Shown here piece by piece: positions 1 through 60,994 of a DNA stretch of 60,994 nt. Source of the stretch: Loigolactobacillus jiayinensis (GTDB lineage: Bacteria; Bacillota; Bacilli; Lactobacillales; Lactobacillaceae); assembly GCF_003946445.1 (NCBI RefSeq), contig NZ_RHOF01000019.1, positions 1 to 60,994 of the forward strand. The letters are read 5' to 3'. Position 1 is the first letter of the stretch, and the number at the start of each line of letters is the position of its first letter. The position numbers and the translations under genes were made by a program. Under the pieces are notes generated by a model. The model saw only the letters and a list, made by a program, of their open reading frames with translations, did no database searches and was not told the origin of the DNA.

Positions 1-49
1 TTCCAGTTCTGCCTAAAATTAGCTATCAACAGGATTTGACAAAGAGCCA

Positions 50-81
50 AAAAAACCGGCAACTGAAATTCAGTTACCGGC
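50..81 (-). terminator. Rho-independent terminator of cshA
   Basis: On the minus strand a 10-bp stem (arms 56-65 and 71-80, one wobble) with a 5-nt AATTT loop is followed by a run of seven T. It lies just after the cshA stop codon. Confidence 0.9.
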
Positions 82-91
82 TTTTCGTTAA

Positions 92-1657
92 TTATGCGTG
101 TGTATGGATGGTGTAGTTACGTTTGCTACCGCCATCTTTTTTGTCGTAACGTTTCTTGCGATCATAGCGACCTTCGCTGCTGCCATGGTTATTGTCGCGT
201 GAACGACTATGACCGCCAGCACTATGGTTGTTGCTATGGCCGCCGCCATTACCACCGCCGCGACGATCACGATCGTTGCTACGATGACCGCCACGATAGC
301 CGCCACTACGACGACCGTTGCCGCCATGACCGCGCCGTGGTAATGGGCGTTCGGGTGTGATCTTAACAGGCACTTCAGCAGCGTCGTCTTTACTAGTTAC
401 TTTCAATAAAGCAGCTGCCAATTGTAATGGTGTGTAATTATCCAACAATTGTTCGCCTTGTGCTTCATAATTACTTAAATCTTTGTCATCGATCATTGAA
501 TGAATCGCTGCGACTGCTGAAGTCAATTGACCTTGAAGTGCTTCCTTGGCCGTTGGTGCCTTCAGTGGTTGCATCTTAAGCCGAGTTAGCTTTTCAATCG
601 TCCGTAAGTAGCCCATTTCATTAGGCGTTACGAAAGTGACCGATGTCCCTTTATGTCCAGCACGTGCTGTACGTCCAACACGATGGACGTAACTATCTGG
701 ATCTTGGGGAACATCATAATTATACACATGCGTAACACCAGTAATATCTAAGCCACGAGCAGCGACATCAGTTGCAACTAAGATATCTAAATGACCACCC
801 TTAAATGAACGTAGTACGCTCATCCGTTTTTGCTGTGATAAGTCACCATGGATACCTTCAGCGTTGTAACCACGCGCACGTAAGCCTTTAGATAATTCAT
901 CGACCCGGCGTTTAGTACGACCGAAGACGATGGTTAATTCAGGCTTTTGCACGTCGAATAACCGCGTCATAACATCAAACTTTTCAAATTCTTTCGTTTG
1001 AACAAAGTACTGATCCAATAAGTCAGCCGTTAATTCCTTGGCCTTGATTTGAACCATTTTGGGATCGTGCATAAACCGATCAGCAATTTTACGAATAGCT
1101 GTCGGAATTGTTGCGGAGAATAAAAGGGTTTGGCGAGTTTCCGGTACTTGTTGGACGATTTTTTCAATATCTTCCAAGAAGCCCATATCTAACATTTCGT
1201 CAGCTTCGTCTAAGACCAATGTTTGTACGTGGTCTAAACGAATTGTCCGCCGGTTGATATGATCTTGTAGGCGGCCAGGTGTACCAACGATGATCTGTGG
1301 ATGTTCTTTTAACGAACGAATCTGACGACCAATGTCAGCCCCACCATAGACAGCTTGGACCTTGGCATGTTTGTCTTGGCCTAAGCGATAAAGTTCTTCT
1401 TGTGTTTGTACAGCTAATTCACGTGTTGGTGAAATAATCAATGCTTGTACGTTAGGATTTTCAAGATCAATTCTTTGTAAGATTGCTAAACCAAAAGCAG
1501 CAGTTTTACCGGTACCAGTTTGGGCCTGGCCGATAACGTCAACGCCACTCAATGCCAACGGAATAGTTTCCGCTTGAATTGGAGTAGCTTCCTCGAAGCC
1601 TTGTCGTTGGACTGCTTTTAATAGCTCTGGATCTAATCCTAAATCTGTAAATTTCAA
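92..1657 (-). CDS. cshA: DEAD-box RNA helicase CshA
   Basis: ATP-dependent RNA helicase of the cytoplasm, involved in RNA decay and ribosome assembly at low temperature. Visible motifs in order: Q motif (GFEEATPIQ, about residue 20), Walker A (AQTGTGKT, about 44), PTREL, DEAD (about 150), SAT (about 180) and [10 protein letters not shown] (about 325). Residues from about 440 form a Gly/Arg/His/Asn-rich tail typical of RNA-binding CshA tails. The start is TTG, chosen because AGGAGG sits 7 nt upstream; 521 aa is normal for the family. It is a single-gene unit with its own promoter and terminator. The repetitive tail gives long spurious open frames on both strands, which are ignored here. Confidence 0.95.
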
Positions 1658-1762
1658 ATAGTTTCCTCCTCGGGTCTGTTAAACAATTTGCAAAACAGTT
1701 CCCGATCCCATTCGCGTCTGCCTTGCAAAAATATTTGATGCTTACTAATTTGCATCTTTACC

Positions 1763-1791
1763 ATGTTATCATGAACGACCGATAAAAACAA
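1763..1791 (-). promoter_or_regulatory. Predicted cshA promoter
   Basis: Minus-strand -35 TTGTTT (1786-1791), 17-nt spacer, -10 TAACAT (1763-1768). The resulting leader is about 100 nt before the TTG start. A long leader is common for cold-regulated helicases, but no specific element was recognised in it. Confidence 0.5.
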
Positions 1792-1852
1792 ATTTTTGTA
1801 ACAATTTATTTTCATGAAACCGTTCTGACCATACTTACTGTATCTTGTTTAT

Positions 1853-1896
1853 TGAACAAAGTAAAAGACTATTGTCAATGATAATAGTCTTTTACT
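1853..1896 (-). terminator. Terminator of murF
   Basis: Near-perfect 16-bp inverted repeat (1861-1876 / 1880-1895, 15 of 16 pairs) directly after the murF stop. The arms begin with GTAAAAGAC and end with GTCTTTTAC, so a U-rich tail occurs in both directions. Confidence 0.8.
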
Positions 1897-1899
1897 CAC

Positions 1900-3282
1900 T
1901 TAATCGTTTGTTTGTAATGCATGTAAAACTTCATCCAAATGAATACCGTTACTGGCTTTGAGCAATACGGCATCAGCAGCGGTAATCGTTGCTAATAAAT
2001 CAGTGATCATCGTCAATTTTTTGTTCAATGGATAATAATGAACGTGCCCGCTGAAAGCAGGATTTTTCGACAATATCGTTGCCAAAGATTGAATTTGTGG
2101 TCCCAACAAGTAAACTTCATTGATCTTAGCTGGATCAATAGCTGGTGCAACCGCCGCGTGTAGTGCTGGTGCTTGTTCACCTAGCTCCAACATATCACCT
2201 AACACAACAATGTGACGTCCAGTGACAGTTACCGCTGAAAAAGCCCGTAATACCGCCATCATGGCCGTTGGATTAGCATTATAAACATCACTTAAGATTT
2301 GTTCACCTTGCGCACCAGTGACCCATTGTGTCCGATTCTTGATCAATTTAAAATCAGCCAATGCCGCCTGCATTTGCTGCGGCTGAACTTGGAATAACCC
2401 GCCAATGGTAATTGCTGCCATCGCATTATTCACGTTATAGGTTCCTAGCAGTGGCAAATGAAATTCCGTCTCCGGATATTGGTTCAACGTAAAATCGATC
2501 TGTTTACTACCCGCCTTGATCGCCGTCGGGTATAAATCGTTGCTTTCTTGTTGGCCAAAGGTTTTCGTCCGCTGGGCAATCTTAGCAGCGCGCGCCTGCA
2601 ATAACGGTTCATCACCATTATAAATCAGCATGCCATCTTCCTTGAGTCCGTGGGTGATTTCCATTTTGGCGTCAGCAATTTTATCGCGCGTGCCAAAAAA
2701 TTCAATGTGCGCTTCGCCGATCATTGTAATGATGGCCAAGTCTGGGGCCACTAGCTGGCTCAAAAAATCCAGTTGGCCAGGCCGATCCATTCCCATTTCA
2801 ATAACTAAAGTTTCAGTGTTTGTGCTCATATTCAAAATGGTGATTGGCACACCAATTTCGTTATTGAAATTACCCTGTGTTTTAACAATGTTAGTGTGCG
2901 GCGCCAAAATTGCGGCGGTCATATCCTTAGTGGTGGTTTTACCGTCACTGCCTGTGATGGCAATCACGCGTGGATCAACCTTATTTAGGTAATACTTAGC
3001 CAATTGTTGCAAGGCCTTCAAGGGATCACGGACTTCCAAAACCGGAAAGTCAGTTGGCTTACCCGGGTGCCCTAATTGCCAAAAGGCTGCAACTGCACCA
3101 TTTTGCTGGGCGTTGCCAATATAGTCATGACCATCATTTTCAGCAGTCAGCGGAACAAAGAGTGCGCCAGTAGTTAGCTTCCGCGAATCAAAATGGACAC
3201 TGGTGATTTCTAAATCTTGCCAGCGCGAATAGTCATTTTCAGCGGCTACTGCCTGCGCAATTTCTGCAAGTTGCATTTTCAT
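1900..3282 (-). CDS. murF: UDP-MurNAc-tripeptide--D-Ala-D-Ala ligase MurF
   Basis: Cytoplasmic Mur ligase that adds D-Ala-D-Ala to the UDP-MurNAc-tripeptide, the last cytoplasmic step of the peptidoglycan precursor. The N-terminal domain (about 25-85) is followed by the ATP-binding loop GSDGKTTT (about 110) and the central and C-terminal Mur ligase domains. 460 aa is the usual size. It follows ddl by 43 nt in the same direction, so the enzyme that makes D-Ala-D-Ala and the one that uses it are co-transcribed. Confidence 0.95.
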   Translation of the reverse strand: MKMQLAEIAQAVAAENDYSRWQDLEITSVHFDSRKLTTGALFVPLTAENDGHDYIGNAQQNGAVAAFWQLGHPGKPTDFPVLEVRDPLKALQQLAKYYLNKVDPRVIAITGSDGKTTTKDMTAAILAPHTNIVKTQGNFNNEIGVPITILNMSTNTETLVIEMGMDRPGQLDFLSQLVAPDLAIITMIGEAHIEFFGTRDKIADAKMEITHGLKEDGMLIYNGDEPLLQARAAKIAQRTKTFGQQESNDLYPTAIKAGSKQIDFTLNQYPETEFHLPLLGTYNVNNAMAAITIGGLFQVQPQQMQAALADFKLIKNRTQWVTGAQGEQILSDVYNANPTAMMAVLRAFSAVTVTGRHIVVLGDMLELGEQAPALHAAVAPAIDPAKINEVYLLGPQIQSLATILSKNPAFSGHVHYYPLNKKLTMITDLLATITAADAVLLKASNGIHLDEVLHALQTND

Positions 3283-3325
3283 AGATTAAAATTTCTCCTA
3301 CTTAAAATTATCGTACCCCAACAAG

Positions 3326-4402
3326 TTAAAAATGTTGTTGGGCGCGTTGCCGCTTGAAACGTTTTAACGCCAATTGAATTAATTCTTCGATCAGATCGCC
3401 ACTACTTAGCCCCATTTTTTGCCATAACTGTGGGTACATGGCGTACTGATCAAACATTGGCATCGTATTAATTTCGTTAAGCAAAACATCGCCATTAGCC
3501 GTCAAAAAGAAATCACAACGCGCTAGCCCAGAGCCATCCATAATGGCGTATGCTTGCTGTGCGTATTGCTTCATTTTGGCCAATGCATCTGCGTCGATTG
3601 CAGCCGGGATCTCTAATTCTAGCTGTTTACGGGACTGCTTCATCCCTTGATCAATAAAATCCTGTTGTTTGGCAATTTCACCAGGAATTGTAAAGTGTAG
3701 CTCTTCGTCACCTAGTAAACCTAGCTCAATTTCACGCGCCACGATGCCCTGTTCTACTAAAACACGAGAAGCAAATTCAAACGCCTTTTCGATGGCTGCA
3801 ATCAATGCTTCACGATCACTTACCCGGCTAACCCCAAGACTCGAGCCTAGATTCGCCGGCTTGACGTACATTGGGTATAAAAGTGAGCCCTCACAACGCG
3901 CCAGAATCTTTTCAGCTGCTGCGTGCCATTGCGCTTTTAACACAGGAACGTAAGGTGCTTGCGGGATACCCGCTTGTTGAAATAACATTTTGCTAACAAT
4001 TTTATCCATCCCCACAGCACTGGCCAGTACGCCATCGCCAACATAAGGAACGCCTAATGACTGCAACATGCCTTGAATCGTGCCATCTTCAGCATTTTGC
4101 CCATGCATGACTGGAAAAACAACTGCGTCTTCAATAGCTAAGTCGCCAGGTCGTAGTGCAATACCAGTTGATACGCCATTTTCATTAAATTGGGCGGTCT
4201 CACCGGCTACTAAATTAAGCGCAGTCGCCGCACTTAGCGGTTCATGTAAAACCGCCCCGCGCAACCAGGCCCCCGTTTGCGTAATATAAATTGGACAAAC
4301 TGAGTAATACTTGAAATAAATTGCGTGAATAACTGCGAATGCCGAAGCAATCGACAAGTCATGCTCTGCATTTTGACCGCCATATAGTAGGTAAATCTGC
4401 AT
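3326..4402 (-). CDS. ddl: D-alanine--D-alanine ligase
   Basis: ATP-grasp ligase that joins two D-Ala for cell-wall synthesis. The N-terminal segment (YLLYGGQNAEHDLSIASA) is the Ddl signature with the catalytic Glu, the central part binds ATP, and the C-terminal half contains the metal-binding region around LLNEINTMP. 358 aa is normal. First gene of the ddl-murF pair. Whether it makes D-Ala-D-Ala or D-Ala-D-Lac, as in vancomycin-resistant lactobacilli, depends on a residue in the omega loop that I cannot assign without alignment. Confidence 0.93.
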   Translation of the reverse strand: MQIYLLYGGQNAEHDLSIASAFAVIHAIYFKYYSVCPIYITQTGAWLRGAVLHEPLSAATALNLVAGETAQFNENGVSTGIALRPGDLAIEDAVVFPVMHGQNAEDGTIQGMLQSLGVPYVGDGVLASAVGMDKIVSKMLFQQAGIPQAPYVPVLKAQWHAAAEKILARCEGSLLYPMYVKPANLGSSLGVSRVSDREALIAAIEKAFEFASRVLVEQGIVAREIELGLLGDEELHFTIPGEIAKQQDFIDQGMKQSRKQLELEIPAAIDADALAKMKQYAQQAYAIMDGSGLARCDFFLTANGDVLLNEINTMPMFDQYAMYPQLWQKMGLSSGDLIEELIQLALKRFKRQRAQQHF

Positions 4403-4506
4403 ACGCGCCCTGCTTTCTTAAGTGTAGAAAAACGTCTGTAACATCTGACTCAGTGCATTGGATTTGAGCCATTGATCTACATTTTTACTTGGTTAAAACA
4501 ATCTGA

Positions 4507-5280
4507 TCAAAGCAATCCTTGGTTCGCAAAAGCAGCTTCATTAATGACGTTTAAGCGCCATTTTTGAATACCGTGATTGTAAATCAATTCAGCTACTTTT
4601 TCTTGATCCATACTATGCCAATCATCATCGATCAGCTTAAAACGACTATTTAAGTACAAAATTGGAATATGGATCTCCTTTTGCCGGCTATCAATATCAG
4701 CAAAGGAAAACAGCGCCCCGTCAATGAATAGCGGTTGTAACTGTTTAAGAATCGTCGGATCAATATCTTGAATTAATGACCGACGCCGAAATAAAAAGCG
4801 CATGTCAGGATATTTTTCCTGTAAATGTCGCTTTAGACTTCGATTTAACACGGTGTAAAATTGCGGCAAATGCCGGTAATAAGTTTTCACTGTGCCATCC
4901 GGTAAATCTAGATAAACATAATCATTTTGCAACTTATAATAAAACGGTGATTCTAAATGTGTGTAGGCGTGCCCCAAATAAAGCAACTGCGCCACCTCAT
5001 TTGGCGTCACCTGCTCTAAGTATAATTCATGCGCAAAATCGATCCACTTATGTGTTGCTAAGTGTGGATCGGTTAAGTACGAGGCAATCGCCGGCGCACC
5101 AGAAATACTGTTGAACCCAGTGTGCGGATCAACATCATCATCCAGATCGACCGGCGTTAACAGTAGCAAATGATGCGGCACGCGTGGTAGCGCACCTGCA
5201 AAATCCTGCAAACTGATGCCATAGGACAATATTAAATTAGAAACCGTCTCTAAATGAACGTATACAACTTCCGCACTCAT
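4507..5280 (-). CDS. Unrecognised cytoplasmic protein, 257 aa
   Basis: I do not recognise this family. The protein is soluble-looking and rich in Asp, Tyr and His, with no signal peptide or membrane segment. Notable stretches are PVDLDDDVDPHTGFNSISG near residue 45 and an Arg-rich FLFRRRSLIQDID near 160. The start is placed at the seventh codon of the longest frame because GGAGTGG lies just upstream of that ATG. It lies downstream of lemA on the same strand, separated by about 290 nt holding a stem-loop, and upstream of ddl. No function is assigned. Confidence 0.7.
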   Translation of the reverse strand: MSAEVVYVHLETVSNLILSYGISLQDFAGALPRVPHHLLLLTPVDLDDDVDPHTGFNSISGAPAIASYLTDPHLATHKWIDFAHELYLEQVTPNEVAQLLYLGHAYTHLESPFYYKLQNDYVYLDLPDGTVKTYYRHLPQFYTVLNRSLKRHLQEKYPDMRFLFRRRSLIQDIDPTILKQLQPLFIDGALFSFADIDSRQKEIHIPILYLNSRFKLIDDDWHSMDQEKVAELIYNHGIQKWRLNVINEAAFANQGLL

Positions 5281-5455
5281 GATCCCACTCCACATCACTT
5301 TTAACCAATACTCACCTTATTGTACTACGAACGCTTAGGAAAGACAGCGAAAAAACAAGTATTCACACAACTGAAACATGCTTGAAATATTAATCAACAG
5401 TCGTACTAGCAACAAACGGCCGTCATTAAGCATAAACCACAGCTACCAGTTAGAA

Positions 5456-5485
5456 AGGGGTTGTGTCCTTACATGCGCAACCCCT
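5456..5485. other. GC-rich stem-loop without a T-run
   Basis: An 11-bp stem (5456-5466 / 5475-5485, two wobble pairs) around AGGGGTTG...CAACCCCT with an 8-nt loop. Neither strand has a T-run after it, so it is not a standard terminator. It lies in the leader of the unrecognised gene downstream and could be an operator or RNA processing site. The rest of 5281-5571 shows nothing else I can name. Confidence 0.4.
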
Positions 5486-5571
5486 CTAAATATGCTATTA
5501 GCTAGTGTTGCCCACAAAAAAGGTCCGCCAACTTTCAGCCAGTTACGGCTGATCATTGACGAACCTGTTAC

Positions 5572-6132
5572 TTAAAATGAAACCTTAGGCGCCGTTTTTT
5601 CGGCTTCTGGTGTTTCTAAATAATTTATTTTCTGGAAGTTGTGGGCTGGTGCAATGACATTGCCCGGGAATGTTTGAATTTTATTATTATAATTAACGGC
5701 ACTTGAATTGTACAGTTGGCGTGCATAGGCAATTTTATTCTCTGAATTGGTTAATTCATCCATCAACTGTCCAAATTGTTGATTTGCCTTAAGATCAGGA
5801 TAGCTTTCTGATAAAGCAAAAATATCTTTTAAGCCAGCGGAAAGCTGATTGGAGACCGCCATTGTCTGTGCATGATCATCGCTAGGAACAGCTGCCAATT
5901 GATTGCGTTTGGCAATCACGTTTTCCAACGTGCCTTGTTCATGCTTAGCGTAGCCTTTAACCGTCTCAACTAAATTCGGGATCAAATCATTCCGGCGCTT
6001 CAATTGAACGTCGATTTGGCTCCAAGCTTCGTCGGTCCAATTACGACTACGTACCAAGCCATTATAAAAGCTGATGTAACCAATTACAATCACCGCTGCA
6101 AGCAAGATTGCAATTAAAATAATCCACAGCAT
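5572..6132 (-). CDS. lemA: LemA family membrane protein
   Basis: LemA family protein of unknown biochemical role. One N-terminal transmembrane helix (about 2-24) is followed by a mostly helical extracytoplasmic or cytoplasmic domain with the family signature (RNWTDEAWSQIDVQLKRR, DLIPNLVETVKGY, and a C-terminal FPGNVIA). 186 aa is typical. Often found beside an HtpX protease, which is not present here. Single gene behind a good promoter. Confidence 0.9.
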   Translation of the reverse strand: MLWIILIAILLAAVIVIGYISFYNGLVRSRNWTDEAWSQIDVQLKRRNDLIPNLVETVKGYAKHEQGTLENVIAKRNQLAAVPSDDHAQTMAVSNQLSAGLKDIFALSESYPDLKANQQFGQLMDELTNSENKIAYARQLYNSSAVNYNNKIQTFPGNVIAPAHNFQKINYLETPEAEKTAPKVSF

Positions 6133-6171
6133 CGCAAACCCTCTTTTCTTTTATATTCTGTATTTGCATTA

Positions 6172-6200
6172 ATTGTCACAGATACGATTCAACTTGTCAA
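6172..6200 (-). promoter_or_regulatory. Predicted lemA promoter
   Basis: Minus strand: -35 TTGACA (6195-6200, consensus), 17-nt spacer, -10 GACAAT (6172-6177). Confidence 0.6.
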
Positions 6201-6376
6201 TTAAGGTTATTGCTAGACGGAAAATTTTACCAGCAGCTTAATTGGTCTAGGCTTATTTAGGCCGCTGAATATGCTTTTACATCAGCTAATCATTAATTGT
6301 GGGCTACTAGCACTTTTAATTTTTGTCAATCGTGCTAACATAGAATTATCGCAATTTTCAGAAAGAAGGTGAGCGC

Positions 6377-7597
6377 TTGAACTCGGTTCAGCGCAAACGC
6401 CCGCAATGGCAACAAAATCTTTACGTGCTCTGGTTTGGTTGTTTTATGACCGGGATGGGATTTAGCTTAGTCCTTCCGTTTATGTCACTATATGTTGATA
6501 CACTAGGTAAATTCACCCATGTCCAACTTAGTTTTTGGAGCGGCTTGACCTACTCCGCCACTTATTTAGTCACCGCCATCGTTTCTCCTTGGTGGGGCCG
6601 CTTAGCCGATCGCAAAGGCCGCAAATTAATGCTGCTACGTGCCTCAGCCGGAATGGCAGTGATCATTGGTGCCATGGCCTTTGTGACCAACGTCTATCAA
6701 TTAGTTGTTTTGCGCGCCTTGCAAGGCGTCGTTTCTGGCTTCATTAGTAACGCCAACGCCTTGATTGCAACTTCAGCACCACGCAATAAAAGTGGTCAAG
6801 CGTTAGGCACACTTTCTACTGGCGCCGTCACTGGTCAAATGATCGGCCCATTATTAGGTGGTTCTATCGCCGGTTTCTTTGGCTACCGGGTCACCTTTTT
6901 GATTACAGCATGCCTACTGACAACTAGTTTTCTGTTATGTTTGTTTTTCGTTCATGAAACCTTTGAACCAGTTGAAAAAGGCAAAGAACAGCCAGCAAAA
7001 GCAATCATTCAGCAATTACCGCATCCCCAATTGATTATCGGTATGTTCGTTACCACGATGTTTATCATGGCCGCCAACAATTCGATCAGCCCAATCATCG
7101 CGTTGTTCGTTCGCGAGTTATTACACGGTACTGGTAACGTACCCTTGATCAGCGGTATTATTGCTGCCTTACCGGGGATTGCCACATTGATTGCTGCACC
7201 CCAATTTGGTAAGCTAGGCGACCGCATCGGTACCCAGCGAATTTTGTTACTAGGTTTGATTTTTGCCACTATCGTTTACCTGCCCCAAGGTTTCGTGACC
7301 AATGTGTGGCAACTGGCAGTATTGCGCGTTTTCGTCGGAATTTCTGACGCCGCCTTATTGCCTGCTGTACAGACAATTCTAGCCAAATACTCGCCGCATA
7401 CCGTGGCTGGTCGTATTTTCAGCTATAATCAGTCCTTCCAGTCGGTTGGTCAAGTTTCTGGGCCATTGATTGGCTCCGGTATCTCCGGCTTTCTCGGCTA
7501 CAACGGCGTCTTCTTCACGACAGCCGCACTCGAATTTATCAACTTCGTTTGGGTTTGGCGTAGCACTAAACCGTTACGCCTAAAAGCAAAAAAATAA
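6377..7597 (+). CDS. MFS multidrug-type efflux transporter
   Basis: Major facilitator protein of 406 aa with about 12 hydrophobic helices; likely a proton-driven drug exporter of the plasma membrane. The loop between helices 2 and 3 carries the MFS motif A (WWGRLADRKGRKLML), repeated as FGKLGDRIGTQR in the second half. The pattern resembles the PmrA/MdtG exporter group. The start is TTG with AGAAGG 7 nt upstream. Divergent from lemA and monocistronic, with its own terminator. The substrate cannot be read from sequence. Confidence 0.88.
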   Translation: MNSVQRKRPQWQQNLYVLWFGCFMTGMGFSLVLPFMSLYVDTLGKFTHVQLSFWSGLTYSATYLVTAIVSPWWGRLADRKGRKLMLLRASAGMAVIIGAMAFVTNVYQLVVLRALQGVVSGFISNANALIATSAPRNKSGQALGTLSTGAVTGQMIGPLLGGSIAGFFGYRVTFLITACLLTTSFLLCLFFVHETFEPVEKGKEQPAKAIIQQLPHPQLIIGMFVTTMFIMAANNSISPIIALFVRELLHGTGNVPLISGIIAALPGIATLIAAPQFGKLGDRIGTQRILLLGLIFATIVYLPQGFVTNVWQLAVLRVFVGISDAALLPAVQTILAKYSPHTVAGRIFSYNQSFQSVGQVSGPLIGSGISGFLGYNGVFFTTAALEFINFVWVWRSTKPLRLKAKK

Positions 7598-7627
7598 TCG
7601 TCAGCTAAATTAGCCGACGATTTTTTT
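7594..7627 (+). terminator. Terminator of the MFS gene
   Basis: Stem AATCGTC...GACGATT with an inner GCTAA/TTAGC, followed by seven T. The arm starts at the stop codon. Confidence 0.9.
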
Positions 7628-7651
7628 GTACCATTTTTTTAACAAAAAGAA

Positions 7652-7707
7652 GCGTGTGTCATAAGACGGTAGCGCCCTCCGCTTAGCCTATAATATTCAG
7701 CAATAAA
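7652..7707 (+). repeat. Dispersed repeat, copy A
   Basis: About 56 bp beginning GCGTGTGTCATAAGACGG and containing CCCTCCGCTTAGCC and TTCAGCAATAAAAAA. It shares CATAAGAC and CCCTCCGCTTAGC with the left end of the 215-bp element at 16355, and TTCAGCAATAAAAAA with copy C at 21921. It lies just after the T-run of the MFS terminator. Confidence 0.6.
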
Positions 7708-7735
7708 AAAACACCTGATAACAATATCAGGTGTC
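7703..7735 (-). terminator. Terminator of rpmE2
   Basis: Perfect 10-bp stem ACACCTGATA/TATCAGGTGT with an ACAA loop; on the minus strand it is followed by seven T. Confidence 0.92.
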
Positions 7736-7747
7736 GCGTGCAATTGC

Positions 7748-8023
7748 TTAGTCTTTTTTGCCAGGTGCTGCATTTGTATCGGCAAAACCATATTTTTTGT
7801 TGAAACGATCGACTGCACCGTCGGCTTGCGTGAACTTCTGCTTGCCGGTGTAGAAAGGATGTGAGTCTGAACTGATTTCAACTAAAACTAATGGGTAACT
7901 ATTACCGTCTTCCCATTCAACCGTTTGGTCAGATGTTTTCGTTGAGCCAGACAAGAATTGGAAACCTGTTTGGGAATCACGGAAAACAACGGGATGATAA
8001 TCTGGATGAATACCTTTTTTCAT
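7748..8023 (-). CDS. rpmE2: 50S ribosomal protein bL31, type B
   Basis: Large-subunit ribosomal protein L31 of the zinc-independent type: the N-terminus [16 protein letters not shown] is diagnostic and the zinc-binding cysteines of type A are absent. 91 aa is normal. It is the last gene of the murA-rho-rpmE block but also has its own promoter overlapping the end of rho. In many bacteria type B paralogues are zinc-starvation genes; here it occupies the usual rpmE position and may be the only copy. Confidence 0.95.
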
Positions 8024-8150
8024 TATAATACGCTCCTTTGCCCTGAATCATACTAACGTTAGCGTTTAAACTAGTCAGCCGGAAACAGCCTAACTGGTTA
8101 TACCTAAGCTAGCCTGCGAAACAGAGATGATTTGGTTACACAACTAATAA

Positions 8151-8179
8151 ATAGTACCATGTACGTTGAAATTTTGCAA
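8151..8179 (-). promoter_or_regulatory. Predicted rpmE2 promoter
   Basis: Minus strand: -35 TTGCAA (8174-8179), 17-nt spacer, -10 TACTAT (8151-8156), directly next to the rho stop. The leader of about 120 nt contains an imperfect stem (about 8070-8100), a possible site for ribosomal-protein autoregulation; that role is inferred. Confidence 0.55.
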
Positions 8180-9472
8180 TTAGTGATGTGAATTTCTTGT
8201 TTGTTGTCGCTTAAACGTTAATCTGTTTAAATTTTGGTAGAACGCACGGTTGTCCGAAGTCCGCTGCATAAAGCGTAACAACTGTTCGGTGTATTCTAAA
8301 GCATCACCTGTCATTGAACGGCGAATTTTCCACAATGCGTCCAAATTTGTTTTTGGCAATAACAATTCTTCCTTGCGGGTGCCTGATTGCTTAATATCCA
8401 GTGCTGGAAAAACACGCCGTTCTGCTAATTCACGAGATAAATGCAGTTCTAAATTACCAGTTCCCTTGAATTCTTCATAGATCACATCATCCAAGCGGCT
8501 ACCAGTATCAACCAACGCCGTAGCCAAAATTGTTAAGCTGCCGCCTTCTTCAATATTTCGTGCAGCACCAAAGAAACGTTTTGGCCGATAAAATGCTGCC
8601 GGATCCAGACCACCGGATAAGGTTTTACCACTGGAAGGTGTCGTTAGATTATACGCGCGCGTCAAACGGGTGATTGAATCCAACAAAATGATCACGTCTT
8701 GCTTATCTTCGACCAAGCGTTCTGCACGCTCCAAAACCAACTCGGCCACCCGCGTATGATTAGCTGGTTGCTGATCAAACGTAGATGAGACCACATCGCC
8801 TTTAACAGAGCGTTCAATATCAGTAACTTCTTCCGGCCGTTCATCGATCAACAGCACAATCAAATAGGCATCAGGATAATTCTCAGTGATACCAGTTGCG
8901 ATAGCCTTAAGTAGACTCGTTTTCCCCGCTTTTGGTGGTGCCACGATCAAGCCACGCTGGCCAAAGCCAACTGGCGCAAAAACGTCGATCAAGCGGGTAG
9001 ACAACTGCTGTTCAGTCGTTTCCAAACGAATTTGTTTATGCGGGTAAAGCGCCGTTAACGCTGGAAAATGCGGCCGCTGCTTAGCTTCTTCCGGATCTTT
9101 GCCGTTAACAGTATCAACGTGCATTAAGCCATAATAACGTTCGTTGGGCTTAGGTGGCCGTGCACGCCCATCAACTTTGTCACCAGTACGTAGGCCAAAA
9201 CGCCGAATCTGTGATGCCGAAATATAAATATCTTCTTGCGATGGGCCATAATTGATTGGCCGTAAAAAGCCATAGCCATCGTCACCAACAATTTCCAAAA
9301 CGCCTTCCATTGAAACGAAGCCCTGCTTTTTGGCTTGGGCACGCAACACGGCCAATGATAGTTCCTTTTTGTTCATTTGGCTGTAATACGGGATTTTAAA
9401 ATCACGCGCGTACTTATAAATTTCTTTTAGGGTTTGGTTTTCTAACTCACCCATGGTCAAAAAATCGCTCAT
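8180..9472 (-). CDS. rho: Transcription termination factor Rho
   Basis: Hexameric RNA-dependent ATPase that ends transcription. The N-terminal helical domain ([19 protein letters not shown]), the RNA-binding cold-shock fold (about 55-125) and the ATPase domain with Walker [14 protein letters not shown] (about 185) and [16 protein letters not shown] are all complete. 430 aa is a compact Bacillus-type Rho. Located downstream of murA and upstream of rpmE2, the usual order in Bacilli. Confidence 0.96.
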
Positions 9473-9566
9473 TAAATTACTCCTTCATTTAAATCAAAAA
9501 AAGAAACGAAAACAACGCTTCCGCTTATCAGCAAAGCAAGCTGCCCTCGTTCCTTAATATACGCTA

Positions 9567-10856
9567 TTAGCGTGATGCAATCGTGATCTGTTCTACATCA
9601 TCAACAATCTCGACCTGTGCGCCAAGTCCACGCAACTTATCGACTACTCGTTCGTAACCACGCAAAATATTGTCGACATTACTGATAATAGTTTCACCTT
9701 GTGCCATTAAACCAGCAGTCATCAGGCACGCACCAGCACGAATTTCGTCCGCTGATACTTCGGCACCATACAATTGATCAGCGTGATGCAAAATGATTAC
9801 ATCGTTTTCAATTGTGATCTCTGCCCCCATCCGAATCAATTCAGGAATATGTTTGACCCGCTTGGGGTAAATCGTATCAACAATTAAGCCTTCGCCGCGT
9901 GCCTTTAGCAACAATGGGGTAATTGGCTGCTGTAAATCAGTCGCAAAACCGGGGTAAACGGCTGTTTTGATTTGTACCATCTTTAAATGGTCAGATGGAT
10001 TTACATAAATACTATCTTCATGATAGTCCAGCTGTGCACCCATTTCTTCCATTTTCGCCAAAAAAGCGTCTAAATGCTCAGGAATAATATTTTTAACTAA
10101 AACCCCATCACCAATCGCTGCGGCCATGGCTAAATAAGTCCCCGCTTCGATACGATCTGGGATGATTGTATGTGAATTATGTGCTTCTAATCGTTGTACA
10201 CCGTCGATCCGAATAATATCGGTACCCACGCCACGAATTTTTGCACCCATATTATTTAAAAAGGTAGCTAAATCAATAATTTCCGGCTCCTTGGCGGCAT
10301 TTTCAATAATTGTCCGCCCATTAGCACGAACCGCGGCCAATAAAATATTGATCGTCGCACCAACTGAAACCATATCTAAAAAGATTCGTGCACCGTGTAA
10401 ACCTTCTGCCGGCGCCTTAATGTACATAGCGCCATGCTCATTTGTGACTTGTGCACCAAGGGCCTCAAACCCCTTAATGTGCTGGTCGATTGGCCGGGGT
10501 CCAATATCATCGCCACCGGGCAAGCCAACAATAGCCTCACCAAATTTACCTAATAATGCGCCCATAAAATAATATGAGGCACGTAGGCTTTTAATACGAC
10601 CATTCGGTAATGGTGTCGGTACAATCTTGGTGGGATCGATTTTGAGGATATCCGCAGTGAACGTTGAGGTCACGTGCATCGATGCCAAGATTGACATTAA
10701 ATTATGTACATCCCGAATATCAGGCACCCCGTCCAGCGTTACCGGCGTATCAGCTAGAATCGATGCGGGGATGAGCGCAACGGTACTATTCTTCGCGCCC
10801 CCGATCGTCACCGTGCCGGATAGCGGTTTGCCACCTTGGATCCTCATTTTCTTCAT
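9567..10856 (-). CDS. murA: UDP-GlcNAc 1-carboxyvinyltransferase with Asp at the catalytic Cys
   Basis: Transfers enolpyruvate from PEP to UDP-GlcNAc, the first committed step of peptidoglycan synthesis. Two repeated EPSP-synthase-like domains fill the 429 aa; the motif [13 protein letters not shown] (about 19) is clear. The sequence most resembles the second Gram-positive paralogue (MurZ/MurAB). The active-site loop reads [15 protein letters not shown], with Asp116 where the family normally has Cys (GGC.IG.RPID). Cys-to-Asp at this site is known to keep activity and block fosfomycin alkylation, so this enzyme should be fosfomycin-insensitive. Upstream of rho. Confidence 0.95.
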
Positions 10857-11065
10857 ATGCTACTTTCCTCACTTCAATTATAATCATTTCAATGATAAAG
10901 AATGTAACCTAAAAATACAATACCTTAAGCCACTTAGTTAGGAAATTCTAACAATCATGTAACGTGCCTGAGCCTTACTTACACTAATCATACCGAAAAA
11001 TAGTTGCTAAAACCAGTCTTAGGACTTTATCAATTCTTAATATTTGTCATGTTTTGTCATCTACC

Positions 11066-11108
11066 CTAAAAAAATAGAGTATTGTAGCAAATTGCCTACA
11101 ATACTCTA
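11066..11108 (-). terminator. Terminator of pyrG
   Basis: Perfect 13-bp stem TAGAGTATTGTAG/CTACAATACTCTA (11075-11087 / 11096-11108), followed on the minus strand by a run of T. The rest of 10857-11065 holds the murA leader; only a weak -10-like TATGAT is visible there. Confidence 0.92.
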
Positions 11109-11136
11109 CCATAAAAGTTAGAATCGTGCTACCTCT

Positions 11137-12750
<1,614 letters not shown>

Positions 12751-12840
12751 TCAATATTATTCGGGGAAGATAAAATTAGAGCATTTTAAAAGGCACTCAG
12801 GCTCTTCAAAATACGTTCAAATTAATTTAGCTAGAACGCT

Positions 12841-12887
12841 TCAAAAATAAAAATAAGCTCCCCATTCCTCAAGAATAGGGAGCTTAT
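12841..12887 (-). terminator. pyrG leader attenuator (CTP-responsive terminator)
   Basis: On the minus strand ATAAGCTCCC pairs with GGGAGCTTAT (12878-12887 / 12853-12862), with a further 4 bp inside and a TTGAG loop, followed by TTTTTATTTTT. The 5-prime arm contains GCTCCCT, the sequence that in Bacillus subtilis pyrG pairs with extra G residues added at the transcript 5-prime end when CTP is low. It also ends rpoE transcription, since no other terminator lies between the genes. Confidence 0.85.
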
Positions 12888-12924
12888 CATAACCGTTCAT
12901 TGGCTTTACAAATGCTTGTAAAGC

Positions 12925-12964
12925 GCCCAAACAATATAATACATGGAAATTGCTTAAGCGTCAA
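12925..12964 (-). promoter_or_regulatory. pyrG promoter with GGGC initiation site
   Basis: Minus strand: -35 TTGACG (12959-12964), 17-nt spacer, -10 TATTAT (12936-12941), then 7 nt to a GGGC start at 12928-12925. A GGGC +1 region is the element needed for reiterative G insertion in pyrG regulation. About 40 nt separate +1 from the attenuator stem. Confidence 0.85.
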
Positions 12965-12987
12965 GCATTCAATTTTATTAAATTAGC

Positions 12988-13587
12988 TTAAGCGTTATCG
13001 TCGTCGTCAATGTCATCATCATCAAATTCAGCTAATTCACCTTCGATACCGTCAGGCAGATCTTCATCTGGTGCATCGTCAGCATCATCATCAACGCTAG
13101 CCAAAAGATCATGATCGGTATGATCACTGGTGTCGTCATCATCATCGACGTAGTCAGCTTCGTCATCCAAATCGTCATCATTATCTTCTGGATCGTCGTC
13201 ATTATAATCGATCACATCGTCATCATCACTAACATCGGCTAAGAAGGCATTAACCTTTTTACGCCGCTTGCGTTGTGGTTGATCTTCTTCATCTTCTGGA
13301 TGGTTGACCTCTTCATCGACTGAATCGAATGGGTACCATGAGCGTAAACCCCAAACGTTTTCACCTAATGAAATAAAGCTGCCATCAACGTTGAGATCTG
13401 TATAAAACTGTGATAGACGATTGCGGACTTCCTTGTCGCTTTCATCCAAATATTTTTGAATGGCATTGACTAAGTCAGCAAAGGGCATAACATCACCTTT
13501 TTGCTCTAAAATTGCATGTGCCACTTCGATCATTGATAATTCGTTTTTTTTCTGTCCCTTAAAAGCGTCGAGTTCCAACAGGTACAC
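12988..13587 (-). CDS. rpoE: RNA polymerase delta subunit
   Basis: Accessory subunit of Gram-positive RNA polymerase that increases recycling and specificity. Residues 1-90 form the winged-helix (HARE-HTH) domain ([19 protein letters not shown]...); from about 92 onward the chain is a disordered, highly acidic Asp/Glu tail that mimics nucleic acid. 199 aa is typical for lactobacilli. Upstream of pyrG as in Bacillus. The Asp-rich tail is encoded by GAT/GAC repeats, which gives the plus strand a repetitive look. Confidence 0.95.
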
Positions 13588-13750
13588 GTCCTTTCTCCAC
13601 TAATAAATATAAGTTGTTTATTAGTGAAATACACCAATAAACCCGGATAATCTGAGCGAAATCTACCCAATCATAGCAAAAACTGCCTAATTAAAGCATC
13701 GCTCAGCAGTCTATCCTACATCATACTATGTCGATTTCGAAAAAGCAATA

Positions 13751-14197
13751 TCAAGCGGTAAAAACTAGTCGCAATTGATAATCACCAAGATGATCGTTGC
13801 CAGCAAACAATTGATATTCAATATAAATTTCACCGGAAACTGGTTGTTCCTTGATCCGCATGTCTAACCGTGGCGTGAGCGTTTCAATTGGGATCACACC
13901 GTAGGGAGTTTGATAACGGGCGATCACCCGCGTGTTCCGACTAAAATGTAACTGTAAGCGCTGATTACCATTTTGCTCACCTCGGGTTAATTTAACATCG
14001 CCATCAGGTTCAATTTTCATTGTAACGGGAATCTGTGTGCCATCGTCTTCCGAAGTTTCTTTGTAGCGAATATATAATGCGCGGCCGACCTGCACTAACT
14101 GACCAGGTTCATCAAAAATATGCTGAGTGGAATCGCCCTCTTGTTGCACAACTGTTTCTAAGTGAATCATGATTGGTAAGCTTGTTGAAAGATCCAT
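13751..14197 (-). CDS. DUF1934 family protein (YwiB-like)
   Basis: Small beta-rich cytoplasmic protein of the DUF1934/YwiB family, calycin-like fold, function unknown. Visible family features are the N-terminal IMIHLETVVQQEGD, KLTRGEQNGNQRLQLHF in the middle and the C-terminal IYIEYQLFAGNDHLGDYQLRL. 148 aa is normal. Divergent from the HD-domain gene, as often in Firmicutes, and upstream of rpoE. Confidence 0.85.
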   Translation of the reverse strand: MDLSTSLPIMIHLETVVQQEGDSTQHIFDEPGQLVQVGRALYIRYKETSEDDGTQIPVTMKIEPDGDVKLTRGEQNGNQRLQLHFSRNTRVIARYQTPYGVIPIETLTPRLDMRIKEQPVSGEIYIEYQLFAGNDHLGDYQLRLVFTA

Positions 14198-14362
14198 AAT
14201 TTATTGCCACCTTTTTTCAGTTTCATGTATTTCTATTATATCAGTCCTAGCCATTTCTGCGTAGAATCTAACTCCAAAGCAGTCGCGGGACTTTGCTGGA
14301 AAAGGTATAATAGAAGCAATAACGAAGCTAACTATAAAAATAACTTTTAAAAGGACGTCATT

Positions 14363-15709
14363 ATGGACTATCGTAATCAAATGCTACCACGGGAAAAAGT
14401 GCTACGCGATCCCGTGCATAATTATATTCACGTACAACATCGCGTGATTCTCGACCTGATCAATACCAAAGAATTTCAGCGCTTGCGGCGAATTAAGCAG
14501 CTCGGTACAGCTTCATTTACGTTTCATGGCGCCGAGCACAGTCGCTTCGGACACTCAGTTGGCGTTTACGAAATTGCGCGCCAAATCTGTGATAATTTTC
14601 AGCGCAACTTTCCAACGCAACAGCCAAATGATGGCTTATGGGATGATCATGAGCGTTTGGTCACGTTGTGTGCGGCCTTACTTCACGATATCGGCCATGG
14701 CCCCTATTCGCATACGTTTGAACATATTTTCAACACCAACCATGAACACGTTACCGTCGCGATTTTAACGGATCCAACAACCGAGGTCAACGCCGTTTTA
14801 CGCCGCGTCAGCCCAGAATTTCCAGAGCAAGTTGCCAGCGTTATCACCCATGATTATCCTAATCCGCAAGTGGTCCAAATGATTTCCAGTCAAATCGATG
14901 CTGATCGAATGGATTATTTATTGCGCGATGCTTACAACACCGGCACCGAGTACGGTAAATTTGATCTCACCCGTATTTTACGCGTTATGCAACCCTATAA
15001 GGAAGGTATCGCCTTTTCCATGGATGGTATGCACGCGGTGGAAGATTATGTTTTAAGCCGCTTCCAGATGTACTTGCAAATCTATTTTCATCCCGTTTCT
15101 CGCTCAATGGAAATGATTCTACAACATCTACTGCAGCGGGCGAAAACATTGTATGATGAAAATCAGCTTTCCGCTGAAGAGGTCCCGTCACTGTTACTAC
15201 CCTTCTTAGAAAATGATTTTACACTGGCCGACTATCTCAAACTCGATGACGGTGTATTGACCACTTACTTTATTGAATGGCAAGATTTTGACGATCCCAT
15301 TCTCAGTGACTTAGCCAGCCGTTTCTTGAACCGGCGGCCATTAAAATCAGTTAGTGTCACCGATAAAACTCAAGATCTATTACCAAAAATGCGGCAATTA
15401 ATTGCGGCTGTCGGCTACGATACCACTTATTACACGGCAATTAATAATAGCTACGACTTGCCTTACGACGCCTACGATCCGCATTCAGCTAATCCAAAAA
15501 CGCAAATTGAAATCAGCCAACCAGATGGTAGCTTGATCGAGTTATCAGCACTTAGCAATATTGTCGCCGCCATCAGCGGTAAAATGACTGGCGACGAGCG
15601 GTTCTTCTTTCCTAAGGAAATGCTGCGCCGCGACACGACTGATAATTTATTTGCCGCAACCTATCAAGAATTTCAAAGCCACGTGTTAAATGGCACATTA
15701 ATTCATTAA
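14363..15709 (+). CDS. HD-domain phosphohydrolase (YwfO-like)
   Basis: Predicted metal-dependent nucleotide phosphohydrolase of the HD superfamily, cytoplasmic. The metal site is complete: EHSRFGHSVGVYEIA (about 55), HDIGHGPYSHTFEH (about 110) and QIDADRMDYLLRDA (about 177). Related proteins hydrolyse dNTPs or (p)ppGpp-like substrates; which applies here cannot be told. 448 aa is usual. The end overlaps the convergent NUDIX gene by 4 nt, so the two stop codons interlock. Confidence 0.88.
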   Translation: MDYRNQMLPREKVLRDPVHNYIHVQHRVILDLINTKEFQRLRRIKQLGTASFTFHGAEHSRFGHSVGVYEIARQICDNFQRNFPTQQPNDGLWDDHERLVTLCAALLHDIGHGPYSHTFEHIFNTNHEHVTVAILTDPTTEVNAVLRRVSPEFPEQVASVITHDYPNPQVVQMISSQIDADRMDYLLRDAYNTGTEYGKFDLTRILRVMQPYKEGIAFSMDGMHAVEDYVLSRFQMYLQIYFHPVSRSMEMILQHLLQRAKTLYDENQLSAEEVPSLLLPFLENDFTLADYLKLDDGVLTTYFIEWQDFDDPILSDLASRFLNRRPLKSVSVTDKTQDLLPKMRQLIAAVGYDTTYYTAINNSYDLPYDAYDPHSANPKTQIEISQPDGSLIELSALSNIVAAISGKMTGDERFFFPKEMLRRDTTDNLFAATYQEFQSHVLNGTLIH

Positions 15710-16158
15710 AGGCCTTGCCGCTGGCGCCACTGAGCTAAGGCCCAGCGATGCGTCGGTCGTTTTAACGCCTTAGCTGCCTCGTCTAACGGCATCCATTTAA
15801 TCTGATTAAAGTCGCCTTCCAGCGGTGCTTGTATTTTAACTAGCCCTGTGCCGGCGTAGAAATGAGCGGGGTGATAGTACGCTTGCTTGCGCCACGTGGA
15901 ATAAAAATACTCACTGGCGCGGCCGAGATAATCAGTGATCTGCATCTTGCCGCCAACTTCTTCAATTAATTCACGGGCAATGGTCTCCACATCAGATTCG
16001 CCAGGTTCAATGCCACCGCCAGGCAGTAAAAAGGTGTGATTCGGGGGCTCGACAACTAGGATTTGCTGTTGCGTTGCATCCGGCACGACCGCATAAGCAC
16101 CTACGCGGGTTTTATAAGTTAACTTCGGATCACGTTCACCAAAAACGATTTCATCCAT
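15706..16158 (-). CDS. NUDIX hydrolase
   Basis: Pyrophosphohydrolase acting on a nucleoside diphosphate derivative; substrate unknown. The Nudix box is intact: GGGIEPGESDVETIARELIEEVGG (quoted in parts: GGGIEPGES at about 48 and RELIEEVG at about 63). 150 aa is a single-domain size. Start ATG with AGGAGG 8 nt upstream. Its terminator is not evident because the gene ends inside the convergent HD gene. Confidence 0.85.
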   Translation of the reverse strand: MDEIVFGERDPKLTYKTRVGAYAVVPDATQQQILVVEPPNHTFLLPGGGIEPGESDVETIARELIEEVGGKMQITDYLGRASEYFYSTWRKQAYYHPAHFYAGTGLVKIQAPLEGDFNQIKWMPLDEAAKALKRPTHRWALAQWRQRQGL

Positions 16159-16282
16159 GATGATGACCTCCTAAGCATAAATTGAATTTGAAATTACTTA
16201 TATTGTAGCCGACCTACTGTTGAGTAGCTAGTGGAAAATGAATATTTGATTAAATTTTAATTAGATTAACTGCTTAAGAATG

Positions 16283-16331
16283 CAAAAAGAGGCGGTGACA
16301 TAAGTAATATTATGCCACCGCCTCTTTTTTA
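16283..16331 (-). terminator. Bidirectional terminator with CATAA/TTATG apex
   Basis: Stem GAGGCGGTG.CATAA / TTATG.CACCGCCTC (16289-16303 / 16310-16324) with one mismatch, flanked by AAAAA and TTTTTT, so it works both ways. It probably ends the RlmN-like transcript after the 215-bp element. Confidence 0.85.
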
Positions 16332-16354
16332 TTGCCGAACATTATAACTTAAAC

Positions 16355-16569
16355 GTGTAACATAAGACACCTCCCTCCGCTTAGCTACGATCGCCGAATA
16401 ATTCACTACGTGAATTATTCGTCAATCTGCCATGTTTCTTGCGGCAGGTTTTTGCCACAAGAATGGACATCGTCCGTAGCATCCAGGATATATTAGCGAA
16501 CTTTGTTAATATATCTACAATTGCGGAGTAGTAGGCTAATGCTCAGGAGCTAACCGTCTTATGTTACAC
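16355..16569. repeat. 215-bp structured element with 14-bp perfect terminal inverted repeats
   Basis: Ends are GTGTAACATAAGAC (16355-16368) and GTCTTATGTTACAC (16556-16569), perfect inverted copies. Inside are a perfect 12-bp hairpin (16395-16406 / 16410-16421), a 10-bp hairpin with one mismatch (16436-16446 / 16453-16463), a 4-bp GGAC/GTCC hairpin (16465-16475), a perfect 9-bp hairpin (16487-16495 / 16507-16515), and complementary CTCCGC/GCGGAG (16375-16380 / 16523-16528). No coding frame of note. MITE-like or a structured RNA. No clear target-site duplication. It fills most of the 446-bp gap between the NUDIX and RlmN-like genes. Confidence 0.75.
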
Positions 16570-16604
16570 TCTCTTTTTTTGCTCTTCCGTTTTAATAAAG
16601 CCGA

Positions 16605-17627
16605 TTACTTCTTTTCAACAGTGTGCGGTTGGTCAAAATTAGTCCCAGCTTCGCGGCGAATTTGGACATTGATGCCTTGTTTCTTCAATGTATCAGCGAA
16701 TGCCGTGACGTGTTTTTTGGGACTGCGGGTATATTGATCATGCTCAGTTGCTGGACTATACGGGATCAAATTAACATAGGCCAGATGCTGAATATCTTGG
16801 AATAACCCTGCCAGCTGCAACGCTTCTTCAGTGTGATCATTAACGCCATTTAACAATGTATACTCAAACGTAATTCGGCGATTGGTTTTAACCAAGTAAT
16901 AATGAACCGCATCAAATAGCTGTTCCAAGTTCCAAGTATGATTCATCTGCACAATTTTATTGCGTAATTCATCGTTAGGTGCCTGAAGTGAAATGGCTAA
17001 GTTTACCTGCATATCGCGGTTAGCAAAGTCACGAATCTTGCTGGCTACACCGTTAGTTGAAACGGTCATGTGCCGCGCGCCGATCTCCAAACCAGTTTGA
17101 TCATTAACGATGGTTAAGAACTTCATCACATTAGCAAAGTTATCAAATGGTTCACCAATGCCTGCAACAACAATATGGCTGACACGTTCACCCTTGGCTT
17201 GTTCATCCAATTGACGTTGGATTTGGACCACTTGTGCGACAATTTCACCAGCAGTTAAATTCCGCTGCTCGTTGGCCATGTCACTAGCGTAGCCCGTCTG
17301 AGTCGTCACACCAACTGACAAACCATAGTCATGGTGCTGTACAACTGTTTCAATCATGAATTCATCTGCTAATTGAAATAAATATTTAGCGACTTCGCCA
17401 TCTTGCGATTCTTGAACTGAAACAGTTCGTAATGTGCTAAAGTCAAAATTTTCATCTAATAAAGCAATTGTCGCCTTTGACAGGTTCGTCATTTCAGCAA
17501 AACTAGCGACCCGCTTGATGTACAGCCAATCCCATGCTTGCGTGGCGCGGAATTTTTTATCATTATGTTCAATAAACCAATTAATTAAATCACGCTTGTT
17601 CAATCCATAAATGGACGTTTTTACCAT
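16605..17627 (-). CDS. Cysteine-less RlmN paralogue (radical SAM fold, no Fe-S ligands)
   Basis: Clear homologue of the 23S rRNA A2503 methyltransferase RlmN over its full length (340 aa). RlmN landmarks include ETVVQHHDYGLSVGVTTQ, NLTAGEIVAQVVQIQRQLDE, the SAM-binding GIGEPFDNF, GARHMTVSTNGVASKI, NLAISLQAPND and VNLIPYSP. However, the protein contains no cysteine at all. The CxxxCxxC cluster motif is replaced by YASDMANE, with a deletion of about 7-8 residues after it, and the C-terminal catalytic Cys region reads REAGTNFDQPHTVEKK. It cannot bind the 4Fe-4S cluster or do RlmN chemistry. The frame is intact and begins with ATG after a strong GGAGG, so it looks maintained, not decaying. A normal rlmN is expected elsewhere in the genome. 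Confidence 0.9.
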   Translation of the reverse strand: MVKTSIYGLNKRDLINWFIEHNDKKFRATQAWDWLYIKRVASFAEMTNLSKATIALLDENFDFSTLRTVSVQESQDGEVAKYLFQLADEFMIETVVQHHDYGLSVGVTTQTGYASDMANEQRNLTAGEIVAQVVQIQRQLDEQAKGERVSHIVVAGIGEPFDNFANVMKFLTIVNDQTGLEIGARHMTVSTNGVASKIRDFANRDMQVNLAISLQAPNDELRNKIVQMNHTWNLEQLFDAVHYYLVKTNRRITFEYTLLNGVNDHTEEALQLAGLFQDIQHLAYVNLIPYSPATEHDQYTRSPKKHVTAFADTLKKQGINVQIRREAGTNFDQPHTVEKK

Positions 17628-17731
17628 TATACTGCCTCCGTTTTTCTACGTTCATAATACGCTTATGTTAGCCTACCTCGCCAAACGACGCAAGCTAATT
17701 CGCTTTCCAGCAACAAAAGTTCGCGTTTCCA

Positions 17732-17760
17732 TTGGTTTGTCATCAGCTTTTGTTTATAAT
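17732..17760 (+). promoter_or_regulatory. Predicted mscL promoter
   Basis: -35 TTGGTT (17732-17737), 17-nt spacer, -10 TATAAT (17755-17760), about 38 nt before the start codon. Confidence 0.65.
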
Positions 17761-17797
17761 TAACTTTAATAACAATTTCAGAAAGTAGGTTTATTCT

Positions 17798-18187
17798 ATG
17801 CTCAAGGAATTTCGTGATTTTATTCTCCGTGGCAACGTGATGGATCTGGCCGTTGCTGTTATCGTCGGTGGTGCCTTTACTACGATTGTTAAATCATTGA
17901 CCACTAACCTGATCAATCCACTATTAGCCTTATTCGTCGGTAAAGTGGATCTATCCGGCATCGTACTAACGCTTGGCAGTGCTCAGTTTAAGGTTGGTTC
18001 GTTCTTAAACGATGTGATCAATTTCATTATTATTGCCTTCGTGATTTTCCTATTATTAAAAGGGCTCACGAAGTTACGTCACTTGGCAGCGCATGAAACG
18101 ATTGAAGAAGAAGCTGTGCCAACTAAGGAAGAAGAATACCTAAAAGAAATTCGCGACTTACTGGTCCAACAACAGAACAAACACTAA
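17798..18187 (+). CDS. mscL: Large-conductance mechanosensitive channel MscL
   Basis: Pentameric membrane channel that opens under high membrane tension during osmotic downshock. The N-terminal helix and TM1 signature (EFRDFILRGNVMDLAVAVIVGGAF) are conserved, TM2 is at about 70-90, and a charged C-terminal helix ends the 129-aa protein. Monocistronic, with promoter and terminator in view. Confidence 0.96.
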   Translation: MLKEFRDFILRGNVMDLAVAVIVGGAFTTIVKSLTTNLINPLLALFVGKVDLSGIVLTLGSAQFKVGSFLNDVINFIIIAFVIFLLLKGLTKLRHLAAHETIEEEAVPTKEEEYLKEIRDLLVQQQNKH

Positions 18188-18194
18188 CACTTAA

Positions 18195-18226
18195 CAGGTT
18201 GTGATATTATATCACAGCCATTTTTA
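18195..18226 (+). terminator. Terminator of mscL (also faces ydcF-like gene)
   Basis: Stem GGTTGTGATAT/ATATCACAGCC (one wobble) followed by ATTTTTATT on the plus strand, immediately after mscL and just before the end of the convergent gene. Confidence 0.85.
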
Positions 18227-19150
18227 TTACCTTATATAAACCAGCATTACTGCTAACCAGCCCAGAAATTGCCACCAGCGGGTCATCACCAATAAGGCTA
18301 AGTAATCACGCAAGGCCCCTAAAGGTAAATAAGTCCAGGATGTCGTGGCCACATAGTAACTTAAATGCAAGCCTAAACGGCGACCGTATAGCGCCGCGCG
18401 CAGTAGATGGAAATCACTAGTCAGCACACCAATTGTGCTATTAGTGGGTAACTTAGCTAACGAAAATTGCAGATTTTCCAAGGTTGACGTTGAGCGGTCT
18501 TCCAAAATTAATTGCGCTGCCGGGACACCAAGTTTGAGCAGCACATTGGCCATTGCTTGCGCCTCCGTTAGTGGTTCATCACTGCCTTGCCCGCCGGATA
18601 ACACCAAGTAACATTTACGCTGTTGATAAATTTGCGCAGCCCGCTGTACTCGCCGTTTTAGCGTAGACGTCAACTGTCCATTTGGCTGCAAGCCAGAACC
18701 CAGCACGATCACATACTGCGGTGACTGCTGTGGGTAGCTCATTAATAGCAGTGTTCCCAGTACATAAGTACCTAGCCCGACAGCAAAATAGCCAATGCTT
18801 AGCCAGAGTAACACCACCAGCTTCGACCGCCACCAAATGGTTATTACCGGTAAAAGCAACAAAATCAGTGCCACTAATTGTAAACTACGATAGGCTAAGT
18901 TTTCGCCGCGCCGTTGCAACAAACCGTGGGCAAAACGCCAAAATAGATAACCGACCAGCCAAAATACACCACTAGCAACACTATAAAATAGCACTTGATA
19001 AGCTTGTAACCCTGGCCAAATAACACTGGTGAAGCCGCGCCAAGCCAACAAACCACCGCCGCCAAGTAGCAGGTACCCTGCAAGCCAGAAATAGCGTCGC
19101 CAATATAGACTGGCGAACACTAACAGCCATAATCCTGTTAACCACAACAT
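18227..19150 (-). CDS. YdcF-like (DUF218) membrane protein
   Basis: DUF218/YdcF family protein; members bind SAM or act in envelope functions such as the ElyC/SanA group, exact role unknown. The N-terminal half (about 1-150) has five or so hydrophobic helices; the DUF218 domain follows with YVIVLGSGLQPNGQLTSTLKRRV, LVLSGGQGSDEPLTEAQAM and SDFHLLRAALYGRR. The start is the ATG at 19150 (307 aa) because AGGGGCGG precedes it; a TTG seven codons earlier overlaps the prs terminator. Confidence 0.82.
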   Translation of the reverse strand: MLWLTGLWLLVFASLYWRRYFWLAGYLLLGGGGLLAWRGFTSVIWPGLQAYQVLFYSVASGVFWLVGYLFWRFAHGLLQRRGENLAYRSLQLVALILLLLPVITIWWRSKLVVLLWLSIGYFAVGLGTYVLGTLLLMSYPQQSPQYVIVLGSGLQPNGQLTSTLKRRVQRAAQIYQQRKCYLVLSGGQGSDEPLTEAQAMANVLLKLGVPAAQLILEDRSTSTLENLQFSLAKLPTNSTIGVLTSDFHLLRAALYGRRLGLHLSYYVATTSWTYLPLGALRDYLALLVMTRWWQFLGWLAVMLVYIR

Positions 19151-19168
19151 ATGCACCGCCCCTATAAA

Positions 19169-19221
19169 CAAAAAATAAGTGCACCAAAATCAGCGCCAAA
19201 GCCGCTAATTTTCAGTACACT
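19169..19221 (-). terminator. Terminator of prs
   Basis: Long imperfect stem (19179-19197 / 19202-19220, about 17 pairs with one bulge) followed on the minus strand by TTATTTTTTG. Confidence 0.85.
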
Positions 19222-19237
19222 CATCTGTGCTTTTTAA

Positions 19238-20218
19238 TTATTTCGTTTCTTTATGGAACTTATTCTCGAATAAGGGACTTACTGGTTTGTTTTCGTGGAT
19301 CCGCTTGATGGCATCCCCCATCAATGGGCCAACCGAGATCTGTACGACTTTGTCGATCAGTTTTTCTTTTGGTAATTGAATTGAATCAGTAACTACCAAC
19401 TGTTTAATTGGTGATTTTGAAATGCGTTCGATAGCTGGGCCAGATAAAACAGCGTGGGTCGCACTTGCGTAAACTTCAGTTGCGCCAGCGTCGATCAAGG
19501 CTTGTGCGCCTAATGTGATCGTGCCTGCTGTGTCGATCATGTCATCGATCAAGATACATTTCTTACCTTTGACATCACCGATAATGTTCATGACTTCCGC
19601 AACGTTGGCTTTTGGCCGGCGCTTGTCAATGATGGCTAATGGTGCCTTCAGAAATTCAGCTAACTTACGTGCACGGGTTACGCCACCATGGTCAGGTGAA
19701 ACGACTACAGCATCATCATCAACGCCTTGGGTCAAGAAATAATCGGCAATTAATGGTGCGCCCATTAAATGATCCACTGGAATATCGAAGAAACCTTGAA
19801 TTTGTGCCGCATGTAGATCTAGCGCCAAAATCCGCGTTGCACCAGCCATTGCTAGCATATTAGCAACTAATTTAGCCGTAATTGGTTCCCGTGAACGGGC
19901 CTTACGATCTTGTCGTGCGTAACCGTAATATGGGATCACAATATTGATCGATGCTGCAGAAGCCCGCCGTAATGCATCAATCATGATCATCAATTCCATT
20001 AAATTATCATTAACAGGTGCTGAAGTTGATTGAATGACGTAAACGTTGTCGCCGCGAATGCTTTCTTCGATGTTGATCCGAATTTCACCATCGCTAAAAC
20101 GATCGACTGTCGTCTTACCAAGTTCGACCCCGACTTCATCGGCAATTTTTTGCGCCAACGGCTTGTTTGAATTCAAAGCAAAAATTTTAAGCTTTGGATC
20201 AAAATAATGTTCTGACAT
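19238..20218 (-). CDS. prs: Ribose-phosphate pyrophosphokinase
   Basis: Makes PRPP from ribose 5-phosphate and ATP for nucleotide, His and Trp synthesis. Class I PRPP synthetase: [16 protein letters not shown] (about 40), catalytic-loop region [16 protein letters not shown] (about 97), [18 protein letters not shown] (about 127) and the PRPP loop DDMIDTAGT (about 222). The start is the ATG at 20218 because GGAGG lies 6 nt upstream; 326 aa. Downstream of glmU as in Bacillus. Confidence 0.96.
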
Positions 20219-20404
20219 GAGAGCCTCCATTTAATTTTAATGTCGTTCGTTTAGATATACCGTAATTAATTAGCATAAACGTGCCAAAAAGACATGAACA
20301 TTTTTTTATAGCACTTTCTAAATTAAACCCACCATTAAATAATAGGGAATTTTCCCGCACAAATCAAGCGTGAGTACAAAAACTTACGCTATTTTCATGA
20401 AAGC

Positions 20405-21784
20405 CTAATTTTCAGGTTCATGGGGTAGCTTAGCCCAATAGTCTGCTTTGTTGACTTGGCGGGCCCGGGCAATCGCCATGGCGTGAAAATCAACATCAGC
20501 GGTAATCGTTGAACCAGCGGCAACGAAAGCGTGGTCAGCGACGTTAACTGGTGCGACAATATTCGAATTACTGCCAATAAAGGCCCAGTCACCAACGTTA
20601 GAATGATGCTTGTTCAAGCCGTCATAATTAACGAAAACTACGCCGCAGCCAATATTGATATGTTCTCCTAACGTAGCATCACCAACATATGATAAGTGAC
20701 CCATTTTAGTATGTGCGCCTAATGTAGCCTTTTTGACTTCACAGAAATTACCGACGTGGACATATTCGCCAATATCAGATTGTGGCCGTAAATGGCTCAT
20801 CGGTCCAATATTGCTGTGATCGCGCATAATTGATTCTTCAATCGTTGAGCTGGTGATTCGCACATCGTTCCCAATCGTGGCGTCACGCAAAGCTGAACCG
20901 TTGCTGATGTAGCAATCGCTGCCGATCACCGTTTTACCTTTTAAGGTCACGCCAGCTTCAATCGTTGTATCAGCCCCAATTTGAACACCGACATCAATAT
21001 GCGTTGCTGCAGGATCAACCAAAGTGACCCCATTAGCCATATGTTCTGCGTTGATTCGTTGTTGCATGATTGCAGTTGCCTGTGCTAAAGCTGCCCGCGT
21101 ATTGACCCCCAAAGATTCAGTGAAGTCTTTCATTTGGTACGCTGCGACAATTTCGCCTTTGGCCTTCAAAATGCCGATCACGTCAGTTAAGTAATACTCG
21201 CCTTGCGCGTTATCGTTACCAACTTCATGTAGCGCCGCAAATAACGCTGCATTATCGAAACAATAAACGCCGGTATTAATTTCGGTAATTGCTGCCTCTT
21301 CACGATTAGCATCTTTTTGCTCAACAATTTTTTCAACAACACCTAATTCATTGCGTACAATACGACCATAGCCAGTTGGGTCTGGTGCGATGGCGGTCAG
21401 CACAGTTGCCTTAGCGCCTTTTTCCTTATGGTATTCAAATAACTGTTCAAACGTCTTGGCTGTGAACAAAGGTGTATCACCACTCACTACCATGGTCATG
21501 CCATCTTTACCACCTAATTGGTCCTCTGTGCGTAAAACTGCATCCCCGGAGCCCTTCTGTTCAGACTGTAGCGCGTAGTCTGACCGTTGACCTAAAGCAG
21601 CTTTAACAGCATCAGCACCATGACCGATCACCGTAACGATCTGATCAGGACCTAACTGCTCTGCTTGAGTTAATACGTGTTCAACCATTGAACGACCACA
21701 AACTGGATGTAGCACCTTTGCTAACTTTGATTTCATGCGTGTACCTTGACCAGCCGCCAAGATCACTGTATATTTTGCTGTCAT
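20405..21784 (-). CDS. glmU: Bifunctional GlmU (GlcN-1-P acetyltransferase / GlcNAc-1-P uridylyltransferase)
   Basis: Forms UDP-GlcNAc, the substrate of MurA. The N-terminal uridylyltransferase domain has [18 protein letters not shown] (about 9-26); the C-terminal left-handed beta-helix (about 250-440) is made of hexapeptide repeats and carries the acetyltransferase region [21 protein letters not shown]. Start at the ATG at 21784 after GCGGGG; 459 aa, usual size. Upstream of prs. Possible weak hairpin after it (20365-20395), but no strong terminator before prs. Confidence 0.96.
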
Positions 21785-21920
21785 TTTTTTACCCCGCTTC
21801 AAAAAATTATGTCCGTTTCTGCTAGCTCAGTCAGCCGTATTTATCTAGACCAATCAGCACAACCACGCGACATCTACCTCACTATCATAGCCTAGTCATA
21901 AATAGCTGACAAGTAAAACC

Positions 21921-22003
21921 AGAGTGTGCCAAAAGACGATCAGCTTCTGAGCATTAGCCTACTACTCCGCAACGGGTGATGACTTGCCGCACTTCAGCAA
22001 TAA
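21921..22003 (+). repeat. Dispersed repeat, copy C
   Basis: The first 52 bp match the inverted right end of the 215-bp element at 16569 with only 6 differences (shared block CTGAGCATTAGCCTACTACT, then CCGCAA). The tail TTCAGCAATAAAAAA is shared with copy A. It sits between the glmU start and the terminator of the VanZ-RDD gene. Confidence 0.75.
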
Positions 22004-22043
22004 AAAAGAGGCTGCAACATAATTTTACTTATGTCGTAGTCTC
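22002..22043 (-). terminator. Terminator overlapping the VanZ-RDD stop codon
   Basis: Fifteen-base arms 22008-22022 / 22029-22043 pair with two mismatches and one wobble; apex CATAA/TTATG; six T follow on the minus strand. The stop codon lies within the stem. Confidence 0.8.
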
Positions 22044-23183
22044 GTCATGGATCAATTCAACAGTGCTAACTTCCTTAGTGTGGCTCAAGCGCTCGTAAAA
22101 CAAGCGATCGCGCCGAAACAACATCGTTAGCAGTGCATGCAGGCAAAAAATAGCCAACACAACTGCGACGACCAGCAACGCCATTAAATAATAATCAAAC
22201 TGCGCTTGTGGTGCATGGCTTAGCCCATTTAACAATAAAATCGGTACAATAAAGGTGGGCACGACAGCGCCGTATAACAACACTTGCCGCCAAATTAATT
22301 GCCACCACCGCAACGGTACTGGCAATGCAGCGGTGATTTTTATTTTCACTAAGCGCTTGCCTAAGGTTGCCCCCTGCCATAATCCTGGTAATAATACAAA
22401 ATAACCAAGTACTTCAAGTCCGTACCACAGACCCAGGTTAGCGGTGATGTTATAGGGTAAATGACGACTCAACAAGCTCACAATGCCAGTTAAAATTAGT
22501 AAACATAACCAATCAATGACAAAAGCCACAAAGCGCCGACTAAAGCTGACGCGGCGCCCTTTGGCAAAAGCGGCAGCAATCATTTGCCGTGAAGTAGGAA
22601 ATAACTGCGTCAGAAATGGCGCTAAGCCAAAACCAATTATGCCACCCAAGGTATTGAGCATTAAGTCGTCAACGTCAAATAAACGGTATGGTCGTGGATA
22701 AATGCCGTACAGGCCGGATAATTGGGTTGTTTCAAAAAATAAGGTCAGCGCAAAACTAAGTGCCACCGTTTGTGGAAAGCTGCGCCGAAAATAGTAGCGT
22801 AGATAGGCCCCAAATGGAATCGTCAAAATCACGTTAAACGTTGGTTGTACAAAGGCAGCCTGCTTTAGCGCCGGTAAATAAGTCTGCGGATCACGCCATT
22901 GTAGCACCGTTTTATACATAAATTCACGGACAAACATCAGTGGTTCTAGATTATAGTGCGCTGATGTGTACAGTGCGACTAAATGCCGTGGTGGTAGCGG
23001 TAAAACAACTAAAAAATACGCCGTCAGCAAGTAAAAGACGAACGTATATAAAACAAACGCTTGCCAACCGGTCAGCGCACCGTATTTACGGTACTGGCGA
23101 ACCAAGAACGGAATCGTGATTCCTAATGCCAATACTGGAAAAACCAGCAACGCTATTTTGATTGGATATAAATAAGCGTGCAT
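22029..23183 (-). CDS. VanZ-RDD fusion membrane protein
   Basis: Integral membrane protein of 384 aa. The N-terminal half resembles VanZ (linked in one case to teicoplanin resistance), with YTFVFYLLTAYFLVVLPLP (about 47) and a conserved FETTQLSGLYGIYPRPYRLFD block near 150. The C-terminal part is an RDD domain (SFSRRFVAFVIDWLCLLIL near 215, GATLGKRLVKIKI near 272). Function unknown. It is inserted between purR and glmU, where Bacillus has yabJ-spoVG; 4 nt separate it from purR, so it is probably co-transcribed with purR. Confidence 0.82.
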   Translation of the reverse strand: MHAYLYPIKIALLVFPVLALGITIPFLVRQYRKYGALTGWQAFVLYTFVFYLLTAYFLVVLPLPPRHLVALYTSAHYNLEPLMFVREFMYKTVLQWRDPQTYLPALKQAAFVQPTFNVILTIPFGAYLRYYFRRSFPQTVALSFALTLFFETTQLSGLYGIYPRPYRLFDVDDLMLNTLGGIIGFGLAPFLTQLFPTSRQMIAAAFAKGRRVSFSRRFVAFVIDWLCLLILTGIVSLLSRHLPYNITANLGLWYGLEVLGYFVLLPGLWQGATLGKRLVKIKITAALPVPLRWWQLIWRQVLLYGAVVPTFIVPILLLNGLSHAPQAQFDYYLMALLVVAVVLAIFCLHALLTMLFRRDRLFYERLSHTKEVSTVELIHDETTT

Positions 23184-23187
23184 TGGC

Positions 23188-24015
23188 TTATTTAAACGTC
23201 CGTGCTAAATAATTACCTGGTGCTACGTGAATTGTTTTATCACGACTATCGACCTTATCCACTGACAGTAATGCCGTGTAGTCAGCGATTGCCCGTTCAC
23301 CAGCAAAAGCTGATTCTGCAAAAACGGTCACACCAACTAATTCAGATTCAAACTCTTCAATCAAGCTCTTCATCCCGTTGACAGTGCCGCCGCCTTTCAT
23401 GAAGTCATCGACGACCAAGACCCGTGAACCTTGTTTCAAACTACGCTTGGATAATTCCATTTTTTCAACACGTTCTGAAGAACCGGAAACATAGTTAACA
23501 CTGACAGTAGAGCCTTCAGTGATTTTTGAATCTCGCCGTACGATCACAAATGGCACATTCAAAAAGGTTGAGACACTCTGCGCAATGGGCACACCCTTAG
23601 TGGCGACCGTCATTACGGCATCGACTTCTTGTTCCACGTATTGTGTGGCAATCAAACGACCAACTGAGCGCAAAACATCAGGTTGTCCGAGTAAGTCAGA
23701 TAAATAAACGTAACCACCTGGTAATAAGCGGCTTTGTTCGGATAATTCCGTCGTCATGGCGGCAATAAATTCAGTTGCTTCTTCTTGACCAATTGTTGGA
23801 ATAAAACGAACTCCGCCGGCCGCTCCAGGAATTGTTTCTAAGATTCCTGTGCCACGGCTTTTAAAAGTCCGCCGTACAATACCAAGATCTTCACTGATCG
23901 AGGATTTAGCTGATTCATAACGTTTAGCAAAATAAGTTAGCGGGACCAACGTGTGTGGCCGCTCTAATAAGTAACGGGTAATATCGATCAATCGTTCACT
24001 GCGTCTAATTTTCAA
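23188..24015 (-). CDS. purR: Purine operon repressor PurR
   Basis: DNA-binding repressor of purine genes whose effector is PRPP, made by the nearby prs. Winged-helix N-terminus (RRSERLIDITRYLLERPH) and a phosphoribosyltransferase-type effector domain with the PRPP loop RVLVVDDFMKGGGTVNGM (about 200). 275 aa. Starts with TTG after AGGTGG. A TATAAT-like -10 lies about 30 nt upstream. No clear PurBox was found in its own leader. Confidence 0.95.
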   Translation of the reverse strand: MKIRRSERLIDITRYLLERPHTLVPLTYFAKRYESAKSSISEDLGIVRRTFKSRGTGILETIPGAAGGVRFIPTIGQEEATEFIAAMTTELSEQSRLLPGGYVYLSDLLGQPDVLRSVGRLIATQYVEQEVDAVMTVATKGVPIAQSVSTFLNVPFVIVRRDSKITEGSTVSVNYVSGSSERVEKMELSKRSLKQGSRVLVVDDFMKGGGTVNGMKSLIEEFESELVGVTVFAESAFAGERAIADYTALLSVDKVDSRDKTIHVAPGNYLARTFK

Positions 24016-24233
24016 TTAATCCACCTCATTTCAAGACATTCGCTTGTCTATTATATAGAGTTTACCTTAAAAAAACTAGCATTAATCCATTTTTATCAAA
24101 AATAGTTCGCTTTTTCTCATAAAAGCCACTGTATTGCCATTTAAGCAGACCTTCGCAAAATTAATTTGTCAGTTCACTGCGCGTAAATGCGTTAGAGCCA
24201 CGCCTTACTGCAACTTTTTAAAAACTAAGCATC

Positions 24234-25100
24234 TTAATTTAGCCCATTTAATAATGGCCGCACTAGATAAACCTCGGGACAAAACCCCTTCATACTATTA
24301 AAGACGTGTTGCGCTCGTGAATATTTAGCACATAACCCAAAAACCGTGGGGCCGCTACCGCTCATTTGCGCAGCATCAGCACCAAACTGCTGCATTTTTT
24401 GGCGTAACTGCTTAATCTGCGGGTAACGCTGGCTCGTGATAGCCTCTAATGTGTTGCCCATACTAGTCAAAATTTGTTCATAGTTGCCTTGCTTGATTGC
24501 CGTAACCATCTGTTCAATTGGCGGATGATTTAACTGCTGATCATACGGAATTGAGCGTAAAATACTAGGTGTCGAAACGCTTGCGTTGGGCTTAGCTAAA
24601 ACCACCCAAAATGGCGGTAGCTTCGGTAACAAAGTGATTTCATCGCCGCGGCCAGTTACTAACGCCGTCTGTGAGTACACGCAATACGGCACATCAGAAT
24701 CGATGGCTAAGCCTAAATGCGCCAAGTCCGCCAGCGACCAATTCAATTGCCACAAGCGGTTTAAACCACGCAGTACCGCCGCCGCATCCGAACTGCCACC
24801 ACCTAAACCTGCCGCCACTGGAATTTGCTTACGAATATGAATTCGCGCACCACGGGTGATGCCGGCTTTACGCTGCAATAAGCGAGCCGCTTGAAATGCT
24901 AAGTTACGCTGATCCACTGGTAAAAAACCACTATCAGTCGTCACCTTGATCTGTCGTGAAGTCGTTGTCGATAATTCCACGTAGTCCGCCAAATCAACGG
25001 AGGTCATCACCATTTTCCATTCGTGCTCACCATCGGCATGCTGAAAAAGGGCGTCTAAACTTAAATTAATTTTTGCCGGTGCCTTCTCCGTTATTTCCAT
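24234..25100 (-). CDS. ispE: 4-diphosphocytidyl-2-C-methyl-D-erythritol kinase homologue
   Basis: GHMP kinase homologous to IspE, which phosphorylates CDP-ME in the MEP isoprenoid pathway. Motifs: KAPAKINLSLDAL, the GHMP loop PVAAGLGGGSSDAAAV (about 90) and MSGSGPTVFG (about 250). Start at the ATG at 25100, because GGTGGAG precedes it by 5 nt; 288 aa. Lactobacilli generally use the mevalonate pathway, so this may be an orphan kept in its ancestral position with a different substrate. Upstream of purR as in Bacillus. Confidence 0.9.
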   Translation of the reverse strand: MEITEKAPAKINLSLDALFQHADGEHEWKMVMTSVDLADYVELSTTTSRQIKVTTDSGFLPVDQRNLAFQAARLLQRKAGITRGARIHIRKQIPVAAGLGGGSSDAAAVLRGLNRLWQLNWSLADLAHLGLAIDSDVPYCVYSQTALVTGRGDEITLLPKLPPFWVVLAKPNASVSTPSILRSIPYDQQLNHPPIEQMVTAIKQGNYEQILTSMGNTLEAITSQRYPQIKQLRQKMQQFGADAAQMSGSGPTVFGLCAKYSRAQHVFNSMKGFCPEVYLVRPLLNGLN

Positions 25101-25223
25101 GCTCACTCCACCTGACCACTTGATTTGTTTACAATTATACTAACTTTTCCAGCAAGTTAAAAGGTGCGATACACGTGAATATTGCAGATAACGAAAAAGG
25201 TGGGCGATTGGCACATTTTAAGA

Positions 25224-25262
25224 TCAAAAAAGCTGCAACCAAAATCACTTGGTCACAGCTGC
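25224..25262 (-). terminator. Terminator of the lactate permease gene
   Basis: Stem AGCTGTGACCAA/TTGGTTGCAGCT (minus strand, 12 positions with one mismatch), then TTTTTTGA. Confidence 0.9.
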
Positions 25263-25276
25263 TTTGTTATCCTAAT

Positions 25277-26815
25277 TTAAATGTGGATGGCATGAATGAA
25301 CAAACCAGAAGCGAAGATCCAAATACAGATAATAACTAAATAACCTAAGAAGAATTTCATACTCTGCTTAAGAATTTCGCCTTCTTGGCCTTGCAGATCA
25401 GTTGCTGCTGCAGCAACGGCAATACTTTGTGGCGAAATCATTTTCCCAGCGGTGGCGCCGACTGCATTAGCGGCTACGACCCAATACGTATTGTCGTGAA
25501 GCGCAACTGCAGCTTGACGTTGCAAGTTCCCGAACAACACATTGGCGGACGTATCAGAGCCAGTCACAAAGGTGCCTAACGCGCCAATTAGTGGTGCAAC
25601 GATTGGATAGAATACACCAAGCACACCAACTAAAGTTGCGGCAATTACTGCAATCATGCCACTATAACCCATTATTTTAGCTAAAGCGACGATTGCACAG
25701 ACGGTAATCAAAGTTTGAACCATTTGTACCGCTGTCTTACCCAAAATTTTGAAGATTTGACCTAGTTTCATCTTCTGAATCAAGCCGCCGATAATTGTTG
25801 CTAAAATAATCAACGTTCCTGGCGTGGAGACCCAATTGAACACGTATGGCTTAGCGCCACTACCCGTGTAGATCGTAATTGCCGACTTGATACCGGTTAG
25901 AAAATGATTCATTGGCGGTACCAATGGCGAAGCTAGCATAACAAAAACAAAAACCAGAATGAATGGCATTGCTGCTAACACAAATTTGTTAGCTTTAGGC
26001 GCCTTTTCTGTAGTTTTGTGCTCGCTGGGATGCTTGCGTTCATAGCGTAACGCAAACCACACAGTCACAATAATACAAATAATTGACCCAATAATGGCAG
26101 GCAGTTCAGCCCCAATATAACGAGCAACAAAAATTTGTGGAATACCGAAAGATAACCCAGCTGCTAACGTTGGCGCCCAAACCTCACGAATGGCTTTAAC
26201 ACCACCGCCAATCAACGCAACCAGCACAAATGGGATGATCACAATTAATGGCAATAACTGAATCGTCACTAAGTAAGATAAATGGAGCACGTCTAACCCA
26301 CTGATTTGTGCCAAGGTAGTCACTGGTAACCCAATCGCACCAAAAGCTGTTGGCGCCGTATTGGCGATCAAACAGATTGTCGCTGACAAAATCGGATTAA
26401 CACCAAAAGCAATCAAGATACTGGCTGGAATTGCCACCGCAGTACCAAAACCGGCGATTGCTTCCAGAAAGCCGCCGAAGCCCCAAGCGATGATCAAAAC
26501 CAATAAACGTTTGTCACTAGTGATACTAGATAAACCTTGACGAATCGTCGCCATACTACCACTAGCAGTAGTTAAATTATAAGTGAAAACGGCAGCAATA
26601 ATAATATAAACAATTGGCCAAACACCCATCACTGCACCTTCTAATGCTGCAGTCAAACTATTAATAATTGGCATTTTAAAAACAACGATAGCAAGAACAA
26701 AAGTTAAAATAAGTCCAATAGTACACGCTTTACTCCCAGCCATTTTGAGTACACCTAAAGAAAAAATTAGCCAAACGATCGGTAGTAGCGCGGTTATAAA
26801 TAAGCCCCAATGCAT
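25277..26815 (-). CDS. lctP: L-lactate permease (LctP family)
   Basis: Lactate/proton symporter of the plasma membrane, LctP/LldP family, 512 aa with about 13 hydrophobic helices. Family blocks include GFGGFLEAIAGFGTAVAIPASIL (about 110), ANTAPTAFGAIGLPV and GSDTSANVLFGNLQ (about 415). In a lactic acid bacterium it could import or export lactate. Monocistronic: terminators of veg upstream and its own downstream. It breaks the otherwise conserved veg-ispE neighbourhood, so it is likely an insertion. The 290-bp leader shows no regulatory motif I can name. Confidence 0.92.
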   Translation of the reverse strand: MHWGLFITALLPIVWLIFSLGVLKMAGSKACTIGLILTFVLAIVVFKMPIINSLTAALEGAVMGVWPIVYIIIAAVFTYNLTTASGSMATIRQGLSSITSDKRLLVLIIAWGFGGFLEAIAGFGTAVAIPASILIAFGVNPILSATICLIANTAPTAFGAIGLPVTTLAQISGLDVLHLSYLVTIQLLPLIVIIPFVLVALIGGGVKAIREVWAPTLAAGLSFGIPQIFVARYIGAELPAIIGSIICIIVTVWFALRYERKHPSEHKTTEKAPKANKFVLAAMPFILVFVFVMLASPLVPPMNHFLTGIKSAITIYTGSGAKPYVFNWVSTPGTLIILATIIGGLIQKMKLGQIFKILGKTAVQMVQTLITVCAIVALAKIMGYSGMIAVIAATLVGVLGVFYPIVAPLIGALGTFVTGSDTSANVLFGNLQRQAAVALHDNTYWVVAANAVGATAGKMISPQSIAVAAAATDLQGQEGEILKQSMKFFLGYLVIICIWIFASGLFIHAIHI

Positions 26816-27061
26816 AATTATGCCTCCCTATTCAAAATTAGTATCTGATAAGTAATTATATTGTAACCGATTTCGTTCCTATTGTAATCACTTTTTGTCG
26901 CAAAAATCTAATTATTTGTTTTTAGTAATTGCGATAAGATTCACAAATCACCTGGTTGACTTGCTAATCATTAGCTGGGTACGTGGACTATATTGATTTT
27001 ATTCATAAACTTTAATTACATAAATTATCACATGCAGTTGGTTTTTATATATAATTTTTTA

Positions 27062-27095
27062 TATAAAAAAACTCAGCGCCTATCAGGCGCTGAGT
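27062..27095 (-). terminator. Terminator of veg
   Basis: Perfect 11-bp stem ACTCAGCGCCT/AGGCGCTGAGT (27071-27081 / 27085-27095) with a 3-nt loop, followed on the minus strand by T6. Confidence 0.93.
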
Positions 27096-27108
27096 CCAAA
27101 ATTCTTTT

Positions 27109-27363
27109 TTAAGATGCAGCAATTTGCTCATCATCAAATTCAATTTTAATGGTTTTTGTGAGTAGATCGGCATAGCTATAAGAAACCCGCTCGAAAGCAT
27201 TTTCCTCTTGGTCCAAGTCAACAACGAAAACGGAAGGATACGTTTCGTGCAAAATCCCCTTGCGTCTGGTGACTTTTTTTCGCCCAGCTTGCGCGACAAC
27301 CATCATTTTCTTTCCGACTTTACTATCGAGATTTGCTTTAATGCTCGCTAGTGTAATTGGCAT
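27109..27363 (-). CDS. veg: Veg family protein
   Basis: Small protein of the Veg family, which in Bacillus subtilis affects biofilm formation. The N-terminus MPITLASIKANLDSKVGKKM and the TRRKGILHETYPSVFVV block match the family; 84 aa is normal. The start is the ATG at 27363 because GAGGTG lies 6 nt upstream. Located after rsmA as in Bacillus. Confidence 0.92.
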   Translation of the reverse strand: MPITLASIKANLDSKVGKKMMVVAQAGRKKVTRRKGILHETYPSVFVVDLDQEENAFERVSYSYADLLTKTIKIEFDDEQIAAS

Positions 27364-27469
27364 CTGCTTCACCTCTTCTTAAGATAAAGACTAGTATATC
27401 ACGAATTAGTGGAATTTGCAATTATACCACAAGCTTTTATTTAGCGCAACAAAAAACGTAGTGAAAAGG

Positions 27470-28360
27470 TCAAAGTTTTTCATTTGCTGTAATCGCATTG
27501 GCTAAGCGAACGAAATCGGTTACGCTCAGGCGCTCACCACGGATACCAGGATCGATTTCTTCAGCGGCTAAAACTTCAGTTAAGGCTGCTTTTGTGGTGT
27601 CATCTTTGCCGTAAAGTGCCGTTAAATTATTCCACAAGCTTTTGCGGCGTTGGGCAAAGCTGCCGCGGACTAAACGAGCAAATTCTTTGTCATCAGTGGC
27701 TACAGCAGGTGGGGTCACATGCCGTTTTAGCGCAACGATGGCGGAATCAACGTTAGGTTGCGGTACAAAAACAGTTTTCGGCACGATAAAAGCCAGGTTC
27801 ACTGTCATTTGGTACTGGACTGCCACTGATAAGGAGCCATAAGCTTTGCTGCCCGGATCAGCAGCTAGGCGTTCGGCGACTTCTTTTTGCATCATAACTA
27901 CGATTTGTTCGAAAGCAACGCCGCTTTCGAGCAGGCGCAATAAAATAGGTGTTGTGATGTAATAAGGCAAGTTAGCCACGACTTTAACCTGGTGCTGGCC
28001 ATCAAAGTTATCACGGATCAACGTGGCCAAATCAGCTTTCAAAACATCTTGATTCAGCACGGTCACATTATCATATGGTGCCAGCGTATCAGCCAAAATT
28101 GGTAATAAGCGTTGATCAATTTCCAAGGCCAAGACTTGGTGTGCATTTTTGGCTAATTGTTCGGTTAAGCTACCGATACCTGGGCCGATTTCCAACACAT
28201 CGTCGGCATCCGTCAATTCGGCTGCACTGGCGATCTGCTGTAAAATTGTTGGTTCAGTTAAAAAATTTTGGCCAAGACTTTTCTTAAATGTTAAGCCGTA
28301 ATCCGCTAAGATTGCCCGCGTTCGTGCACGGCTGCCGATCGGTTTTTGTTCTTCAGTCAT
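27470..28360 (-). CDS. rsmA: 16S rRNA dimethyladenosine transferase RsmA (KsgA)
   Basis: Dimethylates A1518 and A1519 of 16S rRNA late in 30S assembly. FKKSLGQNFL (about 25), SAM motif EIGPGIGSLTEQLA (about 57) and catalytic NLPYYITTP (about 127) are present; 296 aa. Overlaps the end of rnmV by 8 nt, so translation is probably coupled. Confidence 0.96.
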   Translation of the reverse strand: MTEEQKPIGSRARTRAILADYGLTFKKSLGQNFLTEPTILQQIASAAELTDADDVLEIGPGIGSLTEQLAKNAHQVLALEIDQRLLPILADTLAPYDNVTVLNQDVLKADLATLIRDNFDGQHQVKVVANLPYYITTPILLRLLESGVAFEQIVVMMQKEVAERLAADPGSKAYGSLSVAVQYQMTVNLAFIVPKTVFVPQPNVDSAIVALKRHVTPPAVATDDKEFARLVRGSFAQRRKSLWNNLTALYGKDDTTKAALTEVLAAEEIDPGIRGERLSVTDFVRLANAITANEKL

Positions 28361-28937
28361 TCAGTTTTTCCTCCATCGCTTGTTCCTCTGCATTTAATTG
28401 CGCCACCGCGGCCGCAAAGTCAGCGGTGGTAATTTGAAATAATTGTAGGCGTTTATATAGTTGCTTGCTATTGGTGTAGCCGATATGCAAAATATCGCCG
28501 AGGCGTTGGCGCCGTGCACGGGCATTCGCGCCGGCCGTCAACCGTGCTAACTGTAGGTCTTGGCGGCTGATCACAGCTGGTGCATCAGGCATCGATGTGT
28601 ATAGCTTAGCCAACGCCTGCAGAATCGCCTTATTGCTGGCATGCTCCACGCCAAGACTGCTGTGATGGTCGGCTGGCTGAGCCTGGCCTGAGCGTAGAAA
28701 TGCGTGCTTCACACCTGGTACTGCCTGCGTAATAATTTTACGGATTTGTTCACCAGGAAAATCTGGATCAGTTAAAACGATCACGCCACGTTTTTCCTGT
28801 GCTAAAGCAATTTCAGCAAGTGTAGCGTCACTGATCTCAGAGCCATTGGTTTCAATTGTATCGGCATTGACCGCGTCTTGTAGACGCCGTGTATCGTCAC
28901 GGCCTTCGACGACGATCACTTCTTTAATTTTATCCAT
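28353..28937 (-). CDS. rnmV: Ribonuclease M5
   Basis: Toprim-family nuclease that matures the 5S rRNA precursor. Toprim Glu in VVEGRDDTRRL (about 9) and the DxD in LTDPDFPGEQIR (about 56); 194 aa is normal. Its ATG overlaps the tatD stop codon (TAATG) and its end overlaps rsmA, forming a tight tatD-rnmV-rsmA unit. Confidence 0.95.
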   Translation of the reverse strand: MDKIKEVIVVEGRDDTRRLQDAVNADTIETNGSEISDATLAEIALAQEKRGVIVLTDPDFPGEQIRKIITQAVPGVKHAFLRSGQAQPADHHSSLGVEHASNKAILQALAKLYTSMPDAPAVISRQDLQLARLTAGANARARRQRLGDILHIGYTNSKQLYKRLQLFQITTADFAAAVAQLNAEEQAMEEKLND

Positions 28938-29710
28938 TATGGTGTCACCTTAAAAAATTTAGTCGTGTTGGCATACGTCTGTGCAGCAATGGTTTCAACT
29001 GGTACCTCGCGTAATTTTGCGATTGCTTCCGCTACGTAGCGCGTGTAGCCGGGCTCATTTTGCTTACCGCGATAGGGTGTCGGCGTCAGATAAGGTGCAT
29101 CTGTTTCTACAAACATGCGCTCTGCTGGCACTGCTTTAGCTGCTTCATGGACTAATGGTGCGTTTTTAAAGCTGACCACACCACTAAAGGAAATCATCAT
29201 CCCTAAATCTAAAAATTTGTTCATCCAGTCGACGCTTCCATTAAAACTGTGCATAACACCGCCGTATTCGTCGATATGGGCGTCTTTAAGGATATCATAG
29301 GTATCGGCCAAGGCATCACGTGTGTGTACGGAGATCGGCAAATGAAGCTCACGTGCCAATTCGATTTGTTCGCGAAAAATTTTCTGTTGTTGGCTATGGT
29401 GCTCACTATCCCAATGATAGTCCAAGCCAATCTCGCCTACCGCAATCACTTTTGGCTGCTGCAATTGTTGCCGCAAAGTATCAGCAACTTGCTGATTGTA
29501 ATCCATGGCATATTCTGGATGCCAGCCAACAATCGCATATAAGTTATCAAAGCGCGCAGCTAAATCTAACGCGCCTTGATTCAAATTAGCGTCTGAACCG
29601 ACGATGGCCATTTTGGTTACGCCTAGTTCGGCGGCGTGCTGAATATAAGCTGCTTCCTGACCAGCAAATGGTGCGTCATTCAAATGGGTATGAGAATCAA
29701 AAATTTGCAT
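28937..29710 (-). CDS. tatD: TatD family metal-dependent DNase
   Basis: TIM-barrel hydrolase of the TatD/YabD family, a metal-dependent 3-prime exonuclease type. HTHLNDAPF at residue 6, GEIGLDYHWD near 90, HTRDALADTYDIL near 127 and ETDAPYLTP near 200 form the metal site. The start is ATG 29710 with GGAGG 5 nt upstream, giving 257 aa; the 36 extra codons of the longer frame run through the metG terminator and are not real. Confidence 0.94.
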   Translation of the reverse strand: MQIFDSHTHLNDAPFAGQEAAYIQHAAELGVTKMAIVGSDANLNQGALDLAARFDNLYAIVGWHPEYAMDYNQQVADTLRQQLQQPKVIAVGEIGLDYHWDSEHHSQQQKIFREQIELARELHLPISVHTRDALADTYDILKDAHIDEYGGVMHSFNGSVDWMNKFLDLGMMISFSGVVSFKNAPLVHEAAKAVPAERMFVETDAPYLTPTPYRGKQNEPGYTRYVAEAIAKLREVPVETIAAQTYANTTKFFKVTP

Positions 29711-29741
29711 AACTGCCTCCAAAAATATAGAAACTGACAAT

Positions 29742-29780
29742 AGCTGGCTACTCGCCTGAATATTGCCGTCTGGCACACTC
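29742..29780 (-). repeat. Dispersed repeat, copy D (short)
   Basis: On the minus strand it begins GAGTGTGCCAGACGGCAATA and continues TTCAGGCGAGTAGCC, resembling the start of copies A and C (GAGTGTGCC, GACGG, TATTCAG). It follows the metG terminator directly. Confidence 0.45.
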
Positions 29781-29814
29781 AAAAAATAAAGGGCTGCACA
29801 TAATTGGCAGCCCC
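29781..29814 (-). terminator. Terminator of metG
   Basis: Stem GGGCTGC/GCAGCCC (29791-29797 / 29807-29813) followed on the minus strand by TTTATTTTTTG. It contains CATAA, as in other terminators of this window. Confidence 0.85.
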
Positions 29815-29821
29815 ACAATAT

Positions 29822-31882
<2,061 letters not shown>

Positions 31883-31890
31883 TTACCAAA

Positions 31891-31899
31891 ATTATAGCA
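31891..31899 (-). promoter_or_regulatory. Predicted extended -10 promoter of metG
   Basis: Minus strand TGCTATAAT, a consensus extended -10, about 39 nt before metG. No good -35. Confidence 0.55.
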
Positions 31900-31923
31900 C
31901 AAAAAAACGCGCGGTTGGGCGTT
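31900..31923 (-). terminator. Terminator of tag
   Basis: Short stem AACGC/GCGTT (31906-31910 / 31919-31923) followed on the minus strand by TTTTTTT. The U-run abuts the metG -10. Confidence 0.6.
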
Positions 31924-31964
31924 TCTCTAATAATAAAGCGCAAACCCAAAATTAGATTTGTGTT

Positions 31965-32519
31965 TCAGCGCCAGGCACAATTCATTTCATGATCATTGAC
32001 TGCACCGACACTTTGCATGAAAGCATACGCCGCCACTGGACCAATAAATTTGAAGCCCCGCTTTTTTAGATCTTTAGCCAGCGCTACCGACGTTGCTGTT
32101 TGCGTTGGTGCCTCATTATAGCGGTCAATATTATGCTGCTGTGGCGTCCCAATCAGCGCCCAAAAATACTTAGCAAAACTACCATATTCCCGCGCTACTT
32201 GCAAAAACATCTGCGCATTATTGACGGTCGCCTCCAGTTTACGTCGATTACGAATAATCGCCGCATCCTGCATGGCAGCTTCAATTTCCGCTGTTGTCAT
32301 CGCCGCCACCGCTGAAATTTGATAGTTGTAAAAATCACGCTGAAAGGCCGCTCGCTTATTTAACACCGTTGACCAGCTCAAGCCAGCTTGGTACGTTTCC
32401 ATGCATAGCCGCTCAAATAATGCCTGATCGTCATGTGTTGGTCGGCCCCACTCATCATCATGATAAGCTTGCATCGCCGGACTGGAATTTGCCCAGCCAC
32501 AACGTTGTTTATCCGCCAT
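31965..32519 (-). CDS. tag: DNA-3-methyladenine glycosylase I
   Basis: Removes 3-methyladenine from alkylated DNA (base-excision repair). Tag family signature RCGW (zinc Cys, about 6), YHDDEWG (zinc His, about 19) and the C-terminal NDHEMNCAW (zinc His and Cys); 184 aa. Follows the DUF72 gene by 14 nt on the same strand. Confidence 0.94.
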   Translation of the reverse strand: MADKQRCGWANSSPAMQAYHDDEWGRPTHDDQALFERLCMETYQAGLSWSTVLNKRAAFQRDFYNYQISAVAAMTTAEIEAAMQDAAIIRNRRKLEATVNNAQMFLQVAREYGSFAKYFWALIGTPQQHNIDRYNEAPTQTATSVALAKDLKKRGFKFIGPVAAYAFMQSVGAVNDHEMNCAWR

Positions 32520-32533
32520 CCGCCTTATCCCCT

Positions 32534-33376
32534 TTAAAATAAATCTAACTGTTGCGGCGCCAACCCAGTAAATTCCACGCCTAACATTTTTTGTAGCGTC
32601 AATGCATTATCGGCTGCATCGCCACCAGAATTATTATTGAAAATCACACAAACTTCCGCAGTTTCAGTAGCTAGACGCTGAATGTCTGGCACAAAGCTAG
32701 CTAACTCGCTATGATTGTATCGCCATAAGGTGCGTTGGCCGCGCCAATCCTTACCCTGATTCGCCCAACCAGCAAAGTTGCGGCCATGTAAACGCAAAAT
32801 AGCCAACTGATTAGTGGCTACCGGAAAATAAGGCGCGCTACCAGTCTGTGTTTGCGGTTCATCAACGATCACATGACTAAAGTCCAACTGACGGAGCAGG
32901 CCCAGTGTTTGTTGGCGAAATTCTTCCTGATACCACATTTGATTCCGAAATTCGACGGCTGCTGGTAAATCACCAAGATAACTGCGGACCTTGCGCAAGT
33001 AACGGCTATTTTCTATCGATACGCCAAAAAACGGTGGAAACTGAAATAAAATTGTTTTCAGTTTGCCCGCGGCTACCAGTGGCGCACTATTTTGCTTGAA
33101 GTGGGTGAAAACTTCTTCAACGCTTAACGCGCCCACTGTCTCCGGACCGCGATGCTGCGTCATGATCTGATTTGCTTTGACAATGAACTGAAAGGTTGCT
33201 GGTGTTTCTGTCGCCCATTTTTCAAAGGAGCTCAGCCGTGGAATACCATAAAATGGGGTATCCAGTTCAACACAAGGTAAAAATTGGCTATACTCGGGCA
33301 ACGTTAATTTGCGCGCACGGCCTTCGTGCACTAAACTGCCATGTTCGCTCCATGTCGTCAAACCTAGCGTAATCAT
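32534..33376 (-). CDS. DUF72 family protein
   Basis: TIM-barrel protein of the DUF72/YecE family, function unknown. Features: N-terminal TLGLTTWSEHGSLV, FQFPPFF near 118, PAAVEFRNQMWY near 142, LRLHGRN near 205 and CVIFNNNSGGDAADNA near 245. 280 aa is typical. Co-directional with tag (14-nt gap) and the small membrane protein upstream (16-nt gap). Confidence 0.88.
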   Translation of the reverse strand: MITLGLTTWSEHGSLVHEGRARKLTLPEYSQFLPCVELDTPFYGIPRLSSFEKWATETPATFQFIVKANQIMTQHRGPETVGALSVEEVFTHFKQNSAPLVAAGKLKTILFQFPPFFGVSIENSRYLRKVRSYLGDLPAAVEFRNQMWYQEEFRQQTLGLLRQLDFSHVIVDEPQTQTGSAPYFPVATNQLAILRLHGRNFAGWANQGKDWRGQRTLWRYNHSELASFVPDIQRLATETAEVCVIFNNNSGGDAADNALTLQKMLGVEFTGLAPQQLDLF

Positions 33377-33392
33377 CGAATTTCCTCCTCAG

Positions 33393-33713
33393 CTAATAGC
33401 GTTGAAATTGGCGTACCAGTCCAGTTTCTTGTTGGTTCAATTCACCTAATGCGTGGACGACACGTTGGCCATTACGGCGATAATTACCCCGCAACCGATT
33501 CAAGGCCACGGTGATGATTGCCAGTAACAGCGCCACGATAAATGCACGACCGCGGGTAAATGGCAACGCAAAGATTGTTAATTGTAAGCCGCTAAATGCG
33601 ATACGCAATAGTACGTAGGCAAATAAAAAATTGATCACAAATTGAAAACGACGGACATTGCGCATCCGTTGGGTGATCAATTTTAATGCTAATATCAGAT
33701 CCTCACGCAGCAT
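33393..33713 (-). CDS. Small two-helix membrane protein, unrecognised
   Basis: 106 aa with a basic N-terminus, two or three hydrophobic segments (about 25-48 and 52-70) and a basic, Gln/Arg-rich C-terminus. I do not recognise a family. ATG with GGAAGGGG upstream. Sits between the Rrf2 regulator and the DUF72 gene, same strand. Confidence 0.65.
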   Translation of the reverse strand: MLREDLILALKLITQRMRNVRRFQFVINFLFAYVLLRIAFSGLQLTIFALPFTRGRAFIVALLLAIITVALNRLRGNYRRNGQRVVHALGELNQQETGLVRQFQRY

Positions 33714-33764
33714 TGCCTCGCCCCTTCCCCGATAGAAACCCGCTCGTTCTTCTTAAGCTACGAT

Positions 33765-34229
33765 TTAGCTAAATGGCTTCTTGGTGATCGATTTAAAATA
33801 ACCGTGTTCCTTAATATCGTGCTTAAGATCCGCCATCGTAAATTGATGATAAAATGCACGGTAGCCTTCATCCGCTAACGTAAATAAATCCGTCAGTGTT
33901 TCTTCAATATTGCGGCTGATATCGTTGCCTTCGCCGATTGCATCGGTATTACCAGTCGTGAAACGGGCATAACTCAGCGTCGGTGGAATCGTCAAATCAT
34001 ACAATTCGCCGACATTGATTTGCGCTAATTGACGATCAAGTTGGTAGCCACCATTTTTTCCAACCACACCTCGAATATAATGTTGCTTGTGTAACGCCGA
34101 CAAAATATTGCGAATCATCACTGGATTAGTCGCCATCGAAACCGCCAACTCACGGCTGGACACAAGCCCAGGTTGTTTTTTTTCTAAATAAAGTAGACTG
34201 TGCACAGCCACTGAAAAATCCAGACGCAT
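33765..34229 (-). CDS. Rrf2 family transcriptional regulator
   Basis: Winged-helix regulator of 154 aa. The recognition helix region ISS-type (SSRELAVSMATNPVMIRNIL at about 24) and VVGKNGGYQLDR match Rrf2. It has no cysteine, so it cannot carry the Fe-S cluster of IscR or NsrR; it is closer to the YwnA/CymR-like group. Target unknown. Confidence 0.88.
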   Translation of the reverse strand: MRLDFSVAVHSLLYLEKKQPGLVSSRELAVSMATNPVMIRNILSALHKQHYIRGVVGKNGGYQLDRQLAQINVGELYDLTIPPTLSYARFTTGNTDAIGEGNDISRNIEETLTDLFTLADEGYRAFYHQFTMADLKHDIKEHGYFKSITKKPFS

Positions 34230-34317
34230 TGCGCCGCTTCCTTTCTAAATAATATCTATTTGTGAAAATATCAAAATTTTGGATATCACCGGCGCCTATT
34301 TAACTGCCAATTTTCAG

Positions 34318-34797
34318 TTATGCCAACGGTTTGATCCAAAAATCAATCAATTGTTCATCAACAAAATTTGTGATATAGCGTTGCTGTTTCCCCGCTAAAG
34401 CAGGTTCAAGTAGACGCTTAAAATCTGGGACCACACCTAGATTAGCCGGTTGCGTTAACCAAGCAACTGGGAAAAAGTTAAGCAATCCTTCCCGCATTTG
34501 CTGCGGATACGCTGTTACATCAATTTCGTGTAATTCAGCAGTATACAGATAAATACTATCAATGTACTGACCAGCGATAAACCAATCAATAACACCTGCT
34601 GTAGTTAACAAATAGTCAGCTGCAGCAATGCCAGTTTCTTCAAAAATCTCACGGCGGGCCGCGTTTTCAGGGGTTTCGCCGGTCTCTAATTTACCGCCGA
34701 TCCCATTCCATTGTCCCGGATAAGGTGGCTTGCGTCGGTTCAGTACTAATAATTGATCTTGGTAATGTAACAACGCTAATGTATATTTATAAGCCAT
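34318..34797 (-). CDS. NUDIX hydrolase
   Basis: 159 aa with an intact Nudix box (GIGGKLETGETPENAARREI, then FEETGI). The N-terminus YTLALLHYQDQLLVLNRRKPPYPGQWNGIGG resembles 8-oxo-dGTPase/MutT-like or dihydroneopterin triphosphatase-like proteins; the substrate is not certain. The ATG at 34797 is preferred, with AAGGG upstream. Overlap of the longer frame with the chorismate mutase gene is then avoided. Confidence 0.85.
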   Translation of the reverse strand: MAYKYTLALLHYQDQLLVLNRRKPPYPGQWNGIGGKLETGETPENAARREIFEETGIAAADYLLTTAGVIDWFIAGQYIDSIYLYTAELHEIDVTAYPQQMREGLLNFFPVAWLTQPANLGVVPDFKRLLEPALAGKQQRYITNFVDEQLIDFWIKPLA

Positions 34798-34838
34798 CAG
34801 TTGTAATCCCTTCTTTGTCACTCTACCACGACACGACA

Positions 34839-35120
34839 CTACTTGTCGTTTTGTAAGCCTTTGATCACATGTGCTTGGTATTGCTTAGCAATTAGCATCG
34901 TCGTTCGGTACCAATCCGTTAAATAGGGTGCCAACGTCGCATCTTGCAAAGCCGCTGTCTGTTGCGTGATGACTTCTTGTTCACGTAAAACATTGGTCAG
35001 CGGTAGCTTATTGGCGTACTTTACCGTAGCAATTTTATGCGCCACTGCCAACCGCTTTTCAAATAAGGCCGTTAATTGGGCGTCGATTTCGTTGATTTCT
35101 TGGCGTTCATTTTCTAACAC
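34839..35120 (-). CDS. Chorismate mutase, AroQ type, stand-alone
   Basis: All-helical chorismate mutase domain, which converts chorismate to prephenate for Phe/Tyr synthesis. Pattern LENERQEINEIDAQL, FEKRLAVAHKIATVK and LREQEVI fits AroQ. A GTG start at 35120 is proposed because GGAG lies 8 nt upstream and the protein then begins at the usual place (93 aa); the upstream ATG at 35156 has no Shine-Dalgarno sequence. No aromatic biosynthesis genes are adjacent. Confidence 0.82.
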   Translation of the reverse strand: MLENERQEINEIDAQLTALFEKRLAVAHKIATVKYANKLPLTNVLREQEVITQQTAALQDATLAPYLTDWYRTTMLIAKQYQAHVIKGLQNDK

Positions 35121-35204
35121 TTTACTCGCTCCATCCAAAATTAAATTAGTTCTCATTTATTAATCTAATTTTAATCAACTTGCTGCTGCAAAACAAGCAC
35201 CGTT

Positions 35205-35891
35205 TTACAGTTGCTGGAAAACGTCTAATGCATCGGCTTGTAGCATTTCAAATGGGAACGGTAACTGCAACTTTTCTTCATTGACGGCAATCACGCGCGC
35301 ATCGTTTTGCGCATAGTTCACCAGTAATGAAAATGGTGCAACCCGAAAAGACGTCCCGCAGATGACGATTAAATCAGCTTGACTGACAGCAGTCACAGCC
35401 TGACTAATTGCCTGCTCCGACAACGCCTCACCATATAAGACGATATCCGGCCGCAAAATGCCATTGTCTGCGGCATGGCGATCACTTTGTAAATACTGCC
35501 GATAATCAACCGTTGCATGGCATTTTTGGCAATAAACGTGATATAAATTACCGTGAAATTCAACGACATGTTTTGCACCAGCTGCGGTATGCAAGCCATC
35601 AACGTTTTGCGTGATGATCGCGCCTTTTTCATTACTGATTGCTGCCATTTTTTCATGAATCGCATTTGGTTTGGCTTCTGGATAGTACATGCTAGATTTC
35701 ACAAAATCATAAAAATCAGCCGGATGCTGCTGTAAATTATCTGTGCTCAGTAAATATTCGGGATCCTGCTGATTAGCATACAGCCCATTTTTAGAACGGT
35801 AATCAGGAATGCCAGAAGCTGTCGAAACACCAGCACCAGTCAGAAACGTGACAAATTTAGCGTCAGCCAGCGTTGCTTTTAAATCAACCAT
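35205..35891 (-). CDS. Sir2 family NAD-dependent deacylase with half zinc ribbon
   Basis: Sirtuin of 228 aa. NAD-binding GAGVSTASGIPDYRS (about 18), TQNVDGLH (about 95) with the catalytic His in FHGN (about 110). Only one CxxC of the zinc ribbon is present (YCQKC); where the second pair should be the sequence reads RHAADNGILRPDIVLYGEAL. The ATG at 35891 follows AAAGGAA. Starts 4 nt after the HELLH gene, so the two are coupled. Confidence 0.9.
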   Translation of the reverse strand: MVDLKATLADAKFVTFLTGAGVSTASGIPDYRSKNGLYANQQDPEYLLSTDNLQQHPADFYDFVKSSMYYPEAKPNAIHEKMAAISNEKGAIITQNVDGLHTAAGAKHVVEFHGNLYHVYCQKCHATVDYRQYLQSDRHAADNGILRPDIVLYGEALSEQAISQAVTAVSQADLIVICGTSFRVAPFSLLVNYAQNDARVIAVNEEKLQLPFPFEMLQADALDVFQQL

Positions 35892-35895
35892 AAAT

Positions 35896-36855
35896 TCATT
35901 TCCTTTCCACAAATGGAATCTGCTGCTCTCGCATAAATTCTTGAATTGATTGACTATAAACATGCTTGAAAAAGTCAGCACTTTGCTGCTTGCCAGCTGG
36001 TGCAGTTAAAATGAAGGCATTTTGGTGATCAGTTTTACCGATACCGATATAAGCTGACTGGTCGCCTTTACGAACAGTCAATTCAGAATGTAAGATTGTA
36101 AATACTTGGCGCACTTGGAGCCGCTGTTGCCGCGCTGAAAAAACGCCATCTAACGTGATCAACTGATTGTGATTTGTCGTTGCCAAGCCAACGCTCTCCA
36201 ACCACGGATCAAAGGCAGCAAATAAATTCACTACTGCGCGCCGCATGGTGAACGGTGAATCAACGGGCTTTGCGGCAACGATTTTGTACAAGCGTTGCGC
36301 CCCGTAATAAGACAGCGGGTACTTTTCTTTGAACTGACGGCTAAATAGCTTAGTTTCACCATGATAAAAAACCAACGTGTCCAATAACGCTAAAGTGCGA
36401 AAAACAGCTAAACGGTCCGGCTTATCTTCCTCTACTGGTACTTCAGCTAAAATGCCCGCTAAATATTGTTCTTGCGCAACTTGATCGACCAACTGTAATT
36501 CCTGTTGCTGCGCGCCAATAATCACGTGGCTCACCACGTTATATAACTCGATTGCCGTTGCCCATAATTGGCGATCAAACATTTCTTTACCTGTCGTTAA
36601 ATTAAAACGAATCTGCGGATAACCATGGTGAGCCATTAGTAAATGGAGCAACTCATGGCTCAGTGTGTAATCAACGTTCGTGATGTCAGTGACAAAAATC
36701 GTAATGCTGCCATCTTCATTTTCCACTTGTCGCGATTGGCCATGCCGAATGTAGCCCACTTTTTTGGTTCCCAATTCAACATGGATCTCCTGGCCAACTA
36801 ATTCCTGTGCTTCGTCTAGCAAAGCCGTTACCGCTGGTGCAAATTTTTCTGTCAT
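35896..36855 (-). CDS. HELLH metallopeptidase-like protein (IpaB/EvcA-type annotation)
   Basis: 319-aa soluble protein carrying the zinc-peptidase motif HELLH inside LSHELLHLLMAHHGYP (about 81). Lactobacillus homologues are often labelled IpaB/EvcA family, a name that does not reflect a known function. No signal peptide, so cytoplasmic. Third ligand not identified. The ATG at 36855 follows AGAGGG. First gene of a pair with the sirtuin. Confidence 0.72.
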   Translation of the reverse strand: MTEKFAPAVTALLDEAQELVGQEIHVELGTKKVGYIRHGQSRQVENEDGSITIFVTDITNVDYTLSHELLHLLMAHHGYPQIRFNLTTGKEMFDRQLWATAIELYNVVSHVIIGAQQQELQLVDQVAQEQYLAGILAEVPVEEDKPDRLAVFRTLALLDTLVFYHGETKLFSRQFKEKYPLSYYGAQRLYKIVAAKPVDSPFTMRRAVVNLFAAFDPWLESVGLATTNHNQLITLDGVFSARQQRLQVRQVFTILHSELTVRKGDQSAYIGIGKTDHQNAFILTAPAGKQQSADFFKHVYSQSIQEFMREQQIPFVERK

Positions 36856-37002
36856 CCCGCACTGCCCTCTTTCTGTCTGCTTCCATTCTAACAAAGCCAG
36901 ACCCGCTTGTGAACTAAGCTGGTCGTATTAATCGAAGCGCTTTCGTGATATACTTAACATAGCAATACAAGTTAATCATAGAAAACTAACGGGGTGAAAT
37001 TT

Positions 37003-37539
37003 ATGGCAGAAACACGCAATGTTCTTTTATATTTGATTCAAAGTCTTGATGGTTATATCGCAGAAAGCGATGGCAGTATGACTTGGTTACAACAATTGAA
37101 CACCACCGAAGCGGACAGCGCCTTTCAAAATTTCTATAGTCGCGTTGAAACTGTGATCATGGGCCGTAAAACTTATACCCGCGCCACTCAGCGCGCCGGT
37201 AGCTATCCATATAGTGATAAGCAAAGTTTCGTTTTCTCGACCACCATGCACGACACCGAAGACCGCGCTACAGTGGTTGCTGGCGATGTGGTTGAATTTG
37301 TTCGTCAGCTCAAGCAGGAAAAAGGCGGCGATATTTGGTTAGTCGGCGGCCCTGACTTGTTTGCGGAATTACTTAAAGCTCACGAAATTGATAAATTAAT
37401 TATCTCGATTGCACCAGTACTATTAGGCAATGGTACACCATTATTAAATACTAACTTAAAAGATGTCCCATTAAACTTGATCGCCACAAAACAAATCGGC
37501 CGTTTAGTCGAATTGACCTATGCAGTTGATCAAAAATAA
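37003..37539 (+). CDS. Dihydrofolate reductase family protein (RibD C-terminal-like)
   Basis: 178 aa, RibD C-terminal/DHFR-like reductase of unknown substrate. Motifs: LYLIQSLDGYIAESDGSMTWL, VIMGRKTYTRA (about 52) and IWLVGGPDLFAELL (about 111, the NADPH-binding region). The ATG at 37003 is preferred because GGGGTG lies 6 nt upstream; a GTG three codons earlier is inside that site. Confidence 0.88.
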   Translation: MAETRNVLLYLIQSLDGYIAESDGSMTWLQQLNTTEADSAFQNFYSRVETVIMGRKTYTRATQRAGSYPYSDKQSFVFSTTMHDTEDRATVVAGDVVEFVRQLKQEKGGDIWLVGGPDLFAELLKAHEIDKLIISIAPVLLGNGTPLLNTNLKDVPLNLIATKQIGRLVELTYAVDQK

Positions 37540-37592
37540 GCAATAAAATAACGCCACCACCAGTTATCTGGTAATGGCGCTATTTTATTGCT
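37539..37592. terminator. Convergent terminator
   Basis: Long inverted repeat AGCAATAAAATA...TATTTTATTGCT with inner CGCCA/TGGCG, overlapping the stop of the minus-strand SPFH gene and following the reductase stop. Confidence 0.85.
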
Positions 37593-38454
37593 CAGTTTCA
37601 CCAGTATTGATCACTGGTTGGGTCCCACGATCAGTGATAATCGAAACTAATAAATTATTAACGATACGCATTTTCTGATTATCATCAAACTTCAGCTTAC
37701 CGCCAGCTTCCAATTGATCTAGCGCATCTTCAGTCATAGAAACGGCGCCTTCAACAATAATTTTGCGTGCCGCTAAAATAGCTGATGCTTGTTGCCGTTG
37801 TAGCATCGCACTGGCAATTTCAGTGGCGTAGGCCAAATGAGTTAATCGTGTTTCAATGATTTCCACACCAGCCACTTGGAGTCGTTCTTCCAACTCAGTG
37901 GTCAACTTCTGCGAAACTTCCGCCGTATTACCGCGCAAAGTAATGGCAGCCTCGTCAGCAAAAGTATCATAAGCGTATTGACTGGCCACGTGGCGGATAG
38001 CAGCTTCACTTTGAATTTGAACAAATTGTTCGTAGTAATCCACGTTGAACAGAGCTTTAGCAGTATCAGTCACCCGAAAAACAATCACCGCAGCGATTTC
38101 AACTGGATTACCTTGTTCATCGTTGACCTTCAAAATATCGCTATTGAAATTACGGACTCGTAATGAAATTGGCTGTTTTTTAGTCACCGGTACGGTAATA
38201 AATAAACCATTTTCACGAATCGAGCCAATATAGCGACCGAAGAAAGTCAGCGCTTGTGCCTCATTTGGCGCAATGATCGTGATTGCACTGAAGAAAAATA
38301 CCGCAATCGCTAAAATGATAATACCAACAATGATCCGCACAATACCATCGTTTAAAATACCCATTGCAGTCAACCACACACCGAATAATGACAACAGAAT
38401 CAAAACAACTAACCCAACATAACCGTTAACGTACCACGCTTTTTTCTCCTTCAT
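37585..38454 (-). CDS. SPFH domain (stomatin/flotillin-like) membrane protein
   Basis: 289 aa. Two N-terminal hydrophobic segments (about 10-55), then an SPFH/Band 7 domain (EAQALTFFGRYIGSIRENGLF, AIVV-type VIVFRVTDTAKALFNV) and a helical C-terminus with AASILAARKIIVEGAVSM. Such proteins scaffold membrane microdomains. The ATG at 38454 fits GGAGG at 8 nt. Two nt after the upstream UPF0340 gene, so one operon. Confidence 0.88.
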   Translation of the reverse strand: MKEKKAWYVNGYVGLVVLILLSLFGVWLTAMGILNDGIVRIIVGIIILAIAVFFFSAITIIAPNEAQALTFFGRYIGSIRENGLFITVPVTKKQPISLRVRNFNSDILKVNDEQGNPVEIAAVIVFRVTDTAKALFNVDYYEQFVQIQSEAAIRHVASQYAYDTFADEAAITLRGNTAEVSQKLTTELEERLQVAGVEIIETRLTHLAYATEIASAMLQRQQASAILAARKIIVEGAVSMTEDALDQLEAGGKLKFDDNQKMRIVNNLLVSIITDRGTQPVINTGETEQ

Positions 38455-38456
38455 AT

Positions 38457-39011
38457 TCATGGCCTCCACTCATATTGTGCCCGCTCGCCACCAATTAACT
38501 TTGGCCGGCTACGTAAATAAGTTGTGTGCGCAGCGCCTACCGTTTTGACGCTGGTACGAACTGGAATCTGAACGAATTTAACGTGCATCCCGATTGCTGT
38601 ATCACCAATATCCATTCCTGCCTGAGCAGTGATATGCTCAATTTCGACTGGATCGCTAAAATTTTCAAAGGCAGCCATTTGCGTTGCCCCACCAGCATGC
38701 AGTGCCGGCACCACGCTAACTAACTCCCAGTTATGGGCTTCGGCAACTTTACGCTCAACCGCTAACGCGCGATTTAAATGCTCGCAACCCTGCACCGCTA
38801 AATCAATTTGTAGTGGCACTAATAAGTCTTGCAGCGTTTTAACCACAACGCGGCCAACTTCACGACTTGAATCTTGGCCAATGTGTTCACCTTGAATTTC
38901 ACTGGTACTACAGCCAACGACAAAGACATCGCCTGCTTTTAAGTTCGCCACCGCTAATAATTCTTGTGCGCCTTGTCTGATTTGTGTTGCAATTTCAGTT
39001 AAATCAACCAT
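38457..39011 (-). CDS. TIGR01440/UPF0340 family protein
   Basis: 184-aa protein of the UPF0340 (YwlG-like) family, function unknown. Family blocks: VFVVGCSTSEIQGEHIGQDSS (about 29), CEHLNRALAVER (about 72), VPALHAGGATQMAAF and DIGDTAIGMHVKFVQIPVR. Promoter and GGGG Shine-Dalgarno upstream. Pairs with the SPFH gene. Confidence 0.88.
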   Translation of the reverse strand: MVDLTEIATQIRQGAQELLAVANLKAGDVFVVGCSTSEIQGEHIGQDSSREVGRVVVKTLQDLLVPLQIDLAVQGCEHLNRALAVERKVAEAHNWELVSVVPALHAGGATQMAAFENFSDPVEIEHITAQAGMDIGDTAIGMHVKFVQIPVRTSVKTVGAAHTTYLRSRPKLIGGERAQYEWRP

Positions 39012-39035
39012 CCAACCACCCCTATATCTTTGTAT

Positions 39036-39072
39036 TTGACCACATTATGCGCGGTCGCTATAGTGCGGTCAA
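39036..39072 (-). promoter_or_regulatory. Predicted promoter of UPF0340-SPFH operon
   Basis: Minus strand: -35 TTGACC (39067-39072), 17-nt spacer, -10 CATAAT (39044-39049). The same segment is a hyphenated dyad with TTGACC at one end and GGTCAA at the other, possibly an operator. Confidence 0.6.
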
Positions 39073-39094
39073 GTGAATTAGTTATCCACCTATC

Positions 39095-39122
39095 TAGACA
39101 AGCGCTACTTTTGCGTTATAAT
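39095..39122 (+). promoter_or_regulatory. Predicted promoter of the 41-aa gene
   Basis: -35 TAGACA (39095-39100), 16-nt spacer, -10 TATAAT (39117-39122), about 33 nt before the start codon. Confidence 0.65.
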
Positions 39123-39155
39123 AGACTGCATTAATCTATTTTGGAGGTGACGGTA

Positions 39156-39281
39156 ATGAAATACACGAAACAACATCGTAACACCAGTAGTAGCCAACGT
39201 GAGCAAACCTGGAAGAAATATAAAAAACAAGCTAACCAACTAAGCGCACATAAACGCAATGGTCAGCGCAACGGACGCTAA
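39156..39281 (+). CDS. Small very basic protein, 41 aa
   Basis: Short gene with a consensus promoter, an ideal GGAGGTGA ribosome site 6 nt before ATG and a terminator starting at the stop codon. The product is hydrophilic and rich in Lys, Arg, Gln and Asn (MKYTKQHRNTSSSQREQTWK at the start, RNGQRNGR at the end), with no Cys or hydrophobic segment. Probably a nucleic-acid- or ribosome-associated small protein; that is inference from composition. No family recognised. Confidence 0.75.
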   Translation: MKYTKQHRNTSSSQREQTWKKYKKQANQLSAHKRNGQRNGR

Positions 39282-39320
39282 AAAGAGCCAAGAACAAATT
39301 ATTGTTCCTGACTCTTTTTT
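39281..39320. terminator. Convergent terminator (41-aa gene and HAD gene)
   Basis: AAAAGAG...GAACAA-ATTA-TTGTTC...CTCTTTTTT; T-runs on both strands. Confidence 0.85.
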
Positions 39321-40129
39321 GATGCCGTTAATAAAGTTTCTAAGGTGGCTAAAACACCTGCGTGCTCAGCATCTAACTCAGTTGCCTGCTGTGCCACTGC
39401 TTTAACGAAGTCAGGCGCATTTTGCATCGCATAACTTTGCCCAGCGGCTTCAAGCATATCAATATCATTCGCACCATCGCCAAAGGCCAACGTCTCTGCC
39501 GGCTTGATCTGCCAGTGCTGTTGTAAAAAAGCAACGGCAGCGGCTTTGCCAACATCGCCACGAACCACATCGATCACGCCATAGCCACTATCATGTGCCA
39601 CTAACTTCCCAGCAAAATAAGCGTTCAGCGCCGCAACGTGTTCAGCCGCATCCCCGCCGCTATAAGCTAAGCTGATTTTCTTAATTGGTTCGTGCACCTG
39701 CTTTAAATCGATCGGCTGTAAATTAGCATAAAATTTACTAGCCTGCTCAAGCAAGGCTGGTGCAACACCTTGATTTGTATATGAACGATCATTCCCAGTT
39801 AAAATCACATAAGCATGTTGCAATGGTTCTGCCTTAGCTTGATAGTTTGCTAAAAAATCAGCTAGCTGCTGCGCCGATAACGCGCCATCAAAAATTTGTT
39901 GTTCCTGCCAATAAATTGAGGCACCATTTTCTGCTACATAGATTAAATTATCGGCCTGTAACGGTGCCATAACTTCGCGTAAATGGCGATATTGATTACC
40001 GCTGCACACTGCAAAATAAGCATCCTGCTGATTTAAACGTTGTAGCAGCCGTGCTAGTCGGTTATGATCCACTTGCTGATCAGCGTTAAGTAACGTGCCA
40101 TTCATATCGGTTACCACCAATTTTATCAT
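39299..40129 (-). CDS. Cof-type HAD-IIB hydrolase with Asn in motif I
   Basis: 276-aa HAD superfamily protein of the Cof/type IIB group, usually sugar-phosphate or cofactor phosphatases. Motif I reads VTDMNGTLL: the nucleophile Asp8 is present but the second Asp of DxD is Asn10. Motif IV is normal (LAFGDGANDIDMLEAAG, about 218), as is the Lys region GKAAAVAFL. Start ATG at 40129. Activity may be reduced or altered by the substitution. Confidence 0.87.
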   Translation of the reverse strand: MIKLVVTDMNGTLLNADQQVDHNRLARLLQRLNQQDAYFAVCSGNQYRHLREVMAPLQADNLIYVAENGASIYWQEQQIFDGALSAQQLADFLANYQAKAEPLQHAYVILTGNDRSYTNQGVAPALLEQASKFYANLQPIDLKQVHEPIKKISLAYSGGDAAEHVAALNAYFAGKLVAHDSGYGVIDVVRGDVGKAAAVAFLQQHWQIKPAETLAFGDGANDIDMLEAAGQSYAMQNAPDFVKAVAQQATELDAEHAGVLATLETLLTASKKSQEQ

Positions 40130-40178
40130 CAAGCCACTTCCTTACTTTTAATCACTACCCTTATTTTAACCTATTTGG

Positions 40179-40212
40179 GCAAAAAAAAACTAGGAGTTCC
40201 GCACTCCTAGTC
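40179..40212 (-). terminator. Terminator of the dha operon
   Basis: Perfect 9-bp stem ACTAGGAGT/ACTCCTAGT (40189-40197 / 40203-40211), followed by T9 on the minus strand. Confidence 0.93.
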
Positions 40213-40217
40213 AGAAT

Positions 40218-40586
40218 TTATTTTATTTTAAGGTCGGCCAACTGTGCTTCAACAGCTGTGCGGTCAACGCCAGCTTGCAACAAGGCCGCCGCAGTATAGG
40301 CGCCTTCCACCAGCGCAACATCATATAAATGCACTGGCTTATCACTAAAGTCTTGCGCCAATTCCAGATTCATTTTGGCACTACCTAAATCGTAAAAGGC
40401 CAAAATCTCGTCAGCCTTATTGTCACTAATGGCTTGCTGAATCTTTTCGACGCTGGTACCAACACCACCGTCATCGGTACCGCCAGCAATCGTTACAGAA
40501 ACATCGGCCGCCACTTGGCTGATCAGTGTTTGAACACCGGCGGCAATTTTATCCACGTGTGAAACAATAATGATGCCTAAACTCAT
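40218..40586 (-). CDS. dhaM: PTS-dependent dihydroxyacetone kinase, phosphotransferase subunit DhaM
   Basis: 122-aa EIIA-Man-like domain that passes phosphate from HPr to DhaL-bound ADP. Phospho-His in LGIIIVSHVDKIAAGVQ (His9) and GGTDDGGVGTS near 36. Only the EIIA domain is present, as in Gram-positive bacteria, without the HPr and EI-like parts of E. coli DhaM. Overlaps dhaL by ATGA. Confidence 0.94.
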   Translation of the reverse strand: MSLGIIIVSHVDKIAAGVQTLISQVAADVSVTIAGGTDDGGVGTSVEKIQQAISDNKADEILAFYDLGSAKMNLELAQDFSDKPVHLYDVALVEGAYTAAALLQAGVDRTAVEAQLADLKIK

Positions 40587-41170
40587 GCAGTCACCCCCGC
40601 TTTCAACATTTCACTGAACAAATAACCACTGGAAACAGAACCAGGATCGAGATGACCAATTGAATTATCACCAACGTACGAGGCCCGCCCTTTAGTAGCT
40701 TTCATTGGTTTAGTAGCTTGCACTGCATCATCAATGACTTGCGTGGTCAGGTTACCAGCCTTAGCAGCAGCAACAACTGGCGCCCAAACATCGATCATCG
40801 TCTTTTCACCAGTAGTGGCGCCACCACGTTTTTGTAGGCCAGCTAACCCAGCGGCCAACAAATCAGCGACTTCTTGTGTCTCACGGCTAGCCTTAGCCAT
40901 TTCCAAAAAGGCTGTGCCATATAATGCACCCGAAGCGCCACCGACCTTACTAACTAAAGCCATGGCGATAGTTTTCAAGGCTGCTGTCAAGTCAGCTGGT
41001 TCTTGTTTGCCTAATGCATCCTCAATAGCAGCTGCACCACGAGCTAAATTATTGCCATGGTCACCATCACCGATTGGCGTGTCTAATTCACTTAAATAAG
41101 CTTTTTGCGCCGTTACCGTCGCGTCAAAACCGTGTAACCATTTTAATGTATCTTCTAACGTTAATGTCAT
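40583..41170 (-). CDS. dhaL: Dihydroxyacetone kinase ADP-binding subunit DhaL
   Basis: 195-aa all-helical subunit that holds ADP/ATP. Metal-ADP motif DTPIGDGDHGNNLARG (about 30), GGASGALYGTAF (about 75), GATTGEKTMIDVW (about 116) and RASYVGDNSIGHLDPGS near the C-terminus. The ATG at 41170 is used. Confidence 0.95.
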   Translation of the reverse strand: MTLTLEDTLKWLHGFDATVTAQKAYLSELDTPIGDGDHGNNLARGAAAIEDALGKQEPADLTAALKTIAMALVSKVGGASGALYGTAFLEMAKASRETQEVADLLAAGLAGLQKRGGATTGEKTMIDVWAPVVAAAKAGNLTTQVIDDAVQATKPMKATKGRASYVGDNSIGHLDPGSVSSGYLFSEMLKAGVTA

Positions 41171-41191
41171 CAATTGATCTTCCTTTCTTAC

Positions 41192-41719
41192 TTACAATTC
41201 CGCCAAACTATACGCATTTGTCGGGAAATCCGTACCCCGAATAGCTTGCGGGTAACCCGCTAACAAATCAGCGGTAAACTGCGGGGTCAGTGGTTTAGCT
41301 GCAGCCATTACTTGCGGCAAGATATCTAACGGATCGACTAAATCGATATCGTGCGCCAGCAACACTGCAACCAGCTGCGATAACATTTGAAAATCACGAC
41401 TTACAATATAGTACGGCCGCCCAGCAATCATGAACACTAAGAATAGCCATAACGCAGTTGTATCCACCGCTAAATTACCAGCGCGCAGATAACCTAACTG
41501 AACTGAGCCAACTGCATCCCAGCTTTCCTGTAAGAAAAGTTGACCACGCTCATCGCGTAAGGCTACCTGCGCCTTTGTCAAAATCAAGGTACTGGCAGTA
41601 GCACTGGCGGTGGTAAAACTAAAATTCAACGGGGTTAAATGTGTGTTGATCTTAGTGGCAATATCTTTCGTAGCTGGCGCACGTTCGCCAGAAAACAATT
41701 GTGGCGCTAGCGTGTACAT
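41192..41719 (-). CDS. Unrecognised protein inside the dha operon, 175 aa
   Basis: Located between dhaK and dhaL, where no gene is usually found. A good GGAGG precedes its ATG. The protein is rich in Ala, Leu and Thr, contains TALWLFLVFMIAGRPYYIVS (a hydrophobic stretch near 90) followed by an amphipathic LLAHDIDLVDPLDILP, and has no motif I recognise. Its placement 21 nt before dhaL suggests a role with dihydroxyacetone kinase, for example regulation or assembly; this is inference. Confidence 0.72.
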   Translation of the reverse strand: MYTLAPQLFSGERAPATKDIATKINTHLTPLNFSFTTASATASTLILTKAQVALRDERGQLFLQESWDAVGSVQLGYLRAGNLAVDTTALWLFLVFMIAGRPYYIVSRDFQMLSQLVAVLLAHDIDLVDPLDILPQVMAAAKPLTPQFTADLLAGYPQAIRGTDFPTNAYSLAEL

Positions 41720-41849
41720 AGACGTAACCTCCTATCGGGCATAAGTTGCGTGTTGTTCCAACTAGGTTGCTGGCACTGTGTTTTGCAAGTTTATCGGCTT
41801 TGCTCCCTTAGATGAACGAAACCGCAGTCTTCTAGTTAGCAGCGCCCTT

Positions 41850-41870
41850 AAAAATAGCCGTTCTATTTTT
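41850..41870 (-). terminator. Possible weak terminator after dhaK
   Basis: AAAAATAG/CTATTTTT 8-bp stem with a 5-nt loop overlapping the dhaK stop; only A/T-rich, followed by no extra T-run on the minus strand. Could reduce read-through to the downstream dha genes. Confidence 0.35.
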
Positions 41871-42867
41871 GGGTCCACGCAATGGTGTCAACTGGATACT
41901 GTAACCCCTTGAGCCAAGCGTCATCCTCTAATTTGAATAAGGTTAACGAAATACCAGCCATATCCAACGAGGTCATATAATTGCCAACTTTAGTGAAGTC
42001 GACGTTAATATCATCGGCAGCTAATTGGTTCAACGCGTCATTAGTGAAGACATATTGTTCCATTAACGGCGTTGCGCCCATCCCATTGATCAAAACAGCA
42101 AAATGGTCACCAGCTTGATACTTGAATTCGTCCTTCAAGCGGCCAAGTAATTCAGTGACTAATGCTTTAGATGGTTGGAGCTTTTCCTTACGATAACCAG
42201 GTTCGCCATGAATACCGACACCATATTCGATTTCGTCATCAGCTAAATCAAAGCCCGGTTTGCCAACTTCTGGCACAGTAGCACCAGATAAAGCAACGGC
42301 AATCGTTTTGATATTCGGCATTACTTTTTTAGCTAAAGCTTCTAGTTCGTCTAACGAAGCACCTTGATCGGCAGCAGCACCAATGATTTTGTGCATAAAA
42401 ATCGTTCCGGCAACACCACGCCGACCTTGAGTGTACGTACTATTTTCTACGGCAATATCGTCATCAACCACAATTGACTTGACCTTGATGTCATCGAGGT
42501 CGGCCATATCTTTTGCCATGTCGAAGTTCATCACATCACCAGAGTAATTCTTGATGACCATGAAAACACCTTTGCCATGATCAGCGGCCTTGATTGCTGC
42601 ATAAAGTTGATCTGGCGTTGGTGACGTGAAGACTTGCCCCGCCACAGCAGCTGATAACATGCCAGCACCAACAAAACCAGCGTGGGTAGGTTCATGGCCA
42701 CTGCCACCGCCACTGATCACGCCAACCTTGCCTGCCATTGAGGCCTTATCATGCCGCACTAACGCTTCCGTTTCCGGTAAACGTTCAACGTATTGCGGAT
42801 ACGCCTGTACTAAGCCAGCGACCATTTCCGGTACGATATTCTGTGGATCGTTCATGATTTTTTTCAT
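41863..42867 (-). CDS. dhaK: Dihydroxyacetone kinase substrate-binding subunit DhaK
   Basis: 334-aa subunit that binds dihydroxyacetone covalently through a His hemiaminal. GVISGGGSGHEPTHAGFVG (about 50), KNYSGDVMNFDMA (about 105) and the substrate His in GVGIHGEPGYRKEK (about 215). ATG 42867 fits GGAGG at 8 nt. First gene of the dhaK-X-dhaL-dhaM unit, phosphorylating dihydroxyacetone with PEP-derived phosphate. Confidence 0.95.
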   Translation of the reverse strand: MKKIMNDPQNIVPEMVAGLVQAYPQYVERLPETEALVRHDKASMAGKVGVISGGGSGHEPTHAGFVGAGMLSAAVAGQVFTSPTPDQLYAAIKAADHGKGVFMVIKNYSGDVMNFDMAKDMADLDDIKVKSIVVDDDIAVENSTYTQGRRGVAGTIFMHKIIGAAADQGASLDELEALAKKVMPNIKTIAVALSGATVPEVGKPGFDLADDEIEYGVGIHGEPGYRKEKLQPSKALVTELLGRLKDEFKYQAGDHFAVLINGMGATPLMEQYVFTNDALNQLAADDINVDFTKVGNYMTSLDMAGISLTLFKLEDDAWLKGLQYPVDTIAWTQK

Positions 42868-42899
42868 CAAAATAACCTCCAATTATTAAACTCACGTCT

Positions 42900-42929
42900 A
42901 GTATAACCGTTTTCTGAAGTCGGTTACAA
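42900..42929 (-). promoter_or_regulatory. Predicted dhaK promoter with inverted repeat operator
   Basis: Minus strand: -35 TTGTAA (42924-42929), 18-nt spacer, -10 TATACT (42900-42905). A perfect repeat TAACCG-N11-CGGTTA (42904-42909 / 42921-42926) spans the promoter, a likely repressor site. The remainder of the 397-bp gap up to 43264 shows only a TATACT (43227 area) that may serve the SPFH gene. Confidence 0.55.
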
Positions 42930-43264
42930 GATTAAGCAATAAGCTTTTAACGGAACTTAAAAATCACAGCCCTTTTGCGCTCAACTTATAGATAAACTAG
43001 CGCTCAACTCTTAAATTTTTGGAAAATTAAACCGGCTGCCAAGTAGGATTATCGCAATGTTTCGGCGCTGATTTGATTGCTTGACGGTTCAAAAAATAAA
43101 ACGATTTCGCTGGATCCAATTCTCTATTCGACTAGCCCTTACTAATGACGAATAATCACGAACTATATACGCATTTTTGTTTAAAATAATTCTTGTAATA
43201 TAACCCAATGTCACTTGTAAATCGAGTATACTTAAAGTATTAATTGTATTGGAGGAAATTTATA

Positions 43265-44188
43265 ATGGGTAAATGGATTTTGATTGGGATCATCGTTATT
43301 CTAGTCATCTTAGTTTTATTGCTGACTGTAAAAATCGTCAACCAACCTAACAAAGGTGTGGTTGTCACGTTAGGTCGTTTTGATGGCATTTTGGAACCAG
43401 GTATTCATGTGATCAAACCGTTCATTTCACACATCATCACTGTTGGAACGGCACAAACACCAGTTGACTTAAATCAGCAAGTCGTGATCACTAAAGATAA
43501 CGCCGAAATTTCAGTGAAGATCTCCTTAAAGTATCACGTCACAAATATTGAAGATTTCACGTTTAAAAATGAGGATTCCGTTCGTTCCATGATTCAGGAC
43601 ACACGGGCGGCGTTGCGCGGTATTATTGGTAACAAAGAATTAAATGAAGTTCTGAATGGCACTCAAGAAATTAACAAGGAATTGTTCAAAGAAATTTCGT
43701 CAGTCACAGCTGGCTATGGCTTAAATGTTGACCGAATCAACATTGATTCAGTTAATCCATCAGCTGATATTCAAGCCTCAATGAACAAATTACTTCAAGC
43801 AACTCGTGAACGTGATGCTGCTATCGCCAGTGCTGAAGGTCGAGCACGTTCAGTCACTTTGGAAAATCAGGCTAACAATCAAGCCTTGCTGGAAACTAAC
43901 CAAGCCAATAACCAAGCATTGGTCAACACGGCAACCGCCAAAGCTACGGCCTTAAAGACCACGACAGACGCTCAAGTTTATCAGACACAACAACTAAATA
44001 TTGTTTTGACTGACGCTGGCCATAATTACTTTGTTCAGCAAAATATTGACGCCTTTCGTGACTTGGCTAAAAGCCCAGCTAACACTGTGGTACTTCCTAA
44101 CGCCACAGCCGATAGCATGGGCCAATTACCAGCCATCGGTAACCTATTGACCCTTGATCAAGCTAAAACCAAAACAACAAAAGAATAA
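43265..44188 (+). CDS. SPFH domain (stomatin/prohibitin-like) protein
   Basis: 307 aa. N-terminal membrane helix (about 3-24), then SPFH domain (NQPNKGVVVTLGRFDGILEPGIHVI, ISVKISLKYHVTNIEDFTF, DTRAALRGIIGNKELNEVL) and a long helical part with repeated NQANNQALLETNQANNQAL-like Asn/Gln/Ala segments (about 210-230). Prohibitin/stomatin type; membrane scaffold. ATG after GGAGG. Monocistronic. Confidence 0.9.
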   Translation: MGKWILIGIIVILVILVLLLTVKIVNQPNKGVVVTLGRFDGILEPGIHVIKPFISHIITVGTAQTPVDLNQQVVITKDNAEISVKISLKYHVTNIEDFTFKNEDSVRSMIQDTRAALRGIIGNKELNEVLNGTQEINKELFKEISSVTAGYGLNVDRINIDSVNPSADIQASMNKLLQATRERDAAIASAEGRARSVTLENQANNQALLETNQANNQALVNTATAKATALKTTTDAQVYQTQQLNIVLTDAGHNYFVQQNIDAFRDLAKSPANTVVLPNATADSMGQLPAIGNLLTLDQAKTKTTKE

Positions 44189-44197
44189 TTTCAATCT

Positions 44198-44242
44198 ACC
44201 GTAATGCAAAGCCAACTACTTTGTATTACGGTTTTGTTTTTT
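44198..44242 (+). terminator. Terminator of the SPFH gene
   Basis: Stem ACCGTAATGCAAAG / CTTTGTATTACGGT with a 7-nt loop, then TTTGTTTTTT. Confidence 0.92.
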
Positions 44243-44374
44243 CCTAAGCAACATTTTCCGTTAGCTCAATAGTGGTCTAGACTGTTCTAAAATTATGTTA
44301 TACTGTAAGCGGATTAATCTATTTGTACCAACCAATTAGACAACGCAACTTTTAAAATAAGGGAGAATTTTAAT

Positions 44375-45466
44375 ATGAGCAAATTAGGTGTTTCCGTTTA
44401 TCCAGAACATGCAACTTTTGAACAAGATCAAGCCTACTTAGACTTAGCCCACAAATATGGCTTTCAGCGTGTTTTCACGTCGTTATTAGAAATCACTGGT
44501 GATCAAGCAGAAGTTGTTGGTCACTTTAAAAAAGTGATTGCTTATGCCAACACATTAGGCATGCAAGTCATGGTCGATATGAATCCTAGTCTGTTCAAAC
44601 AATTAGGTATTTCCTACGAAGATCTCAGTTTTTTCAAGGATCTCGGCGCTTGGGGTGTGCGCTTAGATCTAGGCTTTACTGGTCAAGAAGAAGCACGGAT
44701 GACTCACAATCCTTATGGTTTAAAGATCGAGGTCAACATGTCCAAAGGCACGCATTATTTGGATACAATTATGGATTACTCACCTAATCGTGATAATTTG
44801 CTGGGCTCACATAACTTCTATCCCCAAAAGTTCACCGGTCTTGGTTATGATTATTTCAAAGCCTGCTGCGAAAATTATCGTCAGTACGCAATCAACACCG
44901 CCGCTTTCGTCACTGCGCCCAGCGCTACTTTTGGACCTTGGCCAGTAGCTGATGGTTTGAGCACATTAGAGGACCACCGTAATTTAGGCATCACCACGCA
45001 AGTGCAGCATTTATGCCTTAGCGGATTGATCGATGATGTCCTGATCGGTGATGCCTACGCCAGTGAAGCTGAATTAAAAGCTGCCAGCGAGGCTTTTTTC
45101 ACACCAGAACCCATTTTACATGTCGACGTCCAGCCTAACCTCACAGAAAATGAACGCAAGGTCTTATTTGACCAAAACCAAACTTACCGTGGCGACTTTT
45201 CTGACTACGTGATCCGCTCGACTATGACCCGGGTCATCTACAAGGATGCTGCTTTTCCTGCTAATAACACAACGCCGATTTACGCCGGTGATTTGTTGAT
45301 CGACAATGATGATTATGGCCAGTACAAGGGGGAGCTGCAAATTGCTCGCCGCGACTTTGCCAATGATGGCCGCATCAATGTGGTCGGTCATATTAGCGCC
45401 GATGATCAAATTCTGCTTAGCTATTTGAAACCGTGGGCCGACTTTAAATTAGTCGCCAACGCTTAG
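44375..45466 (+). CDS. MupG family (DUF871) TIM-barrel protein
   Basis: 363 aa. MupG is a 6-phospho-N-acetylmuramidase that cleaves MurNAc-6P-GlcNAc during cell-wall recycling; the family was called DUF871. The N-terminal barrel includes LGVSVYPEHATFEQDQAYL, VMVDMNPSLF and WGVRLDLGFTG; the C-terminal domain includes HVDVQPNLTENER and RGDFSDYVIRSTMTRV. Whether this member is MupG proper or a relative is open, since no mur recycling genes are adjacent. An extended -10 (TGTTATACT) lies upstream. Eight nt before the Eis-like gene. Confidence 0.85.
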   Translation: MSKLGVSVYPEHATFEQDQAYLDLAHKYGFQRVFTSLLEITGDQAEVVGHFKKVIAYANTLGMQVMVDMNPSLFKQLGISYEDLSFFKDLGAWGVRLDLGFTGQEEARMTHNPYGLKIEVNMSKGTHYLDTIMDYSPNRDNLLGSHNFYPQKFTGLGYDYFKACCENYRQYAINTAAFVTAPSATFGPWPVADGLSTLEDHRNLGITTQVQHLCLSGLIDDVLIGDAYASEAELKAASEAFFTPEPILHVDVQPNLTENERKVLFDQNQTYRGDFSDYVIRSTMTRVIYKDAAFPANNTTPIYAGDLLIDNDDYGQYKGELQIARRDFANDGRINVVGHISADDQILLSYLKPWADFKLVANA

Positions 45467-45474
45467 GTGGCCTG

Positions 45475-46635
45475 ATGGATTATCGTTTAAAAGCTGCCGA
45501 TGAAGCAGCTTTTTATCAACTCTATTTATACGCCTTTAATAAGATGGACAGTCCGCAGCGGCGCACTTTTTTCAGTCAACGTTATCAGCATGCTTGGGTT
45601 TACGGTCTACGCGACCAGCAACAATTGGTAAGTGGCTTATACAGCATCCCCTTACAAGTTAATTTTCACGGCACTATTTATCAAATGAACGGCATTGGCG
45701 ACGTGATGAACGCGCCAGAATTTTCCGGTCGTGGTGGCGCGGGGACGCTACTGCAGGCTGCGTTAACGGAAATGGCAGCCAAAGGGGTGACCTTGTCGTA
45801 TTTAGCGCCCTTCTCCTTCCGCTATTACCGTCGTTTCGGTTACGAGCAAGTCTTTGATCATACGCTGTACCAACTAGCTAGTTCTGACCTGCCGCGCTTA
45901 AACTTCGAGATTCATGGCAAAATTGTCCGTTTACCATTAGCTACAGCGTGGCCACAATTACAGAATCTCTATGCAGCACAGCCAGTGAATCAGCGTGGCG
46001 GTTTATTGCGGCCCACATGGTGGTGGCAATATTTAGTCGCCAAGAACCCGGCGTGGGAAGTCGCTTTGCGCTATGATGAACAACAACAATTAACCGGCTA
46101 CCTGATCTATCAGCGCACGGCCACAACTTTTGCTATTCAGGAGTGGCAATTTAGTGATAGCGCCACTTATCAAGCGTTAGCGCTATTCATTAGCAAGCAT
46201 GGCACCAGTTATCAGCAATTCAGTTACGCTGCGCCAACACCAGTTCAGCTTGATCGTTTGGCTGAACCTTACACATTATCCGCCACCACTATTCCCTATA
46301 TGATGGCGCGAATCGTCAACTTAGCCGATTTTCTGCAACGCTATCCATTTGTGCACGCCTTTACGCCAATCACGCTAACAATCAGTGATCCCATTTTACC
46401 AGCCAATCAGGCAACTTGGCAGTTACAACGGCAACACGGCCAAACACAGGTGCAAAAGGTGGCCACAACTGGCGACTTAGCCTTAAGTATTCAAAGCTTG
46501 ACCAAAGCGCTATTTGGCTATCGCCAGCTCACCGACTTATTACGTTACGGTGAAATCAGCGGTGACGCACAAGTCGCGCAACAATTAGATCAAGCTTTAG
46601 TGCAGGAGGCGCCTAGTTTGATCGATTATTTCTAA
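45475..46635 (+). CDS. Eis-like GNAT acetyltransferase
   Basis: 386 aa with the Eis architecture: tandem GNAT domains (acetyl-CoA loop region GIGDVMNAPEFSGRGGAGTLL, about 80-100; YLAPFSFRYYRRFGYE, about 110-125) and a C-terminal SCP2-like domain ending with the free carboxylate region DYF. Such enzymes acetylate amines including aminoglycosides and polyamines; substrate unknown here. Probably co-transcribed with the MupG-like gene. Confidence 0.86.
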   Translation: MDYRLKAADEAAFYQLYLYAFNKMDSPQRRTFFSQRYQHAWVYGLRDQQQLVSGLYSIPLQVNFHGTIYQMNGIGDVMNAPEFSGRGGAGTLLQAALTEMAAKGVTLSYLAPFSFRYYRRFGYEQVFDHTLYQLASSDLPRLNFEIHGKIVRLPLATAWPQLQNLYAAQPVNQRGGLLRPTWWWQYLVAKNPAWEVALRYDEQQQLTGYLIYQRTATTFAIQEWQFSDSATYQALALFISKHGTSYQQFSYAAPTPVQLDRLAEPYTLSATTIPYMMARIVNLADFLQRYPFVHAFTPITLTISDPILPANQATWQLQRQHGQTQVQKVATTGDLALSIQSLTKALFGYRQLTDLLRYGEISGDAQVAQQLDQALVQEAPSLIDYF

Positions 46636-46642
46636 TTTACGC

Positions 46643-46678
46643 AAAGCTGTGCCGTTATGGTGCAGCTTTTTTATTTTT
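46643..46678 (+). terminator. Terminator of the MupG-Eis unit
   Basis: AAAGCTG.GCC / GG.GCAGCTTT stem with a GTTAT loop, then TTTTTATTTTT. Confidence 0.9.
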
Positions 46679-46714
46679 CTTATCGTCAGTGCGCACGCCC
46701 AAAACTATTTTAGC

Positions 46715-46779
46715 TTGACATATTATTATACAGTCTATATGATATAGATAAATTAATACTATACGTCATATAATATAGT
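46715..46779 (+). promoter_or_regulatory. padR operon promoter and dyad operators
   Basis: -35 TTGACA (46715-46720), 17-nt spacer, -10 TATGAT (46738-46743). Perfect palindrome CTATATGATATAG (46735-46747) covers the -10 and an ACTATA-N10-TATAGT repeat (46758-46779) lies downstream; likely PadR autoregulation sites. Confidence 0.75.
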
Positions 46780-46792
46780 GAGGAGCATAATT

Positions 46793-47110
46793 ATGAACAT
46801 TCCAGTTAGCTCGGAATTGCTGGATGGCTGTGTTTTAGCGCTATTAGCCGATAAAGATTATTACGGCTACACCATTACGCAGCAGATCCAGCAAACGATC
46901 ACGATCTCGGAATCAACGTTATATCCAGTGCTACGGCGCTTAAAAAAAGACGGCGCGCTGGAAACCTATGATGAACCATTTAAAGGCCGTAATCGCCGCT
47001 ATTATCGCATCACACCTGCTGGTACCACTCGCCTTGGCGAAATCCGCAACGATTGGGAAGATTACAAACACAATATTGACTGGTTAATGAAAAAGGAGGG
47101 GCAAGCCTGA
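46793..47110 (+). CDS. PadR family transcriptional regulator
   Basis: 105-aa winged-helix repressor. Family pattern LLDGCVLALLADKDYYGYTI (about 8), SESTLYPVLRRLKKDGALE (about 40) and GRNRRYYRITPAGTTRLGEI (about 65). ATG after GAGGAG. Its stop overlaps the start of the DUF1700 gene by one base. PadR/DUF1700/DUF4097 triplets are common in Firmicutes and linked with envelope stress. Confidence 0.92.
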   Translation: MNIPVSSELLDGCVLALLADKDYYGYTITQQIQQTITISESTLYPVLRRLKKDGALETYDEPFKGRNRRYYRITPAGTTRLGEIRNDWEDYKHNIDWLMKKEGQA

Positions 47111-47718
47111 TGACCACCACTGATTATTTAGATGAATTTAAGGCATTATTGCCAGGACTTAGCAACGATGAAACCAGCGACGTGCTGGACTATTATCAAG
47201 AATACATCCTCGACGCCGATTTAGCCGATTACGCAGCTGTTGTAGCCAAGTTAGGCACACCGCAACAATTAGCACGCAAAACTTTAGCAGACTATTCGAT
47301 CCGCCAAAGTGCACCAGTAACACTGGCCACTCCGCGACACAACGCCCGCTTGATCTGGATCATTATCCTTGCCCTTTTTGCCTCACCAATTGCGATTCCC
47401 TTGGCAGTCGCGGTGATTTTAATGTTGATCGCCGGTATAGTAGTGGTTGGTACAATTATTTTCGCGGCCATGATGGTGGTGGCTGGCTTGCTATTGGCAG
47501 GTGGCTTTGCGCTGATCAGTGGTATCGCCATTTTGTTCCAATCTTTTGCGACTGGTGTCTTCTACACAGGTCTTGGCTTAGCCGGCTTAGGTGGTGGCGT
47601 TTTGGCACTATTGATCGGCTATATGGTGGTCAAAGTTCTGCTCCAAATGGGTGTAGTGATCATTAAATATATCTACCACAAATTTCAAACTCGACATCAG
47701 AAAGGAGCGCGGAACTAA
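47110..47718 (+). CDS. DUF1700 (HAAS domain) membrane protein
   Basis: 202 aa. The N-terminal HAAS/DUF1700 helical part (YLDEFKALLPGLSNDETSDVLDYYQEYI, about 5-70) is followed by three or four hydrophobic segments (about 78-185) and a short basic tail. Such proteins partner PadR regulators as membrane sensors. Overlaps both neighbours by one base, so translation is coupled. Confidence 0.88.
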   Translation: MTTTDYLDEFKALLPGLSNDETSDVLDYYQEYILDADLADYAAVVAKLGTPQQLARKTLADYSIRQSAPVTLATPRHNARLIWIIILALFASPIAIPLAVAVILMLIAGIVVVGTIIFAAMMVVAGLLLAGGFALISGIAILFQSFATGVFYTGLGLAGLGGGVLALLIGYMVVKVLLQMGVVIIKYIYHKFQTRHQKGARN

Positions 47719-48575
47719 TGCGAAAAACAGCTAAATGGGCGGCGATCATTTTACTTATCGGTGCAATTTTCACCGGTATCGGCGCACTAATGGGTGGTGT
47801 TAACAGCATTACTTATGATCATGGTTTCCGCGTTGTTCACAACGAAACTGTTACCCGCAAGTTAGGCAACGTCAAGCAACTCGAGGTCGACTCTGATAAT
47901 GCCTACGTGGAAATTATAGCGGGTAAACAAGCAACTGTGACCGTATCTGGATCTGATGCCAAAGCAACTAAAATCAATTTAAATAACGATATTTTAACCA
48001 TCACACATTCTGGCGACAGTAGCGGCATTGGCTTTAATTTTGCTAGTAATGAAGCCCATATCAAAATCACGCTGCCACAAAAATCCTTGAACCAACTTAA
48101 CTTAAGCCTGACTAGTGGCAATCTTAAACTACAACAAGTCACCACTAAGGATGCTAATATTAGCCTAGATTCTGGCCGGTTGGTTGCCAATCAACTAACC
48201 GTTAGCCACAATGGTTTACTCAAAAGTAATAGTGGCGACGTCAAAATATCACACAGCAACTTGAATAAAGTAACAACGCAAATTAGTTCTGGCGAGCTGG
48301 ATATTGATAATAGTACTTTAAGTCATTTTACAGCCACTAACGCCAGTGGTGACACTGACATCGAGCATTCCAAACTCAGTGGCATCACTAGCTTAACTAA
48401 CCACAGCGGCGATGTTGAACTAAATAATAGTGCTAGTACCGGTTACCGGCTGCAAACTGATTCTGGTGAAATCAGTGTCCACGATAATGACCACGGTGCC
48501 GTCTATAATCACGATCCTGGTGCTAGTGAGCGACTAGAAGTAACCAATAATAGCGGCGATATTGAAATTGAATAA
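47718..48575 (+). CDS. DUF4097 family surface/membrane-anchored protein
   Basis: 285 aa. N-terminal membrane helix (about 5-25), then a right-handed or stacked beta structure built from repeats ending in SGD-type turns (NSGDVKI, SSGELDI, ASGDTDI, HSGDVEL, DSGEISV, NSGDIEI). DUF4097/LiaG-like. Predicted to sit outside the membrane. Last gene of the PadR triplet. Confidence 0.85.
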   Translation: MRKTAKWAAIILLIGAIFTGIGALMGGVNSITYDHGFRVVHNETVTRKLGNVKQLEVDSDNAYVEIIAGKQATVTVSGSDAKATKINLNNDILTITHSGDSSGIGFNFASNEAHIKITLPQKSLNQLNLSLTSGNLKLQQVTTKDANISLDSGRLVANQLTVSHNGLLKSNSGDVKISHSNLNKVTTQISSGELDIDNSTLSHFTATNASGDTDIEHSKLSGITSLTNHSGDVELNNSASTGYRLQTDSGEISVHDNDHGAVYNHDPGASERLEVTNNSGDIEIE

Positions 48576-48659
48576 GCATTATCTAGCGGTATTTTTCAAC
48601 CGAATGGCGTATAATAGTGAACTAGAAAAGACATTCGGTTAAGGAAGAAGGCTGAGTTA

Positions 48660-48968
48660 ATGTTTGATAACACACAAAGTCGCTTTGCATCTTATGGCGT
48701 CGTCGCAAGTATCCCTGGGGAATTGATCGACGCAATCTGGGCAATCATCGATAATAATCTGCAAGGCGTCTTTCCCCTCGCCCACACATTAGTTTTCGAA
48801 ATCAGTAATAATCACGGCCATGTCACTTATGATTATGTGCAAAACCACGAAGTTGTCGCTAGTTTTGACACACCAGCCACATATTCCAGTGACTTTCCGG
48901 CAACGCTACTGGCCTACGATAGTGGTACTCAACAAACGATCTTGTTGCCTAGTGAAGCTGAAAATTAA
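48660..48968 (+). CDS. Small acidic protein, DUF960-like
   Basis: 102 aa, acidic, with FDNTQSRFASYGVVASIPGE at the N-terminus and FEISNNHGHVTYDYVQNHE in the middle. The pattern (a regulator-like IPxELixxxWxxID block) recalls the DUF960 family, but I am not certain. Strong AAGGAAGAAGG upstream and a terminator downstream. A TATAAT at about 48611 is its likely -10. Confidence 0.7.
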   Translation: MFDNTQSRFASYGVVASIPGELIDAIWAIIDNNLQGVFPLAHTLVFEISNNHGHVTYDYVQNHEVVASFDTPATYSSDFPATLLAYDSGTQQTILLPSEAEN

Positions 48969-48977
48969 ATTAATCAC

Positions 48978-49030
48978 ACCAAAAAAGGCGTTGCCTGTAG
49001 TCAAACCTATAAGCAACGCCTTTTTGGTAC
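48978..49030. terminator. Convergent terminator (DUF960-like gene and argF)
   Basis: ACCAAAAAAGGCGTTGC / GCAACGCCTTTTTGGT, about 16 pairs with an 18-nt loop; T-run on each strand. Confidence 0.92.
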
Positions 49031-49056
49031 AAAAGACTTCATTTTTAGCCGTTTTA

Positions 49057-50082
49057 CTATTTTGTTTCAAATAACTGCTCAGGAATAAATAGATCCCCTA
49101 GCGTCGCCGCCATGATGGCTTTGATCGAGTGTAGTCGATTCTCTGCCTCTTGGAAAACGACTGATTGATCACTATTAAAGACATCATCAGTAATTTCCAA
49201 TGCGGTCACACCAAATTCTTCTTCTAACGCTTTACCAATTTCGGTATTCTTATCATGATAAGCCGGTAAACAATGCATAATGATCGTATCCGCTTTTTCA
49301 GTCTGCGCAACTAGCTTGGCATTAACTTGGTATGGTAAGAGTTCCTTGACCCGCGCTTGCGGTGAGACATCTTCACCCATGGAGATCCACACGTCCGTAT
49401 AAATGGCGTCGGCGTCGGCAACCGCTGCCCCTGGATCTGAGGTGATCAAGACTTTACTGCCACTTTTAGCCGCCGCCTCCTTGGCCATGGCAACTATGGT
49501 AGCACTTGGTTGCAAGGCCGTTGGCGCGCCAATCTGGATATTAACGCCTAACAAGGCCGCCGTTACTAGCAACGAATTCCCCATATTATTCCGGCCGTCA
49601 CCAACATACGCCAAGGTTAAGCCTTGTAAATGACCGAAGTGTTCCTTCAAAGTCATAAAGTCAGCGATCATTTGTGTGGGGTGCCATTGGTCAGTCAAGC
49701 CATTCCAAACGGGTACGCCGCTATATTTAGCCAACTGTTCCACTGTATCTTGAGCAAAGCCCCGGTACTCGATGCCATCAAACATTGAGCCTAACACTTT
49801 GGCCGTATCAGCTGTCGATTCTTTTTTGCCAAATTGAATATCGTTTTTACCGAGAAATTCGGGATGTGCCCCTAGATCAGTCGCTGCCACAGTGAAAGCT
49901 GAACGCGTCCGCGTTGATGCTTTTTCGAACAGCAAGGCAATATTCTTGCCTTGTAAGTAATGATGCGGAATGTGCTGCTGCTTTAATTGCTTCAAATGAA
50001 TGGCAAAGTCGATGAAATATTCCAATTCTTGCGCCGTGAAGTCAATTTCTTTTAGTAATGATTTATTAGCGAAATGATTCAT
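49057..50082 (-). CDS. argF: Ornithine carbamoyltransferase (anabolic operon)
   Basis: Converts ornithine and carbamoyl phosphate to citrulline. Carbamoyl-phosphate loop [16 protein letters not shown] (about 52), HPTQ near 130, and ornithine motif MHCLPAYHD (about 268); 341 aa. Last gene of argCJBDF, next to the biosynthetic genes and not with arcA/arcC, so anabolic use is likely. Uses carbamoyl phosphate from the divergent carAB. Confidence 0.96.
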
Positions 50083-50097
50083 AATGGGGCCTCCTTA

Positions 50098-51228
50098 TTA
50101 ATTCGATAAAACTTGCTTGATCGTAGCAACGCCTTGGGCTAGTTGTTCTTGGCTGACGATCAGTGGTGGCAATAAACGCAACGTGTCGTGTTTTGCCGAC
50201 AACGTTAGCAAATGCTCATCCTGTAACGCCGCAACCACTGGGTCAACGGGTACCGTCAAATGAATGCCTTGCATCAAACCCAGACCAGTGATACCACTCA
50301 CATTAGCCAGTGGCGCCAGCTGCGTTTGCAATAATTGTTCTAAGTAAGCGGCTTTAGCTTGTACTTGAGCTAGAAAGTCAGGTGTTAATTGTGTCAAAAC
50401 AGCCTTTGCCGCCGCCATTGCTAATTTATTACCACCAAATGTCGTCCCGTGACTACCTGGTGTAAAGGCGCTAGCTAAATCAGCATTCCCAATCAACGCC
50501 CCAACTGGCAGGCCATTAGCCAAGCCTTTGGCAGTGGTGACAATATCCGGCTTCAAACCATAATGCTGGTAGGCAAATAGTTGCCCAGTTCGGCCGTTAC
50601 CCGTTTGGACTTCGTCAATAATCAACAAGACATGTTCTTGCTGGCACTTTGCGGCCACATGCTGTAACCATGCACCGCTAGCAGGATTGACCCCACCTTC
50701 GCCTTGAACCACTTCTAAGATAACTGCGGCCAAATCAGAAGTAATCTGTGGTAACGCCGCATCATCATTGTATGGGGCAAAGCTAATATCAGGCACTAAC
50801 GGACCGAAACCAGCTTTAATCGCTGAATTATCAGTCATCGACAAGGCGCCATATGTCCGACCATGGAAACTATCGCTAAATGCCAGCACAGCACTTTTAC
50901 CACTGGCTTTGCGGGCTAACTTCAAAGCTGCTTCGTTGGCCTCGGTACCAGAATTGCAGAAGAAAACTAATTTATCTGCATCACCGACTAGTAAAGCAGC
51001 AACTTGCTCCTGCAACTGACTTTGATACAAATTCGAAGTATGCCAAATTTTTTGTGCTTGCTCTGCAACGCTTGCTTGTACTGCAGTATTGCTGTAACCC
51101 AAGTTGCAGACGCCAATACCGCTCGTAAAGTCGAGGTACGTTTTTTGATGATCATCGGTCAAGTAGCAATCATGCCCGCTGATGATGTCGAAGGGATAAC
51201 GTGTGTAGGTTGGAAAAAGTTTACTCAT
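50098..51228 (-). CDS. argD: Acetylornithine aminotransferase
   Basis: PLP enzyme converting N-acetylglutamate semialdehyde to N-acetylornithine. FFCNSGTEANEAALKLAR (about 88), LIIDEVQTGNGRTGQLFA (about 197) and the PLP Lys in TTAKGLANGLPVGALIG (about 230). 376 aa. Overlaps argB by ATGA. Confidence 0.95.
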   Translation of the reverse strand: MSKLFPTYTRYPFDIISGHDCYLTDDHQKTYLDFTSGIGVCNLGYSNTAVQASVAEQAQKIWHTSNLYQSQLQEQVAALLVGDADKLVFFCNSGTEANEAALKLARKASGKSAVLAFSDSFHGRTYGALSMTDNSAIKAGFGPLVPDISFAPYNDDAALPQITSDLAAVILEVVQGEGGVNPASGAWLQHVAAKCQQEHVLLIIDEVQTGNGRTGQLFAYQHYGLKPDIVTTAKGLANGLPVGALIGNADLASAFTPGSHGTTFGGNKLAMAAAKAVLTQLTPDFLAQVQAKAAYLEQLLQTQLAPLANVSGITGLGLMQGIHLTVPVDPVVAALQDEHLLTLSAKHDTLRLLPPLIVSQEQLAQGVATIKQVLSN

Positions 51229-51983
51229 TGGGCAATTCCTGCTTTCTGTGTAATAAATGTCGTGCCGGTATGGGTCAAGTCATCGGTGATAAAAGCCTGT
51301 TGCACGCCATGATTCAACGCCGCAAACGCTGCTTTAATTTTCGGGGTCATGCCGCTTTTGATAATGTCAGCCGCAATCATTGTGTGTGCTTTTTGCTGTG
51401 ACAATTCGGGTACGACTTCGCCCGCTGACAAAACACCCGGCACGTCCGTTAACAAAACCAATTTACTAGCGTTAAGCTTAGTGGCAATTTCTGCTGCCGC
51501 GGTGTCAGCGTTAACGTTCAACCATTTCCCATCAGTAGTCTGAGCTAAGGGGGCCAAAACACCAATTTCTCGGCTTAAAATTTGCGTTAACCACGCTGTG
51601 TTCAACTGGTCAAGCACGCCGACCTCGCCGTATTTGGCTTGATCTAAATAATGACCTTGCAATAACTGGTTGCAACCAGCATTTAAACCGATGACTGGTA
51701 AATGATGTGCGCTTAATTTACTCAGTAACTCTGGTTGAACCAAGCCTAGCAAAACCGCTTTAGTCAGCTCGAGTGTTGCGGCATCAGTTACCCGCACACC
51801 GGCGATTTTTTTAACGGCCAAATGTAATTCCGTACTTAATTGGGAGATCTTTGGTCCGCCACCATGAACGATCAGAATCTTTTGACCTTGTTGGCACCAG
51901 CGTGCTAACTGTTGAAAAAAGCTATCTGGCAATTGAGTTACGGCATTGCCGCCAATTTTAATCACAATGATCTGTTGCTTCAT
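51225..51983 (-). CDS. argB: Acetylglutamate kinase
   Basis: Phosphorylates N-acetylglutamate. Amino acid kinase fold with IVIKIGGNAVTQL (about 5), VHGGGPKISQLS (about 38) and LLTDVPGVLSAGEVVPEL (about 178). 252 aa. Usually the feedback-inhibited step when argJ recycles acetyl groups; the N-terminal extension of the Arg-sensitive class is not evident. Confidence 0.95.
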   Translation of the reverse strand: MKQQIIVIKIGGNAVTQLPDSFFQQLARWCQQGQKILIVHGGGPKISQLSTELHLAVKKIAGVRVTDAATLELTKAVLLGLVQPELLSKLSAHHLPVIGLNAGCNQLLQGHYLDQAKYGEVGVLDQLNTAWLTQILSREIGVLAPLAQTTDGKWLNVNADTAAAEIATKLNASKLVLLTDVPGVLSAGEVVPELSQQKAHTMIAADIIKSGMTPKIKAAFAALNHGVQQAFITDDLTHTGTTFITQKAGIAQ

Positions 51984-52067
51984 TTGGACGCTCCCCTTTT
52001 TAAATTAAATCTACGAAAGTAACTAGCCAATATCGGTTGCTGTGCACTTTTTTAAACGCGTTATCTT

Positions 52068-53264
52068 CTAACTATGGTAAGTTGCGTTGATTTTCACGTA
52101 ATCATAAGTCAGATCGCAGCCCCAAGCTTGCCCGTGGCCAGTGCCATTATGCAACTCGACGGCCACGTTGATCACAGTACCAGCTAATGGAGCTTCTAAT
52201 TTGCTGACATCAGTGGTTGCAGCGTGACTGGCTTGAATCATCGGTAACTCATTTAAAGTGACATCGACAGCATCTAGAGCCAAATGTGCATCGGTTTGAC
52301 CAATGGCCACCATGATTCGCCCCCAGTTAGGGTCTTCACCGTAAATGGCCGCCTTAACTAAGTTAGAACCAACAATAGCTTTAGCAACTTGCTGGCCTTC
52401 CAGGTCGGACCAAGCACCGTTAACAGTAACTGCAACAAGCTTAGTGGCACCTTCACCATCGGCGGCAATTTTCTTGGCCAATTCGCCAAGAATATAGGTT
52501 AATGCTGTGGCAAACGTGGCGTAATCAGCAGAAGTTTCAGTTAACGGGGTGTTACCGGCAACACCATTGGCCAATACTGTGACCATATCGTTGGTCGACG
52601 TATCGCCGTCAACAGTGATCTGGTTAAATGTGGTGTCAGTAGCTTGACTTAATAATTTCTGTAACAGCGTGCCGGAAATTGCCGCATCCGTTGTGACGAA
52701 GCCGAGCATCGTTGCCATGTTTGGATGGATCATCCCTGAACCTTTACAAAAGCCGCTAATGGTAATTTTCTTACCGTCAATCTGGCAAGTAACCGCAACG
52801 GTTTTAGCATGTGTATCAGTAGTCAAAACGGCTTCGGTAACTTTGGTATTGTCGGTTAATTGTAGTTGATCGATACCGGCAGCAATCACGTCCATCGGTA
52901 GTAGTTCACCGATGATCCCCGTTGAAGCAACACCGACTAAATCAGTGCTTAAACCTAATTTAGTTGCCGCCAGCTTTTGCATTTGGACAGCATCTTGTTC
53001 ACCTTGAGCACCAGTACATGAATTGGCGTTAGCGCTATTTAGTACAACGGCTTGCAATTGATGCTGCAGATTGATTGTTTGCTTAGTTAACTTGGTAGGT
53101 GCAGCTTGAAATTGGTTCGTCGTGTAAACGCCAGCGGCAGCAGCTGGTTGTTCTGAATACAGCCACCCCATGTCCAATTTTTCTTTGCGTAACCCAGCGT
53201 GGACACCGTCAGCTTTGAAACCTTGGGGCCAGGTAAATGGGATTTCTGTATATTTTGTTTCCAT
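52068..53264 (-). CDS. argJ: Bifunctional ornithine acetyltransferase / N-acetylglutamate synthase ArgJ
   Basis: Recycles the acetyl group from acetylornithine to glutamate. The self-cleavage site is intact: KGSGMIHPNMATMLGFVTTD with the Thr of MATML (about 190). GDTSTNDM near 232 and C-terminal GRIMVAIGQTDA are conserved. 398 aa. Whether it is mono- or bifunctional cannot be decided; no argA is visible nearby. Confidence 0.95.
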   Translation of the reverse strand: METKYTEIPFTWPQGFKADGVHAGLRKEKLDMGWLYSEQPAAAAGVYTTNQFQAAPTKLTKQTINLQHQLQAVVLNSANANSCTGAQGEQDAVQMQKLAATKLGLSTDLVGVASTGIIGELLPMDVIAAGIDQLQLTDNTKVTEAVLTTDTHAKTVAVTCQIDGKKITISGFCKGSGMIHPNMATMLGFVTTDAAISGTLLQKLLSQATDTTFNQITVDGDTSTNDMVTVLANGVAGNTPLTETSADYATFATALTYILGELAKKIAADGEGATKLVAVTVNGAWSDLEGQQVAKAIVGSNLVKAAIYGEDPNWGRIMVAIGQTDAHLALDAVDVTLNELPMIQASHAATTDVSKLEAPLAGTVINVAVELHNGTGHGQAWGCDLTYDYVKINATYHS

Positions 53265-53290
53265 AATGACTACTCCTTGTAATGACTTAT

Positions 53291-54319
53291 TTATGGCATT
53301 AATGCGGCTAGCTGCAAACCAGCTGTGGCGGCAAAACCAAAGTATTGATTAAAATTTTGAATGGCTTGGCCAGCAGCGCCCTTTAATAGATTATCGATAA
53401 CACTGACCACTAATACTGTGTGGGTCACTGGATTATAACTGATGCCCAAATCACAGAAGTTAGTACCAACGACTTCTTTTAGTGTTGGTAATTGGCCTGC
53501 GGGTAAGACGCGAACAAATGGTTGGTCAGCATAGGTTGCCGTGAATGCTGCTTGTAGCTGTTCCGCCGTAGCTTCGCTTTTTGCATAGATTGTGTCCATA
53601 ATGCCGCGGACGATTGGTAACAGTGTCGTCGTAAACTGAATTGCTGGTACGTTGTCGTCCCAAATTTTTAATTGTTGCATGATTTCTGGAATGTGTTGGT
53701 GCCGATTAACTTTATATAGTTGTAAGTTTTCATCAGTTTGGCTGAAATGTGTGCTGGTGGCCAGTTTTTTACCAGCACCGGATGTACCAGATTTGGCATC
53801 AACAATAATACTCGTTGGATCGATCAAATGCTGTTGAACCAGTGGTGCCAGGCCTAGCAAAGTCGCAGTTGCGTAACAGCCAGGATTGGCAATATAGCTA
53901 TGCCCCGCTGCGTTGGCGAATTCAGCTAAGCCATAATGACTTTGCTGCAACGCGCTAACAGCTGGTGCCGGCTTGTGGTACCACTTGGTGAAAGTTGTCG
54001 GATCAAGCAAGCGATAATCACCAGATAAATCAATCACCGGAAAGTTAGCGGCAATAAATGGTGTTGCCAATTCAGTGGTAACACCAGCAGATGTGGCGAA
54101 GAAGATCACATCACATTCGGCCATGATCACTGCTGGATCAAGTGGTTCAATCAGCGTTTGATCACCGATGAAATTCGGTACTGCTTCTACTAAAGGTTGC
54201 ACTTGGCTATTATCGGGATGGCCGAACAAGCGAATCGCCGCCACCTCAGGATGTTGCTGTAATAATTGATATAAAACCATGCCACTATAACCTGTAACGC
54301 CGACTAAAGCTGCGTTCAT
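53291..54319 (-). CDS. argC: N-acetyl-gamma-glutamyl-phosphate reductase
   Basis: NADPH-dependent reductase, third step of arginine synthesis. N-terminal Rossmann VGVTGYSGMVLYQLL, catalytic Cys in NPGCYATATLLGLAPL (about 145) and KSGTSGAGKK. The ATG at 54319 gives 342 aa; the upstream in-frame ATG is less likely because GAGG lies close to 54319. First gene of argCJBDF. Confidence 0.95.
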   Translation of the reverse strand: MNAALVGVTGYSGMVLYQLLQQHPEVAAIRLFGHPDNSQVQPLVEAVPNFIGDQTLIEPLDPAVIMAECDVIFFATSAGVTTELATPFIAANFPVIDLSGDYRLLDPTTFTKWYHKPAPAVSALQQSHYGLAEFANAAGHSYIANPGCYATATLLGLAPLVQQHLIDPTSIIVDAKSGTSGAGKKLATSTHFSQTDENLQLYKVNRHQHIPEIMQQLKIWDDNVPAIQFTTTLLPIVRGIMDTIYAKSEATAEQLQAAFTATYADQPFVRVLPAGQLPTLKEVVGTNFCDLGISYNPVTHTVLVVSVIDNLLKGAAGQAIQNFNQYFGFAATAGLQLAALMP

Positions 54320-54437
54320 GTCCCTCACCGCCTCATATGCCATTTTTAATGGCTAATTTTTATGCTTACTTTCATTGCTGTTTGGATTAAACGCGCCAGA
54401 TTCGGAATACTTTTTGCCGCGTTTTATTCTTTTCAAA

Positions 54438-54518
54438 TGAATTTTTAATCAAACTATCATTGACCAACAGCTTACACCTGCCTTTTTATAAATGCAAGCT
54501 TTTTTCAATTTTTATGCA
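54438..54518. promoter_or_regulatory. Candidate ARG boxes in the argC-carA intergenic region
   Basis: TGAATTTTTAATCA (54438-54451) differs at one position from the ArgR half-palindrome TGAAT-W4-ATTCA; TGCATAAAAATTGA on the minus strand (54505-54518) differs at two. A third TGCAT-W4-ATG site lies at 54644-54657. The 353-bp gap is AT-rich and otherwise holds only the two promoters. Confidence 0.5.
54469..54497 (-). promoter_or_regulatory. Possible argC promoter
   Basis: Minus strand: -35 TTGCAT (54492-54497), 17-nt spacer, -10 TAAGCT (54469-54474). It lies between two candidate ARG boxes. Confidence 0.4.
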
Positions 54519-54588
54519 GTTATTCTTTTTTATTTGCATATTTTAGCGCATATAATTAAGTAATATACATATTTTATGAATTTTATAG

Positions 54589-54617
54589 TTGACTTATATT
54601 CAAAAATGCGGTTTACT
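54589..54617 (+). promoter_or_regulatory. Predicted carA promoter
   Basis: -35 TTGACT (54589-54594), 17-nt spacer, -10 TTTACT (54612-54617). Confidence 0.55.
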
Positions 54618-54672
54618 TAATCACAATCAATTAGATATTAATTTGCATTTTTATGTGAAAGGATGAAAACGA

Positions 54673-55749
54673 ATGAAAAGTTATCTTATTTTAGAAGATG
54701 GTTTAACATTTGCCGGCGACGCTTTTGGCGCCCACATTGCCGCTGCTGGTGAAGTGGTTTTTAATACCGGCATGACGGGCTATCAAGAAGCAATCACCGA
54801 TCCTTCCTATAGTAATCAACTCATTACCTTTACTTATCCCTTGATTGGTAACTATGGTATCGACGCCACACACAATCAATCCGTACAGGCAAGTTGCGCT
54901 GCGGTGATCGTCCGGCAGCTGGCTGACCTACCCAATCATTACGCGCAACAAATGAATCTCGATGCATTTTTACAACAACAAAAAGTCCCTGGTATCCAAG
55001 GTATCGATACTCGGCAATTAACTAAACATATTCGCCAACACGGCACGCTGAAAGCTATTTTAACGACACAGCCTTTAACCGTCGCTTTTTCCGCCGCCTA
55101 TGCCGCAATTAAACAAAAAGAAGCGCCACTACAGCGCGCAACTTATACGACTAAACAGGCGCAACAACACGTGGTCTTGATCGACTTTGGTACCAAAAAA
55201 GCAATCATCGATCAATTATTGGCGCAGCATTGTAACGTTGATGTCGTGCCTTATACAACCTCATTGGCTGATATTGATGCTTTACAACCAGACGGTATCT
55301 TCCTATCTAATGGTCCTGATGATCCTGCCGATTACGAAATGGTTTTACCGTTGATTCAAGCACTCCAAGCCAAATATCCATTAGCCGGCATTTGCCTGGG
55401 TCACCAACTATTAGCCCTAGCTAACGGCGCCAAGACCTATAAGCTACAATACGGCCACCGTGGTTTGAATCATCCCGTTAAAAATATCGCCACTGGTAAA
55501 ACTATTTTGACTAGTCAAAACCACGGCTATGCAGTAGCCGTGGATTCGCTAGTAGATACACCGTTAGAAATGACTGCCTATGAGTTAAATGACGGTAGTG
55601 TGGAAGGCCTGCAGCACAAGAGTTTGCCAGTTATTTCCGTCCAGTACCATCCGGAAGCTAATCCTGGTCCTACTGATGCCCTAGGCTTTTTCACCGAATT
55701 TTATGACTTAATGAACGCCAATAAAGCGAAAAAGAGTAGCGTGGCGTAA
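54673..55749 (+). CDS. carA: Carbamoyl-phosphate synthase small subunit
   Basis: Glutaminase subunit that delivers ammonia to CarB. N-terminal domain with FNTGMTGYQEAITDPSY (about 31) and a class I glutamine amidotransferase domain with the catalytic Cys in GICLGHQLLALA (about 240) and HPEANPGPTD. 358 aa. Divergent from argCJBDF, so this is probably the arginine-specific copy and not the pyrimidine one. Confidence 0.96.
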   Translation: MKSYLILEDGLTFAGDAFGAHIAAAGEVVFNTGMTGYQEAITDPSYSNQLITFTYPLIGNYGIDATHNQSVQASCAAVIVRQLADLPNHYAQQMNLDAFLQQQKVPGIQGIDTRQLTKHIRQHGTLKAILTTQPLTVAFSAAYAAIKQKEAPLQRATYTTKQAQQHVVLIDFGTKKAIIDQLLAQHCNVDVVPYTTSLADIDALQPDGIFLSNGPDDPADYEMVLPLIQALQAKYPLAGICLGHQLLALANGAKTYKLQYGHRGLNHPVKNIATGKTILTSQNHGYAVAVDSLVDTPLEMTAYELNDGSVEGLQHKSLPVISVQYHPEANPGPTDALGFFTEFYDLMNANKAKKSSVA

Positions 55750-55798
55750 CTGAACCCTTTTACTGGAAATCGACTTTTTAACGAACAGGAAGATGCAG

Positions 55799-58700
55799 AT
55801 GCCAAAACTAACTAATATTCATAAAATTGCCGTGATCGGCTCAGGACCAATCGTGATCGGCCAAGCCGCCGAATTCGATTATGCCGGTAGCCAAGCGTGC
55901 TTAAGCTTAAAAGAAGAAGGCTATCAAGTTGTCTTGATCAACTCTAACCCAGCAACGATCATGACCGATGATGAAATCGCCGATAAAGTTTATTTAGAAC
56001 CACTAACACTAGAATCAGTCAGCGCCATTTTAGCCAAAGAACGGCCTGATGCATTATTACCAACGCTCGGCGGCCAAACGGGGTTGAATTTGGCGGTTGA
56101 ATTGGACGATGCTGGCGTTTTAGCCAAATACAACATTCAATTGTTAGGCACTGGCCTAGCTACAATTAAGCAAGCCGAGGATCGGGAGAGTTTCAAGGAA
56201 TTAATGCAAAAAATTGGCCAGCCAGTTCCCGCTAGCAAAACAGTGCACGCTGTCCAAACCGCATTAGACTTTGCTGAACAAATCAGTTACCCCGTTATCG
56301 TTCGGCCTGCCTATACGCTGGGTGGTACCGGTGGTGGGATTGCCGCCAATGCCGCAGAATTACAAAAAATCATGGTACGCGGCCTAAGCATGTCCCCCGT
56401 CAATGAATGTTTAATTGAAAAAAGCATCGCAGGCTTTAAAGAAATCGAATACGAAGTTATGCGTGATAATATTGGGGACAAAATCACCGTCTGCAATATG
56501 GAAAACTTTGATCCAGTTGGTATCCATACTGGTGATTCAATTGTTTTTGCACCCTCGCAGACACTAAATGACACCGAGTACCAAACCCTGCGGCAAGCAT
56601 CATTGGATATTATCGACGCCTTGGATATCAAAGGTGGCTGCAACGTTCAATTGGCGCAGGATCCTAATAGTGCGCGTTATTACATTATTGAGGTTAACCC
56701 ACGGGTCAGCCGTTCTTCTGCTTTGGCATCCAAAGCAACCGGTTATCCCATCGCTAAAATTGCCGCTAAAATCGCCGTTGGCTTGAATTTAAGCGAGCTG
56801 CGCAACCCCATAACCAAAACAACTTATGCCGCCTTTGAACCCGCATTAGATTACGTTGTCGCTAAAATTCCACGCTTTCCCTTCGATAAATTCAATACTG
56901 CTGAACGTCAACTGGGGACGCAAATGAAAGCCACCGGTGAGGTTATGGGTATCGGCAGTACGATTGAAGAGTCATTGCTCAAAGCCTTACAGTCAATGGA
57001 AATTGATCAGACTGCTATTAATCAGTTGAAACCGACTAGCGATACGCCTGATTTAGCCGCGGCATTGCACGTTCCAACTGACGACCGGCTATTGGTGATT
57101 TTTGCGGCTTTACGTGCCGGCTACAGTGTAGCTAAAATTCATGACCTGACTCAAATCGATCGTTTCTTTTTAGATAAATTAGCGCACATTATTCAACTAC
57201 AACAGTTGTTACCACAAGATTTAGCCGCTAATTACGCCACCGCAAAGAAGTTTGGCTTTAATGATGCCATGATCAGCGCCGTTACCAATGAGCAGTTGCC
57301 CACTTTAGCGCCGGTCTATAAAATGGTTGATACTTGTGCCGGCGAATTTGCCAGCAGTACCCCTTATTTTTATAGTACTTATTTTGGTACAGAAAACGAA
57401 AGCGAGCCACTAGGCAATAGTATTTTAGTTATCGGTTCTGGCCCAATTCGAATTGGCCAAGGGGTTGAATTTGATTACACCACGGTTCACTGCGTCCAAG
57501 CTATTCAACAGGCTGGCTATCACGCAATCATCGTCAACAACAATCCCGAAACCGTGTCCACTGATTTTTCGATTTCGGACAAACTCTATTTCGAACCGTT
57601 GACCTTAGAAAGCGTGCTGCATATCGCTGCCTTAGAGCAGCCACTAGGCGTCATTGTCCAATTTGGCGGCCAAACGGCAATTAATTTGACTAAGGGCTTA
57701 GTGGCTGACGGACTGAAAATTCTTGGTACCTCCTTACATGGCATCGACCAAACAGAAGATCGCCACCAATTCGAAGACCTACTAAAGCATTTATCGATCA
57801 AACAACCAGCCGGCAACACGGCTACCAGTCTCACCGAAGCACATAAAATTGCCGCGGCGATTGGCTATCCCGTTATGGTACGGCCTAGCTTTGTTCTTGG
57901 CGGTCGTGCAATGGCCGTTGTTCACAACGAAAAAGAATTGGCGCATTATCTGACCAACGCTTTACACGCTGCCCCTGATCAGCCGATTTTGATTGATCAT
58001 TACGTTCAAGGGCTGGAATGTGAGGTCGATATTCTCAGTGACGGTCACGCCGTGTTCATTCCTGGCATTATGGAGCACATTGAAGGCGCCGGTATCCACT
58101 CCGGCGATTCAATTGCGGTCTATCCGCCACAACGACTGACGCTAGAGCAGCAGCACGAAATCATCAATATTGCGACTAAAATTGGCCAACATGTCCACTG
58201 TATTGGTATGATGAACATTCAATTCATTGTCGCTGATCACGTTTATGTCATCGAGGTCAACCCGCGCGCTAGCCGGACAGTACCATTTATGAGTAAAGTG
58301 ACGAAACTGCATTTGGCCAAAATTGCCACACACTTAATTCTTGGCGCCAGCTTTGCCGAACTCGGCTTAACCCCTGGCTTACTGACACCACCTAATTTAG
58401 TCGCCGTTAAGGCCCCCGTATTCTCATTTGCTAAGTTACCTGGTATCAGTACCGCGCTCAGTCCGGAAATGAAGTCTACAGGTGAAGAAATTGGCATCGC
58501 AGCCGATTATGCCACCGCGTTAACTAAAGCGCTGACTGATAGCTATCATTTTCATGGCAGCCATGCAGGCCAAGTGGTGCTGTTGACACCAAACTTAGCT
58601 GCTGATAACAAGGTCACACAGGCAATTGCGCACGCACAGTTAATTCCGCGCGTACTCACCGCCGATACGGTGCCTGATATTGACGTTAAACAAGTCGCGC

Positions 58701-58825
58701 TAGTTGCCAATACCAACGAGCAGCAAACCGCAGCTGATCCGCTAAATTACTTTGCGCTCAGTCAAAATGTGCCTTTATTCACAGCAGAAGATACGCTACT
58801 GGCAGCCTTATCACTTGCCAAATAA
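55799..58825 (+). CDS. carB: Carbamoyl-phosphate synthase large subunit, short arginine-type
   Basis: Makes carbamoyl phosphate from bicarbonate, ammonia and two ATP. Two ATP-grasp halves: [19 protein letters not shown] (about 12) and [19 protein letters not shown] (about 545), each with its ATP-binding region. The C-terminal allosteric (MGS-like) domain is only about 90 aa long, so the protein is 1008 aa compared with about 1070 in E. coli. ATG 55799 is used because AGGAAG precedes it. Short CarB is typical of arginine-linked copies in lactobacilli. Confidence 0.95.
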
Positions 58826-58876
58826 GTCGGTTGCCGCTATGCTAATGAGGAAAAATTAGTATAGGAGGTCACGACG

Positions 58877-59092
58877 ATGACATTAAGTAAAACCAGCGCC
58901 AAAATTGGCCTAGCCGTCACTGCTCCTGCCACTGAAAATATGCAGGCACCATTTACCGGACAGATTGAAAAAATCTACGAAAATGCTGCCTTGTTGAAGA
59001 TCACTAGCTACGACCCAAGTGATGAGCTCAATGTTAAGGCACTACACGACAAGATTATTGTTAGTTTAAAGCAATTAAAAAAAGCAAAATAG
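58877..59092 (+). CDS. DUF2187-like small protein
   Basis: 71 aa with GLAVTAPATENMQAPFTGQIEKIYENAALLKI in the middle, matching the DUF2187 (YkvS-like) beta fold; the typical C-terminal NHKxYK is replaced by VSLKQLKKAK. Function unknown. Ribosome site AGGAGGTCACGACG before ATG. Follows carB by 51 nt and may be co-transcribed. Confidence 0.72.
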   Translation: MTLSKTSAKIGLAVTAPATENMQAPFTGQIEKIYENAALLKITSYDPSDELNVKALHDKIIVSLKQLKKAK

Positions 59093-59144
59093 TCAGCGGT
59101 AAGCGTAACTTAGTGCCCCGCGGACACGATTAGCGCTACAAGAC

Positions 59145-59204
59145 GAAAAAAATAAACCCAGGCTGCACCATAATTTACTTATGGTCCAACTTAGGTTTAT
59201 TTTG
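59145..59204. terminator. Convergent terminator with CATAA/TTATG apex
   Basis: AAATAAACC...GG.TGCACCATAA-TTTAC-TTATGGTCCA...GGTTTATTT, a long stem with A- and T-runs on both sides. Ends the carAB side on the plus strand and the YheO-like gene on the minus strand. Confidence 0.85.
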
Positions 59205-59219
59205 CTGGCTTACATTGCC

Positions 59220-59849
59220 TTATTTAGCGTCAATATAACTATACAACGTATATTTTGAAATATCGTAGTACGTTGAAACTTTATCACCAGACTTGGTGAC
59301 CAAAAAGGCGCCTTGATCGTTCAAGAAATGAATTCCTCGAATCTTATCGGCCTTCGTCATCAACGCAACTGGCTTACCAACTAACTTAACTGATTCTTCT
59401 AACAACTCGTCTAACAGCTGGTTTACATTTTGCGTAATTGGAACGTCGCTTTTTTCTGGTGCTTGCGCTTCGGTGAAGTGGCGCAACGTCGATTCGGCCA
59501 TCATCAAATGTGATATATCATAATTAATCGATAAAATTGCGTGTAGCTGTTGATCATCCTTTAGGTAAATGGTGCTGGACTTCAGCACTCGTCCATCACG
59601 GGTATGGGTCGTATAGTTAATACGATCTTGTAATTCCGCTGGATCTTTTTTGAGACTTTCCAACACAATTTCTGAAGGACCGTCAGCAATTTCACGTTCA
59701 GAGACCTGACCATTTTCAATTAAAATAATGGTATGGTCAATATTGCCTTGATCGACTCGGTGAATCACAACTTCACAATCAGGTCCAAACTGTCCTGCAA
59801 TCGCACGTCCAAGTTGACTAAGAAATTCCAATTGATTTTCCACTATCAT
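59220..59849 (-). CDS. YheO-like PAS / HTH transcriptional regulator
   Basis: 209 aa. The N-terminal YheO-type PAS domain (LGRAIAGQFGPDCEVVIHR, IINGPS-like REIADGPSEIVLESLKKD, LKSSTIYLKDDQQLHAILSINYDIS) and a C-terminal HTH (MTKADKIRGIHFLNDQGAFL, ISKYTLYSYI). A cytoplasmic sensor-regulator whose ligand is unknown. Follows the EamA gene by 7 nt, so it shares the fluoride-responsive leader. Confidence 0.87.
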   Translation of the reverse strand: MIVENQLEFLSQLGRAIAGQFGPDCEVVIHRVDQGNIDHTIILIENGQVSEREIADGPSEIVLESLKKDPAELQDRINYTTHTRDGRVLKSSTIYLKDDQQLHAILSINYDISHLMMAESTLRHFTEAQAPEKSDVPITQNVNQLLDELLEESVKLVGKPVALMTKADKIRGIHFLNDQGAFLVTKSGDKVSTYYDISKYTLYSYIDAK

Positions 59850-59856
59850 CCATCCT

Positions 59857-60738
59857 TTATTTTGAATCGGCTAATGCCTGTAAGCCGGTTGTCATTATGA
59901 TTAAAATTGTACCAATTAATTCAGGCCAGCCAAACTGGATCTGAAAAATAAGTACCGTCAAGATCGTTGACGTTAATGGCTCGAAAGCCCCTAATAAGCT
60001 AGTCATTGTTGGCGCAATAAATCGTAAACTTTGTAAAACGAATAGGTATGCAAATAGTGTACCAAAAATAATAACAAAGGCTACAATTAAAATACCGCGA
60101 AAATCCAATACTGGCAATGATTTTCCCCTCAAGAACAGTAAAAAGCTGACACCACCCAGTAACATCGCCCAACCAACAATCGGAACCGCGCCAAATTTGC
60201 GTAATAAGTGGCGCGGAAAAAGCGTATAAATTGCGGTACTCAACGCGGTTAGCAAGCCCCAAACAAAGCCAGTTGTTGAAATACTTAGCTGGTTTAACTG
60301 ACCGTGAGTCACTAGCAAGTAAGTTCCCACTAAGGCCAATATCACTGAGACCACGTCCGTTTTACGCGGCCGATGCCAATATCTGATTGCCAAATACACA
60401 ATGATCAATACTGGACTAAGAAATTGTAAAATCGTGGCGGTGGCGGCATTGCTGTGTTTAATTGCCATGAAATAAGTCAGTTGTGCTGGCAACATGCCAA
60501 TAAAGCTAAACACCAGTAACGCACCGGCCGAACGTGGCTGACGCCAGGGGGCATTCATCGCGTGAGGTTCTGTCGCGTAACCAAATAGTATCAATAAAAT
60601 ACCGGCGCCAATCATCCGAATGCAAACCAACCATCGCGGTGACATCTGATACGTTGTGAATAGTGCTTGTGCGGCAATCCCCGAAAAGCCCCACAGCAGC
60701 GGCCCCGCAATGGCTAAAATAATACCATGTAGCCGCAT
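59857..60738 (-). CDS. EamA/DMT family transporter under a fluoride riboswitch
   Basis: 293 aa with ten hydrophobic helices in two EamA repeats (LHGIILAIAGPLLWGFSG; TTGFVWGLLTALSTAIYTLF). The DMT superfamily exports metabolites and drugs. The ATG at 60738 follows AAGGGT at 7 nt. Upstream is a complete fluoride riboswitch, which implies induction when fluoride enters the cell; the protein may be a fluoride-stress transporter, although no DMT protein is known to me to export fluoride. Co-transcribed with the YheO-like regulator. Confidence 0.87.
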   Translation of the reverse strand: MRLHGIILAIAGPLLWGFSGIAAQALFTTYQMSPRWLVCIRMIGAGILLILFGYATEPHAMNAPWRQPRSAGALLVFSFIGMLPAQLTYFMAIKHSNAATATILQFLSPVLIIVYLAIRYWHRPRKTDVVSVILALVGTYLLVTHGQLNQLSISTTGFVWGLLTALSTAIYTLFPRHLLRKFGAVPIVGWAMLLGGVSFLLFLRGKSLPVLDFRGILIVAFVIIFGTLFAYLFVLQSLRFIAPTMTSLLGAFEPLTSTILTVLIFQIQFGWPELIGTILIIMTTGLQALADSK

Positions 60739-60782
60739 GTTCTTACCCTTTATCATGATCACTCATCCCTACCCACCTAAAT

Positions 60783-60873
60783 AAAAAAGACGCCTACTCA
60801 AAAGGGAGTGGTCCCTTCGAGTAGACGTCATCAATTACTTAGGTAATATTTTCAGCGAACGTCATCGCTATCT
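60783..60873 (-). promoter_or_regulatory. Fluoride riboswitch (crcB motif) with terminator
   Basis: RNA from about 60873 downward. P1 AGCG/CGCU (60869-60866 / 60857-60854) with loop AUGACGUU; P2 AUUAC/GUAAU (60847-60843 / 60838-60834); then UGAUGACGUCUAC. The loop GACGU (60863-60859) pairs with ACGUC (60828-60824), the pseudoknot of the fluoride aptamer, with a different base composition from known examples but full complementarity. The 3-prime strand continues into a terminator GACGUCUACUC/GAGUAGGCGUC followed by U6, which pairs the same ACGUC; fluoride should therefore switch expression on. Confidence 0.88.
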
Positions 60874-60879
60874 AAATTT

Positions 60880-60907
60880 ATTATACCGCAAAAATATTTT
60901 TTGTAAA
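60880..60907 (-). promoter_or_regulatory. Promoter of the fluoride-riboswitch operon
   Basis: Minus strand: -35 TTTACA (60902-60907), 16-nt spacer, -10 TATAAT (60880-60885), about 7 nt before the aptamer. Confidence 0.8.
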
Positions 60908-60994
60908 TAAACTTTTTTATTTACTAAGCTATTTTTTTGTTTGCCGGATTTAAAATAGAAGTGCAACATAAATAAAACTAGACCAAAAGGGCCA

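Follow-up and report, generated by a model that had tools for sequence, protein, structure and literature searches.

Fluoride riboswitch upstream of an EamA transporter gene

Fluoride probably induces, in Loigolactobacillus jiayinensis, a transporter of a kind that is not commonly associated with this ion, judging from the sequence of one locus and from the same pairing beside the crcB genes of a related species. Here, an RNA whose sequence and predicted structure support its identity as a fluoride riboswitch is placed to control a gene encoding an EamA/DMT-family protein. On balance we favor the reading that the locus is a fluoride-responsive ON switch, with an organic metabolite whose level fluoride disturbs as the most likely export cargo of the EamA protein. 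The window, meaning the whole stretch of 60,994 nucleotides that was analysed, equals one complete contig, C39, from an assembly of 127 contigs totalling 3.04 Mb. All parts of the riboswitch-EamA-regulator locus are on the minus strand, in the order promoter, RF01734 aptamer, terminator, EamA, PAS_6-HTH_22 regulator and hairpin, and the contig stops 87 bp past the promoter. The features are as follows.

60880..60907, minus strand: sigma-70-type promoter, TTTACA-16 nt-TATAAT, matching 11/12 consensus positions
60815..60878, minus strand: fluoride riboswitch aptamer with P1, P2 and pseudoknot (RF01734, 37.4 bits against a gathering score of 34)
60789..60829, minus strand: intrinsic terminator, the expression platform, which includes the 3' pseudoknot strand (17-pair stem and T-run; fold z -8.3)
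59857..60762, minus strand: EamA/DMT-family transporter of up to 301 aa (PF00892 in two stretches, 133.4 bits; predicted fold)
59220..59849, minus strand: YheO-type regulator, 209 aa (PF08348 PAS_6 and PF13309 HTH_22)
59150..59202, minus strand: hairpin after the regulator, possible operon end (fold energy)
60942..60994, strand not assigned: IS-element end, a neighbour of the operon outside the switch (recurrence at other contig ends)

The initial annotation had read a fluoride riboswitch in this leader, with a P1, a P2, a GACGU:ACGUC pseudoknot and a terminator competing for the same strand, and each of these elements was recovered within the coordinates it gave. The RF01734 match covers all 64 model positions (E 8.8e-7) and was the sole above-threshold match within the window when 4227 Rfam families were searched on both strands. 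P1 is AGCG:CGCU and P2 is AUUAC:GUAAU, and the five-pair pseudoknot joins the P1 loop (GACGU) to the 3' strand (ACGUC). A pattern that itself fixes some letters could read both strands in 122 of the 189 aptamers surveyed (not in the other 67); all five pseudoknot pairs are present in 117 of the 122, and GACGU:ACGUC is the commonest pair (52/122). Folded alone by a program that ignores pseudoknots, the aptamer is no better than its shuffles (z -0.2).

The 3' end of the promoter lies 1 nt ahead of the RF01734 match. Promoter-like sites numbered eight in the leader region versus 4.4 expected in shuffles, and TTTACA-16-TATAAT was the best of them. On the other side of the aptamer, the terminator (60829-60789) consists of 17 pairs followed by TTTTTT, with a hairpin of -27.8 kcal/mol that none of 200 shuffles equalled. 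It contains the ACGUC strand, so the pseudoknot and terminator states exclude each other. Together, the promoter, pseudoknot and overlapping terminator constitute a predicted transcriptional ON switch.

Fluoride stabilises the pseudoknot of this riboswitch class, preventing termination, and fluoride binding by the present aptamer would be expected from its class. Transcription would start at the 5' edge of the aptamer. When fluoride is absent, the ACGUC strand would pair into the terminator and transcription would halt ahead of EamA; with fluoride and Mg2+, the pseudoknot would hold that strand, the terminator could not form, and EamA and the YheO-type regulator would be transcribed. Consistent with this scheme, excerpts of PMC11139923 describe a fluoride-magnesium complex that upregulates transcription via the fluoride riboswitch. 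Regulation by the riboswitch is well supported: aptamer, platform and gene order, together with the recurrence in L. bifermentans described below, are read directly from the DNA.

The EamA protein and its possible cargo

The initial annotation had also placed a DMT-family protein and a PAS-HTH regulator downstream, and Pfam matches to PF00892, PF08348 and PF13309 bore this out. The EamA ORF may start at GTG 60762, with in-frame ATG codons at 60756 or 60738 also possible, and its 133.4 bits compare with a cut-off of 28.2. EamA was the only domain that Pfam reported in this ORF, with no PF02537 (CrcB/Fluc) or PF00654 (CLC) domain. Neither NCBIfam equivalog was reached, TIGR00950 scoring 122.7 bits against a cut-off of 230.2 and NF050091 (YddG) 40.6 bits against 300. 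A structure predicted from a seven-sequence alignment (mean pLDDT 73.2, pTM 0.68) had as its best solved match 5i20 (E 1.6e-6, TM 0.68, ~20% identity), which we take to be a YddG. It also matched the triose-phosphate translocator 5y78 (E 1.9e-5, TM 0.66), as well as CMP-sialic-acid and other nucleotide-sugar transporters and the choline importer LicB. Sequence searches of the EamA group and of the regulator against solved structures gave nothing at E 0.001. The protein thus resembles known EamA/DMT transporters in its two EamA stretches, its length of ~300 aa and its DMT fold, and differs from them in falling below both equivalog cut-offs, in its low identity to 5i20 and in lying under a fluoride riboswitch. 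The modelled fold fits an organic substrate without naming one, as a shared fold gives no substrate.

Could the EamA protein itself be a further kind of fluoride exporter? In excerpts of PMC11139923, fluoride exporters are named as the proteins most often encoded in operons that carry a fluoride riboswitch, and the L. bifermentans EamA gene adjoins crcB. Against this, EamA is the protein's only Pfam domain, the genome of the window already has four CrcB genes, and the solved folds closest to the model belong to carriers of organic solutes such as triose phosphate, nucleotide sugars and choline. With four CrcB genes and no fluoride-channel domain in EamA, we infer that a metabolite is the likelier cargo, and direct fluoride export by EamA is unlikely, indeed very improbable as an account of the locus. 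In the favored reading, fluoride would block enolase and other enzymes and so disturb the level of an organic metabolite, which EamA would export; the transporter would complement the CrcB proteins, whose genes lie at other places in the genome.

Other fluoride-linked genes are found in the same genome. Two further riboswitch matches lie on contig C45, at 52314-52371 (minus strand) and 54776-54838 (plus strand), one of 35.3 bits at a DUF190 gene that follows a pair of crcB genes and one of 28.9 bits, below the cut-off, at a P-type ATPase, indicating that a fluoride regulon exists there.

Recurrence of the pairing in L. bifermentans

The initial annotation had proposed a survey of related genomes for EamA genes with this leader. 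An alignment scan for EamA relatives found seven loci, six of them close, and a scan of named genomes with the single EamA protein found no relative. The pairing recurs in L. bifermentans DSM 20003 (contig C6, NZ_AZDA01000072.1), where an EamA protein 64% identical to that of the window has its own riboswitch, promoter and terminator. The order at this locus is a weak riboswitch match, ~600 nt, crcB, crcB, riboswitch and EamA. The riboswitch of EamA (41.7 bits) begins 51 nt past the crcB pair, and its leader has a promoter (TTGACA-17-TATATT) and an overlapping terminator; the first match, ahead of the crcB pair, scores 25.3 bits and is below the cut-off. Pfam identified the first crcB and tblastn matches to CrcB identified both. 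The leaders of the two species fold alike and have diverged in P1, in P2 and in the upper part of the terminator stem. Separately, we note that the ~600 nt between the weak match and crcB (L106:219-828) has no listed ORF of 60 aa.

The survey also found EamA orthologues lacking the leader. The closest orthologue is that of L. binensis 735-2 (76% identity), and a gathering-level RF01734 scan found no riboswitch there or at three Agrilactobacillus-group orthologues (two named Agrilactobacillus and one MAG titled Lactobacillus sp.); a permissive scan saw none at L. binensis and two of those three. Upstream of the EamA gene of Agrilactobacillus yilanensis, a T-box leader is encoded on the other strand (L193:3411-3655, minus strand). 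In a 41-row tree, both riboswitch-linked EamA proteins fall within one clade of seven (support 100/98), the other five members being the L. binensis EamA, a further L. bifermentans protein and the three Agrilactobacillus-group proteins. The window EamA pairs with that of L. binensis (98/95), not with L. bifermentans, and the L. bifermentans riboswitch EamA pairs with its own paralogue, a long branch (100/96). As the two are not sisters, either the pairing has two origins or it has persisted since they diverged, in a tree with some long branches.

These data bear on a different explanation, that the riboswitch is functional and fluoride-induced, but EamA came to lie behind it through gene shuffling and plays no dedicated part in resisting fluoride. 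In favour of this, an IS-type end sits immediately upstream of the operon. The ~50 bp at the contig end (60942-60994) are found again at five further contig ends in this genome (95-100%), and two weaker matches (84-86%) adjoin transposase-like ORFs of 340 and 341 aa, of which the 340-aa ORF, scanned with Pfam, matches HTH_38 and rve. The element is presumably of IS30 type. The assembly breaks on this recurring end, where the sequence upstream of the switch stops. On the other side of the operon are carA/carB (carbamoyl-phosphate synthase) and an arginine cluster, named from their translations, which also fits shuffling, as do the close orthologues without the leader and the rarity of the riboswitch-EamA association in the survey below (2/186 places in Lactobacillales, 0/50 wider loci). 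Arguing against it, the pairing is found in two species with diverged leaders and proteins and in different neighbourhoods, one of them beside crcB, and the non-sister placement in the tree, with its long branches, implies either two origins or retention. As to a link between the operon and the adjacent arginine and carAB genes, the EamA loci of L. bifermentans and L. binensis have different neighbours. Plasmid records held EamA relatives only below 60% identity at E 1e-40, and PADLOC gave no match. We consider shuffling without a fluoride role unlikely, while giving it appreciable weight.

The YheO-type regulator

The regulator ORF begins 7 nt past the end of EamA and carries PAS_6 and HTH_22 in one protein (107.9 and 59.7 bits), and it would be co-transcribed with EamA. 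The region after it (59150-59219) folds at -30.1 kcal/mol (z -5.1); the hairpin at 59150-59202 was not among the calls of a terminator scan. Two weak terminator-like sites lie within EamA (60528-60512 and 59972-59956). Of the seven further genomes in the genus sample, four carry a homologue of the regulator at 64-67% identity, and the genome of the window has a second copy on contig C58 (67% identity). An EamA profile search of five loci of regulator homologues found no EamA, and L. bifermentans has riboswitch-EamA without a YheO-type regulator. We therefore rejected EamA and the regulator as a conserved unit: their adjacency was seen only in the window among the loci compared.

The initial annotation had placed both genes under riboswitch control. 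For EamA this assignment gained support from the pair's recurrence in L. bifermentans behind the crcB pair, but the case for the regulator as part of a fluoride system is weak, as the gene adjoins EamA in the window only and its paralogue sits beside other genes. A part for the regulator in the fluoride response is the weakest element of the finding. The neighbours of the C58 paralogue, which by reading are amidohydrolase-like and M20-peptidase-like genes, may hint at what regulators of this family sense.

The regulator could nonetheless be the point of the operon, with fluoride inducing a YheO-type factor that resets other genes and EamA as an accessory. Its position immediately past EamA would suit such a role, and according to excerpts of PMC4519771, loss of Campylobacter Cj1387c raised expression of the adjacent Cj1388, which has an L-PSP domain. 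Cj1387c and YheO share the PAS_6 and HTH domains of the window regulator; Cj1387c adjoins an L-PSP-domain gene, in contrast to the transporter under a riboswitch found here. The adjacency restricted to the window, the L. bifermentans arrangement without a regulator and the two terminator-like sites inside EamA all speak against a regulator-centred operon, which we regard as improbable.

Distribution of fluoride riboswitches and their genes

Fluoride riboswitch matches at E 0.001 or better were found in 68 of 301 genomes of the family sample (106 places), and matches were present in 155/395 genomes of the order sample and 156/398 of the phylum sample. We read 189 places in Lactobacillales: the 106 of the family and 83 from other families, the latter made up of 22 given loci and 61 of at least 104 further places among the matches listed. 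For 23 of these 83 there is less than 1.6 kb of downstream DNA. Some of the weakest-scoring places are probably false matches.

The first gene, defined as an ORF of at least 70 aa starting within 600 nt, could be assigned at 186 of the 189 places. Enolase was the commonest (49, the 428-aa first genes), followed by crcB (34), CLC (33), Na/H exchanger (30) and P-type ATPase (13); rarer were HAD (7), MutS-like (4), DUF190 (3) and metallophosphatase (3), and rarest were EamA (2), an unmatched 189-aa protein (2) and six singletons. Class names rest on one Pfam representative each, with the ATPase named via its relative. The statement in the initial annotation that these riboswitches mostly control crcB or CLC genes was thus overstated for Lactobacillales. 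The leader of the window is typical of its class in its score above the cut-off, conserved loops, pseudoknot and terminator-type ON platform, and atypical in being followed by EamA and a YheO-type regulator rather than by commoner partners such as enolase, crcB, CLC or Na/H exchanger.

An EamA profile built from 38 tblastn-defined rows missed a 25%-identical control (L196) under default filters and found it at 5e-11 with filters off. With filters off, EamA was downstream at 4 of the 189 places, representing three genes: that of the window, that of L. bifermentans (counted from both riboswitch matches) and one in another Lactobacillaceae genus. Beyond these three, nothing in the Lactobacillales places was better than 0.15. 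The third gene (45% identity) is fourth after riboswitch-crcB-crcB-GNAT and begins 118 bp past the GNAT gene, and could use its own promoter. Among 50 wider Bacillota loci (30 of ~3 kb and 20 further stretches), the same search gave nothing better than E 0.55. The association has a narrow range, with EamA as first gene in 2/186 Lactobacillales places and 0/50 wider loci.

The survey also revealed fluoride islands with three riboswitches in another genus of the family (L085 and L086), preceding an enolase gene, a metallophosphatase and the unmatched 189-aa protein. Pfam found nothing in the latter, which presumably resembles pyrophosphatases.

Relation to known systems and implications

Excerpts of PMC11139923 list among riboswitch-linked proteins fluoride exporters, Na/H antiporters, pyrophosphatase, haloacid-dehalogenase-fold enzymes, enolase, formate hydrogen lyase and chorismate mutase. 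In excerpts of PMC7266159, ykkC subtype 2d riboswitch candidates occur with EamA or TauE transporters. That arrangement is similar in having a riboswitch class ahead of an EamA gene, and differs in its RNA, an orphan class in place of the RF01734 of the window. EamA is mentioned in the reference list of PMC9574504, as seen in an excerpt. Within a full-text literature search whose scope lies outside the primary survey (Baker 2012), no paper joined fluoride riboswitch, crcB motif or fluoride resistance with EamA or DMT, and searches of titles and abstract beginnings for Loigolactobacillus with fluoride, or fluoride riboswitch with Lactobacillus, returned nothing on point.

More tentatively, and short of an even chance in our judgment, EamA may be a genuine part of a fluoride-stress regulon in Loigolactobacillus that exports a metabolite accumulating under fluoride-inhibited central metabolism, a PAS-type regulator having been added in one species as a further layer of control. 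Candidates would be an amino-acid-like compound or even a phosphorylated intermediate of glycolysis from upstream of the blocked enolase step, the latter being a substrate that the triose-phosphate translocator fold would allow.

The riboswitch-EamA pairing would add a transporter type to the fluoride-riboswitch genes listed in the excerpts of PMC11139923. When a gene lies under a riboswitch of known ligand class, its unknown function in stress can be approached directly. In the present case, one well-defined leader ties EamA to fluoride in two species, making the question of what is exported approachable with NaF as both inducer and stressor.
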